64,000 nt of DNA from the NCBI RefSeq assembly GCF_003148625.1, contig NZ_QGGO01000011.1:82049-146048 (forward strand), written 5' to 3'. The first letter of the stretch is position 1, and each line of letters opens with the position of its first letter. The position numbers were made by a program, and so were the translations under genes. Below, one piece after another: positions 1 to 64,000 of the stretch. A model generated the notes under the pieces. The model saw only the letters and a program-made list of their open reading frames with translations. It made no database searches and was not told the DNA's origin. Source of the stretch: Arcicella aurantiaca (GTDB lineage: Bacteria > Bacteroidota > Bacteroidia > Cytophagales > Spirosomataceae).

Positions 1-130
1 GGGTTTATGAGTTTATGAGTGAGGGGTTTATGAGTTTATGAGTGAGGGGTTTATGAGTGAGGGGTCTATGAGTGAAAGGTTTATTAGTGAGGGGTTTATG
101 AGTCATAAATCCTTCACTAATAGACTAAAT
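1..130. repeat. Degenerate tandem repeat with inverted end
   Basis: The tract is built from alternating 7-8 bp units of the kind GGGTTTAT, GAGTTTAT and GAGTGAG, giving a higher-order unit of about 15-23 bp. The last part (about 65-126) folds back: the segment around 105-126 is close to the reverse complement of the segment around 66-95. It lies just past the stop codon of the minus-strand RluA gene and could form a terminator-like hairpin for it. The left edge is cut by the window, so its full length is unknown. It belongs with the other short-unit intergenic tracts in this window. Confidence 0.8.
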
Positions 131-133
131 TCA

Positions 134-1051
134 TTAAAATAACCAAAGAAATTTCTTTGGAATTGGGGTTTCAAAATACATTTGTTCATTTGTGATTGGG
201 TGAACAAATGCCAATACCCAAGCGTGTAAACCTAAACGACCAATTGGGTCGGTTTTAGCTCCATATTTTTCATCTCCAACAATCGGAAAACCAATATCTT
301 TCATGTGAACACGGATTTGATTTTTACGTCCTGTCTCTAAATTCACTTTCAAAAGACTATTATTTTCACTTGATTTGATAGCTTCGTAATGTGTGATAGC
401 GTGTTTTCCGTGGTCAGGATTTCGAGTTGAGTAAACAGTAAGAGCTTTGTTTTCAACTAAATAAGATTCAATCGTTCCTGTCTCTTCTTTAACTTTCCCT
501 TCCGTTACTGCCAAATATGTTCTTTCTTGAATGGTTGCATTCCAAGACTCTTGAAGTAAGCCTTGTACTTTTTCACTTTTGGCAAACATCATTAATCCAG
601 ACGTTTCACGGTCGAGACGGTGAACCACAAAAATTCTATTTCTTGGGTCTTCTTTCTTCACGTGGTCACTTAAAATACTGTAAGCATTATGTAATTTTTG
701 CTTTTCAGTAGCAATAGAAAGTGTCCCTTCGTTTTTTTCGATAATGATTAAATATTGGTCTTCAAAAATGATTTTAAGTCCTTTATAACGTTGTTCTTGA
801 GGAGCTTTACTATCCTTAATATCAACAGTTTGATTTGGTTTTAAAATATGATTAAATTGCGTAATAGCTCTATTATCAACTAAAACTTGTTTATCTCTAA
901 GCAAAGCTTTAACATTATGACGACTTTTATGTGGCATACTTGCCAAAAGAAATGTCAGTAATTGAGTCTCTTCGGTAACTTCAAAATGATTCTTGTTTTT
1001 TTTAGCTTCTTTCGTTTGCTGAGGCTTATCTTTTTTGATAAATTCTTTCAT
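134..1051 (-). CDS. RluA-family RNA pseudouridine synthase
   Basis: This enzyme converts specific uridines in rRNA or tRNA to pseudouridine. The 305-residue protein has a basic, lysine-rich N-terminus, an S4-like RNA-binding stretch at about residues 25-80, and a catalytic domain from about 90 onward. The family signature HRLDRETSGLMMFAKS is present, with catalytic Asp147. The C-terminal motif RKNQIRVHM and the following GDEKYG are also typical of RluA/RluC/RluD. The start is an ATG with an AT-rich upstream region. Which uridine is modified cannot be told from the sequence. It stands alone, divergent from the VWA gene at 1248. Confidence 0.92.
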   Translation of the reverse strand: MKEFIKKDKPQQTKEAKKNKNHFEVTEETQLLTFLLASMPHKSRHNVKALLRDKQVLVDNRAITQFNHILKPNQTVDIKDSKAPQEQRYKGLKIIFEDQYLIIIEKNEGTLSIATEKQKLHNAYSILSDHVKKEDPRNRIFVVHRLDRETSGLMMFAKSEKVQGLLQESWNATIQERTYLAVTEGKVKEETGTIESYLVENKALTVYSTRNPDHGKHAITHYEAIKSSENNSLLKVNLETGRKNQIRVHMKDIGFPIVGDEKYGAKTDPIGRLGLHAWVLAFVHPITNEQMYFETPIPKKFLWLF

Positions 1052-1247
1052 GATTATATTATTTCGATAACAAAGGTAGATGTTTTTTTGAAGTTCTTAA
1101 TTCAATGTTTCATTTTCGATGCCAATCTTGATTTCATTCCTCACTTGTTTTATCGTATCAGTGTATTATTTTCGTAGAAAAGTTGTGAGAGATACCACTC
1201 AATTTCAGATTTTACGGTTTTAACTCTCAATTATTTAATGTCAGTAT

Positions 1248-2207
1248 ATGAATTTTACCTCCGATTTTAGTAGTACAGAACAATGGTTTTTAGCAATATT
1301 CTTGATATTGTACCTAATCTTTTTAGGTCGAATATTCTGGATTGCACGCCGTTTGGGAACTTCTGCGGGGTCAAGTGTTTTGAAATTTTTATTGAGGGGT
1401 GTATATTTTTCCTTGTTGTTATTAGCCTTGCTAAATCCTTCATTTGGAGAATTAAAAGGTACAATTAAAGCACAAGGGAAAGATATTTTATTGCTGATTG
1501 ATATTTCTAAATCTATGGATGCTACTGATATTCAGCCAAGTAGAATAGAAAAAGCCAAATTTGAGATAAACCGTTTTGTCAATCATTTTAATAAAGAAAG
1601 AATAGGTTTGATTGTGTTTTCGGAAGATGCCCTTTTGTTGTCGCCTCTTACGTTTGATATTAATGCGATAAACTACCTTGTCCCTAAAATCAATACCGAT
1701 TTATTACCCGAAGGAGGAACAAATTTTACGCCTGCTCTTGAATTAGCATTGGATAGATTTTCAAAGGCAAAGGCAAAAACACAATCAAAAGTGATAGTGC
1801 TTGTCAGTGATGGTGAAAATTTTGGTACTGACAATAAGGCTTTACTGACAAAAATTAGACGAAAAGGGATTAATTTTTTTACGGTAGGCGTTGGCACAAC
1901 CGATGGAATTACCATTAGAGAAGGCAAATCTTTTAAGAAAGATAAAGATGGAAATATTGTTGTGACAAAATTAGAAACAGCATCATTAAAGAAATTAGCA
2001 GCCGAAACCAAAGGCAATTATTTAGAAATTAAAAGTGTTTCTGAAAGCATGAACGAATTGATAATGGGCGTAGAAAACATCGAAACACAGCTAATAGATG
2101 AGCGTCAAATTGATGTTATCGCAAATAAATATTTTTATTTTCTAATCATTGCATTATTTTTGCTTGGAATTGATGTATTCTTCACTGTGAGAACTTTTCA
2201 ATTGTAA
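1248..2207 (+). CDS. BatB-like VWA-domain membrane protein
   Basis: A 319-residue membrane-anchored von Willebrand factor A protein. Two hydrophobic segments precede the domain (about residues 14-33 and 45-63) and one follows it (about 295-315), so the VWA domain should face the periplasm. The metal-ion-dependent adhesion site is intact: D85-I-S87-K-S89, then GGTNF and VSDGEN. This matches BatA/BatB of the Bacteroidota aerotolerance (Bat) operon. The next gene is a TPR protein resembling BatC, but the usual MoxR ATPase, DUF58 protein, BatD and BatE are absent here. The role in stress tolerance is family knowledge, not shown by this sequence. Confidence 0.82.
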   Translation: MNFTSDFSSTEQWFLAIFLILYLIFLGRIFWIARRLGTSAGSSVLKFLLRGVYFSLLLLALLNPSFGELKGTIKAQGKDILLLIDISKSMDATDIQPSRIEKAKFEINRFVNHFNKERIGLIVFSEDALLLSPLTFDINAINYLVPKINTDLLPEGGTNFTPALELALDRFSKAKAKTQSKVIVLVSDGENFGTDNKALLTKIRRKGINFFTVGVGTTDGITIREGKSFKKDKDGNIVVTKLETASLKKLAAETKGNYLEIKSVSESMNELIMGVENIETQLIDERQIDVIANKYFYFLIIALFLLGIDVFFTVRTFQL

Positions 2208-2411
2208 TATTCCCTTCCTGTTTTTTCCTTTCTACATCTTGTTTAAATGAATAACGTTCATGCGTTTTCACTGTAATTTGAGTTACTCAAAGGTAACTTA
2301 ACGTGTTTTACTTAACGACTAACTAATATTAACTCAATTATTTTTTACATATTTCTCTGGATAATTGATAATAGCTCCATTACGAAAATCAATATTCGTA
2401 ACAAAGCTACT

Positions 2412-3017
2412 ATGGAAGCTCAGAAAGCATTTTTGAAAGGTGATTTTCAGGAAGCATCATTACAGTATCAATTATTGGGAAAACAATCTTTCTTTACACC
2501 GTCTGAGGTGACACTTAATTTTGCTCATTCTTTATTTGAACAAAAGGATACTTTGGCAGCTCGGAAAAAATACGCTCAATTAGTAAGTTTAAAAGAACCT
2601 AATTTAGCATCAACGACCTATTCACAATTAGGAATTATTTTTTGCTATGAAAGAGATACAGTCAGAGCCTTAGCATTGTTTAAAGAGGCTTTAATTTTGA
2701 GACCAGATAATGACATTGCACGTTATAACTATGAATTGTTAAAAAAACAGTATCACGCAGAAAAAAATAAGCAAGAAGAAAAACCTAAAGCTGATAAGAA
2801 ACCACAAAATCCACCTCCCAATCAGCAACAGCAAAATTCAGAAGTTGCCGAAGATAATTCTCAAAAAGAATTATTGAAGACTTTGAAAAACTATGGTTTA
2901 ACACTTGAAAAAGCAAAAACCATTCTTGACGGAATGAAAAATGATGAAATTCAATATATTCAAAAACGAAACAATTTAGTAAAAAGTAGAGAGTCACGAA
3001 TCACGCAAAACTGGTAA
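2412..3017 (+). CDS. BatC-like TPR protein, start uncertain
   Basis: TPR repeats occupy about residues 1-115 (for example KAFLKGDFQEASLQYQLLG), followed by a Lys/Pro/Gln-rich linker and a C-terminal helix ending in Trp, a common BatC layout. The first in-frame ATG is at 2412, which gives 201 residues and no signal peptide. The frame stays open upstream to 2316 and encodes a hydrophobic stretch (about 2337-2366) followed by KINIRNKAT, which looks like a missing signal anchor. No ATG, GTG or TTG occurs in frame in that stretch, so either a rare start codon such as ATT is used or the 5' end is damaged. It pairs with the upstream VWA protein. Confidence 0.75.
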   Translation: MEAQKAFLKGDFQEASLQYQLLGKQSFFTPSEVTLNFAHSLFEQKDTLAARKKYAQLVSLKEPNLASTTYSQLGIIFCYERDTVRALALFKEALILRPDNDIARYNYELLKKQYHAEKNKQEEKPKADKKPQNPPPNQQQQNSEVAEDNSQKELLKTLKNYGLTLEKAKTILDGMKNDEIQYIQKRNNLVKSRESRITQNW

Positions 3018-3030
3018 GTATAAAATTTAA

Positions 3031-4215
<1,185 letters not shown>

Positions 4216-4222
4216 TTTTTTT

Positions 4223-4311
4223 TAGGTAGTAAGTATGAGGTAGTAGGTATAGGCTATAAGGATAATTTTATCCAATATGCCTCATAACTCATACTTCATA
4301 CCTCATACCTA
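4223..4311. repeat. Heptad-type intergenic inverted repeat
   Basis: The left arm (4223-4254) reads in units such as GTAGTAA, GTATGAG and GTAGTAG. The right arm (4279-4311) reads in 7-bp units CCTCATA, ACTCATA, CTTCATA and CCTCATA. The arms are imperfect reverse complements, so the tract can fold into a hairpin between the thiolase and purC. The right arm contains an ATG (4277) that would extend purC upstream, but that extension encodes only repeat sequence. Confidence 0.8.
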
Positions 4312-4318
4312 CACAAAC

Positions 4319-5263
4319 ATGAACACAATAAATACAACCAATTTTAATTTTCCCAGTCAAACGGGGTTCTACAAAGGTAAAGTGCGAGATGTCTATTCCT
4401 TTGAAAACTTGTTAGTAATGGTGGCTTCTGATAGAATTTCTGCATTTGATGTAGTGCTTCCAAGAGCGATTCCTTACAAAGGACAAGTGTTAAATCAAAT
4501 TGCTGAACATTTTTTAAATGCCACTCGTGACGTTGTGCCAAATTGGTTGGTCGCAACGCCAGATGCAAATGTTAGTGTTGGTTTAAAATGTGAAACATAT
4601 CCTGTTGAAATGGTTGTAAGAGGCTATTTGGCAGGTCATGCTTGGAGAACCTACAAATCTGGTTTGCGTACTTTATGCGGAGTAACACTTCCAGAAGGTT
4701 TAAAAGAAAATGACCGTTTACCAACGCCAATTATCACACCAACTACCAAAGCACACGAAGGACATGACGAAGATATTTCTCGTGAAGAAATTCTGGCACA
4801 AGGTTTAGTTTCAGAAGCTGATTATGTACAATTAGAAGCATATACATTGGCTCTATTTGCCAAAGGAACTGAAATGGCTGCTCAACAAGGGTTAATTTTG
4901 GTAGATACAAAATACGAATTTGGTAATAAGGATGGTCAAATTACGTTAATTGATGAAATTCATACACCTGACTCTTCAAGATATTTCTATTTAGCAGGTT
5001 ATGATGACCGCCAAGCTAATGGAGAATCACAAAAACAATTATCGAAAGAATTTGTTAGAGAATGGTTAATCGCCAACGGTTTTCAAGGAAAAGAAGGACA
5101 AAGCGTTCCTGAAATGTCTGATGAATGGGTAAATCAAATTTCAGAAAGATATATTGAGTTGTTTGAAAAAGTAACAGGTAAGAAATTTGAAAAAGATTAT
5201 TCAGAAGATATTTTAGGCAGAGTTGAATCTAACGTTAATACATATTTAACGTCAATAGCGTAA
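4319..5263 (+). CDS. purC: SAICAR synthetase
   Basis: Phosphoribosylaminoimidazole-succinocarboxamide synthase ligates aspartate to CAIR in an ATP-dependent step of purine synthesis. The protein has the N-terminal motif GKVRDVY, then SDRISAFDV, the segment [13 protein letters not shown], and [12 protein letters not shown] in the C-terminal half. These define the family and its substrate-binding sites. The ATG at 4319 is preferred over an in-frame ATG at 4277, because the 14 extra residues would be encoded by the intergenic repeat. The resulting 314 residues fit the longer SAICAR synthetases. No other pur gene is adjacent. Confidence 0.96.
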
Positions 5264-5296
5264 TTTTACATCAATTTTAAAATCATTTATAATTTT

Positions 5297-5722
5297 ATGG
5301 AATTTAAGGTAGAAAAAAACGAGCAGTTTGCTCTAATCGAACTTAAAGAAACTTCTCTTAACCAAGAGAATTCAGCCGACTTTGAATCAATTATTAGAAA
5401 ACTTTTCAGAGAAGGTTACGGAAATATGATAGTAGAGTTTAGTTCTATTGATGAATTAGACGGATTTGGAATTTCAGTGATTCGTAAAGCCAATAAAATT
5501 TGTTTAAACGAATTAGGGCTTTTTATCATTGTAACTAAAGACCAAGCAATAATTGACCAATTAGACGGTGCAAAAATTGAAGATTTGACAGTAATGCCAA
5601 CTGTTCAAGAAGCAATTGACGCTGTTTATTTGAATGAATTAGAAAATGATTTTCAATCAGACGAAGATGATGAATACGACCACGGCGAATATGGCGGAGG
5701 TGCTTCTGAAGAAGATTATTAA
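5297..5722 (+). CDS. STAS-domain protein, anti-sigma antagonist-like
   Basis: A 141-residue protein whose first 110 residues form a STAS domain of the SpoIIAA/RsbV fold. The loop that carries the phosphorylated serine in SpoIIAA (DSSG) here reads D55-G56-F57-G58, so the phospho-acceptor appears to be missing. After the domain comes a strongly acidic tail with Asp, Glu, Gly and Tyr. A role in classical partner-switching control of a sigma factor is therefore doubtful. It lies between purC (33 bp upstream) and RNase Z, and a strong terminator follows it. I recall STAS genes next to RNase Z in other Bacteroidota, but this was not checked. Confidence 0.82.
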   Translation: MEFKVEKNEQFALIELKETSLNQENSADFESIIRKLFREGYGNMIVEFSSIDELDGFGISVIRKANKICLNELGLFIIVTKDQAIIDQLDGAKIEDLTVMPTVQEAIDAVYLNELENDFQSDEDDEYDHGEYGGGASEEDY

Positions 5723-5740
5723 TTTTTAGAAAGACAAACA

Positions 5741-5781
5741 AAAAGCCTTATCCGACGTTAGTTTGGTAAGGCTTTTAGTTT
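5741..5781 (+). terminator. Rho-independent terminator after STAS gene
   Basis: AAAAGCCTTA (5741-5750) pairs perfectly with TAAGGCTTTT (5767-5776) around a 16-nt loop, and T-rich sequence follows. It should end the purC-STAS transcript, so RNase Z likely has its own promoter in the 50 bp downstream. Confidence 0.85.
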
Positions 5782-5829
5782 TACATCTCTGATAAATAAC
5801 ACTCATACTAAACATCAACCAATACTACT

Positions 5830-6741
5830 TTGAGTTTTCAATTAACTATCTTAGGCACAGGTTCGGCTACGCCCGTACTTACACGCAATCCGACGGCACA
5901 TTATCTTCATATTGAGCAAGATGGATATTTGATTGATTGTGGAGAAGGTACACAAAATCAGCTTTTACGTTATAAATTGCGTTCTACACGATTGAAGTAT
6001 ATTTTCATTACTCATCTTCATGGCGACCATTATTTTGGATTAATCGGACTGATTTCTACGCTCAATATGCACCGTAGAACGGACGACCTTTGGATATTTG
6101 GACCAAAAGGTTTGGCTGAAATTATTACCATTCAATTGAAATATTCTGATGCGTGGTTAAATTTTAAAGTTCATTTTATTGAAACCGAAACAGAAAAAAC
6201 GTATCAATTGTTTGAAAATGAATGTGTTACCGTAACTACAATTCCATTAGTACATCGTGTGCCATGTTGTGGATTTCTTATTAAAGAGAAAAGAGGAAAA
6301 CGAAAATTAAGAAAAGAAGTGTTACCTGCCGATTTGTCGATAGATGAAATTAAAAGTTTGAAAGAAGGTTATGATATTTTAGACGAAAATGGACAATTAA
6401 AATATTCAAATGCAACATTGACGAAGCCAGAAGTTGAACCCAAAAGTTATGCTTTCTGTTCAGATACTCTTTTTCATGAACCCATCATTGAAATTGTACG
6501 AGGTGTAGATTTGCTTTATCATGAAGCCACTTTTTTAAAAGATTTAACTGCAAGAGCAACCCAAACTTGTCATTCTACGGCTGCTCAGGCAGCAGAAATA
6601 GCTGAAAGAGCCAAGGTTAAAAAGTTAGTCATTGGTCATTATTCATCAAGGTATAAAGACCTTGAACCCTTTTTGCTTGAAGCTAAAAAAATATTTGAAA
6701 ATACGATTTTATCAACTGAAGGATTGACTTTAGATATATAG
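5830..6741 (+). CDS. rnz: Ribonuclease Z
   Basis: Ribonuclease Z is a zinc-dependent tRNA 3'-endonuclease of the metallo-beta-lactamase superfamily. The 303-residue protein has the zinc motif THLHGDHYFGL (His62, His64, Asp66, His67). Downstream metal ligands are a His in PLVHRVPCCGF, an Asp in CSDT and a His in IGHYSSRY. The length matches the short form RNase Z. The start appears to be TTG at 5830, since the family N-terminus FQLTILGTGSATP begins there and no ATG lies upstream in frame close by. The gene is bounded by terminators on both sides, so it is likely monocistronic. Confidence 0.95.
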   Translation: MSFQLTILGTGSATPVLTRNPTAHYLHIEQDGYLIDCGEGTQNQLLRYKLRSTRLKYIFITHLHGDHYFGLIGLISTLNMHRRTDDLWIFGPKGLAEIITIQLKYSDAWLNFKVHFIETETEKTYQLFENECVTVTTIPLVHRVPCCGFLIKEKRGKRKLRKEVLPADLSIDEIKSLKEGYDILDENGQLKYSNATLTKPEVEPKSYAFCSDTLFHEPIIEIVRGVDLLYHEATFLKDLTARATQTCHSTAAQAAEIAERAKVKKLVIGHYSSRYKDLEPFLLEAKKIFENTILSTEGLTLDI

Positions 6742-6744
6742 AAG

Positions 6745-6801
6745 TTTTTAATCATAAAAAGGAGGAATTCAGCGAATTCCTCCTTTTTTTTTGATTAAAA
6801 A
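6745..6801. terminator. Strong bidirectional terminator after rnz
   Basis: The core stem GGAGGAATTC (6761-6770) / GAATTCCTCC (6774-6783) has a 3-nt AGC loop. It is flanked by A5 and T9 runs, and an outer stem TTTTTAATCA / TGATTAAAAA extends it. It is terminator-shaped on both strands and is one of the longest hairpins in the window. Confidence 0.9.
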
Positions 6802-7359
6802 TACTTAATTAGTTAAATGTATAAATACTTAGTTCTTTGAAAAGTTCAATTTTTAGAATTTGTATATTTAAACCTGTTTTTTATTATTTTGCAAAATATT
6901 GGCATAAAATAGCCTATTTTGATTCTTTGTTGTAGGATTTTTGCAGAAATGTGTTAAGGTTTTGTTGATTTTAAATCTTGTTTGATTTTATGATTAACCC
7001 TTCGTGTAACCTTTTTTTGATTGTATTTTGATGTTTTTTATTACTATTAAATGTATTTTTAGTATTTATTTTATAAAATTTAACTTTTTATCGTTTTTAT
7101 TTTTGAAATTAAAATTGTTTGTATAGTTTTATGTAGTTATTCTTGAATAAGTACAATTATTGTTTTTGCTTTTGACTCTTTCCGACCGCAGAATGAGAGT
7201 TGATAAAACAAGTACTTAATTCTGCCCTTTCTCAAAATTTATAGAGCTAAAATTTCAAATTCACGCATTATTAGATATGCTTTTACAAGCGTATCGTTTG
7301 GTTGACATTCACGGTGAAACCTCTTAATTTTTTAAGAGATAATGATATTTCAAATTTTT
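6802..7359. other. Long AT-rich gene-free region before susC gene
   Basis: No convincing open frame is present. The first 350 bp are very AT-rich. From about 7170 the base composition is more balanced and small hairpins appear: CTCT...AGAG around CCGACCGCAG (about 7180-7203) and CTCTTAA/TTAAGAG (7321-7338). The promoter and a long 5' leader of the SusC operon probably lie here; I could not place a promoter with confidence. Confidence 0.5.
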
Positions 7360-7422
7360 CTCTTCATACTGATTATTACATACCGAGCGGTCGGAGTAAT
7401 GTAATAAATCAGTTTTGAAGAG
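7360..7422 (+). promoter_or_regulatory. Long hairpin in the SusC-gene leader
   Basis: Nested complementary blocks form one long interrupted stem: CTCTTCA (7360-7366)/TGAAGAG (7416-7422), CTGATT (7369-7374)/AATCAG (7407-7412), ATTACAT (7375-7381)/ATGTAAT (7399-7405), and CCGA (7383-7386)/TCGG (7391-7394) closing a GCGG tetraloop. It ends 28 bp before the SusC start codon. No T-run follows, so it is not a plain terminator. A regulatory leader structure or a protein-binding palindrome is inferred. Confidence 0.5.
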
Positions 7423-7450
7423 ACGGCAAACTAAACCCCTTCACGTATAA

Positions 7451-10400
7451 ATGATGAGAAACTTTTACATAATATTCTTATTGCTTTTATCTTTCGTAGC
7501 TTCAGCTCAAGATAGGATTATAACAGGGATAATTAACTCGGAAAAAGATGGGTTGCTCCCTGGTGCATCAATACTTATAAAAGGAACTGTAAATGGTACA
7601 GTGACAGATGCAAATGGTAAGTTTTCAATTAAAGTGCCTGCTAATAGTAATGTTTTGAAAATAAGCACTGTCGGATATTCTACCAAAGAGATAACGATTG
7701 ACAATAAAACTTTTTTTCAAATCAGTCTTGTTCCCAATAATTTAGAACTTAATGAAGTGGTTGTAACCGCCTTAGGGATTTCGAGAGAAAAGAAATCTTT
7801 GGGGTATTCTCAACAAGAACTCAAAGGAGAGGGTTTGGTGGAAGCACGTTCTAATAACATTGCGAATTCTCTTTCAGGAAAAATTGCAGGCGTAAGAATT
7901 GGCAGTAATGGTGGCCCCGGAAGTGGCTCTACCATTCAGATTCGTGGTTCTTCATCGGTATCAGGAAATAATCAGCCATTAATTGTAGTTGATGGTGTTC
8001 CTATTCAGCAACAATTTGATAAGCAATTTGGAGGAGGAATTTCAGAAGTTAATCCTGATAACATAAAAGATATTTCAGTGCTGAAAGGACCCAATGCCGC
8101 CGCACTTTATGGTTCAAGAGCCGCCAACGGGGTAATTTTGATTACAACTAAAGATGGTGCAGGAACAAAAGGTTTAGGCATTGAAATTAATACCAATTTT
8201 ACGGCTGAAAGACCTTTAGTAAAACCCAATTTTCAGAATACTTATGGCGGAGGTTCTGGTTATACTACTTGGTATTCAGATGGTTGGAGTGGTGTTATTG
8301 CTCCTGATGCTTATGACCAATATCGTGCAGCTTATGGCAGTGTTTCACCGGGAAGAACTACTGGTACTGACGGTACAGATGAAAGCTGGGGAGCTCCGAT
8401 GGACGGAAGATTGGTGCGTCAATGGTACACAGGAACAAATGTTGCTCCGCTAACGCCACAACCTAATAACTGGGATGAATATTGGAGTACAGGAACTACT
8501 TTGTCTAATAATGTTGCCATTTCTGGAGCAAATGAAAAGGGTAGTTTCCGTTTAAGTTTGGGCAAATTAGACCAAACGGGTTTAATGGCTTTCAATGATT
8601 TTTATAGAAATAACTTCAAACTAAATTCAAATTATAAAGTATCCAAATTCCTAACTGCTGTTGTTTCTGGTGAATATGTGAAGTCTGGAGGTAATAGAAC
8701 TTACCAAAATGGAGACCAATTTATTTGGTCGCATAGACACGTTTCTTGGGACCAATTGGCTAATTGGGCAGACTATTCTGCTGTACATATTCAAAGAGCT
8801 GTTGCAGGAAAATTGCCCGATACTGACCCTGCTAACTGGCAACATACTTTCTTTACCAATCCATTTTATTTAAGTGAAAAATTGCCTTATACCAATGATA
8901 AAGACCGTTTGGTTGGCAATATCGCTTTGAATTTTACTATTATGCCCTCTTTAAAATTGATGATGCGAAGTGGTACAGATATGTGGTCGGATACGAGAGT
9001 AAACATTGTCAATTTCGAGCGTGTAAGGAATGGAAACTTAACACCGGGGAGATATTCTGAAGAAGTATTGCGTCGTCAGGAAACAAACCACGATGTTTTA
9101 CTTTCTTACGACAAAGCCATCACGAATGATTTAAGTATTGTGGCTTCGGCTGGAGCAGCTCAAAGAACCAATATGTACAAACGTAACTATGCTTACGTGG
9201 GTGAGTTGGTGGTAGATAAGGTGTATAATTTGGCAAATTCAAATCCAAGTCAAAACACAATTGAAAGTAGAATTGAGAAAGCAGAGGTACAAAGTGTTTA
9301 TGGTTCGTTTCAATTTGGCTATTTGAATGCTCTTTTCTTAGATGTTACTGCTCGTAATGACTGGTCAAGTACATTGCCTTCTAATGCACGTTCTTATTTC
9401 TATCCTTCGGTTTCAGCGAGTGCCGTTTTGTCGGATTTAATTGATTATCCAAAAGAAATTGTTTCGTATGCAAAAGTAAGAGGTAGTTGGGCTCAAGTTG
9501 GTAACGATGCCGACCCTTATCAATTGCTTCAAACTTTCCGTTCTGGCGGTTCTTGGAACAGTTCATTGCCAGAATATTATGAAAACTTAACCATTTCTAA
9601 TGCTACTTTAAAACCAGAAATCACAACGGGTATCGAAGCAGGAATCGACTTAAAATTCTTCAAAAATAAATTTGGTCTTGACCTGACATATTATTTACAA
9701 TCTACTCAAAATCAGATTCTTGGTGTTGAAATTTCAAAAGCAAGTGGTTATGATAAACGTATTTTGAATGCTGGTAAAATTACCAATCAAGGTATTGAAG
9801 CAACACTTTCTGGAAAAATATTGGAATCGGCAAGAGGTTTTAAATGGGATTTAGCCCTGAATTTCTCAAAAAACAAAAACCAAGTGGTTGAATTAGCCGA
9901 AGGATTGACTACTTACACCTTGCAAGAAAGAAGAGGATTAACCTCAATTGCACAAGTAGGAATGCCTTATGGTTCTTTGTTCGGAATTGGTTTTAAACAC
10001 GCTCCAGACGGGCAAATTGTGTATCAAAATGGACTTCCTGTGGTAGAATCTACGCCAAGAGTGCTTGGGAATATTCAACCAGATTGGATGGGAGGGATGA
10101 ACAATACATTCTCATACAAAAACTTTGTTTTATCTGCTTTGATTGACGTAAAAATGGGCGGAGATATTTTTGACGAAGGAACTGGTACTGCTCGTTGGAC
10201 AGGTCAATATGCCGAAACTGCTCTTGGTCGTGAAGAAGGTATCATCGGAAAAGGTGTCATGAATGTTGGTACTACTGAAAATCCACAATATGTTCCGAAT
10301 GATGTAATTGTAGCAACCAACCAACTAATTGGCTATAATAATCCACGTCGCTATCACGAAGCTGCCATATTTGATGCTTCGTTTGTGAAGTTGAGAGAAG

Positions 10401-10618
10401 TTTCTTTTGGCTATAACATTCCAAAAACTTTCTTGAGAAGCATCGGAATACAAAATGCTAAAATTTCAATAGTGGGTAGAAACTTGGCAATTTTATTCAA
10501 GAATACACCACACATCGACCCAGAAGTTGACCGTTTTGGGGCAAATCAACAAGGTTTTGCTTATGGAGAATTACCCAATTCAAGAAGTATTGGGGCGAAT
10601 CTCTCAATTGGTTTCTAA
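7451..10618 (+). CDS. SusC/RagA-type TonB-dependent outer-membrane receptor
   Basis: A 1055-residue outer-membrane transporter. After a signal peptide ending near FVASAQ come a carboxypeptidase-regulatory-like domain (about residues 22-95, with ITGIINSEKDGLLPGA), the linker NEVVVTALG, and a plug domain with GKIAGVRIGSNGG and the SusC/RagA signature QIRGSSSVSGNNQPLIVVDG. The remainder is the beta-barrel, ending in the aromatic residue Phe. SusC proteins form a TonB-powered channel capped by the SusD lipoprotein encoded next. No glycoside hydrolase or peptidase adjoins it, so the substrate is unknown. A long leader with hairpins lies upstream. Confidence 0.95.
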   Translation: MMRNFYIIFLLLLSFVASAQDRIITGIINSEKDGLLPGASILIKGTVNGTVTDANGKFSIKVPANSNVLKISTVGYSTKEITIDNKTFFQISLVPNNLELNEVVVTALGISREKKSLGYSQQELKGEGLVEARSNNIANSLSGKIAGVRIGSNGGPGSGSTIQIRGSSSVSGNNQPLIVVDGVPIQQQFDKQFGGGISEVNPDNIKDISVLKGPNAAALYGSRAANGVILITTKDGAGTKGLGIEINTNFTAERPLVKPNFQNTYGGGSGYTTWYSDGWSGVIAPDAYDQYRAAYGSVSPGRTTGTDGTDESWGAPMDGRLVRQWYTGTNVAPLTPQPNNWDEYWSTGTTLSNNVAISGANEKGSFRLSLGKLDQTGLMAFNDFYRNNFKLNSNYKVSKFLTAVVSGEYVKSGGNRTYQNGDQFIWSHRHVSWDQLANWADYSAVHIQRAVAGKLPDTDPANWQHTFFTNPFYLSEKLPYTNDKDRLVGNIALNFTIMPSLKLMMRSGTDMWSDTRVNIVNFERVRNGNLTPGRYSEEVLRRQETNHDVLLSYDKAITNDLSIVASAGAAQRTNMYKRNYAYVGELVVDKVYNLANSNPSQNTIESRIEKAEVQSVYGSFQFGYLNALFLDVTARNDWSSTLPSNARSYFYPSVSASAVLSDLIDYPKEIVSYAKVRGSWAQVGNDADPYQLLQTFRSGGSWNSSLPEYYENLTISNATLKPEITTGIEAGIDLKFFKNKFGLDLTYYLQSTQNQILGVEISKASGYDKRILNAGKITNQGIEATLSGKILESARGFKWDLALNFSKNKNQVVELAEGLTTYTLQERRGLTSIAQVGMPYGSLFGIGFKHAPDGQIVYQNGLPVVESTPRVLGNIQPDWMGGMNNTFSYKNFVLSALIDVKMGGDIFDEGTGTARWTGQYAETALGREEGIIGKGVMNVGTTENPQYVPNDVIVATNQLIGYNNPRRYHEAAIFDASFVKLREVSFGYNIPKTFLRSIGIQNAKISIVGRNLAILFKNTPHIDPEVDRFGANQQGFAYGELPNSRSIGANLSIGF

Positions 10619-10666
10619 AAATCAATTACAATTAAAGCATAACATTAACCTTAAATTTTGAAAGAT

Positions 10667-12133
10667 ATGAAATTATATAAAACGATATATTCATTTTTAG
10701 CCATTGGAAGTTTGTTGTTGCTGAATGCTTGTACCAGCAAATTTGACGAACTCAATACCGACCCCAATAACCCAACTGCAATAGGTTCTCAATATCTTTT
10801 TCCGTATGCCGTAGAGAAATCGGTTGATAGATATTGGGGAGGAAATACCCGTTTTGAACGGCTCAATTTAGACGGTGCAATGCTCTGGATTCAGTATTTA
10901 GCCAGAAATATTTATTCAAACGAAGGTGATAATTATGGAATAACGCCAACTTTTTACAACAATACATGGAAGTCGCTTTATAATGATGGTTTGGTAAATT
11001 TTCAAAGAATTATCACCGAATCAAGCACAACAGGCAAAACACCAAACAAAAATTATGAAGGGGCAGCCATCGTGATGCGTACTTGGGTTTTTTCTTTATT
11101 GACAGATATGTACGGGGCAATTCCATACACAGATGCCCTCAAAGGAACGGATACTTCGCCCGTTTATACGCCAACGTATGATTCGATGGACAAGGTTTAT
11201 GAAAATTTGTTAAATGACTTGAAATTGGCAAACGAGAAACTGACTGTCGGAGGACCAAGTATTACAGGCGATATTATTTATAGTGGCGATATTTTGAAAT
11301 GGAAGAAATTTGCTAACTCTCTCAGACTTCGTTTAGCGAACAGACAAGCTGCCAAAAAGTCGGCTGAATCACGTGCCATCATGCGTGAAATCTTAGCAGA
11401 CCCTGTGAAATTCCCAATTTTTACAAGCAATTCCGACAATGCTCTTTTGGCAAATACCATTACAAGACCAAGCAATAATGAATGGCACGAAGTAATGATT
11501 ATTGGTAGCAGAACTGACTGGAATATTAGTAAAACATTGGTCGATAAATTATCAGGATTGAATGATACTCGTCTGGGAGTTTTCGCCAACAAAAATAAGT
11601 CGAATGCTTATGAAGGTGTACCCAATGGGCTTCCAGATGCCATTGCAACCACTTATTTGAGTACAGGGTCGGTTTTGGGAGATTATTTTACCAGAGCCAA
11701 TACACCAAGTGTTATTATGACTTACAGTGAATTGCAACTCATTTTGGCAGAAGCTGCTTTCGATGGTGACATTACAGGAACGGCTGATGATTATTTCAAA
11801 AAAGGTATTGATGCGTCGTTTGCACAATATAGTTTAAGCACTCCAACAGACTATCTAAAAACCGTTGGAACAATTTCCAAAGAAAAAATTATTGAGCAAA
11901 AGTGGATTGCCCTTTTCGGACAAGGAGTGGAGGCTTGGACGGAATTTAGAAGAACAGGCTTTCCTAAATTTTCTGCAAGAGACCCACGTGCAGTATTTGA
12001 AAATGACGGAATTGTACCGACTCGCTTGCCGTATCCAACCACTGAATATTCGTTGAACAAAGCAAAACTTGATGAAGGAATTAAATTGATTGGTACGGAT
12101 AATATGAAAGCGAAACTTTGGTGGACAGAGTAG
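10667..12133 (+). CDS. SusD/RagB-like substrate-binding lipoprotein
   Basis: A cell-surface lipoprotein partner of the upstream SusC-type receptor. The lipobox LLLNAC is followed by TSKFDELNTDPNNPT, a typical start of the SusD-like_2 branch. TPR-like helical motifs follow, including TYSELQLILAEAAF near residue 345. The ATG at 10667 is preferred over the in-frame TTG at 10658 because it gives a compact type II signal peptide. The 48-bp gap to the receptor gene implies co-transcription. This branch is often tied to small or peptide-like ligands rather than large glycans, but that is weak guidance. Confidence 0.92.
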   Translation: MKLYKTIYSFLAIGSLLLLNACTSKFDELNTDPNNPTAIGSQYLFPYAVEKSVDRYWGGNTRFERLNLDGAMLWIQYLARNIYSNEGDNYGITPTFYNNTWKSLYNDGLVNFQRIITESSTTGKTPNKNYEGAAIVMRTWVFSLLTDMYGAIPYTDALKGTDTSPVYTPTYDSMDKVYENLLNDLKLANEKLTVGGPSITGDIIYSGDILKWKKFANSLRLRLANRQAAKKSAESRAIMREILADPVKFPIFTSNSDNALLANTITRPSNNEWHEVMIIGSRTDWNISKTLVDKLSGLNDTRLGVFANKNKSNAYEGVPNGLPDAIATTYLSTGSVLGDYFTRANTPSVIMTYSELQLILAEAAFDGDITGTADDYFKKGIDASFAQYSLSTPTDYLKTVGTISKEKIIEQKWIALFGQGVEAWTEFRRTGFPKFSARDPRAVFENDGIVPTRLPYPTTEYSLNKAKLDEGIKLIGTDNMKAKLWWTE

Positions 12134-12184
12134 CGATGTGTTTCCCGATTGCTACTCATTATTTTAACTTAAACGATTCCAATT

Positions 12185-12655
12185 ATGAAAAAAATACTAT
12201 ATATCTGTTTCCTTTTTATCGCTTTTATTACGGTTTCTTGTAAAGTTGACGACCCTTTCGTGGATAGAGTTGTAGCTCCTGTTTTGGTAATTTTTGAAGA
12301 TGCCGCAGGTAAAACTTCTGGCTTAACAACAGAGCCATCAATTAGTTCTTCGGCTTCGGTGGATGCTTCCATTACTGTTCGATTATTGGAATTGAATAAA
12401 GACGGGTTACTTGATTATAAAGTAGGTATAGACAGTATTCCTGCCAAAGCAATTCCTGTTACTTTCAAACTACGTAGCGGAGCAAAAATCTCAGATGTAA
12501 CAACGGATGACAAAGGACGTTCAACGCTAAAAATTGCGTGGAAATCACTCGGGATTACTGCTCCAGTAGCAGGTTCGTCGGTGGCATTAAGTTGCTCTGG
12601 AACTTATAAAGACATATCATTTACAAAGTATTTTCGCTTAACAGCAACAAAATAA
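12185..12655 (+). CDS. Small lipoprotein of the SusCD locus
   Basis: A 156-residue protein with a type II signal peptide (ITVSC, Cys20). The mature part is rich in Ser, Thr, Val and Lys and predicted beta-structured, with phrases such as PVTFKLRSGAKISDVTTDDKGRSTLKIAW that recall bacterial Ig-like domains. I do not recognise a named family. It sits 51 bp after the SusD gene and 27 bp before the aminotransferase gene, so it probably belongs to the same operon and may be an extra surface binding protein for the same ligand. Confidence 0.75.
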   Translation: MKKILYICFLFIAFITVSCKVDDPFVDRVVAPVLVIFEDAAGKTSGLTTEPSISSSASVDASITVRLLELNKDGLLDYKVGIDSIPAKAIPVTFKLRSGAKISDVTTDDKGRSTLKIAWKSLGITAPVAGSSVALSCSGTYKDISFTKYFRLTATK

Positions 12656-12682
12656 TCTTATCAAACAAAACTAATAAATTCG

Positions 12683-13870
12683 ATGAAAAACCTTATTAAC
12701 AGACGCAATCTTCTTAAATCAAGCTTAATGACCATTAGTGGTATGGCATTAGCTCCACATATTTCAATGGGTGCTTTTCCAGAAGCTCCCGTAAGAATAG
12801 ACTCACAAAATAGACTTTATTATAGTCCACTTGTTAGAGAGCATTTTTTAGATGAAAGACCCAATGTAAGTGCCATGTTGGCACGTTTAAATGCTAACGA
12901 AAATCCTTATGGCCCACCTTCAAGTACGCAAAAAGCCGTAGCCGAATCTGTGATGGGTGGAAACAGATATTCTTGGAAAGAATTAGCCACTTTAGTTGAT
13001 AAATTATCGAAGAAAGAAGGCGTAACCCCAAACCACATTATGATGGGGCCGGGTTCTTCTGATTTACTCGAAAAAGTAGCGTTAGTATTATTCATGAAAG
13101 GAGGAAATGTTGTTTCTGCCGACCCAACTTATATGTCATTGATAAAAGTGGCTGAGTCTGTTGGGGCAACTTGGAAGGCAATTCCTTGTAAAAGTGACTG
13201 GTCGCATGACCTTCCTGCTATGGAAGCCGCTATTGATAAAGACACCAAAATGGTTTATATCTGTAATCCAAATAACCCAGTTGGTAGCATTACGGCAGGA
13301 AAAGATTTGTTAGATTTTTGTTCAAGAGTTTCAGAAAAAGTACCTGTATTTATCGACGAAGCCTATCTTGAATTAGCCGAAGGAACAGGAACAGAATCTA
13401 TGGTTTCTCTTTTAGCTCAAAAGAAAAATGTCATCATTGCTCGTACATTCTCAAAAATCATGGGTATGGCTGGGCTTCGTGTTGGTTATGCCGTAGCTCA
13501 ACCAGAATTTTTAGATAAAATTCAAAAAATTACACGTGGAGGAATGGGAATTTCTCATACGTCAATTTTAGGAGCAATTGCCAGTTTTGAAGACAAGGAG
13601 TTTCAAGCAATGACTAAAAAACTCAATACCGAGTGTAAAGAATATTTGTATGAAAATCTTAAAAAGATGAACTACAAATATATTCCATCTTATACCAATT
13701 TTGTGATTTTTCCAATCAATATTCCGGGAAAGGATTTCTTGGCTAAAATGACTGCTAAAGGCGTTATGGTCAGGGCTTTTGATATTCAAAATAAACCTTG
13801 GTGTAGAGTAAGTATGGGAACAATGGAGGAAATGAAATTATTTGTAAAATCATTAGGCGAATTGTCATAA
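12683..13870 (+). CDS. Tat-exported HisC-like PLP aminotransferase
   Basis: A fold-type I, class I/II aminotransferase resembling histidinol-phosphate aminotransferase. The N-terminus INRRNLLKSSLMTISGMAL is a twin-arginine signal (R7, R8), followed by about 30 extra residues before the enzyme proper. Catalytic features are intact: LNANENPYGP, CNPNNPVGS, FIDEAYLE, and PLP-binding Lys258 in RTFSKIMGMAGLRVGYA. Export through Tat would place a folded, cofactor-loaded enzyme in the periplasm. It is the last gene of the SusCD operon, with no his genes nearby, so a role in histidine synthesis is unlikely. The substrate is unknown but is presumably related to what the receptor imports. Confidence 0.88.
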   Translation: MKNLINRRNLLKSSLMTISGMALAPHISMGAFPEAPVRIDSQNRLYYSPLVREHFLDERPNVSAMLARLNANENPYGPPSSTQKAVAESVMGGNRYSWKELATLVDKLSKKEGVTPNHIMMGPGSSDLLEKVALVLFMKGGNVVSADPTYMSLIKVAESVGATWKAIPCKSDWSHDLPAMEAAIDKDTKMVYICNPNNPVGSITAGKDLLDFCSRVSEKVPVFIDEAYLELAEGTGTESMVSLLAQKKNVIIARTFSKIMGMAGLRVGYAVAQPEFLDKIQKITRGGMGISHTSILGAIASFEDKEFQAMTKKLNTECKEYLYENLKKMNYKYIPSYTNFVIFPINIPGKDFLAKMTAKGVMVRAFDIQNKPWCRVSMGTMEEMKLFVKSLGELS

Positions 13871-13972
13871 TTATCAATGATTTTATTATTTGGAGTTGTG
13901 TAAACCTCTTATAATTAATTTGTTATAAGTATTAGGAATAATTTGACATTATATATATTGGGATAATGTTGT

Positions 13973-14010
13973 TTAGATTAGACAACTTTCAAAAAAGTTG
14001 TCTAATCTAA
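13973..14010. terminator. 17-bp perfect hairpin after SusCD operon
   Basis: TTAGATTAGACAACTTT (13973-13989) and AAAGTTGTCTAATCTAA (13994-14010) are perfect reverse complements around a 4-nt CAAA loop. No T-run follows on the plus strand, so it may work as a structure-only terminator or an mRNA 3'-end stabiliser. The rest of the 13871-14211 gap holds only the short repeat at 14101. Confidence 0.65.
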
Positions 14011-14100
14011 TTCCAATACGTCATGTCGTTGTCTATAAACGGATTGGGGGTTGCCAAAAAGGAACTATGTAATCTATTGGTTTTTAGTAGTTTACTTATT

Positions 14101-14128
14101 CGCTTTTTCGCAAATCGCTTTTCGCTTA
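14101..14128. repeat. Heptad-type repeat, relative of the one at 45515
   Basis: Four 7-bp units: CGCTTTT, TCGCAAA, TCGCTTT, TCGCTTA. The reverse complement closely matches the tract at 45515-45543 (AGCGAAAAGYGATTTGCGAAAA), so this is a dispersed element present twice in the window in opposite orientation. Confidence 0.65.
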
Positions 14129-14211
14129 GTATAGTTGATTGTTGACTTTTGCACAGCTCCTCACATTTTAGAGTTTAGATTTTCAAATTCACTTCATTAC
14201 AATAAAAAATT

Positions 14212-15306
14212 ATGGTTGAGGCATTACAAAAAACGCTTATCCTCCTCCTTTTAATCGGAATAGGGTTTGCACTTAGAGGTAAAATCAAGAACAAAACAGA
14301 AATAAACGGGGTGAAAGAAATAATCTTGTCAATTGCTTTGCCTTCAACGGTATTCATAGCATTGATGGGCATTAAAATTAGTTTATCGCTTTTAATTTAT
14401 CCAATTCTAATTCTTGCATTTAACTTTTTTATCTTTTTATCAGCTCCTTACTTTTTGCCAATTTTTGGTATCGACAAAGACAGCACTTCTGGAAGAACCT
14501 TAACGATGCTTTTGCCCTCATTAGCTCCAGGTTTATCAAGTTTTCCTTTTATAAATGAATTTTTAGGGGACGAATCTTTAGCTTTAGCGGCTATGGGAGA
14601 TGTAGGAAATAAATTTTTCGCCTTGAATTTCCTGTATTTTGTAGCCCTAAAAATGTATTTGAAAAACAATAGAGAAGAGGAAGTTCAAGAAAGCGGAAAG
14701 GTGAAAAGCCTTTTATTGAGCTTGGTAAAAGAACCCATAAATATCATTATGTTATTGGCAATCGTATTTCTTTCAGTAGGATTAAATATGACTTCGTTGC
14801 CAACGGTTGTTTCAGAATTGTTTAACCGTGCCAGCAGTTTGATGACTCCTTTGGTTTTGATTTACATTGGTTTAGCCGTCCAATTCAAAGAGGGGAAAAT
14901 TAAATTGGTAAGTTCAATTTTGTTATTCAGAGCAGGAATTACACTTTTATTTAGTGTTTTTATCATAAATGTATTCAATATAAGTAACCCAAACCTCATC
15001 CTTTTAGCTGTGGTAGTGCCGTTGAGTTCTTGTAGTTTTTGGCCTTTTGCCCATATTTCGGCAATTAATCTAAAAGAAGATGACAAAAACTTACCAAAAG
15101 AAAGAAGAACTTTTGACTTGAATTTGGCGGTACTCATTTTAGCTTTTTCTTTACCACTTTCAACAATTTTGGTCATGGGAATTTTGGCATCAGGTCAATT
15201 TTTTGCCAATACAAGCACATTATTGATGTTTGGGTTTTTATTAACAGGTTTGGGGCTTGCTCCTCATTTGTTTAAAAAGCGTTCATTCAAATTTTCAAAA
15301 GCGTAG
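14212..15306 (+). CDS. AEC-family permease
   Basis: A 364-residue inner-membrane protein with about ten hydrophobic helices arranged as two five-helix halves, as in the auxin efflux carrier (AEC) family. N-terminal features include GIGFALRGK and INGVKEIILSIALPSTVF, and the second half has LIYIGLAVQFKEGK. Characterised bacterial AEC members carry malate, malonate or other organic acids; the substrate here cannot be read from sequence. A hairpin separates it from the aminotransferase gene, so it may be transcribed alone. Confidence 0.82.
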   Translation: MVEALQKTLILLLLIGIGFALRGKIKNKTEINGVKEIILSIALPSTVFIALMGIKISLSLLIYPILILAFNFFIFLSAPYFLPIFGIDKDSTSGRTLTMLLPSLAPGLSSFPFINEFLGDESLALAAMGDVGNKFFALNFLYFVALKMYLKNNREEEVQESGKVKSLLLSLVKEPINIIMLLAIVFLSVGLNMTSLPTVVSELFNRASSLMTPLVLIYIGLAVQFKEGKIKLVSSILLFRAGITLLFSVFIINVFNISNPNLILLAVVVPLSSCSFWPFAHISAINLKEDDKNLPKERRTFDLNLAVLILAFSLPLSTILVMGILASGQFFANTSTLLMFGFLLTGLGLAPHLFKKRSFKFSKA

Positions 15307-15332
15307 GATTTAATCTACTTTGGTAATCTTTC

Positions 15333-15507
15333 AAAAGCCGTAGGCTTGCTTCATCTTGTAGCCCCGAAATTCATTTCGGGGTTAAAATGACATAACAATC
15401 CATTGAATTCCGTAGGAACGGTTCATCTAAGCAAACCTTTAAATATTCCGCTATTTCCTCGAAATAAATTTCGGGGCTACAAAATTTACCGAACCTACGG
15501 CTCTTTT
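15333..15507. repeat. Composite palindromic intergenic element
   Basis: The outer arms AAAAGCCGTAGG (15333-15344) and CCTACGGCTCTTTT (15494-15507) pair. The inner arms TGTAGCCCCGAAATT (from 15357) and AAATTTCGGGGCTACA (about 15466-15481) pair as well. Each inner arm is itself a small hairpin on CCCGAAAT/ATTTCGGG. A further copy of CCGTAGG occurs at 15410-15416. The element fills the gap between the convergent AEC permease and type IX protein genes. It resembles repeat elements that I recall being common between Bacteroidota genes. A short open frame across it is not a gene. Confidence 0.75.
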
Positions 15508-15533
15508 AGGGCAAGTTTTAAAGTGCCAAAGTG

Positions 15534-17756
15534 TTACCTCACCAAACTAATCCAACCTTTAAATTCTCTTTGGGTAAATTTAAGTTGATAGAAATAATCA
15601 GCAGAGGCTAAATCACCGCCTGTCCATTTAAAATTTTTGTCTGAAGACTTATAAACGGAACTTCCCCAACGATTGAAAATTTCAATCGACTCAAATTGTT
15701 CTAAACATGAATTCTCTGGTAAATCCAAGGAAAAATAATCATTTTTCCCGTCTCCATTTGGCGTAAAAACATTAGCAGGTTTAAAGGTTTCAAAATTAAC
15801 AACCTTATTTTTCAAGGTAATATTTACGGCAACAGTATCGTATTTGTCAATATTACAAGAATTATTTTCTACGATGAAATCAATTTTGTAACTCATCAAT
15901 TCTTTGCCTTGCAACAAACTACAATCAGGTTTCCACGAAAAAGGGTTTACAATTTTTATATTTCCCGATTTATCAGTCCAGCTCATTCCATTAGCTTTTA
16001 AATCAAAGCCATTGGGTACGGCAAATAGTCTGATAATGGTTTTTGGGTCAATTTCTTCGCCAATTACATCAAATAAAATGGCTTGAGGTTCTGTGCCATT
16101 TAGTGTTATATCAATGGTATTATTCGGTAAACTTGTATAAACTGTTGGCGGGGGGATTTGGGGGCTGAGAGTTTTTAGATTTACAGAAATACTATCTCTT
16201 AAATTTCTTCCACATCGCTTATCAATCACAATAAAGTCCACGATGTAATCAGTAGTGCGTTTCAAATCACAAATTGGCGTCCACGTAAAAGGACTGGTTA
16301 ATTTTCCAACGCCCGACCCGCCAGCAAATGACATTCCTGCTTGAGATAAATTAAAACCTCTTCCTGTGGCAATAATGGTAATGCTGTCATTATCAAGGTC
16401 ATTTCCGAACAGATTAAATTTTAATGTATTCCCAAGTAATGTTTCTGCTCTTTGATTTAACAAATCTGAAATAATAGTTGGGCGTGCATTTGGTTTGGGT
16501 TCAATCAATACTTTTAATCTCAAGGTTGACGAAAGTGGTTGTGGACATCCATTATCAGTAACGATAATGTCAAAAAGTAATGGTTTCCCATCGGTAGATT
16601 CTGTGCATTCATCAAAACAGATTTCAGACCTTAATGTGTCTTTGGGACTTGAATTTGATAAATTAGAAGGCGATAATGTGGGATTGTATTTTGAATTAAC
16701 AGCAACAACCTTCATGGAAATAGACTGATTCAAATCTCGGTCGTTTCCCATCAAGGACAAACATTTCTTTTCGCCGTATTTTATCGTAATGGTACTTTCT
16801 GATTTATAAAATTCGGTTTTCCCTTTCTCTCTAAACAAAGCTACGGGGGCATTATTAGTGGGACAGTCTAAAGATTTGAGCTGAAAATCTCTTCTAACTT
16901 CTCCAATTTTCACGCCTTTTCTATATTCTTCTACCAAAACACAAAAAACATATAAGCCTTCTTTATCAACTGTAACCGTTAATTGCCCCGTTCGTGGATT
17001 GACCGCTAAGGGTTGTGGGCCTCCCATGACATTGCCAAGACTAAAACCATTGCCCCAAGCTACCAGAGGATAATTACTACTACCACGTGGAAGAGCAGGA
17101 TTAGGGAAATCTTTATTACTATAACCGTTTAAAGGTGTCACTAAGCTATATACTAAACTATCGCTATCGGCATCGGTTGCTCCAAATTCAAAAGTAAATG
17201 GACGATTTAGACAAATATAATCTCCTTTCAAAGTTGTGAAAGAAGGAGAAGAGTTTACAAAAGCTACGCCATCTTTTTTCAGAGCTGGAAAAGATAAGTA
17301 AAATACAGATGCGGCTTCTTGAGGTAAAACAATGTTTGAAATAATATTATTTCTGCAACAACGTTCCCAAACGATATAATACCCTTGAGCATCAGCAAAG
17401 TCGTCTGGATTTAGATAAATTAAACTTGAATATTGTAATAAACGAGTTTGCACCTGATTGCTTTGTGTACAGGTTGGGTTTGTATATTGGATAAGATTGC
17501 TACTAACAAGTGGCACAATCACATAGCCCATTAAAAAATTATCTCTTTTCCTGAAAATACCTAAAGTTAAGTTTTGGTCAATAGCTCCAGTCGAACCATT
17601 GATGTTATCAAAATAAAGATTCAGATTAAGCCGATGAGAGGCATTCGTTTGGTTTTTTAAAGCCAATAATTCAATTTCACCTCCAACGATATGCGTCGCA
17701 TATAATGACGGTGCGTATATAATTGCAAGCAATATAATTAGGTAAAATTTTCTCAT
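15534..17756 (-). CDS. Large secreted protein with type IX type-B sorting domain
   Basis: A 740-residue secreted or surface protein. The signal peptide ends around SLYA, followed by THIVGGEIELLAL, the typical opening of a family of large Cytophagales extracellular proteins. The middle is beta-rich with repeated domains. Each repeat carries a phrase like FSWKPDC/FTWTPICDL, and the repeats resemble Ig/cadherin-like modules. The last about 85 residues form a gliding-motility-associated C-terminal (type B sorting) domain: VFTPNGDGKNDYF, IFNRWGSSVY, W-GGDLASADYFYQLKF and a final GWISLVR. Such domains send proteins through the type IX secretion system. An adhesin-like role is inferred. Confidence 0.9.
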   Translation of the reverse strand: MRKFYLIILLAIIYAPSLYATHIVGGEIELLALKNQTNASHRLNLNLYFDNINGSTGAIDQNLTLGIFRKRDNFLMGYVIVPLVSSNLIQYTNPTCTQSNQVQTRLLQYSSLIYLNPDDFADAQGYYIVWERCCRNNIISNIVLPQEAASVFYLSFPALKKDGVAFVNSSPSFTTLKGDYICLNRPFTFEFGATDADSDSLVYSLVTPLNGYSNKDFPNPALPRGSSNYPLVAWGNGFSLGNVMGGPQPLAVNPRTGQLTVTVDKEGLYVFCVLVEEYRKGVKIGEVRRDFQLKSLDCPTNNAPVALFREKGKTEFYKSESTITIKYGEKKCLSLMGNDRDLNQSISMKVVAVNSKYNPTLSPSNLSNSSPKDTLRSEICFDECTESTDGKPLLFDIIVTDNGCPQPLSSTLRLKVLIEPKPNARPTIISDLLNQRAETLLGNTLKFNLFGNDLDNDSITIIATGRGFNLSQAGMSFAGGSGVGKLTSPFTWTPICDLKRTTDYIVDFIVIDKRCGRNLRDSISVNLKTLSPQIPPPTVYTSLPNNTIDITLNGTEPQAILFDVIGEEIDPKTIIRLFAVPNGFDLKANGMSWTDKSGNIKIVNPFSWKPDCSLLQGKELMSYKIDFIVENNSCNIDKYDTVAVNITLKNKVVNFETFKPANVFTPNGDGKNDYFSLDLPENSCLEQFESIEIFNRWGSSVYKSSDKNFKWTGGDLASADYFYQLKFTQREFKGWISLVR

Positions 17757-17799
17757 AGTGTTTTAATTTAAAGACCATTTTTTAAGTAAAAAGGTTGTC

Positions 17800-18330
17800 T
17801 TAATCGCTAATTTTTTCTGGACGTTTAGACACGCCACGAACTTTCCATTTTTCGCCATAAATTGAACTGAAAGTTATTTCCATTTCGATTTTATTATTCA
17901 AAAATAGGTCATATAATTTTTGTGCTTTTTCTTCTGAGTTTTTAGTAGAAACTACCCATAAGGTTTTTCCTGCCGTAAATAACATATCTTCCGAAATATT
18001 AGAATAGTTCAATGACAAGGTACTGTCAATCTTTGTATATTCATTTTGAAAAAAATCGGGTAAATCTTGATGTTCATATTTTTTGCCCATATAGTACGTA
18101 TTAACTTCATCGATAAAGGCAGGGCCAAGTCCTTCATTCAAGACTAAAACCTCAAATCGGTCATGGTCAAATGAGTACATTACTCTGATATAAGGCATTA
18201 CAGCGGCATTTTGCTGTTTTTTCATCAAATGTGTTTGATAAAGGTAAATAGCCATTGTGGTTAAACTAATCAAAATAGCTGATATAGAAACGATTTTGTC
18301 TGAGTTCCAAAATTTAGGTTTAAGATTCAT
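17800..18330 (-). CDS. Membrane-anchored protein of unknown function
   Basis: About 176 residues from the ATG at 18330; an upstream in-frame ATG at 18357 would add nine residues. One transmembrane helix (about residues 15-35) is followed by a short basic stretch HLMKKQQ and then a soluble domain of about 130 residues. The soluble part begins PYIRVMYSFDHDRFEVLVLNEG, which suggests a small beta-sandwich. I recognise no named family. It lies 43 bp upstream of the type IX protein gene on the same strand and may be co-transcribed with it. Confidence 0.6.
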   Translation of the reverse strand: MNLKPKFWNSDKIVSISAILISLTTMAIYLYQTHLMKKQQNAAVMPYIRVMYSFDHDRFEVLVLNEGLGPAFIDEVNTYYMGKKYEHQDLPDFFQNEYTKIDSTLSLNYSNISEDMLFTAGKTLWVVSTKNSEEKAQKLYDLFLNNKIEMEITFSSIYGEKWKVRGVSKRPEKISD

Positions 18331-19064
18331 ATTCGAGGAAATTAGAAACGATAACATTAAACAAGTTCTTTATCAAAATAACAAGATATTTTTCATATTC
18401 TATGGCTAATTTCTACTTTTTTGAATGAAGTTATTACTATTCTAATTTGATTTAGTTGACTATGGGTGTAAGTATAAATTACTATATGGTTATCTTTTGT
18501 TTAATTTTTATTTAGTAAATAGAATGAATAAGTGTTAAGTTTTTTCCTTTTTCTGAAAAAAAATATTCATTAACCAAGAAAATGCTTTTTATTTTAAAAT
18601 GAGTTTATGAAAACGTATTTTTGTAAGGAATTTTGATGTAATCGTAAATTTTTGATGTGAAAAATAATTATCTTTAAAGGATTTTTTGTGAAAGTGTTTT
18701 TTTTAGGTTTTTGTAAGAGAATTCTCATAATTGTATCTAACCAAGATTAAATTTTACAAAATATTGAAAATGTATAATTCCAATGATTATTCGGCAAAAG
18801 TCTATTTTTTCCAAAGAATTTCTTGTATATATTTGTAACAGCAAAATAGAAAGTAAATGCTTTTGAGAAATCCAATACTTTGAAATTTCGTTTTTGTTAA
18901 ATTTTTACCTGATTTATAACATAATTATTAAATAAGTTATAAATCTATAATATTTCCCACTATCATAAAGTAGAATTATTTGATAAGAGAAATCTTATTA
19001 ACTGGAAAGTTCGGATGGCAATCAGCATTTAACGATTGCTCTGTAAAAGCCAAAAATTAATACC
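18331..19064. other. Gene-free leader region of gltB
   Basis: About 730 bp of AT-rich DNA without a credible open frame. TATATTTG at 18828-18835 fits the -7 consensus TAnnTTTG of Bacteroidota promoters, but I see no clear -33 box. Near the gltB start there are two short stems: ATAAGA/TCTTAT (about 18981-18996) and GCAATC/GATTGC (about 19019-19039). A long 5' leader controlling glutamate synthase is possible; no known riboswitch fold is recognised. Confidence 0.4.
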
Positions 19065-22000
19065 ATGACTAATTTCGACAATAAAGGGTTGTATCGCAAA
19101 GAATTTGAACACGATGCTTGTGGAATCGGTTTCGTTGCGAACATGAAAGGGCGAAAGTCGCACAAAGTTGTAACTGACGCTATTCAAATGCTTATTCGCA
19201 TGGACCACCGTGGTGCCTGCGGTTGTGACCCTAATTCAGGTGACGGAGCAGGGATTCTTCTTCAAATTCCTCATGAATTTTTCTTAGAAGAGTGTACTCA
19301 ATTAGGAATTGATTTACCTGCCGCTGGTGAGTATGGCGTAGGTATGACCTTTTTCCCTAAAGATGCGGCTACTCGTGAGGAGTGTAAAGAAATTATTACT
19401 CGTAAAGCTAAGAAATTAGGTTTAGAGATTCTTGGATACCGTGTTGTACCATGTACAAATATCGAAATTCAAGGAGCTGAATCGGGTAATACTGAACCTC
19501 AAATGGAACAACTTTTCATCAAACGCCCTGCAACGGTTACTGATGAAATGACTTTTGAGCGTAAACTTTATGTATTCCGTCAAGTTACTGCCCGAATCAT
19601 TAACGAAACTGTCAAAGGTGTAGATAATAAATTCTATTTTGGTTCTTTGTCGGCACACACCATTATTTATAAAGGTATGTTGACGACCATGCAAGTTCCG
19701 GGATATTTTGATGATTTGAAACGTGAAGAATTTACTTCTGCTTTAGCAATTGTTCACTCTCGTTTCTCGACAAATACCTTCCCAGAATGGCGTTTGGCTC
19801 AACCTTTCCGTTTTATCGGACATAATGGTGAAATTAATACGGTAAAAGGAAACTCTGCGTGGATGCAAGCTCAATCAGCTTTGTTTGAGTCTGAATTTTT
19901 CACAAAAGAAGAAATGGAAATGATTTTACCAGTTGCTCAATTGGGACAATCAGATTCAGCCGTTTTGGATAATGCCATCGAATTGTTGTACATGAGTGGA
20001 CGCTCGCTTCCACACGTGATGATGATGTTGATTCCAGAAGCATGGGACGGCAACGAGCAGATGGAACAATACAAAAAGGATTTTTACGAGTATCACGCTG
20101 CCATGATGGAGCCTTGGGATGGTCCAGCTTCTATTTCGTTTACTGACGGAAAAATCATTGGGGCTACTTTAGATAGAAATGGTTTACGTCCATCAAGATA
20201 CTGGGTTACTGACGATGATTTCGTAATCATGGCTTCTGAAGCAGGTGTTTTGGATATTGACCCTGCTAAAATCGTATCAAAAGGTCGTTTACAACCTGGT
20301 AAAATGTTCGTTGTGGACATGGAAGCTGGTCGTATTATTCCAGATACAGAATTAAAAGAAAAAATCTGTCAACAACAGCCTTATGGCGAATGGTTGAAAG
20401 CCAATAAAATTAAAGTAGAAGACTTGCCAAAAGCAGGTTCTGAATACCGTGCACCGTTTGAACGTGAATTATTATTACGTCAACAAGTTTTCGGATTCAC
20501 TACGGAAGATTTACGAGTTTTATTAGCTCAAATGGTTGAAACAGGGAAAGAAGCTCTTGGTTCAATGGGTGTTGATACGCCTTTGGCTATTCTTTCTGAC
20601 CAAGCTCAACATTTATCATATTATTTCAAGCAATTATTTGCACAAGTTACCAACCCACCGATTGACTCAATCCGTGAGCGTACTGTCATGTCATTGCTTT
20701 CTGATATTGGTGGTTTGAGAAACTTATTAAAAGAATCTCCAGAACACTGTCGCCAGATTGAAATTCGTCAGCCAGTTTTAACAAACGCTGAAATTGAGAA
20801 AATTCGTTGGATAGACCATAAAAACTTCCAAACTAAATCAATCCATACAACTTTCCGTGCCAATGGAAAAGCAGGTGAATTGAAAAGAGCTTTGGATAGA
20901 ATTTGTCAATATTCAGAAGATGCCGTTGATGATGGATACGCAATTATCTTATTGACTGACCGTGGTGTTGATTCATCACACGCTCCGATTCCTTCATTAT
21001 TAGCAGTTGCCGCAGTTCATCACCATTTGATTCGTCAAGGAAAGAGAGCTCAAGTTGGTTTAATTGTTGAAGCAGGAGACGTTTGGGAAACACATCAATT
21101 TGCAACTTTGATTGGTTTTGGTGCATCAGCGGTGAATCCGTACATGGCATTCGAAACAATTAATGGAATGAAAGAAAAAGGCATTCTTCAAGTTGATTAT
21201 CCTTACGAAAAATTACAAGCCAATTATATCAAAGCCGTTAATGGTGAATTGTTGAAAATTTTCTCTAAAATGGGTATTTCAACGCTTCAATCTTACCAAG
21301 GAGCTCAAATATTTGAAATTGTTGGTTTAAGTAAAGAAGTAGTTGATACGTATTTCTCAGGAGCAATTTCAAGAATTGGGGGTATTGATTTGGAAGGTAT
21401 CGCTAAAGAAGCCTTAATCAAACACAAAAACGGTTATCCAGAAGTACCAGTAGCAAATCCTAAATTGGAAGTTGGGGGTATTTATCAATGGAAACAACGT
21501 GGAGAAGCTCACTTATTTAATCCTGAGACAATTCACTTGTTGCAACAATCGACAAAATCGAATAGTTACGCTCAGTATAAAAAATATTCAAAAATCATTG
21601 ATGACCAAGCTGAAAGAGCATTAACCCTTCGTGGATTATTGAAATTCAAAAAAGGAAAACCAATTGATATTAGCGAAGTAGAACCAATTGAAAATATCTT
21701 CAAACGTTTTGCAACGGGTGCGATGTCTTTCGGTTCAATTTCTTACGAAGCACACACAACTTTAGCTATTGCGATGAACCGCATTGGTGGTAAATCAAAC
21801 TCTGGAGAAGGTGGAGAAGACCCAATCCGTTTTGATAAATTGCCGAATGGAGATTGGTTAAATTCTGCTATTAAACAAGTAGCTTCTGGACGTTTTGGGG
21901 TAACTTCTCATTATTTGAGTAATGCCAACGAACTCCAAATTAAAATGGCTCAGGGGGCAAAACCGGGAGAAGGTGGACAATTACCAGGACATAAAGTTGA

Positions 22001-23636
22001 TGACTGGATTGGTAAAACTCGTCACTCAACACCGGGTGTAGGTTTGATTTCTCCTCCTCCTCACCACGATATTTATTCAATTGAAGATTTAGCACAATTA
22101 ATCTTTGACTTGAAAAACGCTAACCGTGCGGCTCGTATTTCGGTAAAATTAGTATCAGAAGCAGGTGTAGGAACGATTGCAGCGGGTGTGGCAAAAGCTC
22201 ACGCAGACCATATCTTAATCGCAGGACATGATGGAGGAACGGGTGCATCACCACTTTCATCAATTCGTCACGCTGGTTTACCTTGGGAACTTGGTTTAGC
22301 AGAAGCACACCAAACGTTGGTAAGAAATAAATTGCGTGGACGTGTAACGGTACAAACGGACGGACAAATCAGAACAGGTAAAGACCTTGCAGTAGCAGCT
22401 CTTTTAGGTGCTGAGGAATTTGGAGTTGCAACAGCGGCTTTAGTAACTGCTGGTTGTATCATGATGCGTAAATGTCACGTAAATACTTGTCCAGTAGGTG
22501 TGGCGACGCAAGACCCACGTTTGCGTGCCATGTACACAGGTGAAGCTGACCACGTAGTAAATTTATTTACTTTCTTGGCAACTGAATTGCGTGAAATCAT
22601 GGCTGAATTAGGTTTCAGAACTGTAAATGAAATGGTTGGGCAGTCGGATAGATTGGAAATGAAAGAAGCTTTGAGCAACTGGAAATTGAAAAACTTAGAC
22701 TTAGCACCAATTTTATACAAGCAACCAATGGATTTGGATGTAGCTCTTTATAAGCAAGAAGACCAAGACCACGGATTGCAAGACCAAATTGACTGGCAGT
22801 TATTAGATATTGCAAAACCTGCTCTTGAAAATGGCTCTAAAGTTTCGGCAGAATTGAACGTAATCAATGTGAATCGTACAATTGGTACGATGTTATCAAA
22901 CGAAATCACGAAGAAATACGGTGCAAAAGGTTTACCAAACGATACTATTAACATCAAGTTTAAAGGTACGGCTGGACAATCTTTCGGGGCATTCTCTGTA
23001 AATGGTATTACATTTGAATTAGAAGGTGATTCTAATGACTATATCGGAAAAGGACTTTGTGGTGCTAAATTGATTGTTTATCCTGACAAAAAAGCAACTT
23101 TCAATCCTTCTGAAAACTCAGTAGTTGGTAACGTTTCATTCTACGGGGCAACTTCTGGAGAGGCTTATTTGAGAGGTATGGCAGGTGAGCGTTTCTGTGT
23201 AAGAAACTCTGGTGCAAAAGTAGTAGTAGAAGGTGTTGGTGACCACGGTTGCGAATACATGACAGGAGGTTTAGTGGTTATCTTAGGTGAAACTGGACGA
23301 AACTTTGGTGCAGGTATGTCGGGTGGAGTTGCTTATATCTGGGATAAAAACAAAGACTTTGCTCCTAAATTGAATGGTGAAATGGTAGCGATTGAAGAAT
23401 TGACAGTTGAAGATGAAAATATCTTGAAATTGTACGTTTCTCAACACTTACAATACACAGACTCAGACGTTGCGAAAAATGTCTTAGATAATTGGACGGC
23501 TATTTTACCGCAATTTATCAAAGTAATGCCACAAGATTTCAAGAAAGCATTGTCTTCAAGAAATATCAGCGTTGCGGAGGTTTTGGAAGATAAAAACGTT
23601 GTTTACAAAGATATTCAAGTGGAAATCGCACATTAA
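19065..23636 (+). CDS. gltB: Glutamate synthase, large (alpha) subunit
   Basis: The large subunit transfers the amide nitrogen of glutamine to 2-oxoglutarate, using electrons from GltD. Its 1523 residues match the family. The class II glutamine amidotransferase domain starts at Cys19 in EHDACGIGF, so an 18-residue propeptide would be removed. The central and FMN-binding synthase domains follow, with GEGGEDP, PGEGGQLPG and AGHDGGTGASP. The 3Fe-4S cluster cysteines are C1131, C1137 and C1142 (CIMMRKCHVNTCP). The C-terminal GXGXG beta-helix is present. It is separated from gltD by a toxin-antitoxin pair. Confidence 0.98.
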   Translation: MTNFDNKGLYRKEFEHDACGIGFVANMKGRKSHKVVTDAIQMLIRMDHRGACGCDPNSGDGAGILLQIPHEFFLEECTQLGIDLPAAGEYGVGMTFFPKDAATREECKEIITRKAKKLGLEILGYRVVPCTNIEIQGAESGNTEPQMEQLFIKRPATVTDEMTFERKLYVFRQVTARIINETVKGVDNKFYFGSLSAHTIIYKGMLTTMQVPGYFDDLKREEFTSALAIVHSRFSTNTFPEWRLAQPFRFIGHNGEINTVKGNSAWMQAQSALFESEFFTKEEMEMILPVAQLGQSDSAVLDNAIELLYMSGRSLPHVMMMLIPEAWDGNEQMEQYKKDFYEYHAAMMEPWDGPASISFTDGKIIGATLDRNGLRPSRYWVTDDDFVIMASEAGVLDIDPAKIVSKGRLQPGKMFVVDMEAGRIIPDTELKEKICQQQPYGEWLKANKIKVEDLPKAGSEYRAPFERELLLRQQVFGFTTEDLRVLLAQMVETGKEALGSMGVDTPLAILSDQAQHLSYYFKQLFAQVTNPPIDSIRERTVMSLLSDIGGLRNLLKESPEHCRQIEIRQPVLTNAEIEKIRWIDHKNFQTKSIHTTFRANGKAGELKRALDRICQYSEDAVDDGYAIILLTDRGVDSSHAPIPSLLAVAAVHHHLIRQGKRAQVGLIVEAGDVWETHQFATLIGFGASAVNPYMAFETINGMKEKGILQVDYPYEKLQANYIKAVNGELLKIFSKMGISTLQSYQGAQIFEIVGLSKEVVDTYFSGAISRIGGIDLEGIAKEALIKHKNGYPEVPVANPKLEVGGIYQWKQRGEAHLFNPETIHLLQQSTKSNSYAQYKKYSKIIDDQAERALTLRGLLKFKKGKPIDISEVEPIENIFKRFATGAMSFGSISYEAHTTLAIAMNRIGGKSNSGEGGEDPIRFDKLPNGDWLNSAIKQVASGRFGVTSHYLSNANELQIKMAQGAKPGEGGQLPGHKVDDWIGKTRHSTPGVGLISPPPHHDIYSIEDLAQLIFDLKNANRAARISVKLVSEAGVGTIAAGVAKAHADHILIAGHDGGTGASPLSSIRHAGLPWELGLAEAHQTLVRNKLRGRVTVQTDGQIRTGKDLAVAALLGAEEFGVATAALVTAGCIMMRKCHVNTCPVGVATQDPRLRAMYTGEADHVVNLFTFLATELREIMAELGFRTVNEMVGQSDRLEMKEALSNWKLKNLDLAPILYKQPMDLDVALYKQEDQDHGLQDQIDWQLLDIAKPALENGSKVSAELNVINVNRTIGTMLSNEITKKYGAKGLPNDTINIKFKGTAGQSFGAFSVNGITFELEGDSNDYIGKGLCGAKLIVYPDKKATFNPSENSVVGNVSFYGATSGEAYLRGMAGERFCVRNSGAKVVVEGVGDHGCEYMTGGLVVILGETGRNFGAGMSGGVAYIWDKNKDFAPKLNGEMVAIEELTVEDENILKLYVSQHLQYTDSDVAKNVLDNWTAILPQFIKVMPQDFKKALSSRNISVAEVLEDKNVVYKDIQVEIAH

Positions 23637-23680
23637 GATTATTATTGTAATTTAGAATCTAAATTCAAACTCTTTTTATT

Positions 23681-23878
23681 ATGCAATATATCGTAAATAA
23701 TAAAGGAAAAAATACAGCAGTAATCATTCCAATTAAAGAATGGGATGAGTTGCAACGGATTAAGAAAAAATTACAAATATTTGATAATCTTGATAATGCT
23801 TTACAAGAAGTAAAAGACGTAAAAGCTGGTAAAAGAACAGAAGGAAGAAGTTTAGAAGATTTTTTAAATGAAAACTAA
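23681..23878 (+). CDS. Antitoxin of a type II RelE-like pair
   Basis: A 65-residue protein reading VNNKGKNTAVIIPIKEWDEL at its N-terminus, a Phd/YefM-like DNA-binding start, followed by a charged helix and the tail EGRSLEDFLNEN that would wrap the toxin. Its stop codon overlaps the start of the toxin gene by 11 bp, the usual translational coupling. It lies 44 bp after gltB. The antitoxin should neutralise the toxin and repress the shared promoter. The exact family is uncertain because such proteins are short. Confidence 0.75.
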   Translation: MQYIVNNKGKNTAVIIPIKEWDELQRIKKKLQIFDNLDNALQEVKDVKAGKRTEGRSLEDFLNEN

Positions 23879-24227
23879 GGTAATTACTACTGATGATTTT
23901 GAAAAATCTGCTAAACCTCTTTTGAAAAGATATGCTTCTTTAAAATCAGAACTTCAAAAACTATCTAATGATTTAAAAGAAAACCCTACTTTAGGAGTAT
24001 CTCTTGGAAGTGGAGTTTACAAAATAAGGCTTGCGATAAAAAGTAAAGGAAAAGGTAAAAGCGGTGGAGCAAGAGTTATTACTTATTTTGATTTAGAGGT
24101 TTTGGTAGAAACTGAAACAAAAGAAGAGTATAATCGAGTCTTTTTGTTAGAAATATATGATAAATCTGAAACCGATTCTATTTCGGCAAAAGATATTGAA
24201 AAATTGACAAATAGACGTTTGGATTAA
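23868..24227 (+). CDS. RelE/ParE-superfamily toxin
   Basis: A 119-residue basic protein with a RelE-like layout: N-terminal helices (FEKSAKPLLKRYASLKSEL), then a beta-sheet with LGSGVYKIRLAIKSKGKGKSGGARVITYF, and FLLEIYDKSETDSIS near the end. This pattern is common in Bacteroidota addiction-module RelE proteins, which cut ribosome-bound mRNA. The antitoxin precedes and overlaps it. The pair interrupts the gltB-gltD order. Whether the toxin is active cannot be judged because catalytic residues vary within the family. Confidence 0.8.
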   Translation: MKTKVITTDDFEKSAKPLLKRYASLKSELQKLSNDLKENPTLGVSLGSGVYKIRLAIKSKGKGKSGGARVITYFDLEVLVETETKEEYNRVFLLEIYDKSETDSISAKDIEKLTNRRLD

Positions 24228-24304
24228 TTATAATTCTAATCACATTAAATCTCTTCGATAAATACTATCATATTTATTGAAATATAAAATCCGAATTAAA
24301 TAAA

Positions 24305-25795
24305 ATGGGAAAACCAACAGGATTTTTAGAAGTAACAAGAGAAACTCCTAAGAAAAGACCCGTCGCTGAACGTGTCCAAGACTATAAAGAAATAGATATT
24401 GATTTTGAAGCAGGAAAAGTAAAAGACCAAGCAAGCCGTTGTATGGATTGTGGCGTTCCTTTCTGTCATAATGGTTGTCCACTCGGAAACATTATTCCTG
24501 AATTTAATGATGCCGTTTATGACCAAAACTGGGCTTATGCGTATGAGATTTTATCTTCTACTAATAACTTCCCTGAGTTTACAGGTCGTATTTGTCCAGC
24601 ACCTTGCGAGTCAGCTTGTGTGTTAGGTATCAATAAACCGCCCGTTACAATTGAATATATTGAGAAATCAATCATTGAATATGCTTTCGGAAATGGTTTA
24701 GTTAAACCAAATATTCCATCAAAACGCACTGGTAAAACAGTGGCAGTTATTGGTGGAGGTCCTGCGGGAATGGCTGCTGCGGCTCAATTAAACAAAGCAG
24801 GGCATACAGTAACTGTTTTTGAACGTGCTGATAAAATTGGTGGATTGTTACGTTATGGTATTCCAGATTTCAAATTAGAAAAATGGGTTGTTCAACGTCG
24901 TGTTGAAGTAATGGAGCAAGAAGGAATTGTTTTCAAAACAAATACTAACGTAGGAAAAGACATTAAAGCAGATGATTTATTAGACGAATTTGATGCAGTA
25001 GTGCTTTCTGGTGGTTCAACTGTGCCGAGAACTTTACCAATTCCCGGAGCGGACTTGAAAGGTGTTTATCCTGCCATGGAGTTCCTTTCTCAACAAAATA
25101 AAAGAGTTGCTGGCATCGACCGTGTTGTTAATCATGCAGGACAATCATATCCAATGGGAGAAATTTACGCAACAGATAAAAATGTTGTCGTTATTGGTGG
25201 TGGAGATACAGGTTCTGACTGCGTTGGTACGTCAAACCGTCATAAAGCAAAATCAATTACACAAGTAGAAGTAATGCCAATGCCTCCTGCTGAACGTGCT
25301 GAACAGACACCGTGGCCAAACTGGCCAATGATGTTGCGTACATCTACGTCACACGAAGAAGGAGCAAATCGTCAGTGGTCAATTGCGGTAAAAGAATTCA
25401 TTGGTGATGCCGATGGAAACTTGAAAGGCTTGAAATTAGCTGATATCGTAATGGAAGTAAAAGACGGAAAAGCACAGCAAGTTCATACAAATGAACGTGA
25501 AATTCCTGTTGAATTAGCATTAATCGCCGCAGGTTTCTTGCACCCACAAAAAGAAGGTTTGTTGGCTCAATTAGAAGAAAAAGGTTTAGAATTCGACGAA
25601 AGAGGAAATGTAAAAGCAAACAATTATCAAACTTCAGTTGATAGCGTTTTTGCGGCAGGAGATATGCGTAGAGGACAATCTTTAGTAGTTTGGGCTATTT
25701 CAGAAGGTAGAGAGGCTGCACGTGCAGTTGATATTTACTTAATGGGCGAGTCAACTTTAGAAGCAAAAACTGTTTCGAGTTTTGCGGTAGCTTAA
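24305..25795 (+). CDS. gltD: Glutamate synthase, small (beta) subunit
   Basis: The FAD-containing NAD(P)H-dependent subunit that feeds electrons to GltB. The 496 residues include N-terminal cysteines for iron-sulfur clusters (CMDCGVPFCHNGCPLGN and ICPAPCESAC). The FAD-binding motif is VIGGGPAGMAAA and the NAD(P)-binding motif is VVIGGGDTGSDCVG. The C-terminus has VFAAGDMRRGQSLVVWAISEG. It follows the toxin gene by 77 bp and can still be on the gltB transcript, or be driven from within the inserted segment. Confidence 0.97.
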   Translation: MGKPTGFLEVTRETPKKRPVAERVQDYKEIDIDFEAGKVKDQASRCMDCGVPFCHNGCPLGNIIPEFNDAVYDQNWAYAYEILSSTNNFPEFTGRICPAPCESACVLGINKPPVTIEYIEKSIIEYAFGNGLVKPNIPSKRTGKTVAVIGGGPAGMAAAAQLNKAGHTVTVFERADKIGGLLRYGIPDFKLEKWVVQRRVEVMEQEGIVFKTNTNVGKDIKADDLLDEFDAVVLSGGSTVPRTLPIPGADLKGVYPAMEFLSQQNKRVAGIDRVVNHAGQSYPMGEIYATDKNVVVIGGGDTGSDCVGTSNRHKAKSITQVEVMPMPPAERAEQTPWPNWPMMLRTSTSHEEGANRQWSIAVKEFIGDADGNLKGLKLADIVMEVKDGKAQQVHTNEREIPVELALIAAGFLHPQKEGLLAQLEEKGLEFDERGNVKANNYQTSVDSVFAAGDMRRGQSLVVWAISEGREAARAVDIYLMGESTLEAKTVSSFAVA

Positions 25796-25802
25796 TATTG
25801 AG

Positions 25803-25867
25803 AATTAATAGTGAATAATTAAGAATTAATAGTTAAACTCGCAATTCTTAATTATTCACTATTAATT
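25803..25867. terminator. Perfect 25-bp inverted repeat between convergent genes
   Basis: The arm at 25803-25827 is an exact reverse complement of 25843-25867, with a 15-nt loop. The arms are themselves made of 7-bp units such as GAATTAA, TAGTGAA and TAATTAA. The element fills the space between gltD and the convergent ABC gene, whose stop codon starts 2 bp later. It probably acts as a bidirectional terminator and belongs to the heptad-type elements. Confidence 0.8.
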
Positions 25868-25868
25868 T

Positions 25869-26522
25869 TTAATTATCAACTATTAACCCATCTTGCATTA
25901 CCAATTTCCTATCTGCCATATTGGCTAATTCCTCATTATGCGTTACAATTACAAAAGTTTGATTGAATTTATCTCTTAAATCAAAGAAAAGCTGATGCAA
26001 TTCTTGGGCATTTTTAGAATCTAAATTACCAGAAGGCTCATCGGCAAAAACGATTGTTGGCGAATTTATCAAAGCACGGGCAACGGCAGTACGTTGCTGT
26101 TCACCTCCCGACATTTGAGAAGGTAAATTATGTATTCTATCCTGTAAGCCAAGCAAAACTAATAACTCTTCAGCCTTTTCCTTTACACCCTTTTCTTTAC
26201 CTCCGATATAGGCAGGCATACACACGTTTTCTAAAGCCGTAAATTCTCCTAAAAGGTTATGGAATTGAAAAATGAAGCCTAATTTCTCATTTCTAAATTT
26301 TGCTAAATCATTATTTTTTAAACTCGTAACTTCTTGGTTATCAATAAAAACTTGTCCAATATCTGGTTTGTCTAATGTGCCTGCAATGTGTAAAAGCGTA
26401 CTTTTCCCGGCACCCGAAGCTCCTACGATAGATACAATTTCGCCTTGATTAATCGTTAAATCGATTCCTTTCAAAACAGTTAGACTCCCGTATGTTTTTT
26501 GTATATTTTTTATTTGTAGCAT
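25869..26522 (-). CDS. LolD/MacB-type ABC transporter ATPase
   Basis: A 217-residue ATP-binding subunit of the LolD/FtsE/MacB group. Walker A is GASGAGKST, the signature is MSGGEQQRTAVARAL, Walker B is IVFADEPSGNLD, and the H-loop is VTHNEEL. The SGNLDS extension after Walker B is typical of LolD. Partner permeases in this group are FtsX/MacB-like; one is encoded far away at 37915-39156, but a link is only a guess. The downstream end abuts the inverted repeat. Confidence 0.9.
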   Translation of the reverse strand: MLQIKNIQKTYGSLTVLKGIDLTINQGEIVSIVGASGAGKSTLLHIAGTLDKPDIGQVFIDNQEVTSLKNNDLAKFRNEKLGFIFQFHNLLGEFTALENVCMPAYIGGKEKGVKEKAEELLVLLGLQDRIHNLPSQMSGGEQQRTAVARALINSPTIVFADEPSGNLDSKNAQELHQLFFDLRDKFNQTFVIVTHNEELANMADRKLVMQDGLIVDN

Positions 26523-26535
26523 GATTAATTACAAG

Positions 26536-27216
26536 TTATAACTCTTTTATCAAAATCTTCCGAAAATCAATCGGATACCCCTCATATTGTAATAAAATTC
26601 GTCCCTCTGAAACCTCAATTTGTTTCCCTTCATTGACTAATTTTCCGTTTAATTCTTGTTTTACAATTCCATCTTTAGAAGTAATAATAACTTTATTCCA
26701 TTCACCAAAAGGTTTTTCTGCATCTTCAAAACGTGCTGAAACAACGCTTTTCCCTGCTTCGGTTTTCTTTCCTTTTACTTCTAAAACCACGTTTTGAAGA
26801 AACACAAAATCACCCGTAGCACCTTCTTTTACTTGAAATTGTATGCCTTTTGGCCATAAAGTATCAGGCGTTGAAGTGGGTACGAGATACATAATACCAC
26901 TGTTTTTCTTATTGCTTTTTCTAACTACTGACGAATCCGTATTCCATTTGTATTCAATACTTAACTGAAAATTCTTAAATGATTTTTCAGACATTAAATA
27001 CCCAACTTTTTCACCATACAAACGAATCATTTTTTGTTCTGCATGAAAAACTTTTGAGGCATCTTTTTGCTTGCCAGATACAGGTTCATAAGCGTACCAA
27101 CCCTTTAAATTTTTCTCATTAAATAGCTTTATTTTAGCTTGTGCATACGTTTTTGTCGCAAATGAAGTAATTACAAATAGGAGGATACACAGTTGATAAT
27201 TTGATTTTTTTATCAT
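26536..27216 (-). CDS. Secreted DUF1080 (3-keto-disaccharide hydrolase-like) protein
   Basis: A 226-residue protein with a signal peptide ending near KTYAQA. The rest is one concanavalin/laminin-like domain of the DUF1080 type, with LFNEKNLKGWYAYEP at the start, FQLSIEYKW, NSGIMYLVP and a final GRILLQYEGYPIDFRKI. Characterised members hydrolyse 3-keto-glycosides, a function named in Pfam. Its gene lies 13 bp upstream of the ABC ATPase gene on the same strand, so they may be co-transcribed, though no functional link is apparent. Confidence 0.85.
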   Translation of the reverse strand: MIKKSNYQLCILLFVITSFATKTYAQAKIKLFNEKNLKGWYAYEPVSGKQKDASKVFHAEQKMIRLYGEKVGYLMSEKSFKNFQLSIEYKWNTDSSVVRKSNKKNSGIMYLVPTSTPDTLWPKGIQFQVKEGATGDFVFLQNVVLEVKGKKTEAGKSVVSARFEDAEKPFGEWNKVIITSKDGIVKQELNGKLVNEGKQIEVSEGRILLQYEGYPIDFRKILIKEL

Positions 27217-27306
27217 TGTTTTAAGTTCTGTTTCTCAACAGAGAAAGATTTTATTTTTAATGTATATTTTACTAATCTTTAAAACCTAAATCCTAATCCA
27301 TTATAC

Positions 27307-28311
27307 TCAATACCAATCATCCACATTATTCTCACGCTCGATTTTCTGTTCCAAACTGTCAGGTAATTTGGCGAAAAAATCAATGCCAGTCATAACTTCC
27401 AATTCATCAATGCTGATAGTAAAGGATTTTACCAAATCTACTGAACCTTCATTGGGGAATAAAAAAGCAATGGCTTCCTCAGTGGCAGGGTCATAGATAA
27501 TTTTATAAAATTTTTCAGGAACAGCAATTTGATTCATTCTACCAATAGTTGGTAAACCTTTTTTCAAAATTGGTCCTGTCACTATAATCAGTTCACCACG
27601 TTTTTTAACCCATGAGCGTACTTTATTTTCTAAATCATTCCAAATTCCTCGGTTAAAATCTGCTACTTGAGGAGCCATATTTGACATATAAAAAGTTTCA
27701 TCTTGCAATTCTTTATCATGCCTAAAATCGCCTGCGGGACATAAATGACCTCTGTCATAACCCGACCGTGAATAGTCTTGCGTAACTGCCGAGCCTGTTT
27801 CTACCAAAGGGTCTGGGATAAATTCATTAGAACGACTCTCATGTCCATAAACGGCATCTTTTACTAAACGATGTAAAACCCATGAAGCAAGTTCATATTC
27901 TTCTTGATAACTCAGAATGAAGGCTTTATGATGAACAATATCTGTATTCTTTTTTGAGTAAGGGATGTATTTGGCTAAATCTGAATTCTCTTCTGAATCA
28001 TCATCATCTCCCTTTTTACTTTTGAAGATATCGAAAAGCGATGTTTCTTTTTCCTCAATTTGCTCATCTACTTTTTCCTTGATTTTCTCTTTTACTTTAT
28101 TGCCAATATCTTCTGCAATAGAAGAGCCGTCGTCGCTTGCAATGGTGTCGCCACGTCCTGCCCGAGTCCAAGGTTCTGGGTCATTTTTTGAAGTATTGCC
28201 AAAAACCTTGTTAAAATCATTTTTCAATGACTGCATTGGTTCTGGTTTACCAAAATAATATAAAACTATGCCTAATAAAAAAAGGAAAACTAAAAATTTG
28301 ATTTTACTCAT
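27307..28311 (-). CDS. Membrane-anchored DNA/RNA non-specific endonuclease
   Basis: A 334-residue protein of the NucA/Serratia nuclease family (beta-beta-alpha metal). The N-terminus has one hydrophobic anchor (about residues 4-20), then a charged low-complexity linker rich in Glu, Lys and Asp (about 45-110), then the nuclease domain. The catalytic motif SGYDRGHLCPAGDF is intact, with the active His in DRGH, and the metal-binding Asn region NMAPQVADFNRGIWNDLE is present. It probably acts in the periplasm or outside the cell on nucleic acid for nutrient recovery or defence. It stands apart from the DUF1080 gene by 90 bp. Confidence 0.92.
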   Translation of the reverse strand: MSKIKFLVFLFLLGIVLYYFGKPEPMQSLKNDFNKVFGNTSKNDPEPWTRAGRGDTIASDDGSSIAEDIGNKVKEKIKEKVDEQIEEKETSLFDIFKSKKGDDDDSEENSDLAKYIPYSKKNTDIVHHKAFILSYQEEYELASWVLHRLVKDAVYGHESRSNEFIPDPLVETGSAVTQDYSRSGYDRGHLCPAGDFRHDKELQDETFYMSNMAPQVADFNRGIWNDLENKVRSWVKKRGELIIVTGPILKKGLPTIGRMNQIAVPEKFYKIIYDPATEEAIAFLFPNEGSVDLVKSFTISIDELEVMTGIDFFAKLPDSLEQKIERENNVDDWY

Positions 28312-28335
28312 GGAGTGTCAATGAATAATTGCGTG

Positions 28336-28556
28336 AATAAATACTAAAATGAACGATTAAATTTAGAGACTACTAATAAAAAATAATTGTGTCATTGTGA
28401 CTAATAAATACTAAAATGAACGATTAAATTTAGAGACCATAATAAAAAAATTGAGTCTTTGTGAATTAGTGGCTAATAAATACTAAAATGAACGATTAAA
28501 TTTAGAGACTACTAATAAAAATAATTGTGTCTTTGTGACTTAGTGGCTAATAATAA
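28336..28556. repeat. Three-copy direct repeat, 67-72 bp period
   Basis: A 33-bp core beginning TAAATACTAAAATGAACG occurs at 28338-28370, 28405-28437 and 28477-28509. The segments between the cores also resemble one another (TACTAATAAAAAATAATTGTG..., then TTTGTGAnTTAGTGGCTAA), so the whole unit is repeated and this is not a CRISPR array. The last unit ends with TCTTTGTGACTTAGTGGCTAA, a 9-bp-periodic phrase. It fills most of the 273-bp gap between the divergent endonuclease and flavoprotein genes. Confidence 0.85.
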
Positions 28557-28584
28557 AATACTTTTGTGATAATAAACAAAAAAC

Positions 28585-29805
28585 ATGAGCAAAAAACAAA
28601 TAATTGTCGTTGGTGGTGGTGCCGCAGGATTTTTCGGAGCAATTTCTGCCGCTGAGAATAATCCCGATGCAAAAGTAATACTTCTGGAAAAGAATCGGAC
28701 AGTTTTAAATAAAGTTCGTATTTCGGGTGGCGGTCGTTGTAATGTAACACACGCTTGTTTCGACAATAAACAATTAGCAAAATTTTATCCGAGAGGAGGG
28801 AGTTTTTTACGACCATTATTCAATCAATTTAATGCTCAAAGTACCGTTAATTGGTTTGAAAAACAGGGTGTTGCCTTGAAAAATGAACCCGATGGAAGAA
28901 TGTTTCCAACGACTGATAATTCAGAAACGATTGCCTTATGTCTGGAACAAAAAGCTCGCAAATTAGGTGTTGATGTAAGAACGTCTTTTGGAGTGAGTTC
29001 ATTGCAAATAAATGATAAACAAATTACGGGTGTTGAATTGCAGACAGGCGAAATAATGAATGCTGACGCTGTTTTAGTCACAACAGGCGGTAACCCTAAT
29101 GTAGCTGGTTATCAGTGGCTTGTAGAGGTTGGTCATCATATTTTGTCGCCTGTTCCATCACTTTTTACTTTCAATGTTCCAACGTCGCAGTTTTTAGATT
29201 TAGCAGGAGTGAGTGTTCCTCACGCAACGGTAAAAGTAGCAGGTAAAAAACTATTGCAAGACGGAGCTTTATTAGTTACTCATTGGGGCTTTTCTGCTCC
29301 TGCCGTTTTAAAATTATCAGCTTGGGGAGCAAGAGAATTAGCTGATTTAGCGTATGATTTTTCAATTGTAATCAATTGGATTCCAACGATTTCAGAAAAT
29401 GTAATACGTGAAACTTTTGCCCAAATTAAAAAGTCAAATCCAAAGAAATTAATCCAATCTAATCAGCAATTTGATTTACCTTCTCGACTTTGGAAGCGAT
29501 TTTGTGAGCTTTCTGAGATTGATGAAAACCTCCGTTGGATAGACATTACTTCAAAGCATATCAATAAATTGATAGAAAATCTCATTAATTCTTCACATAA
29601 AGTTCAAGGGAAAACCACTTTCAAAGAAGAATTTGTCACCTGCGGAGGCGTAGATTTAGCAGAAATAAATCCAAATACAATGGAAAGTAAAATTGTAAAA
29701 GGGTTATTCTTTGCAGGAGAAGTGCTTGATATTGATGCCGTTACGGGTGGATTTAACTTTCAAGCTGCTTGGACGACTGGTTTTGTAGCGGGGAAAAATT
29801 TGTAA
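28585..29805 (+). CDS. BaiN/RdsA-family NAD(P)/FAD-dependent oxidoreductase
   Basis: A 406-residue flavoprotein of the HI0933-like family. The FAD-binding Rossmann motif VVGGGAAGFFGAISAAE starts at about residue 7, followed by the family motif KVRISGGGRCNVTHA. Near the C-terminus are FVTCGGVDLAEI and GLFFAGEVLDIDAVTGGFNFQAAW, which complete the FAD site. The physiological reaction of this family is poorly defined; BaiN acts on bile acids in gut bacteria, which should not be carried over here. Its stop codon lies in the left arm of a hairpin. Confidence 0.92.
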   Translation: MSKKQIIVVGGGAAGFFGAISAAENNPDAKVILLEKNRTVLNKVRISGGGRCNVTHACFDNKQLAKFYPRGGSFLRPLFNQFNAQSTVNWFEKQGVALKNEPDGRMFPTTDNSETIALCLEQKARKLGVDVRTSFGVSSLQINDKQITGVELQTGEIMNADAVLVTTGGNPNVAGYQWLVEVGHHILSPVPSLFTFNVPTSQFLDLAGVSVPHATVKVAGKKLLQDGALLVTHWGFSAPAVLKLSAWGARELADLAYDFSIVINWIPTISENVIRETFAQIKKSNPKKLIQSNQQFDLPSRLWKRFCELSEIDENLRWIDITSKHINKLIENLINSSHKVQGKTTFKEEFVTCGGVDLAEINPNTMESKIVKGLFFAGEVLDIDAVTGGFNFQAAWTTGFVAGKNL

Positions 29806-29875
29806 CCCGATGCTGGGCGGCATTCCGCTTCTGCATCGGATTATAATTAGCCGATGCAGAAGCATCGGGTTACAA
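29800..29875. repeat. GC-richer palindromic element at a gene end
   Basis: The outer arms TTGTAACCCGATGC (29800-29813) and GCATCGGGTTACAA (29862-29875) pair perfectly. The inner arms CTTCTGCATCGG (29828-29839) and CCGATGCAGAAG (29851-29862) also pair. The left side has a bulge, TGGGCGGCATTCCG. The stop codon of the upstream flavoprotein gene (TAA at 29803-29805) is inside the outer arm. It may serve as terminator and looks like a mobile palindromic element. Confidence 0.8.
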
Positions 29876-29923
29876 ATCCTCCAAAAGCATTTTATACATC
29901 AAAAATGTATAAATCTTTAATTG

Positions 29924-30436
29924 TTACGATTTAGCCCAAGGGCGTTTAATTGGCAAAATAATCTTCTCTTTTTTAGGCTTTTCGGACTGATTATTTTCAC
30001 CACTAAAAAAAGTTATCTCATCCCCAATTCTTTGGTAATCAACAACTTTATCAAAATATCTAAAATAGGATTTAAGTCTTTCTACAGATTCTTCAAATAT
30101 ATTTTCTTCCGAGAACTCGATAATCAAATTGTCAATTTGACCATCGGATAAAGCATAATGGTCGCAACTGAAGCACATCTCAAATGTACGAAACACTTTT
30201 CCATCCAAGTTTTTCCATACAAATACATCTCTGTAAAATGGAAGACACATCCAGCCAAAATCTAACTTTTTTGGGAATTCGCTCACGATGTTTGTAATAA
30301 ATTCATAATGCTTTTTATCAATTTCAATTTCATAATCAGGTTTAATCAGTAAGTTGCCTTCTGAATCAATGAATCGATTCAACAATATTTTTTTTTGAGG
30401 TTCAAAATGAAGAGCGTAGATTTTGTAAGTGTCCAT
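29924..30436 (-). CDS. Unknown 170-residue soluble protein
   Basis: There is no signal peptide or membrane segment. The sequence is rich in aromatic and acidic residues (DFGWMCLPFYRDVFVW, FEMCFSCDHYAL) and ends with a Lys/Pro-rich tail. I recognise no family. It lies 17 bp downstream of the PD-(D/E)XK nuclease gene on the same strand, so the two probably share a transcript. An immunity or accessory role for the nuclease is possible but unsupported. Confidence 0.6.
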   Translation of the reverse strand: MDTYKIYALHFEPQKKILLNRFIDSEGNLLIKPDYEIEIDKKHYEFITNIVSEFPKKLDFGWMCLPFYRDVFVWKNLDGKVFRTFEMCFSCDHYALSDGQIDNLIIEFSEENIFEESVERLKSYFRYFDKVVDYQRIGDEITFFSGENNQSEKPKKEKIILPIKRPWAKS

Positions 30437-30453
30437 GTTTGATTGTTATAAAT

Positions 30454-31302
30454 TTAAATAGTTTTCACATTCCTACTTTCATTATCCGTCTCAACTCGTA
30501 TTTCTCGAATCACCTCCAACGAAAGTCCAGTAATCAAAGCTATAAAATTATCATCCAACCCTTGAAGAATAGCGTTTTGGGCAATTTCAACTTTGGCTTC
30601 ATCTCGTCCTTCTTCTCGTTCAAGTTTTATTACTTTTCGTCTGCCTGCTTCTTGTTTCGATTCTTCCCATTCGTAAGGATTTATATTTTCATAACTAACA
30701 ATTTCAACTGCTCTTTTTACACCTTCATTTTGAGTATTTATCTTAGGGTTTTCTGGGTTATGAATACTTTCATAAATTAAATCTAACCAATCACGATAGT
30801 TTTGTGGTGTATCTTCATCTTTATAGTTTGGGTTTAGATAAATCAATTCATGATTAAAAATTCTTCGTTCTACCCCTTTTAAATTTTTAGGATTTAAAGT
30901 TGAAATCAATACTTCGTCTCTATAAAATTCTCGTGTTTTTTCGTTGATTTTATATGGTGCTGTCATAACAACAATCGTATAAACGGTTTTATCTACCGAA
31001 TAATCTTCGCTACTTCGTTGTTGTTCAGATATTGCTTGTAAATGGTAATGTAAGAATCGGTCAAAATTATGGTCGTACTCTACTTTTTGAATTTCAATAA
31101 CTACTCTTTTTTTACTGTCTTCTGCAAAAATGTCATACTTAAAGTTTATGTTTCCTAATTTCGGTTGAAAGGCTTTTTCTGTTTCAATCTTATCAGGTTG
31201 AACGTCAATTCCAACAATATCCTTAACAAAAGCCTTAAAAACGATTTCGTCGGTAAAGGCTTTTTTGAAAAATACTTCGTTATCTAATCTGGCAATACTC
31301 AT
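30454..31302 (-). CDS. PD-(D/E)XK nuclease-family (Rpn/transposase-like) protein
   Basis: A 282-residue member of the PD-(D/E)XK family often annotated as Rpn recombination-promoting nuclease or putative transposase. The nuclease core is visible as Asp57 in KYDIFAED and E70-I-Q72 in RVVIEIQK, followed by FDRFLHYHL. The C-terminal part is helical and charged (RKVIKLEREEGRDEAKVEIA) and ends in a short helical segment with IALITGLSLEVIREI. No inverted terminal repeats flank it, so it is not an intact insertion sequence. Related Rpn proteins promote RecA-independent recombination; some have been proposed to act in defence. Confidence 0.82.
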   Translation of the reverse strand: MSIARLDNEVFFKKAFTDEIVFKAFVKDIVGIDVQPDKIETEKAFQPKLGNINFKYDIFAEDSKKRVVIEIQKVEYDHNFDRFLHYHLQAISEQQRSSEDYSVDKTVYTIVVMTAPYKINEKTREFYRDEVLISTLNPKNLKGVERRIFNHELIYLNPNYKDEDTPQNYRDWLDLIYESIHNPENPKINTQNEGVKRAVEIVSYENINPYEWEESKQEAGRRKVIKLEREEGRDEAKVEIAQNAILQGLDDNFIALITGLSLEVIREIRVETDNESRNVKTI

Positions 31303-31363
31303 TGTTTTATTTTTTTGTAAATATAACGAAAACAGGGTGTATTTTTATAATCAGAGAAAGCTC

Positions 31364-31687
31364 TCAATCCTCCAACTCATCCAAAAACATTTGATAGGCT
31401 CCCTTTAATTCTTTTAACGCTTTCTCATTCCCAACCTTTTGTGCCAAAGTAATTCCTTCCTGATAAGTTGCTAATGCCAAATCATTTTCCCCCAATTCCA
31501 CATACAAAGCTCCCAAATGGTAATAAGTAGCTAAATAATCAGCGTGATTTTTTACCAAATATTCAAAAATTGTTTTAGCTTCTTGTTTATCCGTTTTTAA
31601 TAATTCCGTCGCTAAAGCATAATGATTGAAAGGGTCTTGTGGTTCTTCTTTTACAAATTCTCTCAAAATTTCTAATCTATTTATCAT
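31364..31687 (-). CDS. Small TPR protein
   Basis: A 107-residue protein made of about three tetratricopeptide helical hairpins (DPFNHYALATELLKTDKQEA, HLGALYVELGENDLALATY). It has no signal peptide. TPR proteins mediate protein contacts; the partner is unknown. It is convergent with nothing and divergent from etfB at 31859. Confidence 0.82.
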   Translation of the reverse strand: MINRLEILREFVKEEPQDPFNHYALATELLKTDKQEAKTIFEYLVKNHADYLATYYHLGALYVELGENDLALATYQEGITLAQKVGNEKALKELKGAYQMFLDELED

Positions 31688-31812
31688 TTTAAAATTATTT
31701 TAGAAAAAATGGTATGCTTGCATACTATTTTTAAAACTTTTTATTAATATTGCATTATAAATTGAAAAATTGGTATTTAAAATGCTAAATTCAATTCTTT
31801 ACAATTAAAATC

Positions 31813-31850
31813 TTTGTGCCTGAGTGCCATCGTGCCTTTGTGCCTAAAAT
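31813..31850. repeat. 8-bp degenerate tandem tract before etfB
   Basis: The units read TTTGTGCC, TGAGTGCC, ATCGTGCC, TTTGTGCC, then TAAAAT. It ends about 9 bp before the etfB start codon, so it would be in the 5' leader. It shares the TTTGTG phrase with the end of the repeat at 28336-28556. Confidence 0.65.
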
Positions 31851-31858
31851 AAAATACC

Positions 31859-32593
31859 ATGAAAATTTTAGTTTGCGTAACGAGTGTACCCGATACCACA
31901 GCGAAAATATCGTTTACGGACGGAGATACCAAATTTAATAAAGCAGGCGTAACCTACATCACAGGTCCTTACGATGATTATGCACTTTCACGTGCGGTAG
32001 AATTAAAAGAAAAATTAGGCGGAACAGTTACCGTTTTAAACGTTGGAGAAGCTGATTCTGAGCAAGTTATTCGTAAATGTTTGGCAATTGGTGCAGATGA
32101 TGCTATTCGTGTAAATTGTGAGCCGAAAGATTCTTATTTTACGGCGACTCAAATTGCCACAATTGCTGCTCAAGAAAATTATGATTTAATTTTAATGGGT
32201 CGTGAATCAATTGATTTTAACAGTGGCGTGGTTCATGGTTTGGTAGGAGAGATGTTAGGAATTCCTTCATTATCGCCAGTGATGAAATTAGAAATTGACG
32301 GTACAACTGCTAAAATGACTCGTGAAATTGAAGGCGGCAAAGAAGATATTGAAGCCTCATTACCATTAGTTTTAGGTTGTCAAGAACCCATTGCAGAATG
32401 GAAAATTCCTAATATGCGTGGAATTATGACGGCACGTACAAAGCCATTAAAAGTAGTTGAGCCAGTTGGAGAAGATTTGACTGTTACAGAGAAGTTTACA
32501 TTACCAGCTCCAAAAGGTGCTTGTAAAATGATTGCTGCGGAAAATGCAGAAGAATTAATCGCTTTACTAAGAACCGAGGCAAAAGTTTTATAA
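31859..32593 (+). CDS. etfB: Electron transfer flavoprotein, beta subunit
   Basis: The 244-residue ETF beta subunit forms a heterodimer with EtfA and passes electrons from acyl-CoA dehydrogenases to the respiratory chain. The N-terminus MKILVCVTSVPDTTAKI and the later LILMGRESIDFNSGVVHGLVGEMLGIPSLSP region are typical, as is IPNMRGIMTARTKPLKV. The AMP-binding surface lies in the middle. etfA follows at 32680. The pair probably serves fatty-acid or amino-acid oxidation, though no dehydrogenase is in the window. Confidence 0.95.
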   Translation: MKILVCVTSVPDTTAKISFTDGDTKFNKAGVTYITGPYDDYALSRAVELKEKLGGTVTVLNVGEADSEQVIRKCLAIGADDAIRVNCEPKDSYFTATQIATIAAQENYDLILMGRESIDFNSGVVHGLVGEMLGIPSLSPVMKLEIDGTTAKMTREIEGGKEDIEASLPLVLGCQEPIAEWKIPNMRGIMTARTKPLKVVEPVGEDLTVTEKFTLPAPKGACKMIAAENAEELIALLRTEAKVL

Positions 32594-32640
32594 CATTTAC
32601 AACATTAATGTTTTTGGAAATGGTGTTATTGTAATTTTTA

Positions 32641-32674
32641 CTAATAACTAATAACCAATAACTGATAACTAAAA
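32641..32674. repeat. Heptad-type tract between etfB and etfA
   Basis: The units are CTAATAA, CTAATAA, CCAATAA, CTGATAA, CTAAAAT, an exact 7-bp period with single-base changes. I see no clear inverted partner. It ends about 5 bp before the etfA start codon. Confidence 0.7.
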
Positions 32675-32679
32675 TCAAA

Positions 32680-33642
32680 ATGTCAGTAATCATATTCACA
32701 GAAATAGATAATGGAGCCTTGAAAAAATCATCGCTCGAAGCCGTTTATTATGGTGTAGAAGTTGCCAAAATGAAAGGTTCAACTGCAACAGTTTTAGCTA
32801 TTGGCGAAGCATCAGAAGCAGAATTAGCCAAAGCAGGTAGTTTTGGAGCTACAAAAGTGCTTCATGCCAATGACGCTCGCCTTGCAACAGGTAATATCCA
32901 AGCATATTCAGATGTATTGGCTTCAGCAGTTGCTCAAGAAGGCTCAGAAGTTGTCATTTTAGCAAAATCATCTTTAGGTGATGCCGTTGCAGCACGACTT
33001 GCAGGTAAATTGAAAGCGTCAATTGTTTCAAACGTGACTGAACTACCAGATTTATCAGGCGGATTTAAAGTTACTCGAAGCATTTACACAGGAAAAGCCT
33101 TTGCTACTGTTGAAATGAAAAGTGATAAAAAAATTATCGCTATCAAGAAAAATGCAGTTTCAGTTGTAGAATCTGGAGCATCTGCAAGTGTTGAATCATT
33201 TTCACCAGCTTTAAAGGATTCCGATTTTGCGGTTAAAGTGACAGGAACGCATAAAGCATCGAGTTCGATTTCATTGCCAGAGGCTGATTTAGTGGTTTCA
33301 GCAGGACGTGGTTTGAAAGGGCCTGAAAATTGGGGAATCGTGGAAGACCTTGCCAATGCTTTAGGTGCAGCTACGGCTTGTTCTAAGCCTGTTTCTGACC
33401 TTGATTGGAGACCTCACCACGAACACGTTGGGCAAACTGGTATCAAAGTTTCTCCAAACTTATATATTGCTGCAGGTATTTCGGGAGCAATTCAACATTT
33501 GGCAGGTGTCAATTCATCAAAAGTAATTGTTGTTATCAATAAAGACCCAGAAGCACCTTTCTTCAAAGCAGCTGATTATGGTATTGTAGGAGATGTTTTT
33601 GATATTTTACCAAGATTGACCAAAGCAGTAAAAGCTTTGTAA
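32680..33642 (+). CDS. etfA: Electron transfer flavoprotein, alpha subunit
   Basis: The 320-residue ETF alpha subunit, which holds FAD. The N-terminal half matches the ETF fold; the C-terminal FAD domain has VVSAGRGLKGPENWGIVEDL, then DWRPHHEHVGQTGIKVSPNLY and AAGISGAIQHLAG, and ends with INKDPEAPFFKAADYGIVGD. The start ATG lies 86 bp after etfB. A terminator is found at 33785, so etfBA is a two-gene operon. Confidence 0.96.
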   Translation: MSVIIFTEIDNGALKKSSLEAVYYGVEVAKMKGSTATVLAIGEASEAELAKAGSFGATKVLHANDARLATGNIQAYSDVLASAVAQEGSEVVILAKSSLGDAVAARLAGKLKASIVSNVTELPDLSGGFKVTRSIYTGKAFATVEMKSDKKIIAIKKNAVSVVESGASASVESFSPALKDSDFAVKVTGTHKASSSISLPEADLVVSAGRGLKGPENWGIVEDLANALGAATACSKPVSDLDWRPHHEHVGQTGIKVSPNLYIAAGISGAIQHLAGVNSSKVIVVINKDPEAPFFKAADYGIVGDVFDILPRLTKAVKAL

Positions 33643-33784
33643 TCCATAAGTATTCGTTAAGAATTAGGCGGTTTGCCGCTGCTATGATGTTTGGCTATGT
33701 TGCAATATCCTGATTAATAGGAAGTTCTAACGCTAATGCCCAACACCCCTACTTATTTGAAAATACTTCATCAAAATAATTAAG

Positions 33785-33820
33785 AAAGACCTACGATAAT
33801 TTATTTCGTAGGTCTTTTCT
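33785..33820 (+). terminator. Terminator after etfA
   Basis: AAAGACCTACGA pairs with TCGTAGGTCTTT around the loop TAATTTATT, and TCTTTT follows. It ends the etfBA transcript and is about 140 bp past the stop codon. Confidence 0.85.
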
Positions 33821-33908
33821 TTTGAATCTATTGTATGAAAACTTTTTTAAAAAATTTAAGGTTTATATCTTTGTTACCAACATTCAATTATTTTAGAATA
33901 TATATCAA

Positions 33909-34499
33909 GTGGAGAAAATAAAATTAGAAATATTAGGGTTATCACCGAGTTCGTCGCAGACAGGTTCATTTGCATTAGTTCTTGGAGAAGAATATGGACC
34001 AAGAAGGCTACCAATCATTATTGGAATGTTTGAAGCACAAGCAATTGCTATTGAAATTGAAAAGATTGAGCCAAATCGCCCGATGACGCACGATTTATTC
34101 AAGTCTTTCGCCAGAACTTTTCATTACTCTGTAAGTGAAATAACAATTACTGATATAAAAGAAGGTGTTTTCTTTGCTAAAATACACTGTTCAGACGGTA
34201 TAAAAGATACCTTTGTTGATGCTCGTCCTTCTGATGCAATCGCCATTGGTTTACGTTTTAATGTACCCATTTATACTTACGAAAACGTTTTATCAGAGGC
34301 AGGAATCTCAATTAATGAAACTGGAAAAGATGATTTGTTAGAGGAATTAGAAGAAGAAGTAAAACCGCAAAAAACTTTTGCAGAACTTTTAAAAGAAAAT
34401 CCTGTTGAAGTTTTAAATAATATGCTTAAAGAAGCTCTCGAAAATGAGGAGTACGAAAAAGCTGCCAAAATTCGAGATGAAATAGATAGAAGAAACTAA
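33909..34499 (+). CDS. Bifunctional nuclease (BFN/DUF151) domain protein with UVR motif
   Basis: A 196-residue protein. Residues 1-130 form a bifunctional-nuclease (DUF151) domain: LEILGLSPSSSQTGSFALVLGEE, RRLPIIIGMFEAQAIAIE, DARPSDAIAIGLRF. The C-terminal 35 residues are a UvrB/UvrC interaction motif, LLKENPVEVLNNMLKEALENEEYEKAAKIRDEI by position 158-193. The start is GTG at 33909. The combination suggests contact with nucleotide-excision-repair or protease-adaptor proteins; the reaction is unclear. A -7-like TATCTTTG occurs at 33866-33873. Confidence 0.88.
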   Translation: MEKIKLEILGLSPSSSQTGSFALVLGEEYGPRRLPIIIGMFEAQAIAIEIEKIEPNRPMTHDLFKSFARTFHYSVSEITITDIKEGVFFAKIHCSDGIKDTFVDARPSDAIAIGLRFNVPIYTYENVLSEAGISINETGKDDLLEELEEEVKPQKTFAELLKENPVEVLNNMLKEALENEEYEKAAKIRDEIDRRN

Positions 34500-34500
34500 C

Positions 34501-34534
34501 AAAAAAGCCAACTTTAGCGGTTGGCTTTTTTGTT
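34501..34534. terminator. Bidirectional terminator after BFN gene
   Basis: AAAAAAGCCAAC (34501-34512) pairs with GTTGGCTTTTTT (34520-34531) around a short loop. It starts right after the stop codon. Confidence 0.9.
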
Positions 34535-34619
34535 AAAAAGCGTTAAGAATGATACAAAAGAGCTAAAAAAATGTAATTTTGTTATTAATATTATTTATCA
34601 AAGCCTTACTTATTGAACT

Positions 34620-35501
34620 ATGTCCAAAATTAAAAAATTAGGCAATACTCCAAATGCAATGGTCATCATTAGTTTGACGATAGCTTTGTTTTTAATTGGT
34701 CTTTGTGGATTGTTGACACTCAATGCCAGAAAGTTGGCTGAATTAGTTAAACAAAACGTGGAAGTACAAGTTTATCTCGATAATGATTTGACAACGAGTA
34801 AGTTAGACTCTATTTTTAAACTTATTGCCAAAAAAGATTTTGTCTTAAAAAAAGACAATTCTCCACAAATTAATTTTATCTCAAAAGAAGTTGCGGCTAA
34901 ACAATTTATTGAAGAATCTGGAGAAGATTATCGTAAACTTTTAGGCAACAATAATCCATTATTTAATTTATATTCTGTAAAAATTAAAGAGGAATTCTTT
35001 AATGAAGTGAAATTAAAGGAAATAAAAGCAGATTTAGAAAAGCTATCAGGTGTTCATGAGGTGGCTTATGTAGAAAATTTTGTAGATGAAGTAAATAAAA
35101 ATATTTCTAAAATCTATTTAATTCTTTCCGTTTTCGTAGTATTATTATTGGTCATTATTGTGATTTTGGTAAATAATACCATAAAATTATCCCTTTATTC
35201 TCAGCGATTTTTAATCAGAAGTATGCAATTGGTTGGAGCAACTAACCAGTTTATTCGTAAGCCATTTGTAGTAAAAGGAGCATTGCAAGGATTAATAAGC
35301 GGTTTAGTTGCGTGTACCCTTTTAATTATTTTACAACAGTTAGCAGTCCAAAAAATAGAAGGTTTAGGTGTTTTACAAGAAACTTCAAAATTGATAATCC
35401 TAACGTTAGGAATATTAATTATAGGAACTTTAATAGGTATATTGAGTACATTTCAGTCGGTGGAACGATATTTGAAATTATCTCTTGATGAATTATATTG
35501 A
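34620..35501 (+). CDS. ftsX: Cell-division protein FtsX
   Basis: A 293-residue ABC-type membrane protein that, with FtsE, links division to peptidoglycan hydrolysis. There are four hydrophobic helices: one near residues 18-40, then three after residue 165. Between helices 1 and 2 lies the periplasmic domain that starts VEVQVYLDNDLT. The segment RSMQLVGATNQFIRKPFVVKGALQG before the third helix is the usual FtsX motif. ftsE is not in the window. DUF3098 follows at 35542, as is usual in Bacteroidota. Confidence 0.93.
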   Translation: MSKIKKLGNTPNAMVIISLTIALFLIGLCGLLTLNARKLAELVKQNVEVQVYLDNDLTTSKLDSIFKLIAKKDFVLKKDNSPQINFISKEVAAKQFIEESGEDYRKLLGNNNPLFNLYSVKIKEEFFNEVKLKEIKADLEKLSGVHEVAYVENFVDEVNKNISKIYLILSVFVVLLLVIIVILVNNTIKLSLYSQRFLIRSMQLVGATNQFIRKPFVVKGALQGLISGLVACTLLIILQQLAVQKIEGLGVLQETSKLIILTLGILIIGTLIGILSTFQSVERYLKLSLDELY

Positions 35502-35541
35502 TTTTAAACAATTCTGAATTAGCAGAAATAAAAATAAAATT

Positions 35542-35745
35542 ATGACAAATAAAGAAAAATTTCCATTCGGAAAAACAAACTATTCATTGATGTTAGCGGG
35601 AATTGCCATTATTTTAATTGGCTTTTTCGTAATGAGTCTTGATAAAGAAGAATTTGGCTTTGGATTTTTAGGTTTAACACTCGGACCAATTATCGTTTTG
35701 GCAGGCTTTGGCTTAGAGTTCTTTGCCATTTTGAAGAAATCATAA
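35542..35745 (+). CDS. DUF3098 membrane protein
   Basis: A 67-residue protein with two hydrophobic segments (about residues 12-31 and 38-62) separated by a short charged loop KEEFG. It matches the DUF3098 pattern FGKTNYSLMLAGIAIILIGF. In related genomes, as I recall, this gene lies between ftsX and uppP. Here uppP is some 24 kb away on the opposite strand. The function is unknown. Confidence 0.85.
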   Translation: MTNKEKFPFGKTNYSLMLAGIAIILIGFFVMSLDKEEFGFGFLGLTLGPIIVLAGFGLEFFAILKKS

Positions 35746-35775
35746 GTAGATATTAGCCATCATTCATTAGGTCAT

Positions 35776-35812
35776 AAAAAAGGCTTCTCAAGTTTCTGAG
35801 AAGCCTTTTTTA
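35776..35812. terminator. Bidirectional terminator between convergent genes
   Basis: AAAAAAGGCTTCTCA (35776-35790) pairs with TGAGAAGCCTTTTTT (35797-35811), with T or A runs on both sides. It serves both the ftsX-DUF3098 transcript and the minus-strand gene ending at 35819. Confidence 0.92.
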
Positions 35813-35818
35813 TGTCTT

Positions 35819-37630
35819 TTAAAGTTGAACTATTTTATTGCTGAATTTAGCTTTATAGTTATTATTTTCTTCACTGATTAACCAAATTTCGTACTTACCA
35901 GAAGGTATTTTAGCCTGCCAAATATCATAATGAAATTTAGAACTATAATACGTTTGATTTTTAAAGCAATCTTGAATATTATTTTGAATAAAAATTGCTG
36001 GAAAGATAAACGCATTATTTTCTGTTTTGAGACCAATATATTTTACAATTCCCTTATTTTGTGAGTTTATTCCAACAAATGAAACTTTTGGTCGTTTCTC
36101 TAATGAAATTGTAGTGCCAATTGACATAACTGTATCTATTTTTCCTTCAAAAAGCCCCGATTTTTGAATTGTAGCCTTTTTCAAAATCTCAAATATTGGC
36201 TTAATCTCATTGTCAGAAAGTGTGTATATCCCTAACGAGTCCACTTTTTTTATGAGATTTATCTGGTATGTTGGATGATTATAGCCAAGTTTTTCTTTGT
36301 ATTTTTCTCCAAAACTAAGCAACATTGTATCTTTTTTCCAAAAATGCCCATCTAATCTAAGTTCTTGTTGTTGGCGATAAATACTTGGAATTGAGGTATA
36401 ATAACTATTTAGATTGATGAAAATTCCCATCAAAAAGAAAGCATAAAACCCCCAATTGAGCTTTTGTTTTTTTTGTTCAATAAGAAATAAATAAGCTAAA
36501 TATCCCACACAAGCAAAGGTTGCTCCAAATATCATGTATCTACGAGAGAGAAATTCGCCTCCATGATAAGTTTTTATCTCTACTGGACGGCTCAGTATGA
36601 GCATTAACCCTGTAATGGCTAAAAAGCCCAACCAACCGAATAATTGTAATGTTTGGGGAGATATTTTTCCTTTCTTTTCTTGAAATACTTTCCATAAAAC
36701 ACCAATAATTATGGAGAAAAGAAAGCATCCAAGAATAATACAAGCAACTATATCTCCATAAATGGGAATTACGTATGGATGTGGAATATTTTGAAAGAAT
36801 ACATTTCCGAAAAATGTTAATACGAAAATAATATTCAATAAAGGGTGCTGGAATAGAAAAGACCTATCACTCTGAATAAAAGTGTAATCAAAATTGAAAT
36901 AGAATAATAAAAGAAGTGTAGCAAATATTGACCAAACAAGTAGCTCTTTTTTACGATTTTGTAGAAGTAAAATAGCAAAACCTATTGGCCAAATGGATAA
37001 ACCATTCCCTGAAGTAAACATGGTTATGGTTGCCGTAATAAGGGCTACATAAAAGGAAATAGTAGAAGATTTACTTAAAAAATATACTGTAAGGAATGCA
37101 AAAAATATTATAGGTGTATTTTGGATAGCAGCAATACCCCAATTAGCATTCTCAAAGAAAGTTAAATTAAATAATAGGAGAGGAATAGGGGTGAAATATG
37201 AGATGGATAAATTTAACTTCTTAAAAAAATGAAAGAATAGATAGACTATTCCAAGTAAGAAGCAATCGCCTATAATGATTTGTGCTTTTATATTTTCACT
37301 TCCAAAAACTTCATCAATTATCACAAATACGATTCTCTCAAAGCCAAAGCGATGTTGATTTACTTGCTGAAAAAAGGCTTTACTAAAATCTAAGATATTA
37401 GTCGCAGTTTTCATTTGATACAAAGAATCTAACAAAACCCAATCGTCTTGAAAAGGAATATTGTCGGTATGTAGATGGATTACTGTGAAGAAAAATATTA
37501 TTGGTAACCCGATGATTAAATAAGAGGTGATTTGTTTCCCAATTATTATTTTATTGTTTTTTAAAATCAATAAAATAATGCTTAATAAAATAATAATTTC
37601 CGCATAGATTACTGGTTGATGTGTTTTCAT
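35819..37630 (-). CDS. Large multi-pass membrane protein, possible GT-C enzyme
   Basis: A 603-residue protein with about ten to twelve hydrophobic helices in the first 400 residues and a soluble C-terminal domain of about 170 residues. An acidic pair, D62-D63-W, lies in the first periplasmic loop, a position where GT-C glycosyltransferases carry catalytic acid residues. The C-terminal part has QAKIPSGKYEIWLISEEN, a beta-sandwich-like ending. The substrate is unknown. It is upstream of the terminator and downstream of a tRNA gene, so it has its own promoter in a very short space (37631-37655). Confidence 0.6.
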   Translation of the reverse strand: MKTHQPVIYAEIIILLSIILLILKNNKIIIGKQITSYLIIGLPIIFFFTVIHLHTDNIPFQDDWVLLDSLYQMKTATNILDFSKAFFQQVNQHRFGFERIVFVIIDEVFGSENIKAQIIIGDCFLLGIVYLFFHFFKKLNLSISYFTPIPLLLFNLTFFENANWGIAAIQNTPIIFFAFLTVYFLSKSSTISFYVALITATITMFTSGNGLSIWPIGFAILLLQNRKKELLVWSIFATLLLLFYFNFDYTFIQSDRSFLFQHPLLNIIFVLTFFGNVFFQNIPHPYVIPIYGDIVACIILGCFLFSIIIGVLWKVFQEKKGKISPQTLQLFGWLGFLAITGLMLILSRPVEIKTYHGGEFLSRRYMIFGATFACVGYLAYLFLIEQKKQKLNWGFYAFFLMGIFINLNSYYTSIPSIYRQQQELRLDGHFWKKDTMLLSFGEKYKEKLGYNHPTYQINLIKKVDSLGIYTLSDNEIKPIFEILKKATIQKSGLFEGKIDTVMSIGTTISLEKRPKVSFVGINSQNKGIVKYIGLKTENNAFIFPAIFIQNNIQDCFKNQTYYSSKFHYDIWQAKIPSGKYEIWLISEENNNYKAKFSNKIVQL

Positions 37631-37655
37631 AAGTTATTGTAGGGTTTTAATGCAA

Positions 37656-37691
37656 AAAACCCTACAATTAAATTACTAATTGTAGGGTTTT
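37656..37691 (-). terminator. tRNA-Leu terminator
   Basis: On the minus strand AAAACCCTACAAT pairs with ATTGTAGGGTTTT, followed by further T residues. A third copy of the ATTGTAGGGTTTT phrase is at 37637-37649, so the same hairpin could form with either partner. Confidence 0.85.
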
Positions 37692-37695
37692 GAAG

Positions 37696-37779
37696 TACCC
37701 GGAGCCGGAGTCGAACCGGCATGCCAGTGAAGACACTGGTGTTTGAGACCAGCGCGTCTACCAATTCCGCCATCCGGGC
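37696..37779 (-). tRNA. tRNA-Leu (CAA)
   Basis: The minus strand starts GCCCGGATGGCGGAATTGGT and ends CCGGTTCGACTCCGG followed by CTCCGGGTA. The acceptor stem GCCCGGA pairs with TCCGGGT. The anticodon arm CTGGT-CTCAAAC-ACCAG gives anticodon CAA (37745-37743), which reads UUG. The long variable arm of class II tRNA is present, as expected for leucine. CCA is not encoded. The gene stands alone. Confidence 0.97.
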
Positions 37780-37914
37780 ATTTGTTTTTCTCAAACTTGA
37801 TGCAAATATAGAGGATAGATTTGGACTACACAACCTCAAAATGGTAAAAAAAGTAACTTTTATTTAACAAATTTCCTAATCTTCTGATAACTAAGGAGTT
37901 CTAAGAAAAATAAA

Positions 37915-39156
37915 TTATTCATAACGTAAAGATTCTATTGGGTCGAGCTTTGATGCTTTGTAAGCAGGGTAAATTCCTGAGAAAAGTCCTACTGCTACAC
38001 AAACAGTAATGCCTAAGGTCATCCAAACCCATGGAATTATAAAACTGGCAGAATCTCCCATGATTATTTTAGAAAATAAATTACCGATTACTATTGCCAA
38101 AATAATTCCTCCAAAGCCACCTAATAAACAAATTACGATAGCTTCCATTAGAAATTGCAATCTGATTAAAAATGGTGTTGCTCCTAATGATTTCCGAATG
38201 CCTATTTCTTGAGTTCTTTCTGTCACTGATACAAGCATAATATTCATTAAAGCAATTGCTGCACCTAAAAGCGTAATGAATCCAATTCCAAAACCTGCCA
38301 TTCTAAGTATATCTGTAATGCTTTCTGATTGTTTAGCTAATGAATCTGAACGCTCGATAGAAAATGAATCAGGAAAACCAAGTTCATCTTGTCTGATGGT
38401 TCTCATTACTCCTCTTGCTTCTTCAATAACATTTTCAATATCTTTAATATTAGGTACTGATGTTACAATATCATAAGTAAGATTTCTGCCAACTGCCATT
38501 TTTCTGCCAGCTTCTAAGGGAACAAAAATAACACGGTCATCTCCTCCACCCATCATGCTTCCTTTTTTCTCTAAAAGTCCAATAACTTTCATTTTTTGAC
38601 CTAAAACGGTAATTTCCTTATCAAGTGGATTGATGTTTTTATCAAATAGTTGACTTATCACATCCACGCCAATGATACAGACGTTTGTTCCTTTTTCAAG
38701 GTCGTTGCTTGAGAAAATCCTTCCTGAGTTAATTTTAAATCCTTTTATATCAAAAAAGTTTTCGTCTGTACCCATAATCCGTGTGTTAGGATTTGTTTGT
38801 TTCGACTCATACTTTACCTCTGCATTGAAAGTAACATTAATTTTAAGACCAACAATCGCTGCTTTTCCGTATTTTTCTTTGTAGAGTTTTGCTTCTCTGT
38901 AATCGATATTAGGGTATCGTTTTTCTTTTTCTCCCTGCTTTCTAATTTTATAAATATCTCTATTTCTTACGTCAAAGGCATTCGCTCCAAGTCCAGCAAA
39001 ACTATTATTGACCGAACTCTGAATCCCATCAATTACCGTTAAACAACCAACCAAAGCTGTTACACCTATCGCAATAATGAGAGCCGTAAGGATTGTTCTT
39101 AATAAATTACCTTTAATTGAACGCAGAGCTTCTCTTGTATTTTCTAATATATTCAT
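37915..39156 (-). CDS. MacB/FtsX-type ABC transporter permease
   Basis: A 413-residue permease with an N-terminal helix (about residues 20-45), a periplasmic MacB-PCD domain (about 50-265), and three C-terminal helices within the FtsX-like domain. The segment SVTERTQEIGIRKSLGATPFLI is the family hallmark. It ends YKASKLDPIESLRYE. This family exports lipoproteins, peptides or drugs with a LolD/MacB-like ATPase. No ATPase gene adjoins it. Confidence 0.9.
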   Translation of the reverse strand: MNILENTREALRSIKGNLLRTILTALIIAIGVTALVGCLTVIDGIQSSVNNSFAGLGANAFDVRNRDIYKIRKQGEKEKRYPNIDYREAKLYKEKYGKAAIVGLKINVTFNAEVKYESKQTNPNTRIMGTDENFFDIKGFKINSGRIFSSNDLEKGTNVCIIGVDVISQLFDKNINPLDKEITVLGQKMKVIGLLEKKGSMMGGGDDRVIFVPLEAGRKMAVGRNLTYDIVTSVPNIKDIENVIEEARGVMRTIRQDELGFPDSFSIERSDSLAKQSESITDILRMAGFGIGFITLLGAAIALMNIMLVSVTERTQEIGIRKSLGATPFLIRLQFLMEAIVICLLGGFGGIILAIVIGNLFSKIIMGDSASFIIPWVWMTLGITVCVAVGLFSGIYPAYKASKLDPIESLRYE

Positions 39157-39358
39157 TGCTTTGTGATTTGAAATGCTTGGTCTTGAAACTTATATTCAAC
39201 GAACATTTTTAAGATAATCCATTACTTCAGTGTCTTCAATGAAGTTTTGCACTATTTTTGTTTTACATTCGTTAATGTTTTTAATATTGTTAAGGGCTTT
39301 ATATTTTGCCTATTTTTCGTTAACAAATTTAATTGAGTTCTTAAAAATTACTACTCCA

Positions 39359-40624
39359 ATGAAAAGGTTAATCTTTCCGTTTATCATATTTTTCCTCATG
39401 GCTGGGCGTTTGTGGGCTTCACAAATACTTATTCCTATGGATGAATCCCAAAAAAACCATTTGAAGTCTTATGGAATTGCCTACTGGATTTTGAAAAATA
39501 ATGATACTGAAGTTGAATGGCTATTAAATTATAGAGGCGGGGCATTTATGTTTCCGCAAACTCAGAAATTTGAAAATGAATTAGTTATTAGAGGAGTTAG
39601 TTATCAGGTAATTTCTGAAGGAGATGCTGCACAAATTAGAGCTGAAGTAAGTAGCCCAGATGTTAATATGGATGTTGTGAAATTGCAGAAACCACCGAGA
39701 ATTGCTGTTTATTCTCCCAAAACAGTACAACCTTGGGATGATGCCGTGACTTTAGCCATGACTTATGCCGAAATCCCTTATGATTTAGTATTTGATGAGG
39801 AAGTTATGAATGGTAAATTACCTGAGTATGACTGGTTACACCTGCATCATGAAGATTTTACAGGACAAATGGGGAAATTCTGGAATCAGAGTTCACAGCC
39901 TTGGTATCAGGCACAATTGCGAGAAGACAAGAAAAATGCAGCTAAATTTGGTTTTGATAAAGTGTCAAAATTAAAATTAAATGTTGCTAAAAAAATTAAA
40001 GAATTTGTTGCAGGTGGTGGATATATGTTTGCGATGTGTACCGCCACAGATACGTATGATATTGCTTTAGCGGCAGATGGACTTGATATTGTTGATGCTT
40101 ATTATGATGGAGATGGCTATGATAATGCGGCGGATTCTAAATTAGATTTTTCAAATACTTTTGCCTTTCAGAATTTTAATTTAATTTATCATCCACAAGT
40201 AATTGAGTTTTCTAATATTGAGGCTTATCCAAATGAGTCCAGACCTGTGCAAGAGGAAAATGACTTTTTTAATTTGTTTCAATTCTCGGCAAAATGGGAC
40301 CCAATTCCGACAATGCTTACTCAGAACCATGAGACTACCATTCATGGGTTTATGGGACAAACTACTTCATTTAAAAAGCAAGTTTTGAAACCAGAGGTAA
40401 CAGTGTTGGGAGAAAATCGCTCTTTGAATGAGGCAAGGTATATTCATGGTACATTTTTGAAAGGTTTTTTTAGTTTTTATGCAGGTCACGACCCAGAAGA
40501 TTATCGACATTTTGTGAATGAAGAACCGACTGATTTAAACCTTCATCCTAATTCACCCGGTTATCGTTTAATTCTTAATAATGTACTTTTTCCAGCAGCG
40601 AAAAAGAAGAAGCAAAAAACCTAA
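39359..40624 (+). CDS. Secreted protein of the family called asparagine synthetase B
   Basis: From the ATG at 39359 the protein has 421 residues with a signal peptide ending near GRLWA, then SQILIPMDESQKNHLKSYGIA. A longer in-frame start (GTG at 39230) is less likely because it hides the signal peptide. I recall close relatives being annotated asparagine synthetase B, but no AsnB glutaminase (which needs an N-terminal Cys) or ATP-pyrophosphatase motif is visible. The segments IKEFVAGGGYMFAMCTATDTYDIAL and HGFMGQTTSF instead suggest a class I glutamine amidotransferase-like flavodoxin fold. The function is unknown. It lies divergent from the MacB-like permease gene. Confidence 0.7.
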   Translation: MKRLIFPFIIFFLMAGRLWASQILIPMDESQKNHLKSYGIAYWILKNNDTEVEWLLNYRGGAFMFPQTQKFENELVIRGVSYQVISEGDAAQIRAEVSSPDVNMDVVKLQKPPRIAVYSPKTVQPWDDAVTLAMTYAEIPYDLVFDEEVMNGKLPEYDWLHLHHEDFTGQMGKFWNQSSQPWYQAQLREDKKNAAKFGFDKVSKLKLNVAKKIKEFVAGGGYMFAMCTATDTYDIALAADGLDIVDAYYDGDGYDNAADSKLDFSNTFAFQNFNLIYHPQVIEFSNIEAYPNESRPVQEENDFFNLFQFSAKWDPIPTMLTQNHETTIHGFMGQTTSFKKQVLKPEVTVLGENRSLNEARYIHGTFLKGFFSFYAGHDPEDYRHFVNEEPTDLNLHPNSPGYRLILNNVLFPAAKKKKQKT

Positions 40625-40626
40625 AC

Positions 40627-40663
40627 AAAAAGGACTCTCAAAATGATTTGAGAGTCCTTTTTT
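40627..40663. terminator. Bidirectional terminator between convergent genes
   Basis: A long perfect stem, AGGACTCTCAAA / TTTGAGAGTCCT with TGA as the loop, is flanked by A and T runs. It ends both the plus-strand secreted-protein gene and the minus-strand polysaccharide cluster. Confidence 0.93.
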
Positions 40664-40664
40664 G

Positions 40665-41636
40665 TTAGAATAATTTTTTAATTTGCCATTTTACGTTGGC
40701 ATAAATTTTCATAAAAATTTTAGGAATTATGTAATCCTGTAATACTTCTTTCAGATGATTATTGGCATTTGGTCTTGAAAGATATAAAGATTTTAAAGCG
40801 TAAAAACGGCTTAAAAAGAAATTATCTCCATATTGAATAGAATTGGCAAGCATTAAATAATAGCGAGCAATATTCTTATTTACAGTTTTATGAAATTTAT
40901 AATTTAATTCGCCGTCGATACCTTTATACATTCCGATTCTATTAAAAAGAAAATCTGCATCTTGTTTTCCGTCGGTAAAGCTCATTCCACCTCCATTTTT
41001 ACGATAAACCGACATGACTTCATCAATATAATAGAATTTTCCATGTTTACCCAGTAGGATGTATCTTGGAATATCTCCACTTTTTGATTCATGAAACCAT
41101 TTTGGATAATGCGTCATGATACCATTTCGGAACATCACTGCGGACGTTGCCATGTACCAGATTTCATCTTCGCCAACCAAATCTTCAATGCTTGTGACAA
41201 CTCGTTGAGTTTTATCATTTACATAAGAATCTGGATGTGAGCCATCTTCAAAATGGATAAGTGCATTATGGAAACACGCAACGAAATCTGCATTATTATC
41301 CAAAAAATCCACCTGTTTTTGTAGTTTAAGAGGGTTTGTCCAATAATCGTCACCATCCATTGCGGCAATGTATTGTCCCTTACAAACAGAAAGTGTTGCT
41401 AAAGTATTATTTTTTCCAAAGCCTCCTAAATTTTTAGGATGAAGCATTGGTTTAATAATTTGCGGAAATTTTTGCTGATACTCTTTAATTATTTGTGGTG
41501 TCGAATCGGGAGAAGCATCATCGCCTACTATCACTTCATATTCAAAATTAACTTGTTGATTTAGAATGCTATCAAGTGTCTGACGAATATAATTTTCATG
41601 GTTATATGTGTGTACAATTACGCTAACTTTAATCAT
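40665..41636 (-). CDS. Family 2 glycosyltransferase
   Basis: A 323-residue GT-A enzyme. The N-terminus VSVIVHTYNHENYIRQTLDS and EVIVGDDASPDSTPQI bind the nucleotide sugar; MDGDDYW carries the metal-binding DxD. The C-terminal 80 residues are helical and basic. It adds a sugar to the growing polysaccharide; the donor and acceptor are unknown. It is the last gene of the cluster and is followed at once by a terminator. Confidence 0.92.
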   Translation of the reverse strand: MIKVSVIVHTYNHENYIRQTLDSILNQQVNFEYEVIVGDDASPDSTPQIIKEYQQKFPQIIKPMLHPKNLGGFGKNNTLATLSVCKGQYIAAMDGDDYWTNPLKLQKQVDFLDNNADFVACFHNALIHFEDGSHPDSYVNDKTQRVVTSIEDLVGEDEIWYMATSAVMFRNGIMTHYPKWFHESKSGDIPRYILLGKHGKFYYIDEVMSVYRKNGGGMSFTDGKQDADFLFNRIGMYKGIDGELNYKFHKTVNKNIARYYLMLANSIQYGDNFFLSRFYALKSLYLSRPNANNHLKEVLQDYIIPKIFMKIYANVKWQIKKLF

Positions 41637-41662
41637 TGTTGGTTTTTTAGGTCTGTTAAAGA

Positions 41663-42523
41663 CTATAAATATTTTTCGGCAAATTTAATGATTTTATCTA
41701 TTGGTTCATCCCAATTATTCCATTCATGTGGTTGTTCAGCATAAAAGTTGAATTCGCTTTTTGCTCTGCTCGATAAAAGAACCTGTTTACATAAATTTGC
41801 TTGCTCTACGGGAACGGTTTCATCTTTGCCTCCAAAAAACACGATGGTCGGCGGACTTGCAAGGTTATACTGAAAGATTGGACTTGCTTTAATATATTCG
41901 CTTGGAGATTCGGTATAAGTTTTACCAATCAATTTTGTAATATCTGTACCAATATTACCCTCTCTTAGGGTTTTGGAAGTTAAATTTATCGGTGGAACAA
42001 TACCTGCAACTCCTTTTGCTAATTTATTTCCTATGGGGCTATTGGCATAAAGCATCGCTAAATGTCCTCCAGCACTCAAGCCAACTACAAAAAAGTTAGT
42101 TGAAATTTTAAGTGTTTTTGATTCTCCTTTTATTTTTAGAAGTAAGTTGTTGATGTCTTCCAATTGTTGAATATAGGTTATGCCTGTTGTAGAAGTTAAG
42201 CGATAATTCATATTAACAATAGCACAATTTACCCGTTTGTTCATTAATGATTTTACAATTGAACTAACGAACATTTTATCACCAATTCTCCATGCACCTG
42301 GATGCAAAAGTATTATTACAGGATTTCGTTCATTACGTGTATTTGGGAGATATAAATCATAGGTTTGAGCGAGACTTTTTCCGTAGGCAATATCAAGTTT
42401 TTCTTCATAAACTAAGGGGACATTATTGACTATACCTGATGGTGTTTCGGGAACAAGAAGCTCAATCTCAGTTGTACATGATATAAAAACAAAGCAAAAA
42501 ATTAGCAAGGATAAATATTTCAT
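41663..42523 (-). CDS. Lipoprotein alpha/beta hydrolase (esterase-like)
   Basis: A 286-residue hydrolase with a lipobox (FVFISC, Cys16), so it is membrane-anchored outside the cytoplasm. The fold is that of the BD-FAE/carboxylesterase group: LLHPGAW forms the oxyanion hole, GLSAGGHLAM holds the nucleophile serine, GGKDETVP the acid, and QPHEWNNW the histidine. It may remove acyl groups from the polysaccharide or its ligands. It follows the terminator at 42655, so it probably has its own promoter together with the GT2 gene. Confidence 0.87.
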   Translation of the reverse strand: MKYLSLLIFCFVFISCTTEIELLVPETPSGIVNNVPLVYEEKLDIAYGKSLAQTYDLYLPNTRNERNPVIILLHPGAWRIGDKMFVSSIVKSLMNKRVNCAIVNMNYRLTSTTGITYIQQLEDINNLLLKIKGESKTLKISTNFFVVGLSAGGHLAMLYANSPIGNKLAKGVAGIVPPINLTSKTLREGNIGTDITKLIGKTYTESPSEYIKASPIFQYNLASPPTIVFFGGKDETVPVEQANLCKQVLLSSRAKSEFNFYAEQPHEWNNWDEPIDKIIKFAEKYL

Positions 42524-42654
42524 TTGAAGATTTTTAGGGTCTATTTAATGGTCAAATTTTTACTATAACTACGTAGAAAACTATGCCAAGGTTTTCATGA
42601 ATGTATAAACGGTAGATTTAAAAGAATATTGAGAAGTTTTGGGTGAAATTGGAA

Positions 42655-42686
42655 TAAAAAAGACCTACAAGAAAGCTTGTAGGTCT
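42655..42686 (-). terminator. Terminator after PhyH gene
   Basis: On the minus strand AGACCTACAAG pairs with CTTGTAGGTCT around a 4-nt loop, followed by a T-run. The gap 42524-42711 therefore splits the polysaccharide cluster into two transcription units. Confidence 0.85.
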
Positions 42687-42711
42687 GTAAAGATACTGAA
42701 TATTGTATTGT

Positions 42712-43527
42712 TTATGCAAAAACTTGTTCTAACTGTTCTTTTTGCGGGAAGTTAGGAGTAACCAAATTTTCTTCTGGTTTATAAATATATGGCATCGGAA
42801 AACCTCTTTCTCTAAAAGTAGGTTCAGCAATGTTATTATATCTTAATTGAATTGACCAGCGAATATTCTTGGTAATGTTTTCTCCTGACCTGTGAATTAA
42901 GAATGCAGAAAAAATCAATAAATCACCAATTTCAAATTCTGTTTGCACATATTTTGCTTCTTCAATTTCTTCTTGAATGCTTCCCGTATAGCCAGAAGTA
43001 TCAGCTTTCATTAAACCGTCTGTATGACTTGCAGGAATAATTTGTAATGAACCTAAATCTGCATTACAATCTACCAAAGGAAACCACAGTACAACGCTAT
43101 CTAATGAACCTTGTCCTGTTCTCCAGTCTTGGTGAGCTCCCAATTTCCAATGGCTTCCACCTTTTGAAAGATAACGGCTGTTGAATTGCATTGCAGGACG
43201 AACCGCAATGGTTGGAAATTCATAACCAAGGTCTTGCAATAAAGCAATGATACGTTCGTCAGTACCCAAACGGTGCATTGAAATAAGATGTTGCGTTTGT
43301 TTTCCTGTGTTTACAAAAGCCGTAAAATCTTTTTCAAAGAATTCAAACATAGCTTGTTCAAATTCGTCTTTATTATTAATATCAACGTCTTTCCCTAAAA
43401 TTTGCTTGATTTGAATGGCAAATAATTGGCGAGCATCTGTATATATTTTTTGTAGTTCTTCTTGGTTAAAGAAGTTTTTCAATATCAGAAATCCATCTTT
43501 ATTGAATTGTTCTTTTGAGTATGCCAT
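42712..43527 (-). CDS. PhyH-family 2-oxoglutarate dioxygenase
   Basis: A 271-residue Fe(II)/2-oxoglutarate-dependent oxygenase of the phytanoyl-CoA dioxygenase family. The iron-binding facial triad is visible as H-x-D in LGAHQDWRTGQG and a distal His in FLIHRSGENITKNIRWS, where the nearby Arg would hold 2-oxoglutarate. No signal peptide is present. Such enzymes hydroxylate diverse small molecules. Within this cluster it may modify a sugar or a lipid carrier, which is inference. Confidence 0.88.
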   Translation of the reverse strand: MAYSKEQFNKDGFLILKNFFNQEELQKIYTDARQLFAIQIKQILGKDVDINNKDEFEQAMFEFFEKDFTAFVNTGKQTQHLISMHRLGTDERIIALLQDLGYEFPTIAVRPAMQFNSRYLSKGGSHWKLGAHQDWRTGQGSLDSVVLWFPLVDCNADLGSLQIIPASHTDGLMKADTSGYTGSIQEEIEEAKYVQTEFEIGDLLIFSAFLIHRSGENITKNIRWSIQLRYNNIAEPTFRERGFPMPYIYKPEENLVTPNFPQKEQLEQVFA

Positions 43528-43608
43528 AAATAAATTTATTAACGTTTATAATCGTTAAAGGTAGGTAACTCTAAAAAGTTGCTGAATGATAATAATCAGT
43601 TCAGTTTC

Positions 43609-44541
43609 TTATTTTTCCCACTTTGCATAAGCGAAGCCTGATGTTCCAAACCCATTTCCGTTATACAACAAATATTTATTACCATTATGTTCATAGTTAT
43701 GAGCATAATTAATCATTTGGTAGTCAAAATCGGCAGGATTTTCAGATTTTGCAATACCGACTAAGTCATCTTTACGTTCCCAATCAAGACCATCTTTTGA
43801 TTCTGCATAACCTAAACGATAACTTTGATTACGGTCTGTACGATAATCTACTGTGTGGCGATAAGAATAATACATTTTATAAATACCGTCTTCTTTATAC
43901 ACACTTGGGCGACCAACTGCATGAAGGAAATCATCAAAAGGTAATACTGGTTTTTCGCTTGAAACCCAATGAATCCCATCTTTTGACTCTGCATAACGGC
44001 AGTCGTAGAATGGTTCTGGAATGCCGTTGATATATTCGCATTTTTGTCCAGAAATGTGCCACATTCTCCAAACGCCATTATCGTACATTACTGAAGGTTG
44101 AGCTGCCCAAATTGGATTGTAAATAGACCTGTCCATAATTGGACCTCTGAACATTTTTTTGAAGGTCAAACCGCCATCGGTACTTACAGAAAGTCCCATC
44201 GAAAGTCTGTATGAATTATGCGACCTATTCCAACCTGTATAATACAACCAAATATCTCCATTTGGCATATCCACAAACCACGCTGGCATAGCACCTGTTT
44301 CGTCATATTCACCCGGTCCACCCAATTCTAAAACAGGTTTGTTATGAATATACAAAATCTTGGTAGGGTCTTCATAATCAACATCAATAAATGTTGGGCG
44401 TGATTGTCCTTGTGCGTCTCTCGACGAAAAATATACTCTTAAAAAATCATCGTGTTTGTACGCAAATGGTACTTGTGCGTGCGACATACTATGTGCCAAC
44501 GAACCGTTTGGTTTATAAACTACTCCTTTTTTAATCCACAT
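43609..44541 (-). CDS. Five-bladed beta-propeller glycosidase-like protein
   Basis: A 310-residue protein with repeated blades of the GH32/43/62/68 propeller type: LRVYFSSRDAQGQSRPTFIDV, DIWLYYTGWNRS, YAESKDGIHWVS, YKMYYSYRHTVDYRT and YAESKDGLDWE. No signal peptide is visible, so it should be cytoplasmic, which is unusual for a glycan hydrolase. Catalytic acids cannot be assigned with certainty. It may act on cytoplasmic sugar intermediates of the cluster. Confidence 0.8.
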   Translation of the reverse strand: MWIKKGVVYKPNGSLAHSMSHAQVPFAYKHDDFLRVYFSSRDAQGQSRPTFIDVDYEDPTKILYIHNKPVLELGGPGEYDETGAMPAWFVDMPNGDIWLYYTGWNRSHNSYRLSMGLSVSTDGGLTFKKMFRGPIMDRSIYNPIWAAQPSVMYDNGVWRMWHISGQKCEYINGIPEPFYDCRYAESKDGIHWVSSEKPVLPFDDFLHAVGRPSVYKEDGIYKMYYSYRHTVDYRTDRNQSYRLGYAESKDGLDWERKDDLVGIAKSENPADFDYQMINYAHNYEHNGNKYLLYNGNGFGTSGFAYAKWEK

Positions 44542-44549
44542 AATCTTAG

Positions 44550-44630
44550 TTGTGAATTATGAATAATGAGTTATGATTATGAATAAACTTGTGTACTTTA
44601 ATTCATAATTCATAACTCATAACTCATAAC
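44550..44630. repeat. Heptad-type inverted repeat within the cluster
   Basis: The left arm (about 44550-44587) has units GAATTAT, GAATAAT, GAGTTAT; the right arm (about 44598-44630) has AATTCAT, AATTCAT, AACTCAT, AACTCAT. They are reverse complements in register, so a hairpin can form between the methyltransferase and propeller genes. Confidence 0.8.
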
Positions 44631-44634
44631 TATT

Positions 44635-45504
44635 TTATTTTTTCTCTGCTCTTAAACGCCAGTTATCTTCAAAATCTTTTCCCGGAATTTGTAAGTTAAC
44701 ATCAACTTCTGGTTTTACTGCGGTTTTATTGTACGCCATTACGTAATATCCAAAACCAAAAATCCAGTGTAATTCAAAATTTCCAATATTTTTAGGTAAA
44801 TCTTGCAAAGGCACTTCGTCAGCAAACATGGGGTTGGCTTTCATCAAAGTTTTGTAAGTTGGTTCTTCTCTCAACCATGCAGGAACACTTTCGTCACCAA
44901 CTACAATTCTTGCACCGACTTTTGCTACACGATTAAATTCTTCAAAAGCTTCTTTACGTTCTGCAAAAGTGTTGATTCCCCCGAAGTGAAAAACAGCATC
45001 AAAAGTATTATCTTCAAATGGTAAATAGGTACCGTTGGCAATGAAATAATTAACCGTAACTCCGTCTGGTTGAAGACGTTGCTTGGCTAATTGTAACATT
45101 TTTGGCGATAAATCTGAAAGAAAAGCTTCTCCATTTGGAGCAATTCCTTTGATAATTAATTCCGAATCTTTACCTGTACCTGCTCCAACTTCCAAAACCT
45201 TCATTCCAGGTTTAAGATTTAAAAGCGAACACATTTTCTCACGATTTTCTTGTTCGTCAGCATTTAATGATTCAAAAACCCAAGTTACACCACGGTCATA
45301 TCTTTGGAAGGCATCATCGTAAGCAACACGTTCTTTTCTATCTTGTTCAAAAAGCTCTTTCGGAAAAGTCAAATCAACGATTTCGTCAATTTCATAGCTA
45401 AGTGGTTCAGCTTCAGAAGTGTTGTGTAATGTTTTGCCATCTTCAGATAAAACAAGTTTCGTTTTTGTTTTAGGGCAAATAAAATTTTGTTCGTAATTAT
45501 TCAT
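44635..45504 (-). CDS. Class I SAM-dependent methyltransferase
   Basis: A 289-residue methyltransferase. The SAM-binding motif I is MKVLEVGAGTGKDSELI, with FLSDLSPKMLQLAKQRL and FDAVFHFGGINTFAER following. A short N-terminal segment (NFICPKTKTKLVL) looks like a Trm112-type strand pair. In this cluster it may methylate a sugar or cap the chain end; the methyl-acceptor cannot be read from sequence. Confidence 0.88.
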   Translation of the reverse strand: MNNYEQNFICPKTKTKLVLSEDGKTLHNTSEAEPLSYEIDEIVDLTFPKELFEQDRKERVAYDDAFQRYDRGVTWVFESLNADEQENREKMCSLLNLKPGMKVLEVGAGTGKDSELIIKGIAPNGEAFLSDLSPKMLQLAKQRLQPDGVTVNYFIANGTYLPFEDNTFDAVFHFGGINTFAERKEAFEEFNRVAKVGARIVVGDESVPAWLREEPTYKTLMKANPMFADEVPLQDLPKNIGNFELHWIFGFGYYVMAYNKTAVKPEVDVNLQIPGKDFEDNWRLRAEKK

Positions 45505-45514
45505 CTTATTATAG

Positions 45515-45543
45515 TAAGCGAAAAGTGATTTGCGAAAAGTGGA
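45515..45543. repeat. Heptad-type repeat, inverse copy of 14101
   Basis: The units run TAAGCGA, AAAGTGA, TTTGCGA, AAAGTGG. It is the near reverse complement of the tract at 14101-14128. The 111-bp gap holding it separates the acyltransferase and methyltransferase genes. Confidence 0.65.
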
Positions 45544-45615
45544 TATTTAGTTGAATTATCTTTTTTGCAAACCTAAATTCTTTTGGTAAACATAGAATTG
45601 AATCTATGGTACATT

Positions 45616-46275
45616 TTACAAATTAATATCTTTACTCGAAATTTTGGCTTTTTCAGCAGGGTTACCTTTATAGATACTCCATTCGTCGGTTTTTTTACCT
45701 GTGAAGTTCGTTCCCATCGCAATTAACGTACCTTCTGCCAAATGAACTCCGTCTCTGATAGTAGCATTTACCCCTATAAAACAATAAGGTTCAACCACGC
45801 AACGTCCCGAAAGTACGATGTGAGAAGTAAAATAAACGTGGTCTTTGATGGTACTGTGATGCCCGATATGATTACCCGACCAAAGTACCACATCATTACC
45901 AATCGTCACGAAGGGTTGGATAGTATTATCTTCTAAAATAAAGCAATTCTCACCAATTTTATCTGTCAAAACTGTTGCTTTTGAACTGATATAAGAAATG
46001 AATTCGTAGCCTTTATCTTTTGCTTCTTGGTAAACTTTGGCTCTTACCTGATTCATTTTTCGTTCAGAAAGTGGAGCGAAAAATTTATATTCAGTAGGAG
46101 GGAAGAGCGTTGTAACTTCCTCAAAAGGAACAACTTGAATCCCACAAAAAGTAGGTTCTTTTATATATTCTTGATTGACTGTAAAAGCAACGATTTCATG
46201 TTCTGAATCATTGGTCAGATAATAATGTGCTAATTCAGCAACTAATTCGGTTCCGAATACTACTACTTTTGCCAT
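45616..46275 (-). CDS. NeuD/PglD-like sugar O-acyltransferase
   Basis: A 219-residue protein with an N-terminal nucleotide-binding-like domain (KVVVFGTELVAELAHYYL) and a C-terminal left-handed beta-helix of hexapeptide repeats (from about residue 105; GENCFILEDNTIQPFVTIGNDVVL by pattern). This architecture is that of sialic-acid and bacillosamine O- or N-acetyltransferases. It probably acetylates a sugar before polymer assembly, acting in the cytoplasm. It starts 33 bp after the WbqC gene ends. Confidence 0.88.
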   Translation of the reverse strand: MAKVVVFGTELVAELAHYYLTNDSEHEIVAFTVNQEYIKEPTFCGIQVVPFEEVTTLFPPTEYKFFAPLSERKMNQVRAKVYQEAKDKGYEFISYISSKATVLTDKIGENCFILEDNTIQPFVTIGNDVVLWSGNHIGHHSTIKDHVYFTSHIVLSGRCVVEPYCFIGVNATIRDGVHLAEGTLIAMGTNFTGKKTDEWSIYKGNPAEKAKISSKDINL

Positions 46276-46308
46276 TTTATAGAAATTTTAGCTTTAGAAC
46301 GCTATTGA

Positions 46309-47007
46309 TTAAACAAGTTCGTACTCTTTTAAAAACTCTTGTATTTTTTCTTTTGAATTGAACATCAAAACATCAATCATCGAAAGCCAAGGCACAAATT
46401 CATTTTTGAACTGTGAATAAACAACTGGCTTTGCTTTGATAAAATTGAGTTTTAAGTTTTTCGATTCAAAATATGCTTTATCGTATAATTCTAAGCCGCC
46501 AATTGGATTAATATAATGATTGGCTTTCTCTTGTAAGCAAATATCTAAAATTCTTTCTTGAGCCTTTAAATCAGTATTTTGGTAAATCGTTGAAGAAGGT
46601 ACAAGTTCAGTTTTAATATCTAAATACTCACAAATTACTTTTAGGTTATTGAAAATTACATTTGAAGTATTAAGTTCTTCCACATTGAACGTTTTTTCGA
46701 TAATTTCAAGTCCTTCTTTGTAAAATGGGGCTTTTTTATAGCTTTGTTCAATCGTTTTTAGAAATTTATTTTTCCAAGCCGCATCCCAATTAACATCAAT
46801 TTCATCTATCAATTTATTCTGACTTGCATCTTTCAACGGAATGGTAAATAAACTATCTTTTCCATTTACTAAAATCCTATTTCTGTTTATCCAACCTCTG
46901 TTAATGAAATTGACATCGTCGTAAATTACAAATTTATCAACTGCATTGATTAATTGAAAATACCCGATATAAGGAAATATATAGGGTTGCATAATGGCAA
47001 GTTTCAT
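46309..47007 (-). CDS. WbqC-like protein
   Basis: About 232 residues. It opens MKLAIMQPYIFPYIGYFQLI and continues FVIYDDVNFINRGWINRNRIL, both typical of the WbqC family found in O-antigen and capsule loci. The family has been proposed to act in sugar modification or glycine transfer, without firm proof. I use the ATG at 47007; an ATG at 47019 adds four residues, and a TTG at 47031 would start inside a repeat arm. Downstream genes continue on the same strand. Confidence 0.9.
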   Translation of the reverse strand: MKLAIMQPYIFPYIGYFQLINAVDKFVIYDDVNFINRGWINRNRILVNGKDSLFTIPLKDASQNKLIDEIDVNWDAAWKNKFLKTIEQSYKKAPFYKEGLEIIEKTFNVEELNTSNVIFNNLKVICEYLDIKTELVPSSTIYQNTDLKAQERILDICLQEKANHYINPIGGLELYDKAYFESKNLKLNFIKAKPVVYSQFKNEFVPWLSMIDVLMFNSKEKIQEFLKEYELV

Positions 47008-47022
47008 AGGATTATTCATTTT

Positions 47023-47080
47023 GTAACGCAAACCTTAGTCTGTTACAAACTTTTGGATTACAGACTAAAGTCTGTGTTAC
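47023..47080. repeat. Palindromic intergenic element
   Basis: GTAACGCAAACCTTAGTCTGT (47023-47043, split here as GTAACGCAAA and CCTTAGTCTGT) pairs with ACAGACTAAAG + TCTGTGTTAC (47060-47080) at about 18 of 21 positions. The loop is TACAAACTTTTGGATT. It ends 4 bp before the stop codon of the upstream membrane protein gene. I recall similar elements in other Bacteroidota genomes. Confidence 0.75.
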
Positions 47081-47083
47081 TTA

Positions 47084-49198
47084 TTAGTTTAATTTTCTTA
47101 AATAATAATCTTCACCTTTTACAATCAAATTTGTCAAGGTTGTATCTGTCCCTAACCTAATATCACCTTTAATGGGTTTGATTACACTTTTTGCAAAAAA
47201 TAGATATTCTGCATTTTTAGGCATTGGCTGAACACCTTTTTCAAATGGGTTTACAACAATTAGTTTCCGAGTTAACTTATTTCCCCAAAGTGGATATTCG
47301 TAGTCATCGTTAATAGTTGCAACGGCAACTGTGGCATTTTGAGGAACTATTTGGTTGAATTTCTGATAAGCAGGCGTAATGTCTGGTCTTGCCCATGTCT
47401 GAAAAGCTACTCTTTCTGTATCAAATGCTGATTTTCTACCCATTGCTGCAAATGGCAAACAACGTTCATTGAGATAAACTGCCAATATTGCGGATAATGC
47501 TCCGACAAATACGACTAAACCTACATAAATTTTTTGTACACTAAATTTAAAACTTTCAAGTTTCCAATTTGTAAATAAAAGGGATAAAAATGGAACGGCA
47601 TAAACTGCGGTACTTATCATGTATCGACCTTTCCATGGGTCATAAGCTGCCGTAAATGAAAGTGCAAGGAAGTGTAGTAAAAACGCTATTCCTAATATAT
47701 AATACCCGATTCCTTTACGGATAAAACCTGTTAAAACTAAAAATATCAAAGGTAGAATAAATGCAAAACCAAAAATACCCCAAGATGGATTGGCATTGAA
47801 AAATTCAAATCTTTTGTGATAAGTAAAAGGAATAATCGTAAAATCAGTTGTTTCTTCTAATCTTAAAGGCGTTTTCTTTTCTAATTTGATGAGTGGTTTT
47901 TTCATCAAATCATTGATGTTTTCACCTTTATCCCAGTTTCTTAAACCGTCTAAATTCACCATGTCGATGGTATAACGAATCACATTTCGTGAACCTTGAA
48001 TGATTAAGTTTTTTGTTGTTCCTGCTCGTTCAACAGATTGATGTTTTAAAGCTGTTGGAGGTCCAATTGGATGTTTATAAACTTGGATGTTTTTCAAATA
48101 TCCTGTTGGTAATGTAAACAAGCAAATACCAATAAGTAAACCTACAAAAAGGTGTTTGAAGCGGGCAAAAATTAGCCAAAACACAGAAGTATTATCTGTG
48201 ATTTTTTCATATTGTTTTTGTGGATTGAAACTTGGCTTTTTTATGTCAATGACTCTGCTCCATTTTTCTTCATAAAAAACAGTGTAAAGTATAATGAAAA
48301 ATAGTGGAGGAAATGAAAAGGCAAATGTGATTTTATGTCCTAAGGCAATTCCGAAAGTCATGCCTGCCAAATACAGGTATCTACGCCAAAGTTTCTCACG
48401 ATAGGTAAATAAGAAATATACTAAACAAGTTAAATATGATGCTAATACGATGTCAGTTTCGGTAGTTACCGACTGCATTAAAACATTGGGAAGTAACCAA
48501 ATTGCTAAGGCACAAAATACACCTGCTGAGAAATTATTGCTTAAACTACGTGCTATCCCGAATGCTCCGAAACCAACTATTAAATAAGCAGAATGGTGAA
48601 TGGCTTTGAACCAGTTTTCAATTTTACCAGACATCAAATAATTGTATATCTGAATGGTACAAATACTTTTTGGATAGGTGTCAATATTCCAGTTTGTTCC
48701 TCCAAAATGAGCCATTGTACCGTGGTCTAAATAATATAAAAGGCGATTCAAATGCCCTGTCATACTATCCCATTCGTTAGGTGGCGTATAGAATATCAAT
48801 AATAGATTGGTAATTTCAACTATTCCAAAGGTTAAAAATAAACCCCCAAATACAAATTTTAAAAATAGCGAAAGTCCCCCAAACCAATTCCAAACTAATT
48901 GAATTCTACTTCCAATGATTTCAAAGAATGTGAAGTTTTCTCGTCTATCTCTTGCAAAAAACTTGGCAAAAAGAATATAGAAGATAAAGGTCGGGATGAA
49001 AACACCCCATGCCCAAAAGCGTCTATCATTAATTTTATCGACTTCTGAAAGTACAAAACCAGTAAAAATTACACTACCACAAAATACTACATACGCAGTG
49101 ATGATAATGTCAATTAATGATTTTTTGCATACCCGAGCCGCAACACGGATAACAAAACCGATAAATATTAGAAAAATTATTGGATAGAAAAATACCAT
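47084..49198 (-). CDS. GT39/GT-C-like membrane glycosyltransferase
   Basis: A 704-residue protein with about 12 hydrophobic helices and a short soluble C-terminal domain. The loop PPNEWDSMTGHLNRLLYYL (W143, D144) and the following TYPKSICTIQIYNYLM match the first catalytic loop of ArnT/PMT-type (GT39/GT83) enzymes that use polyprenyl-phosphate sugars. The C-terminal part (VAVATINDDYEYPLWG) has no recognised domain. It is a candidate for adding a sugar on the periplasmic side. It lies between the DegT and WbqC genes. Confidence 0.72.
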   Translation of the reverse strand: MVFFYPIIFLIFIGFVIRVAARVCKKSLIDIIITAYVVFCGSVIFTGFVLSEVDKINDRRFWAWGVFIPTFIFYILFAKFFARDRRENFTFFEIIGSRIQLVWNWFGGLSLFLKFVFGGLFLTFGIVEITNLLLIFYTPPNEWDSMTGHLNRLLYYLDHGTMAHFGGTNWNIDTYPKSICTIQIYNYLMSGKIENWFKAIHHSAYLIVGFGAFGIARSLSNNFSAGVFCALAIWLLPNVLMQSVTTETDIVLASYLTCLVYFLFTYREKLWRRYLYLAGMTFGIALGHKITFAFSFPPLFFIILYTVFYEEKWSRVIDIKKPSFNPQKQYEKITDNTSVFWLIFARFKHLFVGLLIGICLFTLPTGYLKNIQVYKHPIGPPTALKHQSVERAGTTKNLIIQGSRNVIRYTIDMVNLDGLRNWDKGENINDLMKKPLIKLEKKTPLRLEETTDFTIIPFTYHKRFEFFNANPSWGIFGFAFILPLIFLVLTGFIRKGIGYYILGIAFLLHFLALSFTAAYDPWKGRYMISTAVYAVPFLSLLFTNWKLESFKFSVQKIYVGLVVFVGALSAILAVYLNERCLPFAAMGRKSAFDTERVAFQTWARPDITPAYQKFNQIVPQNATVAVATINDDYEYPLWGNKLTRKLIVVNPFEKGVQPMPKNAEYLFFAKSVIKPIKGDIRLGTDTTLTNLIVKGEDYYLRKLN

Positions 49199-49246
49199 TT
49201 ATTGTAGTATGCTGATATTTATGAGTTAGCTAATTTGAGAAGAAAA

Positions 49247-50320
49247 TTATAGACAATCATTGACAATATTGGCAATAACTCTAACATCTTCGTGACTCAA
49301 ATCATAATATAAAGGCAGAGCTAAGGCTCTTTTAGCATAATCGTCGGAAATTGGGCAGTTACTTTCTTCAATTACAAATTTTAGACTGCTTAATGACGGA
49401 TAAAAATATCTCCTTGGGAAGATTCCTTTAGCTTCTAAATTTGATTTTACTTTTAGTAGCGTAGTTTCTGAATCAAAGAATATCGGATAGTAGGCATAAT
49501 TTGTTTCAGTTGGTAGAGAAACAACAGGTTTTACTAATTTCGACCAATTTAAAAGAGAATCGTATAAAGCAAATATTTGACGACGAGCCTCAATTATTTC
49601 TCCCACTCTCGGTAGAACACACAATCCCATTGCTGCATGAAATTCTGAATTTTTACCGTTAATGCCAATTGTCAAATAATTATCACCGATGTGTCCAAAA
49701 CTTCTGTAACGGTCAATTAGATAGGCGTAATCATCATTATCCGTAAAAATTGCTCCACCTTCGGTACTATGAAAAACTTTGGTTGAATGGAAGCTACACG
49801 TACTTATATCTCCGTAATTAAAAATCGAAGTTCCATTAACATTTACCCCAAAACAATGAGCTGCGTCATAGATAAGTTTTAAATTATTATCAGCAGCAAT
49901 TTGGGCTAATTTATCAACATCGCATGGGTTGCCATAAACGTGAGTTGCTAAAATTGCTTCGGTATTTTCTGTTATCTGTTCTTTTACCTTTTCTGGGTCG
50001 ATACAAAAATCGGTTGTTAAAATATCTGCAAAAACAGGTTTGCAGTTCTCCCAAATTAAAGAATGAGTAGTAGCACAATAGGAGAAAGGCGTTGTGATAA
50101 CTTCTTTTGTTATGCCTAAAACCTTCAATGCTATTTGAATGGCAATTGTACCGTTGCTAACAAATAAACAATGTTTAACTCCCAAAAAGTCTTTAAGTTT
50201 TTGTTCTAATTCTTTCACCATCGGGCCGTTATTGGTCAGTTGGTTGCTTTTAAAGATTTTTTCAACGTATTGTTGGTATTCTTCTAAGGGAGGTAAATAT
50301 GTTTTGGTAACGTTTATCAT
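49247..50320 (-). CDS. DegT/DnrJ/EryC1/StrS sugar aminotransferase
   Basis: A 357-residue PLP enzyme that makes amino sugars from nucleotide keto-sugars. Key parts are FVSNGTIAIQIAL, FSYCATTHSLIWENCKPVF, D152 in YDAAHCFGV, and PLP-binding Lys181 in SFHSTKVFHSTEGGAIF. It acts in the cytoplasm on a dTDP- or UDP-sugar. Its presence implies that the exported polymer has an amino sugar. The nucleotide-sugar dehydratase it needs is not in the window. Confidence 0.92.
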   Translation of the reverse strand: MINVTKTYLPPLEEYQQYVEKIFKSNQLTNNGPMVKELEQKLKDFLGVKHCLFVSNGTIAIQIALKVLGITKEVITTPFSYCATTHSLIWENCKPVFADILTTDFCIDPEKVKEQITENTEAILATHVYGNPCDVDKLAQIAADNNLKLIYDAAHCFGVNVNGTSIFNYGDISTCSFHSTKVFHSTEGGAIFTDNDDYAYLIDRYRSFGHIGDNYLTIGINGKNSEFHAAMGLCVLPRVGEIIEARRQIFALYDSLLNWSKLVKPVVSLPTETNYAYYPIFFDSETTLLKVKSNLEAKGIFPRRYFYPSLSSLKFVIEESNCPISDDYAKRALALPLYYDLSHEDVRVIANIVNDCL

Positions 50321-50395
50321 TTGATATTTAGTCAGATTGTGAAGATTATGTGGCTTTTGATGAATTTACAGCAAAAACATGATAGTTATCATTCT

Positions 50396-51652
50396 CTAAC
50401 TAATGCTTTCAAGTTCAAGTTGAGTAATAGGGAAATTGATTTTTGGTCTGACATAACCAGGCCATTTACCATACCATGCTGTTCCTTCACGGTAATCTTC
50501 AATTTCAAAAATAAGAGATTCTTCAAAGTTGTAAATGGCAGAAGCAGTATCTTTTACAACCATAAACGAAATCGAATATGAGCCATCATTAAGGAAATCA
50601 GCAGGCACTTCACATTCTGCATAAATAACTCCTTTGTCAAAAGCTCTTGATTCTGTTCCAATATTGAAAATACATTCGCCCGTTAATGAATTTAGGTGAA
50701 GGCTAATATTTAGATTAGCATTTTCCATCATGTTCCAAAATTCAATTTTTATTTTGAATGGAGTTCTTACATCAAGATGTTTTTGATTGTCTAAATAACT
50801 TGGAACTAATTTTATGCTTTTCAGACGAACTTTATCATTTCCCGGAGCTTCTTCTGGCGTATCCCACCACGATTCTAAGGCAGTTTTTTGAACATGACTT
50901 AAATAGGTTGCTAAAACTTGATTAGTTTCACCCATCTCCATCAATTGTCCTTTCTGCATAAACATGGCTTTATTACAAAGTCCTTGTACAGCGGTAAGGT
51001 TATGGCTAACGAAAAGAATGGTTCTTCCAGAAGTTGAAGCATCTTTCATTTTACCCAAACATTTTCTTTGAAAATCAGCATCACCTACTGCTAATACTTC
51101 ATCAACAATTAATATTTCGGGTTCAAGGTGAGCAGATATTGCAAATCCTAAACGAACATACATTCCTGATGAATAGCGTTTTACGGGAGTATCTAAAAAC
51201 TTTTCAACACCTGCAAAATCGACGATTGCATCAAATTGTTTTTTGATGTCTTGGCGTTTCATTCCCAAAACTGCACCGTTCAAGAAAATATTTTCACGTC
51301 CTGATAATTCAGGGTGAAAACCTGTTCCAACTTCTAACAAACTGGCAACCCTACCTTTAATGGTGATTTTACCTTCTGTTGGCTCGGTGATTCTACTTAA
51401 TACTTTTAATAAAGTGGATTTTCCTGCTCCATTAGAACCAATAATTCCAACTCTATCTCCTTGGTTAATATTAAAACTAACATCCTTTAATGCCCAAAAG
51501 TCTTCGTGACTAACTTGATTGGTCTCTTTTTTTGTAAAAAGATTTTTGATGTTGTCAGTTACAATTTCACGGAGAGTATTTCCTTTTGCATTGCCATTAA
51601 TATGGTCAATGATATATCTTTTACTTATATTTTCTGCTTCAATTACTGTCAT
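50396..51652 (-). CDS. Polysaccharide export ABC ATPase with glycan-binding C-terminal domain
   Basis: A 418-residue Wzt-like ATPase. Walker A is GSNGAGKST, the signature region YSSGMYVRLGFAISAHL is of the polysaccharide-export type, and Walker B is ILIVDEVLAVGD. After the ATPase domain (about 1-245) comes a beta-sandwich of about 160 residues, as in Wzt of Escherichia coli O9a, where it recognises the chain terminus before export. The neighbouring permease and methyltransferase fit an export system with a capped polymer. Confidence 0.93.
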   Translation of the reverse strand: MTVIEAENISKRYIIDHINGNAKGNTLREIVTDNIKNLFTKKETNQVSHEDFWALKDVSFNINQGDRVGIIGSNGAGKSTLLKVLSRITEPTEGKITIKGRVASLLEVGTGFHPELSGRENIFLNGAVLGMKRQDIKKQFDAIVDFAGVEKFLDTPVKRYSSGMYVRLGFAISAHLEPEILIVDEVLAVGDADFQRKCLGKMKDASTSGRTILFVSHNLTAVQGLCNKAMFMQKGQLMEMGETNQVLATYLSHVQKTALESWWDTPEEAPGNDKVRLKSIKLVPSYLDNQKHLDVRTPFKIKIEFWNMMENANLNISLHLNSLTGECIFNIGTESRAFDKGVIYAECEVPADFLNDGSYSISFMVVKDTASAIYNFEESLIFEIEDYREGTAWYGKWPGYVRPKINFPITQLELESIS

Positions 51653-51719
51653 TTTGCAAAGGAGATTTACTCCATGTCTTCAATTTTAATATATAATTCT
51701 GTAACAAAAACTGCTATTA

Positions 51720-52547
51720 TTAAATATAGTCCACAAAAGAATTTTCTTTTTTACGGAAAAATATTACAGATAATATGGTTGTGATTGTTACAAATATTAC
51801 TGATGGAATGATGGTGTCCCATTGAAAATATTGATAGTTTGGAATCAAGCACCATCTAAATCCTTCAATTATGCCAGCTAATGGATTTATCCATTGATAA
51901 ATAGGATACCAAGACAGTTCTTGAATAGTTGCTATTGGATAAGCAATAGGACAAACAAAAAAACCATACTGAACAATCAATGGAGCAATTTGCTGAAAAT
52001 CTCTAAACTGAACATTTAAAGAGGCGAATATTACGCCTAAACTAAATGCTGAGAAAAAAGCTAAAACTAAAAAGAACGGTACAAATAAGATATTGAATGT
52101 TGGAGTATATCCCATGTATATTAAAAAAGGAATCATTACTACAAATCCAACCAAAAAGTCTAATAATGGAACTGCTACTGAACTCAATGGCATTAATAGT
52201 CTTGGGAAATATACTTTTGAAACCAAATTAGCATTTCCTGTAATACTATTACTTACTTGTTGAAAAGACATAGCAAAGAAATTCCAAAATATTACCCCTG
52301 TGAAAATTATTATTTGCAGAGGAATTTCTGATTTATTCTCAATTTTAGCCACTTTATCGAATGCAAAAACGAAAACGGCTACTGTTAATACTGGACGAAA
52401 AATAGCCCATGCAACGCCTACAAATGTTTGTTTATATTTTACTGTAATATCACGAATTGCCAAAATGAATAACAATTCTTTAAATCTCCACAAGTCTTGC
52501 CAATAATACTTTTCTGACCTTCCTGACTCAATGACTGTTTCGTGCAT
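51720..52547 (-). CDS. Polysaccharide ABC exporter permease
   Basis: A 275-residue Wzm/KpsM-like integral membrane protein with six hydrophobic helices. Family phrases are IRDITVKYKQTFVGVAWAIFRP at the N-terminus and INPLAGIIEGFRWCLI near the C-terminus. It forms the channel with the ATPase encoded 67 bp downstream and moves lipid-linked polysaccharide to the periplasm. Confidence 0.94.
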   Translation of the reverse strand: MHETVIESGRSEKYYWQDLWRFKELLFILAIRDITVKYKQTFVGVAWAIFRPVLTVAVFVFAFDKVAKIENKSEIPLQIIIFTGVIFWNFFAMSFQQVSNSITGNANLVSKVYFPRLLMPLSSVAVPLLDFLVGFVVMIPFLIYMGYTPTFNILFVPFFLVLAFFSAFSLGVIFASLNVQFRDFQQIAPLIVQYGFFVCPIAYPIATIQELSWYPIYQWINPLAGIIEGFRWCLIPNYQYFQWDTIIPSVIFVTITTILSVIFFRKKENSFVDYI

Positions 52548-52561
52548 AAATTTGTTTTTTA

Positions 52562-53644
52562 CTAATTTGTTTTGATTTCGCTTAAAGTTTCTTTAAACGC
52601 CACATAAATAATTGCTAATAATAAACCAATGATTGAACCAATGACAAGTCCTTTTTTTGTTGGGTCTGGTTCTGGAGAAATTGGTAATTCTGCATCATCA
52701 ATGCGGGTTAATAGTGGGGTTTCTTTTGCCATTGAGAAATTAAGGTTATCCAAATTCTTCAACGCTTCAAAATACATACCTTGTAATTGTCCACTATTAG
52801 TTTGTAATCTTTGTTGTTGAACTAAGCCTTCCTGAACAATAATTTGTTGATTTTGGTCAGCGTAACGTGCAGCAGCATTTTGAGTATAGTATAATTCTCT
52901 TTTTAGGGAATCAACACGATGTTTAATCAAATCTCTTAATTCACGTGTTTTCTGTGTTTTAGTTTCTTTGTAAAAATCGGTTACAATTTTCAAGTATAAA
53001 TTTGCCCAAACGTATGATAAAGTGTCATTGCGGCTCGTAACTGCAAGGGTCAAAAATGATGCTTTTTTACTATCGTTCGCAACCACCGTATTTGGCATTA
53101 AATAAGCTTGAACAAGTCTAACTCTTGATTTTTCGTTGGGAGTTGCAGTTTCATAGCTGTCATGGTCAAACTTAAATGTTTGAATCGCTTGGTCATCTTC
53201 TAATTCATTTTCTAAAATTCCACTTTTTTTCAAATAGTAATTTCCAAAAATGACATCTTTTCCACCCACATTTACTTTCGTCAATACTGCACGATTGTAT
53301 AGGTTTTTAGTTTTTAATAATTCAAGGAAGTTGTCTCCGCTAAACAAATTCGCTCCTGAAGAACTTCCTGCACTTATTCCAAAAGCACTTGCTAAATCTT
53401 GAAGACCACCAGCTCCACCACCGCCACCTCCGTTTTCCATATTAAAAACGATTTTAGCGATATAAATGGCGGGTTCTTTCGTTAATTTTTCAAAGAGATA
53501 GCCAACTCCAGTTCCTACAATAACAGCTAAAATAAGGACTTTCCAATTTCGTAGTATTAAATCCTTGAATGAGACCAATTTTACAACAATATCTTTGAAT
53601 GAAAATTGGTCTTCTGGTAAAATATTATATTGATTATCTGACAT
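52562..53644 (-). CDS. Wzz-like chain-length/co-polymerase protein
   Basis: A 360-residue polysaccharide co-polymerase. One transmembrane helix lies near residues 34-52 and another near the C-terminus (about 330-350), with a coiled periplasmic region between (TQKTRELRDLIKHRVDSLKREL). A glycine-rich stretch at about 72-80 follows the first helix. No Walker motifs for a BY-kinase are present. It likely sets chain length or connects the exporter to the outer-membrane SLBB channel encoded 17 bp upstream. Confidence 0.88.
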   Translation of the reverse strand: MSDNQYNILPEDQFSFKDIVVKLVSFKDLILRNWKVLILAVIVGTGVGYLFEKLTKEPAIYIAKIVFNMENGGGGGGAGGLQDLASAFGISAGSSSGANLFSGDNFLELLKTKNLYNRAVLTKVNVGGKDVIFGNYYLKKSGILENELEDDQAIQTFKFDHDSYETATPNEKSRVRLVQAYLMPNTVVANDSKKASFLTLAVTSRNDTLSYVWANLYLKIVTDFYKETKTQKTRELRDLIKHRVDSLKRELYYTQNAAARYADQNQQIIVQEGLVQQQRLQTNSGQLQGMYFEALKNLDNLNFSMAKETPLLTRIDDAELPISPEPDPTKKGLVIGSIIGLLLAIIYVAFKETLSEIKTN

Positions 53645-53661
53645 CCTGAGTAAAAATAAGT

Positions 53662-56169
53662 TTATTTAAGTGTTCTTAGTAGCGCTAATAACCCAACTGT
53701 ACTTGATAATACCGTTGAAACTGCTACAATTGTCTGAATTAACTGTTGAGTAGCACCTGTTTTAGTATTCAATTTGGGAACTACAATTTCAGAACCTGGT
53801 TCTACTTTTGGATATATATTAAATAGACCAACTAATTTACGTGTTCTATCAACTGAACCATTTGCATAGATAATGTAAGAACGTCTTCTTGCTGACATTT
53901 CTGTAAAACCTCCTGCTTCAGAGATATAATGTTTAAATGACATTCCATCTAAAAATCTTGTTGAAGTAGGATATAATACTTCTCCTTGCATTCTTACAGT
54001 TTGAGGTTCTTTCGGAATTCTAATAATATCTCCGTCTTGTAAAAGCATATCTGCAATACTTCCCGGATTTTCTAAAGCTTTTGCTAAGTCGATACCAATA
54101 GATTCTTCTGTTTCTTCTTTAACTTCTTCAACTTTTACTGAAACTCCTGAAGAATTATCACTTAAATCGCTCAATTGAGCTCTTTTTCTATCTGCTTCTT
54201 GTTTTGTGATTTTGAACTTACGAATTAACGTTGCTCCCTTTGGATATGCTTGAGCATTTAAACCTCCAACTCTTTTTAATATTTCAGAAAGTTTTTCGTC
54301 TTTTCTTTCTAAGGCATATACACCTGGGAAAATTACCTGACCCTCAATAGATACAAATTGTTGTTTCTCATAATTTGGAGAAGAACGAACAAATACTTCA
54401 TCAAATGGTTCAAGAATGAATTTAGACGCAGTTTCGTTGATAGATAAGTCATTATTGATTGAAAAATTGAATTTCTCTCCAATTGTTGAAGTGATTTGAG
54501 CAGGGTCATCTTTCCCAATATTTTTCTTTCTTCTAATAACCTCAATTCTACCTGTTGCAGCAGATTCTTTCAATCCTCCAGCTTTTTGGATTAAATCTTC
54601 CACAGTCATATTCTTGATGTAAGGGAACGACCCAATTGGCGTTTCGCTAACCGCAGAAGTCGATGGTGTATCGGATACGCCTGTCGAGCCTGATGTTACC
54701 GCAGGTGCAACAGGTGCAGAACCCTTTAAGTTAATTTCACCTTGAATACGGACGGTATAGGTTTCCATTAAATCAAGAACAGAATAAACCATAATAATAT
54801 CTTCTCTGTGCAGAGCAATATCAGGCGTTTTCCCAGAAACGATGTCGTTATAATTTACAGAAATATTTTCTTTCGTTAAATCTTCTCTTAAACGTGTAAT
54901 TGAAATTCTTTTCAAAAAAGCATCTTGTTTAAAACCTTCTGCACGTTTAATTAATTTAGTTAACGTTGGGTTATCATTGATTGAATAACGACCGCTTCTA
55001 AATACAGCTCCGTCTAAAGTAACTGCATTTTCAATACGGTTGGTTAAGATTTGCTCAACCGTAATTACATCACCCGATTTTGGATAAAAAGATGACAATA
55101 AATCACTGTTTAAGTCGATTAACTTAATTTCTTTATCTGTAAATCTTTGAACCTTTAATACTTGACGATAAGCATCAGGAAGGAAGCCATTGCCATATTC
55201 TGCAATAATTCTTTCTAAACTTTCATTGGGAAGGTTTTCGAAAATTGCAGGTTTTTTGATTTGACCTTTAATTTCTACTCTTGATTTATAAGAACCAACT
55301 TGGATAATATCTTGGTCTTGCAAAGAAATATTTTGACGAAGATTTCCTGTTGTCAATAAATCATATAAATCAACTTGTGCAATCAATTTTTTATCTCTAA
55401 TTACTTTAATTTCACGGAAAGTACCATTTTCATTGGGTCCACCCGCTAAATAAAGAGCATTCATTACTCTTGATAATGATGAAACCGAGTAAGTTCCTGG
55501 AGCAACAACGTCTCCTAAAATAGAAACTCTAATCGTTCTAATACTTCCTAATGACACAGTAGCAGTTGTGTTTGGGGCTGCACCATTGTAAGATTTTAGA
55601 CCAACATATATTTTTGATAATCTATCAGTAATTCTTCTTTTTGCTTCTTCAATAGTAATTCCACTTACAAAGATATTTCCAACTTTAGGAACTTTGATAT
55701 AACCCTCAGAAGTGATTGGTAGATTGTAATGTTCTTCTGAGAAACCATTGATGTCAATTAAAAGCTCATCATCAGTACCAAGAATATAATTTTTAGGAGT
55801 TGGAATTTTCAAAGAAGTCTCGAAAGAAATATTCGGATTGTTGAAAATATTGAATCCATAAAGTTTTTTACGAATAGACATAGCCGCCGAATCTACAACA
55901 GGAGCTACTGAACTCGCTGAACGAGCCGATTTAATAGAATCGCTAATTGCTTGCTCTTTACCGCTTTCAACTACTTTTCGTGCTGTCGTTGTGGGAGCAG
56001 ACGATGTTGCCGTTGAAGTTCTCGGCATTTGAGTTGGGAAAGTTAGATTCTGAAGTGAACCAAGCGAAAATCCTTGAGAAAGTACATTTTCAGTTGGTAA
56101 AAAAGTTGCGAAAATAAACAGAAGTACCAATAACTTTTTAGTAGGTGTAAAATGAGTTAAACTGTTCAT
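53662..56169 (-). CDS. Wza-like SLBB outer-membrane polysaccharide exporter
   Basis: A large (835-residue from the ATG at 56169; 848 from an ATG at 56208) export protein. The 56169 start gives a clean signal peptide, KKLLVLLFIFATFLPTENVLS. The poly-export domain is ILGTDDELLIDINGFSEEHY with PITSEGYIKVPKVGNIFVSG, followed by about five or six SLBB repeats (for example VRIQGEINLKGSAPV, VSIEGQVIFPGVYALE, VRMQGEVLYPTST). A C-terminal hydrophobic stretch (TIVAVSTVLSSTVGLLALL) ends it. It forms the outer-membrane channel of the cluster and is the first gene of the operon. Confidence 0.93.
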   Translation of the reverse strand: MNSLTHFTPTKKLLVLLFIFATFLPTENVLSQGFSLGSLQNLTFPTQMPRTSTATSSAPTTTARKVVESGKEQAISDSIKSARSASSVAPVVDSAAMSIRKKLYGFNIFNNPNISFETSLKIPTPKNYILGTDDELLIDINGFSEEHYNLPITSEGYIKVPKVGNIFVSGITIEEAKRRITDRLSKIYVGLKSYNGAAPNTTATVSLGSIRTIRVSILGDVVAPGTYSVSSLSRVMNALYLAGGPNENGTFREIKVIRDKKLIAQVDLYDLLTTGNLRQNISLQDQDIIQVGSYKSRVEIKGQIKKPAIFENLPNESLERIIAEYGNGFLPDAYRQVLKVQRFTDKEIKLIDLNSDLLSSFYPKSGDVITVEQILTNRIENAVTLDGAVFRSGRYSINDNPTLTKLIKRAEGFKQDAFLKRISITRLREDLTKENISVNYNDIVSGKTPDIALHREDIIMVYSVLDLMETYTVRIQGEINLKGSAPVAPAVTSGSTGVSDTPSTSAVSETPIGSFPYIKNMTVEDLIQKAGGLKESAATGRIEVIRRKKNIGKDDPAQITSTIGEKFNFSINNDLSINETASKFILEPFDEVFVRSSPNYEKQQFVSIEGQVIFPGVYALERKDEKLSEILKRVGGLNAQAYPKGATLIRKFKITKQEADRKRAQLSDLSDNSSGVSVKVEEVKEETEESIGIDLAKALENPGSIADMLLQDGDIIRIPKEPQTVRMQGEVLYPTSTRFLDGMSFKHYISEAGGFTEMSARRRSYIIYANGSVDRTRKLVGLFNIYPKVEPGSEIVVPKLNTKTGATQQLIQTIVAVSTVLSSTVGLLALLRTLK

Positions 56170-56546
56170 TTCTTTACAATAACGAATTGCTAATGTGATT
56201 TTTGACATATTAAATCTTAGCCTTTGGGGTTAAAAAAAGGGTTTCTTTTCAAAGTATGGACGAACCAAATTAGGTATTTGGCATATTTCAAAACACAAAG
56301 TAAATCAACTTTTAGTGAATTCGCACGACCATTTGATAGTTTAATTATTCTGATAACAATTAAATCTTGCTAATTTTATAAAATCTTAATGTTTTTTGTA
56401 GTTTTGTCTCTTTAATGACGACTAATAATTTTAATTGGTTGTTCTTATTGTAAAGAGTTTTGGTAATTTTAGGCATTTATTTTAAATGTCAGCCAATGTT
56501 GATGCTCAAATCACTTAATCTATAAAATCCTTTCTTTAAAATTATC
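56170..56546. other. Divergent promoter region of polysaccharide cluster and parE
   Basis: About 340-380 bp without an open frame, AT-rich. It should hold the promoter of the minus-strand polysaccharide operon and that of the plus-strand topoisomerase gene. I see no strong palindrome or repeat in it. Confidence 0.45.
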
Positions 56547-58421
56547 ATGTCCACAATACCTGAAAATGTAAAATATACCGAAGATAATATTCGGTCACTT
56601 GATTGGAAAGAACACATCCGCCTTCGTCCTGGTATGTATATTGGTAAATTAGGAGACGGTTCTTCTGCCGATGATGGTATCTATGTATTAGTAAAAGAAA
56701 TCATGGATAACTCTATTGACGAACACATGATGGGGAATGGGAAAACAATTGAAATTAAAATTTCTGACCACCGTGTTGAAGTTCGTGACTATGGGCGTGG
56801 TATTCCATTAGGTAAAGTTATTGATTGCGTTTCAAAAATTAATACTGGGGGTAAATATGACTCTGGGGCGTTTCAAAAGTCTGTTGGTCTAAACGGTGTG
56901 GGTACAAAAGCAACTAATGCTTTAGCCTCTTATTTTAAAGTACAATCTTTCCGTGATGGAAAAACGAAGTGGGCAGAATTCCGTCAGGGAGAATTAATCA
57001 CAGAATCACCTGATGGAGCTGACTCGAACGCTCGTAATGGTACGCACGTTATTTTTGAACCAGATAATACAATTTTTAAAAACTACCACTATATACCGCA
57101 GTTTTTAGAAAATCTGATTTGGAATTATGCCTACTTAAATGCAGGATTGACGATTAATTTTAATGGTCAAAAATATTTTTCTCAAAATGGACTTTTTGAT
57201 TTATTAAATAAGTATTCTGCTGAGGATGAAAGACGCTATCCAATTATCCATTTAAAAGGAAGCGATATTGAAGTTGCCCTCACGCACGGAAATCAATACG
57301 GAGAAGAATATTATTCCTTCGTGAATGGTCAAAATACAACACAAGGAGGAACGCACTTACAAGCTTTTCGTGAAGCAATTGTGAGAACAGTTCGTGAATT
57401 CTATAAAAAGGATTATGCTCCTGAAGATGTACGTGCAAGTATCGTTGGTGCTATTGCAGTAAGAGTTCAAGAACCTGTTTTTGAATCTCAAACAAAAACA
57501 AAATTAGGTTCAAGTAATATTTCGCCTGACCCAAATTCTCAATCTGTTAGAAGTTTTATAGGAGATTTTATCAAAACTAATCTTGATAATTATCTTCACA
57601 AAAACCCTACGGTTGCCGAGGCAATAAAGAAAAGAATTGAACAGTCTGAACGTGAGCGTAAAGACATGGCAGGTATTAAAAAACTTGCTAATGATAGAGC
57701 CAAAAAAGCCAATTTGCACAATAAAAAGCTCAGAGATTGCCGTGTTCATTTGACAGATGAGAAATCGGATGATAGATATGACACGATGCTTTTTATTACA
57801 GAAGGGGATTCTGCGAGTGGTTCAATTACAAAATCTCGAAATGTACAAACTCAGGCGGTGTTTAGTTTAAGAGGGAAGCCTTTAAACTGTTTTGGTCTGA
57901 CAAAAAAGATTGTTTATGAAAATGAAGAATTTAATCTTTTGCAGCACGCTTTAAATATAGAGGAAGGTTTAGAAGGATTACGTTATCATAAAATTATTAT
58001 TTCTACCGATGCCGACGTCGATGGAATGCACATACGTTTATTGATGATGACATTTTTCTTACAGTTTTTCCCTGATTTAGTAAGAAATGGACATCTTTAT
58101 ATTTTAGAAACGCCATTATTTAGAGTAAGAAATAAGAAAGAAACGATTTATTGTTATAGCGACGAAGAACGTCAGAATGCTATTGCCAAATTGAGTCCTA
58201 AGCCAGAAATTACTCGCTTTAAAGGATTGGGGGAAATTTCTCCTGAGGAATTTGGTAAATTTATCAATGACGATATTCGTCTTGAGCCTGTTATTTTGAC
58301 AAAAGATACCACAATACCTAAAATTTTGACTTATTTCATGGGAAAAAACACCCCTGACCGTCAGAAATTTATTATCGAAAATCTAATCATTGAAAAAGAC
58401 CCTGCTGAATTAGCAGCATAA
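56547..58421 (+). CDS. parE: DNA topoisomerase IV subunit B
   Basis: A 624-residue type IIA topoisomerase ATPase subunit. The GHKL ATP site includes [23 protein letters not shown] and [14 protein letters not shown]. The TOPRIM domain has [11 protein letters not shown] and [17 protein letters not shown], and [13 protein letters not shown] lies near the end. Length and sequence fit the Bacteroidota ParE rather than GyrB, but the distinction rests on similarity alone. parC is not in the window. It decatenates daughter chromosomes. Confidence 0.9.
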
Positions 58422-58425
58422 ATTG

Positions 58426-58587
58426 CAGTTGATAGTTAACAGTTAGCAGTAAACAGTAAACAGCAAATAGTTAAACAGTTTGTAATTACCAGTAAATAAT
58501 TATCTAACCGATATGAATTTATGGTTTACTGTTTACTGATTATTGTTTACTGATAACTGATAACTGTTAACTGATGGCTGTTCACTG
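58426..58587. repeat. Large heptad-type inverted repeat before pheA
   Basis: The left arm (about 58426-58480) has units such as AGTAAAC, AGTAAAC, AGCAAAT; the right arm (about 58521-58587) has TTTACTG, TTTACTG, TAACTGA, TAACTGT. The two arms are reverse complements in character, making it the longest element of this kind here. It lies between parE and the chorismate mutase gene and ends 7 bp before the start codon. Confidence 0.8.
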
Positions 58588-58593
58588 AAAACC

Positions 58594-59670
58594 ATGTCCC
58601 TCGAAGAATTAAGAAATCAAATAGATTCCCTTGACAACCAAATGCTTGAAATTTTAAATAAGCGGATGGAAGTCGTAAAACACGTTGGTGAATTAAAAAA
58701 AAGCACTCAAACTGTCATTTATCGTCCAGAAAGAGAGAAACAAATTGTTGATAGATTAGATTCTATGAACAAAGGTCTCCTAAATCGTGCAGCTATTGAG
58801 GCTATTTATTTAGAAATTTTTGCAGTTTCAAGAAATCTCGAATTACCCGAAAGAATAGCTTATTTAGGTCCTGAAGGCAGTTTTACTCACCAAGCTGCTG
58901 AAAGTAGATTTGGTGCCATGAGTGATTATTTAGCCCTTCCGAATATTCGTTCAGTGTTTGAAAGCATAGATACTGGTCGTGCAAGGTTTGGCGTTGTACC
59001 CATTGAGAATAATTTGGAAGGAATCGTTAAAGAAACGATTGATTTATTGAATGAAACGGATTTGAAAATTGTGGCAGAAGTAGCCATTTCTGTTCATTTT
59101 ACTTTTGCTACAAAAGCGGAGAAACTTTCGGAAATTAAGAAAATTTATTCTAAAGATATTGCCTTTGGGCAATGCGAAAAATTCTTAAATGATTATTTTG
59201 CAGGAAAAGAAGATGATTTCTTTGTTCAAGTTGATTCAACTTCAAAGGCGGCAAGGTTAGCTTCTCAAGACCCTAATTCGGCAGCTATTTGTTCGCATAT
59301 TGCTGCAAAATTATTTGATGTGCCAATTTTGTTTGATAACATTCAAGATTCTGCCCAAAACCGTACTCGTTTCTTTATTATTGGAAAGGATTTTATCAAT
59401 CAGAAAAGTGATAACGATAAAACGACAATCATTGCTCGTTTACCTGAAGATGGAAAACCTGGGACTTTGATGAAGTTTTTACAAGAATTTGAAAGCAGAG
59501 GAATTAACCTCTTAAAAATAGAAAGTCGCCCCGTGAAAGAAGGCGACCATTTTAACTTTTGGTTTTTGATGGAATTTGATGGCTATTTCTTAGATGAAAG
59601 TGTCCAAGAAATTATGGCAAAACACGCTTCTGAAATCAAATGGCTTGGTAGTTATGTAAAAGCTATTTAA
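58594..59670 (+). CDS. pheA: Fused chorismate mutase-prephenate dehydratase
   Basis: A 358-residue P-protein that turns chorismate into phenylpyruvate for phenylalanine synthesis. The chorismate mutase domain is about residues 1-85 (LRNQIDSLDNQMLEILNKRM). The dehydratase domain follows (YLGPEGSFTHQAAESRFG, IENNLEGIVKETIDL, and NRTRFFIIG with the catalytic Thr). The C-terminal ACT domain has PGTLMKFLQEF and INLLKIESRPVKE, the ESRP site for phenylalanine feedback. It meets ribF tail to tail with no gap. Confidence 0.95.
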   Translation: MSLEELRNQIDSLDNQMLEILNKRMEVVKHVGELKKSTQTVIYRPEREKQIVDRLDSMNKGLLNRAAIEAIYLEIFAVSRNLELPERIAYLGPEGSFTHQAAESRFGAMSDYLALPNIRSVFESIDTGRARFGVVPIENNLEGIVKETIDLLNETDLKIVAEVAISVHFTFATKAEKLSEIKKIYSKDIAFGQCEKFLNDYFAGKEDDFFVQVDSTSKAARLASQDPNSAAICSHIAAKLFDVPILFDNIQDSAQNRTRFFIIGKDFINQKSDNDKTTIIARLPEDGKPGTLMKFLQEFESRGINLLKIESRPVKEGDHFNFWFLMEFDGYFLDESVQEIMAKHASEIKWLGSYVKAI

Positions 59671-60597
59671 TTATTTAAGAATTTCGGTACACGTAATTTT
59701 GTCTTTTGCGATTTGTGCTTTTAATTCATCTAATCCATTGAATTTCTGTTCATTGCGAATCTTTTGGATAAATTCGACTGTGAGGTTTTCCCCATAAATC
59801 TCACGGTCGAAATCAAAAATATTCACTTCAATCGTTTGGAATGTGCCATCAACGGTTGGTCTGTTTCCAATATTCAACATTCCTTTCAATTCATTTCCGT
59901 TATATCCCACTTTTACGGCATAAACACCCGTCGTAGGAATTAATTTGGCAATTTCACGCACTTGAATATTTGCAGTTGGAAAGCCAATTGTTCTACCCAA
60001 CTGTTTTCCTTTTACAATAACACCCGATAGTGAGTAATTTCTACCCAAAAAGTGGTCAGCTAACTGAATATCACCATCTTGTAACGCTTTTCTAATTTTA
60101 GAAGAACTTACACCAATGTTTTCAATATCTTGTCGTGAAATCTCTTCAATTTCAAAGCCATAATTTGCTTTGTGAACCTTCAAATACTCAAAACTTCCTT
60201 CACGATTTTTGCCAAAACGGTGGTCGAAACCAATAACAAGGGTTTTGGTTCCAATTGTTTGAATTAAGATTTTTTGAATAAATTCTTCAGAAGATAATTC
60301 GGAAAATTCTCTGGTAAAAGGAATAATAACCAAGTGTTGAATGCCACTTTTTTCTAATAACTCAATTTTTTCATCAAGCGTAGAAAGTAGGTTGACCACT
60401 TTGTTATCGGGAGAAATTACGGTTCTTGGATGTGGATAAAAGGTAAGCACAACACTTTCTCCTTCAGTTTGTTGAGCAACTTCAATCAGACGATTTAATA
60501 TTTTACGATGCCCTAAATGAACTCCGTCAAATGTACCACTGGTTACAACTGCGTTTTCTAATTTTTTAAATTCTTCTAATCCGTAATATACATTCAT
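59671..60597 (-). CDS. ribF: Bifunctional riboflavin kinase / FAD synthetase
   Basis: A 308-residue enzyme that makes FMN and FAD. The N-terminal FAD synthetase domain has GTFDGVHLGHRKIL and FTREFSELSSEEFI; the C-terminal flavokinase domain has GKQLGRTIGFPTANI and LNIGNRPTVDG. The stop codon abuts that of pheA. It lies 24 bp after truB, forming the uppP-truB-ribF operon on the minus strand. Confidence 0.96.
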   Translation of the reverse strand: MNVYYGLEEFKKLENAVVTSGTFDGVHLGHRKILNRLIEVAQQTEGESVVLTFYPHPRTVISPDNKVVNLLSTLDEKIELLEKSGIQHLVIIPFTREFSELSSEEFIQKILIQTIGTKTLVIGFDHRFGKNREGSFEYLKVHKANYGFEIEEISRQDIENIGVSSSKIRKALQDGDIQLADHFLGRNYSLSGVIVKGKQLGRTIGFPTANIQVREIAKLIPTTGVYAVKVGYNGNELKGMLNIGNRPTVDGTFQTIEVNIFDFDREIYGENLTVEFIQKIRNEQKFNGLDELKAQIAKDKITCTEILK

Positions 60598-60621
60598 GCT
60601 TTTGGGGTGCTATTAGCTTAA

Positions 60622-61329
60622 TCAATTTGCTAATAAGCTATTTTTCTTTTCAATAAATTGCTCAATTGTTAGGGCATCCTTAACATTGAAATCTCCGATT
60701 CTTTCTCTTCTAAGCACTTTTAAATATGCTCCTGATTGACAAGCTGTACCAAAATCTCTTACTAAACTTCTTACATACGTTCCTTTAGTGCAAACGATAG
60801 AAAAGCCAATTTCTGGAAAATTACTTGTATCAATTTCAAATTTTTTCACTTCTACTTCTCTTGACTTTATCTCAACATCGGCATCTGTTTTTCCTTGTCG
60901 TGCTAACTCGTAAAGTCGTTTTCCATTTACTTGAATAGCTGAGTAAATAGGAGGGATTTGTAAGATTTTACCACTTAAAGTATGTATTGCTTCTGCCATA
61001 ATTTCAGCAGAAATATGCTCAATAGGGAATTCAGCATCAAATTCTGTTTCTAAATCAACTGAAGGTGTCGTTTTTCCCAATACTAAAACCCCAGAATATT
61101 CTTTTTCTTGTGCCTGATAACTGTCAATCTGCTTAGTCATTTTTCCAGTACACAGAATCAATAAACCCGTTGCCAGAGGGTCGAGTGTACCTGCATGACC
61201 AATTTTTTTAAATTTTCCTGCAAATTTCAACTTTTTCGTAACATCAAAAGAAGTCCAAGTGAGTGGCTTATCAATTAAAATTACTTCTCCTGGGTCAGCC
61301 ACAGGAGGCATATTTTTTTTATCTTCCAT
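60622..61329 (-). CDS. truB: tRNA pseudouridine-55 synthase
   Basis: A 235-residue TruB, which makes pseudouridine 55 in the T loop of tRNAs. KPLTWTSFDVTKKLKF and GHAGTLDPLATGLLILCTGKMT carry the catalytic Asp in GTLDPLA. The usual YSAIQVNGKRLYELAR and GTYVRSLVRDFG follow. The C-terminal PUA domain is short or missing, as in many Bacteroidota. It overlaps neither neighbour but is only 3 bp from uppP. Confidence 0.96.
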   Translation of the reverse strand: MEDKKNMPPVADPGEVILIDKPLTWTSFDVTKKLKFAGKFKKIGHAGTLDPLATGLLILCTGKMTKQIDSYQAQEKEYSGVLVLGKTTPSVDLETEFDAEFPIEHISAEIMAEAIHTLSGKILQIPPIYSAIQVNGKRLYELARQGKTDADVEIKSREVEVKKFEIDTSNFPEIGFSIVCTKGTYVRSLVRDFGTACQSGAYLKVLRRERIGDFNVKDALTIEQFIEKKNSLLAN

Positions 61330-61332
61330 TAT

Positions 61333-62121
61333 TTATTTTCCAATTGCCAACAAAATCAGTATCCCTAAGCCCACGATAATACGGTAAATTCCGAAGTATT
61401 TGAAGCCATATTTATTCAAAACACTAATGAAAAATTTGATGGCTAAAACCGCTACGATAAAAGCTACAACGTTTCCAATTCCTAACAATTTAATTTGTTC
61501 TCCCGAAATGCTACCTTCTTCTTTGATAAATTTCAAAAGTTTATAACCTGTTGCCGCAGCCATTGTGGGTACTGCTAAGAAAAACGAAAATTCAGCAGCA
61601 AGGCTTCTGGTTAATCGTTGTTGCATTCCACCAATAATTGTGGCAGCACTACGGCTCAATCCTGGGAACATTACGGCTAAGCATTGATAACAACCAATTT
61701 TGATAGCAGTAAGATTATTAATTTCTGGCTCTTCGTGAATAATTGGGTTTTTAAACCATTTATCAACAAAAAGAAGAATGATACCACCGATAAGTAAAAC
61801 GGTAGCGATAAAAGCTGGATTACCTAAGTGTTCATCAATTAAATCGTCAAAAAGTTTTCCAAAAATTAGTGCTGGAACAACTGCTAAAAGCAATTTTACA
61901 TAAAATTGCCATTTAGAAAAATCAAAAAACTTTTTCCAATATAATGCCACAACGGCTAAAATTGCTCCTAATTGAATACATACTTCAAATAATTTAGTGA
62001 ATTTATCATCTTCAATTCCAAGAAATGAACTCATTAAAACCATGTGTCCAGTTGATGAAATAGGTAGAAATTCGGTAATTCCTTCGATAATGGCAAGGAG
62101 GATAGCTTGTATAATTGACAT
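61333..62121 (-). CDS. uppP: Undecaprenyl-diphosphate phosphatase
   Basis: A 262-residue BacA/UppP enzyme that recycles the lipid carrier for peptidoglycan and polysaccharide synthesis. EGITEFLPISSTGHMVL and PGLSRSAATIIGG are the two active-site motifs. There are about eight hydrophobic helices. It is the first gene of the uppP-truB-ribF operon. In related genomes, as I recall, this gene follows ftsX-DUF3098; here those lie 26 kb away on the other strand. Confidence 0.96.
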   Translation of the reverse strand: MSIIQAILLAIIEGITEFLPISSTGHMVLMSSFLGIEDDKFTKLFEVCIQLGAILAVVALYWKKFFDFSKWQFYVKLLLAVVPALIFGKLFDDLIDEHLGNPAFIATVLLIGGIILLFVDKWFKNPIIHEEPEINNLTAIKIGCYQCLAVMFPGLSRSAATIIGGMQQRLTRSLAAEFSFFLAVPTMAAATGYKLLKFIKEEGSISGEQIKLLGIGNVVAFIVAVLAIKFFISVLNKYGFKYFGIYRIIVGLGILILLAIGK

Positions 62122-62147
62122 TTTATATGTTTTAGAGTTTTGGGGTA

Positions 62148-64000
62148 TTATTCTACAATAATTTTCTGACTGTAAAGTTCTTGATTGCTACTGATTATAA
62201 CAAGATAAATGCCTTTTTTCAATGAAGAAACATCTAATAATAGATTTTGTTGCTTGGTTATTTTATGTTCAAAATAGTTTCTACCTGCAATATCTATCAA
62301 TGAAACAGTTCCATTGAATAGTTCGTAGAAAACGATATTTAACTTATCTTGGGTTGGATTGGGAAAGATATTGAAAATCTTACTTTCTTCATTTTGATTA
62401 CCTAAAATACTTAAAGTTTTTGTCAGTGCTGTTGTCAATGGAGATGCTGAAATAGCACTTGTGGCTTTCATTCGATAGGTATAAGATGAATTCCTCTTCA
62501 ATTTTGAGTCGGTATAATTTAATAAACTATCCGTTTCTAATATTTTTTGAAAACTTGTATCATCTTGTCCTTGACGTTCCAGAACGTATTTTGAAGCATT
62601 CGTGATTTTCTTCCAATTTATCTTGATACTTTCATGCGTGATATTCTCAAAACTTAATTCTGGAGCAGTTAAAATATCAGGCGTTTTGACGGTAATTTCA
62701 ATTGTTTCAGATTCACTTAAGTCAGAAAATGCTTTTAATCTGTATGTATAAGTGGTGTTTGGTTTTAAATCTTTTTCAATTAACTCTAAAACTGAATTGT
62801 CATATTTACCCAAAGTCTTGAATTCTTCATTTGTGGCTTTCCTCTCAATTTTATATGATTTTGCATTAGTAACTGCCGTCCAATTCAACTTTATCGAGTT
62901 GTTATAAATAATGGTAGAAGTCATTGTGGTTTTTGTCAATAATGAAGGCGTTGTGATTTCAACTTCTTTGTATGACGATTCTGTTTTATTTCCAATGGCT
63001 TTGATTCGATAGGCGAATAATGTTGATGGCAAAAGTAATGAGTCTGTTAATTGTTGAACTTTAGACGATACCTGAGTCAATGTTTTATAAAGTCCATTTA
63101 TTTTTTTCTCAATAAGATATTCAGTTGCATCTGGGACAGATGACCAGTTTAATTGTATTTTGTTAAAATATAAAACCGATGCTTGGAGCGTTGGAGTACT
63201 AAGAATATTTGGTGTTTTTAAAGAAACTTGTCCTGAGAAAATCGGAGATTTTGAAGACGAAATTTGATAAAAATAAGTGGTATTAGGTAATAAAGTAGTG
63301 TCTTTGTATGAATAATTATCACCACTTACTTTCCCAATTGGAAGCCAATTTGAATTTAGTGAAGTTTTTCTTTCAATATTAAAAAACTCAATTGTACTTG
63401 TTGGTTTCGTTACGGTTTGCCATTTAATCGTTGCTGAGTTATAGAAATTGACATTACCTTCCACGATAAGTGCATAAGGGTTATCAGAGGTTTTTAGTTT
63501 TAGATTGGCATAATTCGATTCGTTATTATCAGAATATGCTTTGAGGCGATAAGTATAATTAGTACCAAGTGTTAGTGAAGTATCGGTAAATGTATTTTGA
63601 TTGACGCCGAGATTTATGAGCAATTGAATGCTCGTAGTGTCATTTGTAAGAAATCTCTCCAATGTATAGCCTTTTATGTTCGCTATGCTATTCCATTTTA
63701 GTTTTACTTGTTTTCCTTCATTACTAACTTGTTCTAATGTTAATGATTCAAAAGATTGGTAGGGTGAAATTTTTAAATGGTGAAAAGCAAATGCTCTCAT
63801 TCCATCTGTATTTTTCATAAATAATCCTTTATAAATCCAAGGGGCTTCGTGTAAGATAAACGAACCACCCGAATACGGATAAATTGAAGGAAGATATTTG
63901 ATAGTTGTGTCGTTTGTAGGTACAGGCTCTTTCAATTTAAGAATGATTTTATTTCCCTCTGCCTTGCCAGAAGCAACCCTTTTCCATTCTTTATTGACGT
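62148..64000 (-). CDS. Partial multi-FN3 secreted protein with type IX sorting domain
   Basis: The frame stays open to the window edge, so the 5' end lies outside. The visible 617 codons begin with a beta-rich segment carrying YLPSIYPYSGG and GLFMKNTDGMRAFAFHHL. Five fibronectin-III-like repeats follow, each with a phrase like NTTYTYRLKA or LKTSD/VKTPD. The end is a type A type IX sorting domain: FNIFPNPTQDKLNI, LIDIAGRNYF and ISSNQELYSQKIIVE. The N-terminal visible part recalls the end of sialate O-acetylesterase-like proteins, which is only a guess. Confidence 0.85.
   Translation of the reverse strand, partial: VNKEWKRVASGKAEGNKIILKLKEPVPTNDTTIKYLPSIYPYSGGSFILHEAPWIYKGLFMKNTDGMRAFAFHHLKISPYQSFESLTLEQVSNEGKQVKLKWNSIANIKGYTLERFLTNDTTSIQLLINLGVNQNTFTDTSLTLGTNYTYRLKAYSDNNESNYANLKLKTSDNPYALIVEGNVNFYNSATIKWQTVTKPTSTIEFFNIERKTSLNSNWLPIGKVSGDNYSYKDTTLLPNTTYFYQISSSKSPIFSGQVSLKTPNILSTPTLQASVLYFNKIQLNWSSVPDATEYLIEKKINGLYKTLTQVSSKVQQLTDSLLLPSTLFAYRIKAIGNKTESSYKEVEITTPSLLTKTTMTSTIIYNNSIKLNWTAVTNAKSYKIERKATNEEFKTLGKYDNSVLELIEKDLKPNTTYTYRLKAFSDLSESETIEITVKTPDILTAPELSFENITHESIKINWKKITNASKYVLERQGQDDTSFQKILETDSLLNYTDSKLKRNSSYTYRMKATSAISASPLTTALTKTLSILGNQNEESKIFNIFPNPTQDKLNIVFYELFNGTVSLIDIAGRNYFEHKITKQQNLLLDVSSLKKGIYLVIISSNQELYSQKIIVE

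Follow-up and report, generated by a model that had tools for sequence, protein, structure and literature searches.

A SusCD locus of Arcicella aurantiaca with a predicted Tat-exported aminotransferase and a linked AEC/PIN-fold permease

Amino-acid use in Gram-negative bacteria is normally thought to begin with cytoplasmic uptake. A precedent for PLP enzymes that are exported by the Tat pathway is given by PtaA and PvdN, and PtaA is reported also from species without pyoverdine (PMC6206403). For SusCD-type uptake, a second paper mentions a BT2263/64-peptide complex and terms RagAB a peptide transporter (PMC7782687). Among the matches listed in literature searches, with most subscription papers outside their scope, there were papers on PtaA and PvdN but none on an exported aminotransferase encoded in a SusCD or AEC locus. 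Here we describe a candidate for such a gene arrangement in a 64,000-nucleotide stretch of the Arcicella aurantiaca genome (the window; all positions refer to it). The gene content here and in relatives points to a possible removal of amino groups from amino acids prior to cell entry.

The locus occupies positions 7451-13870 on the + strand. Four genes run in one direction here: those for SusC and SusD, then one for a small lipoprotein, and last that of a PLP aminotransferase, HisC-like and with a Tat signal. A permease gene follows (14212-15306, + strand). By coordinates, the intergenic gaps are 48 bp (SusC-SusD), 51 bp (SusD-lipoprotein), and 27 bp (lipoprotein-aminotransferase). The upstream neighbor is an RNase Z gene (5830-6741), and a terminator-like hairpin with a T-run lies 3′ of it (6756-6788, + strand), at the left edge of the locus. 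An RNA element in the leader was rejected: Rfam gave four matches, all on this hairpin and all below gathering scores. Downstream of the permease is a gene for a T9SS-sorted protein on the opposite strand (15534-17756). With these two flanking genes, no secreted hydrolase adjoins the locus, and the aminotransferase is the only enzyme beside SusCD, as had been claimed in the initial annotation. The SusC and SusD pair expected of a polysaccharide utilization locus is present (TIGR04056, PF12771), but no gene for a secreted carbohydrate-active enzyme was found between 5830 and 17756 (families assigned by profile). A perfect 17-bp inverted repeat with a 4-nt loop (13973-14010), possibly a terminator or regulatory hairpin, is located between the aminotransferase and the permease. 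Given this repeat and the 341-bp gap before the AEC gene of the window, the permease could be transcribed separately.

The SusC-type TonB-dependent outer-membrane transporter (7451-10618, + strand) matches TIGR04056 at 646.5 bits (cut-off 368.25), and its closest sequence relative among solved structures is BT_2264 (5fq6_B, 417.5 bits). The SusD-like lipoprotein (10667-12133, + strand) matches PF12771 at 328.8 bits and has a lipobox-like LLNAC, recognized by eye; by sequence the nearest solved structure is 5j5u, and BT_2263 was matched too. We take its start as the ATG at 10667 (the program's list of open reading frames begins at a TTG, 10658). The small lipoprotein (12185-12655, + strand) matched no Pfam or NCBIfam family and has a lipobox-like TVSC, again by eye. 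It is kept with the SusCD set of the window, with a tblastn match beside SusC/SusD in the 19 of 80 related loci where this pair is present.

The aminotransferase (12683-13870, + strand) is predicted to be a fold type I PLP enzyme. It matches PF00155 at 176.7 bits, and its predicted structure (pLDDT 87.6) has 3ly1 as the nearest solved fold. The N-terminus reads MKNLINRRNLLKSSLMTISGMALAPHISMG, with the twin arginines at residues 7-8. An alignment of 32 proteins shows R7 and R8 to be invariant, together with N72, D225, Y228, the Schiff-base lysine K258, R266, and R375, and the active site looks intact. The PF00155 match together with the PLP lysine, Asp, and Arg places the protein among class I/II PLP aminotransferases, an activity predicted from sequence. 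Profiles, invariant residues, and the RR at 7-8 thus confirm a SusCD locus that ends in an intact PLP aminotransferase with a twin-arginine signal. Lack of conservation of the RR motif had been named in the initial annotation as refuting its reading; the motif is kept in 79 of the 80 related loci. In the lone exception (L116), the aminotransferase is split in frame. As a control, eight of the 17 PF00155 matches of the same genome, those available as loci, were examined, and only the window aminotransferase has an N-terminal RRxx(hydrophobic)(K/R/Q). The genome encodes TatC (230 bits), a component of the Tat translocase, and we predict the aminotransferase to be a Tat substrate.

The conserved core of the locus is the aminotransferase and the AEC permease. 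An AEC homologue lies directly downstream of the aminotransferase, in the same direction, in 76 of the 80 related loci, with an estimated gap of at most 201 bp (at most 50 bp in 32 of the 76, and a 1-bp overlap in nine). Four loci have no adjoining AEC gene: one (L107) ends at a contig edge, and the other three are second copies in Dyadobacter genomes that carry SusC, SusD, lipoprotein, aminotransferase, and AEC genes together elsewhere. Across 59 genomes, orthologs of the aminotransferase (at least 62% identity) and of the AEC gene (E <1e-100) are confined to one shared set of 20, in each of which they lie side by side, a much stronger link than the initial annotation could tell. A 198-genome sample of the phylum gave the same pattern, with the aminotransferase (at least 47% identity) and AEC gene in the same seven genomes and adjacent in each. 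At E 1e-60, 20 genomes of this sample encode an aminotransferase (mostly 35-40% identity), and 11 of them lack both an AEC gene and the oxidase described below. A FastTree analysis of 100 proteins places the AEC-linked aminotransferases within one clade (85 tips, 77 of them AEC-linked; support 0.99).

Identification of the permease as an AEC protein held by fold and not by profile cut-off. The match to TIGR00946 is weak (41.8 bits, cut-off 246.05), no Pfam family was matched at E 0.01, and no solved structure was found by sequence at E 1. A fold search with the predicted model (pLDDT 82.5) ranked PIN8 first (E 7.5e-5), followed by LYCHOS, PIN1, and PIN3, and the 19 matches at E 0.001 have TM-scores (query) of 0.48-0.64. 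We therefore use the label AEC permease as a prediction from the modeled fold together with a sub-threshold profile match.

The outer-membrane part is more variable. The SusCD-lipoprotein set of the window is found in 19 of the 80 loci (co-directional in 14, divergent in five) and another TonB receptor in 21, while 40 have neither within the stretch examined, some stretches ending at contig edges. SusCD uptake is thus not essential to the module, and SusCD is a replaceable partner of the aminotransferase-AEC core. The initial reading, centered on SusCD, is to be corrected in this respect. We consider it unlikely that SusCD and the lipoprotein are an independent neighbor and that the unit is the aminotransferase and AEC gene alone. 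The limited occurrence of the set, its divergent orientation in five of 19 loci, and the failure to see it upstream of the aminotransferase in the close relatives L039, L094, and L045 would fit that explanation, but the gaps in the window are short, and a different TonB receptor and lipoprotein occupy the same place in 20 of the 80 loci. In addition, three loci in which an approximately 40% identical aminotransferase is linked to the oxidase (L125, L128, and, divergent, L130) have the same SusCD-lipoprotein family next to that aminotransferase, and the oxidase-linked aminotransferase of L126 has a SusC and SusD of 42% and 40% identity with no lipoprotein match.

By profile, the aminotransferase can be assigned no substrate: it scores under the cut-offs for HisC (TIGR01141, 252.2 bits, cut-off 276.55) and PRK09105 and far under that for PtaA (NF051461, 220.9 bits, cut-off 500), and the CobD, GntC, and VioD profiles also match below cut-off. 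A role in histidine biosynthesis was rejected. The hisC gene of the genome (367.5 bits) adjoins hisD (318.6 bits) outside the window, about 80 kb upstream of it, and tblastn at E 1e-5 gave no match to this hisD across the 80 related loci. Neither of the two refuting outcomes named in the initial annotation, loss of the RR motif and a histidine-operon setting, was thus observed. The enzyme could instead act as a PtaA-like tailoring enzyme on the amino group of a siderophore or peptide, either secreted or imported, with a TonB receptor or SusCD importing the product. TonB receptors in general carry siderophores, and the match to NF051461 at 221 bits is in line with such a role. PtaA itself is a Tat-exported periplasmic transaminase that acts on pyoverdine glutamate (PMC6206403). 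We regard PtaA-like tailoring as quite unlikely for the window enzyme, given a score so far under the PtaA cut-off and the scarcity of NRPS condensation domains: at E 1e-20 the genome of the window has none, and just three of the 20 AEC-linked genomes (G002, G010, and G024) have one.

There are sister loci that encode an approximately 40% identical aminotransferase, no AEC gene, and a FAD enzyme whose top solved match is the Rhodococcus opacus L-amino acid oxidase 2jae (344 bits, near full-length homology). Loci with this oxidase homologue instead of the AEC gene are new here. The oxidase homologue adjoins, by coordinates, the gene for an aminotransferase of the window enzyme's family in 11 of 14 genomes of the 59-genome set and in both of the two genomes that have it in the phylum sample. 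For G052, the 9,000-base surroundings of the oxidase that were examined contain no aminotransferase, and the closest one in G040 is about 10 kb away. The RR motif is present in 13 of 16 oxidase copies and in 11 of the 14 aminotransferase copies beside them. At the phylum-sample oxidase loci L158 and L159, RK replaces RR in the oxidases and in the three aminotransferases. The AEC ortholog (20 of 59 genomes) and the oxidase (14 of 59) have no genome in common (Fisher 0.0013, kinship ignored), and the window genome has no oxidase ortholog (best match E 4.5e-12). A single origin of the oxidase-linked aminotransferases was rejected, as the seven included in the FastTree run of 100 proteins do not form one clade.

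We propose, as about an even chance, a periplasmic deamination module for peptide-derived L-amino acids, with a partner that carries or makes keto acids. SusCD, or in other species a different TonB-dependent receptor, would deliver peptides or amino acids to the periplasm. The aminotransferase would fold with PLP in the cytoplasm, undergo Tat export, and in the periplasm transfer the alpha-amino group from an L-amino acid onto a keto acid as acceptor. The AEC/PIN-fold permease may move a 2-oxo acid over the inner membrane, so as to take up the product or to provide the acceptor by exchange. In the sister loci, the homologue of L-amino-acid oxidase, which in most cases carries a Tat motif, takes the place of the permease, which fits a partner that supplies or recycles keto acids. 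The substrate class can be narrowed, on sequence evidence, towards L-alpha-amino acids because of the oxidase homologue, the proximity of SusC to the peptide-binding BT_2264, and, in 17 of the 80 loci, a divergently oriented member of an Lrp/AsnC-type cluster (two cluster members checked by profile). None of the matches obtained in these profile, structure, and neighborhood comparisons points towards phosphonates or amines. Two single loci have peptide enzymes upstream, a gamma-glutamyltranspeptidase (L055) and an M14 carboxypeptidase (L099).

Points against the module include the loci with neither SusCD nor the second receptor, the phylum-sample genomes that lack both AEC gene and oxidase, the RK motifs of L158 and L159, and the oxidases of G052 and G040 with no aminotransferase close by. 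A further one is that a periplasmic transaminase requires an acceptor. The last problem disappears if the PLP enzyme acts in vivo as a fold type I oxygen-using oxidase, lyase, racemase, or decarboxylase, for which no periplasmic acceptor is needed. Fold relatives do such chemistry (the CobD, GntC, and VioD matches), and the partner in sister loci is an oxidase homologue. The best profiles and folds are those of aminotransferases, with catalytic residues usual for such enzymes, and we hold this reading to be unlikely. Very unlikely, in our judgment, is a module that works outward, in which a keto acid (or an auxin-like aromatic acid) leaves through the permease and is converted by the exported transaminase into an amino acid that is released or used in the envelope. 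Sequence does not give the direction of transport, and the closest folds include those of PIN proteins, which are named as exporters or transporters of auxin; the oxidase of sister loci, however, is a catabolic enzyme type, and TonB receptors and SusCD are import systems.

Returning to periplasmic deamination, the initial interpretation is partly supported. A broader and more doubtful possibility, which did not turn up in the literature searched here, is a nutrient strategy of Bacteroidota in which a Tat-exported transaminase deaminates amino acids of imported peptides in the periplasm, with the keto-acid economy run by either of two mutually exclusive partners, a PIN-fold carrier dedicated to keto acids or an exported L-amino-acid oxidase. 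Carbon would enter as keto acid, and nitrogen could stay outside. The conserved pair of a PIN-fold carrier and a transaminase with an export signal lies beside differing TonB receptors across Bacteroidota and has a counterpart in the transaminase and L-amino-acid-oxidase homologue of sister loci; if the reading is true, it would shift deamination to the periplasm. Bacterial AEC/PIN-fold carriers would also gain a testable substrate class, and there would be an indication of a possible role for Tat-exported HisC-like enzymes in bacteria other than pyoverdine producers.

The locus shares features with several known systems. Like HisC, the window enzyme has the fold and active site of the family and 252 bits to TIGR01141, but it is below cut-off, has a Tat signal, and lies outside the his operon. 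The SusC and SusD pair resembles the SusCD/RagAB peptide importers (BT2263-64, RagAB), with SusC closest to BT_2264; the only adjoining enzyme, however, is an aminotransferase with an export signal. The permease is predicted to share the fold of the auxin efflux carrier family (PIN8, PIN1, PIN3) and human LYCHOS, whereas identity in the fold matches is about 12-15% and the profile score is below cut-off. Unlike the Rhodococcus opacus L-amino-acid oxidase (2jae), the sister-locus homologue sits beside an aminotransferase of the window's family. With PtaA and PvdN of pyoverdine maturation in Pseudomonas, the enzyme has in common PLP chemistry and a Tat signal, as well as a periplasmic location that is predicted here; it differs in lying beside nutrient-uptake genes and an AEC-fold permease, with 17 of 20 genomes having no NRPS condensation domain (E 1e-20).

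The window encodes, all on the plus strand, a SusC (7451-10618), a SusD (10667-12133), a small lipoprotein (12185-12655), a class I/II PLP aminotransferase (12683-13870), and a permease that is AEC/PIN by predicted fold (14212-15306). Family searches confirm SusC, SusD, and the aminotransferase. A perfect 17 bp inverted repeat with a 4-nt loop (13973-14010) occurs between aminotransferase and permease. An RNase Z gene flanks the locus upstream and a T9SS-sorted protein, encoded on the opposite strand, flanks it downstream. An aminotransferase-locus search of the genome collection gave, as the nearest loci with names, those of Emticicia and of MAGs labelled Arcicella or Cytophagales, at 86-95% identity.

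Locus counts refer to the best 80 of 106 confirmed loci in the collection, to which the window itself is additional. In 76 of these 80, a permease homologue lies directly downstream of the aminotransferase in the same direction. The estimated gap is at most 201 bp (50 bp or less in 32 of the 76), and at the other extreme the two genes overlap by 1 bp; the window's own gap is 341 bp. One of the four loci lacking a downstream permease ends at a contig edge (L107), and the other three are second copies in Dyadobacter (L061, L063, and L074), whose genomes have SusC, SusD, lipoprotein, aminotransferase, and AEC genes together elsewhere. Across 59 genomes (Arcicella aurantiaca and relatives), an aminotransferase of at least 62% identity occurs in 20, and an AEC ortholog (E below 1e-100) occurs in exactly those 20, adjoining by coordinates in each; the AEC search of the other 39 gave at most weak matches (two, E 1e-9 and 1e-10). 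The same holds in an evenly drawn sample of 198 genomes from the phylum, which shares the A. aurantiaca genome, G054, and G047 with the first set: the AEC gene is found in seven genomes, the same seven that have an aminotransferase of at least 47% identity, and adjoins it in each. For distant aminotransferases, 11 of the 20 phylum-sample genomes with a match at E 1e-60 have neither the AEC gene nor the oxidase described below.

Some genomes carry additional aminotransferase genes. Solo second copies without AEC (L120, L121, L122, and the Dyadobacter L061, L063, and L074) are 64-70% identical, and their genomes also have an AEC-linked copy. Two tandem aminotransferase genes accompany SusCD without AEC in L124 and adjoin an oxidase in L158; the order in L123 is aminotransferase-AEC-aminotransferase.

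The twin-arginine signal proposed for the aminotransferase in the initial annotation is conserved. An N-terminal RRxx(hydrophobic)(K/R/Q) motif is present in 79 of the best 80 loci, the sole exception being L116 from Maribacter litopenaei, in which the gene is split over two frames, through either a genuine break or an error in sequencing. The 32 aligned proteins (30 from the 80 loci, the window protein, and one sister protein) do not vary at R7 and R8. The A. aurantiaca genome encodes TatC, and among the eight examined of its 17 PF00155 matches only the window aminotransferase carries the motif. The gene also stands outside a histidine operon: the genome's true hisC and hisD (367.5 and 318.6 bits, respectively) are on the same contig, ~80 kb upstream of the window, and hisD, the his gene searched against the best 80 loci, had no match there. 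HisC-like models are the closest profiles, the best all below cut-off: PRK09105 (255 bits, cut-off 444), hisC (252 bits, cut-off 276.55), and PtaA (221 bits, cut-off 500). For the predicted structure (pLDDT 87.6), the closest match is 3ly1 (TM 0.80/0.91), a putative Erwinia carotovora HisC.

Sequence profiles for the permease are weak (41.8 bits to TIGR00946, cut-off 246.05), and a Pfam profile search found no family. The AEC label it was given is upheld by the predicted fold, since the model (pLDDT 82.5) best matches PIN8, LYCHOS, and PIN1/PIN3 (E 7.5e-5 and weaker). Bacterial AEC carriers generally have organic acids as cargo; a literature search on this point gave nothing useful among the matches listed.

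The outer-membrane part is variable. Window-family SusC, SusD, and lipoprotein adjoin the aminotransferase in 19 of the best 80 loci (14 co-directional, five divergent); 20 have instead a different TonB receptor (~987 aa) and another lipoprotein (~166 aa), L045 has that receptor alone, and the remaining 40 have neither receptor within the sequenced stretch examined, some ending at contig edges. Close relatives (L039, L094, L045) retain aminotransferase and AEC, with no SusCD-lipoprotein set seen upstream. A divergent Lrp/AsnC-type cluster gene is upstream in 16 of the 20 loci with the other receptor and lipoprotein, and is directly divergent from the aminotransferase in L073; the label was profile-checked for the L064 and L073 members. 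The A. aurantiaca genome has an Lrp-like gene (L168:6025-6486, G000:C11) to which all 17 show a match; it is 44-48% identical to the Lrp-type genes at the flavobacterial loci and sits near his genes, away from the aminotransferase.

In seven sister loci (L125, L126, L128, L129, L130, L131, and L136, the first of their kind examined), the aminotransferase is ~40% identical to that of the window, and in place of the permease the downstream genes encode a secreted Hint protein and a flavin amine oxidase. Further loci examined with them have two aminotransferases in tandem, solo second copies, or neither partner. Among solved structures, the oxidase is matched best by 2jae, an L-amino acid oxidase (344 bits, residues 38-512; next match 141). 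Window-family SusC, SusD, and lipoprotein are also in L125, L128, and L130 (divergent in L130), and L126 has a more distant SusC/SusD and no lipoprotein match. The RR motif is at the N-terminus of 13 of 16 oxidase copies (two RK, one truncated) and of 11 of the 14 aminotransferases beside them (three RK), the RK proteins of both kinds being from the same two genomes (L158 and L159). These are the two phylum-sample oxidase loci, and RK in place of RR is a change common to two separate proteins.

The oxidase occurs in 14 of the 59 genomes and directly adjoins a window-family aminotransferase in 11. Of the other three, G040 has its nearest one ~10 kb off, G017 has a contig that stops within the oxidase gene, and G052 has none in the 9,000 bases taken around the oxidase. 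It adjoins such an aminotransferase in both phylum-sample genomes that have it. AEC ortholog (20/59) and oxidase (14/59) have no genome in common (Fisher 0.0013, uncorrected for kinship), nor do they in the 198-genome sample (seven and two).

The Hint protein (L128:10820-11773) is secreted, and its C-terminal Hint domain, of self-cleaving type, starts at a Cys. Homologues are in L125, L126, L129, L130, L131, L136, L155-L165, and L167. It is present in 15 of 16 oxidase loci, sometimes apart from the oxidase or on the other strand. It likewise occurs in three Dyadobacter genomes, there downstream of AEC, and in L160, next to an aminotransferase.

Hints from sequence point to L-alpha-amino acids or peptides as substrates, because of the oxidase homologue in the sister loci, the Lrp/AsnC-type genes, and a SusC nearest, among solved structures, to BT_2264 (417.5 bits; next 219), of which an excerpt of PMC7782687 mentions a peptide complex. 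Two single loci have peptide enzymes upstream: L055 a gamma-glutamyltranspeptidase, L099 an M14 carboxypeptidase. A periplasmic transaminase would require an amino acceptor there; for PtaA, a passage of a pyoverdine review assumes that PLP is somehow regenerated in the periplasm (PMC6206403). The partner, carrier or L-amino-acid-oxidase homologue, may supply or recycle keto acids, or clear product. Both kinds of partner, which have no genome in common, would fit such a role, and, if it is right, the oxidase could substitute for the permease.

PtaA and PvdN are known Tat-exported PLP enzymes, and the window aminotransferase is likewise of PLP type with a Tat motif and predicted export. SusCD pairs that import peptides are also already known, and the window locus has a SusC/SusD pair. 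Among the matches listed, our literature searches found no report of a Tat-exported PLP enzyme and peptide SusCD combined with either an oxidase or a permease of AEC fold.
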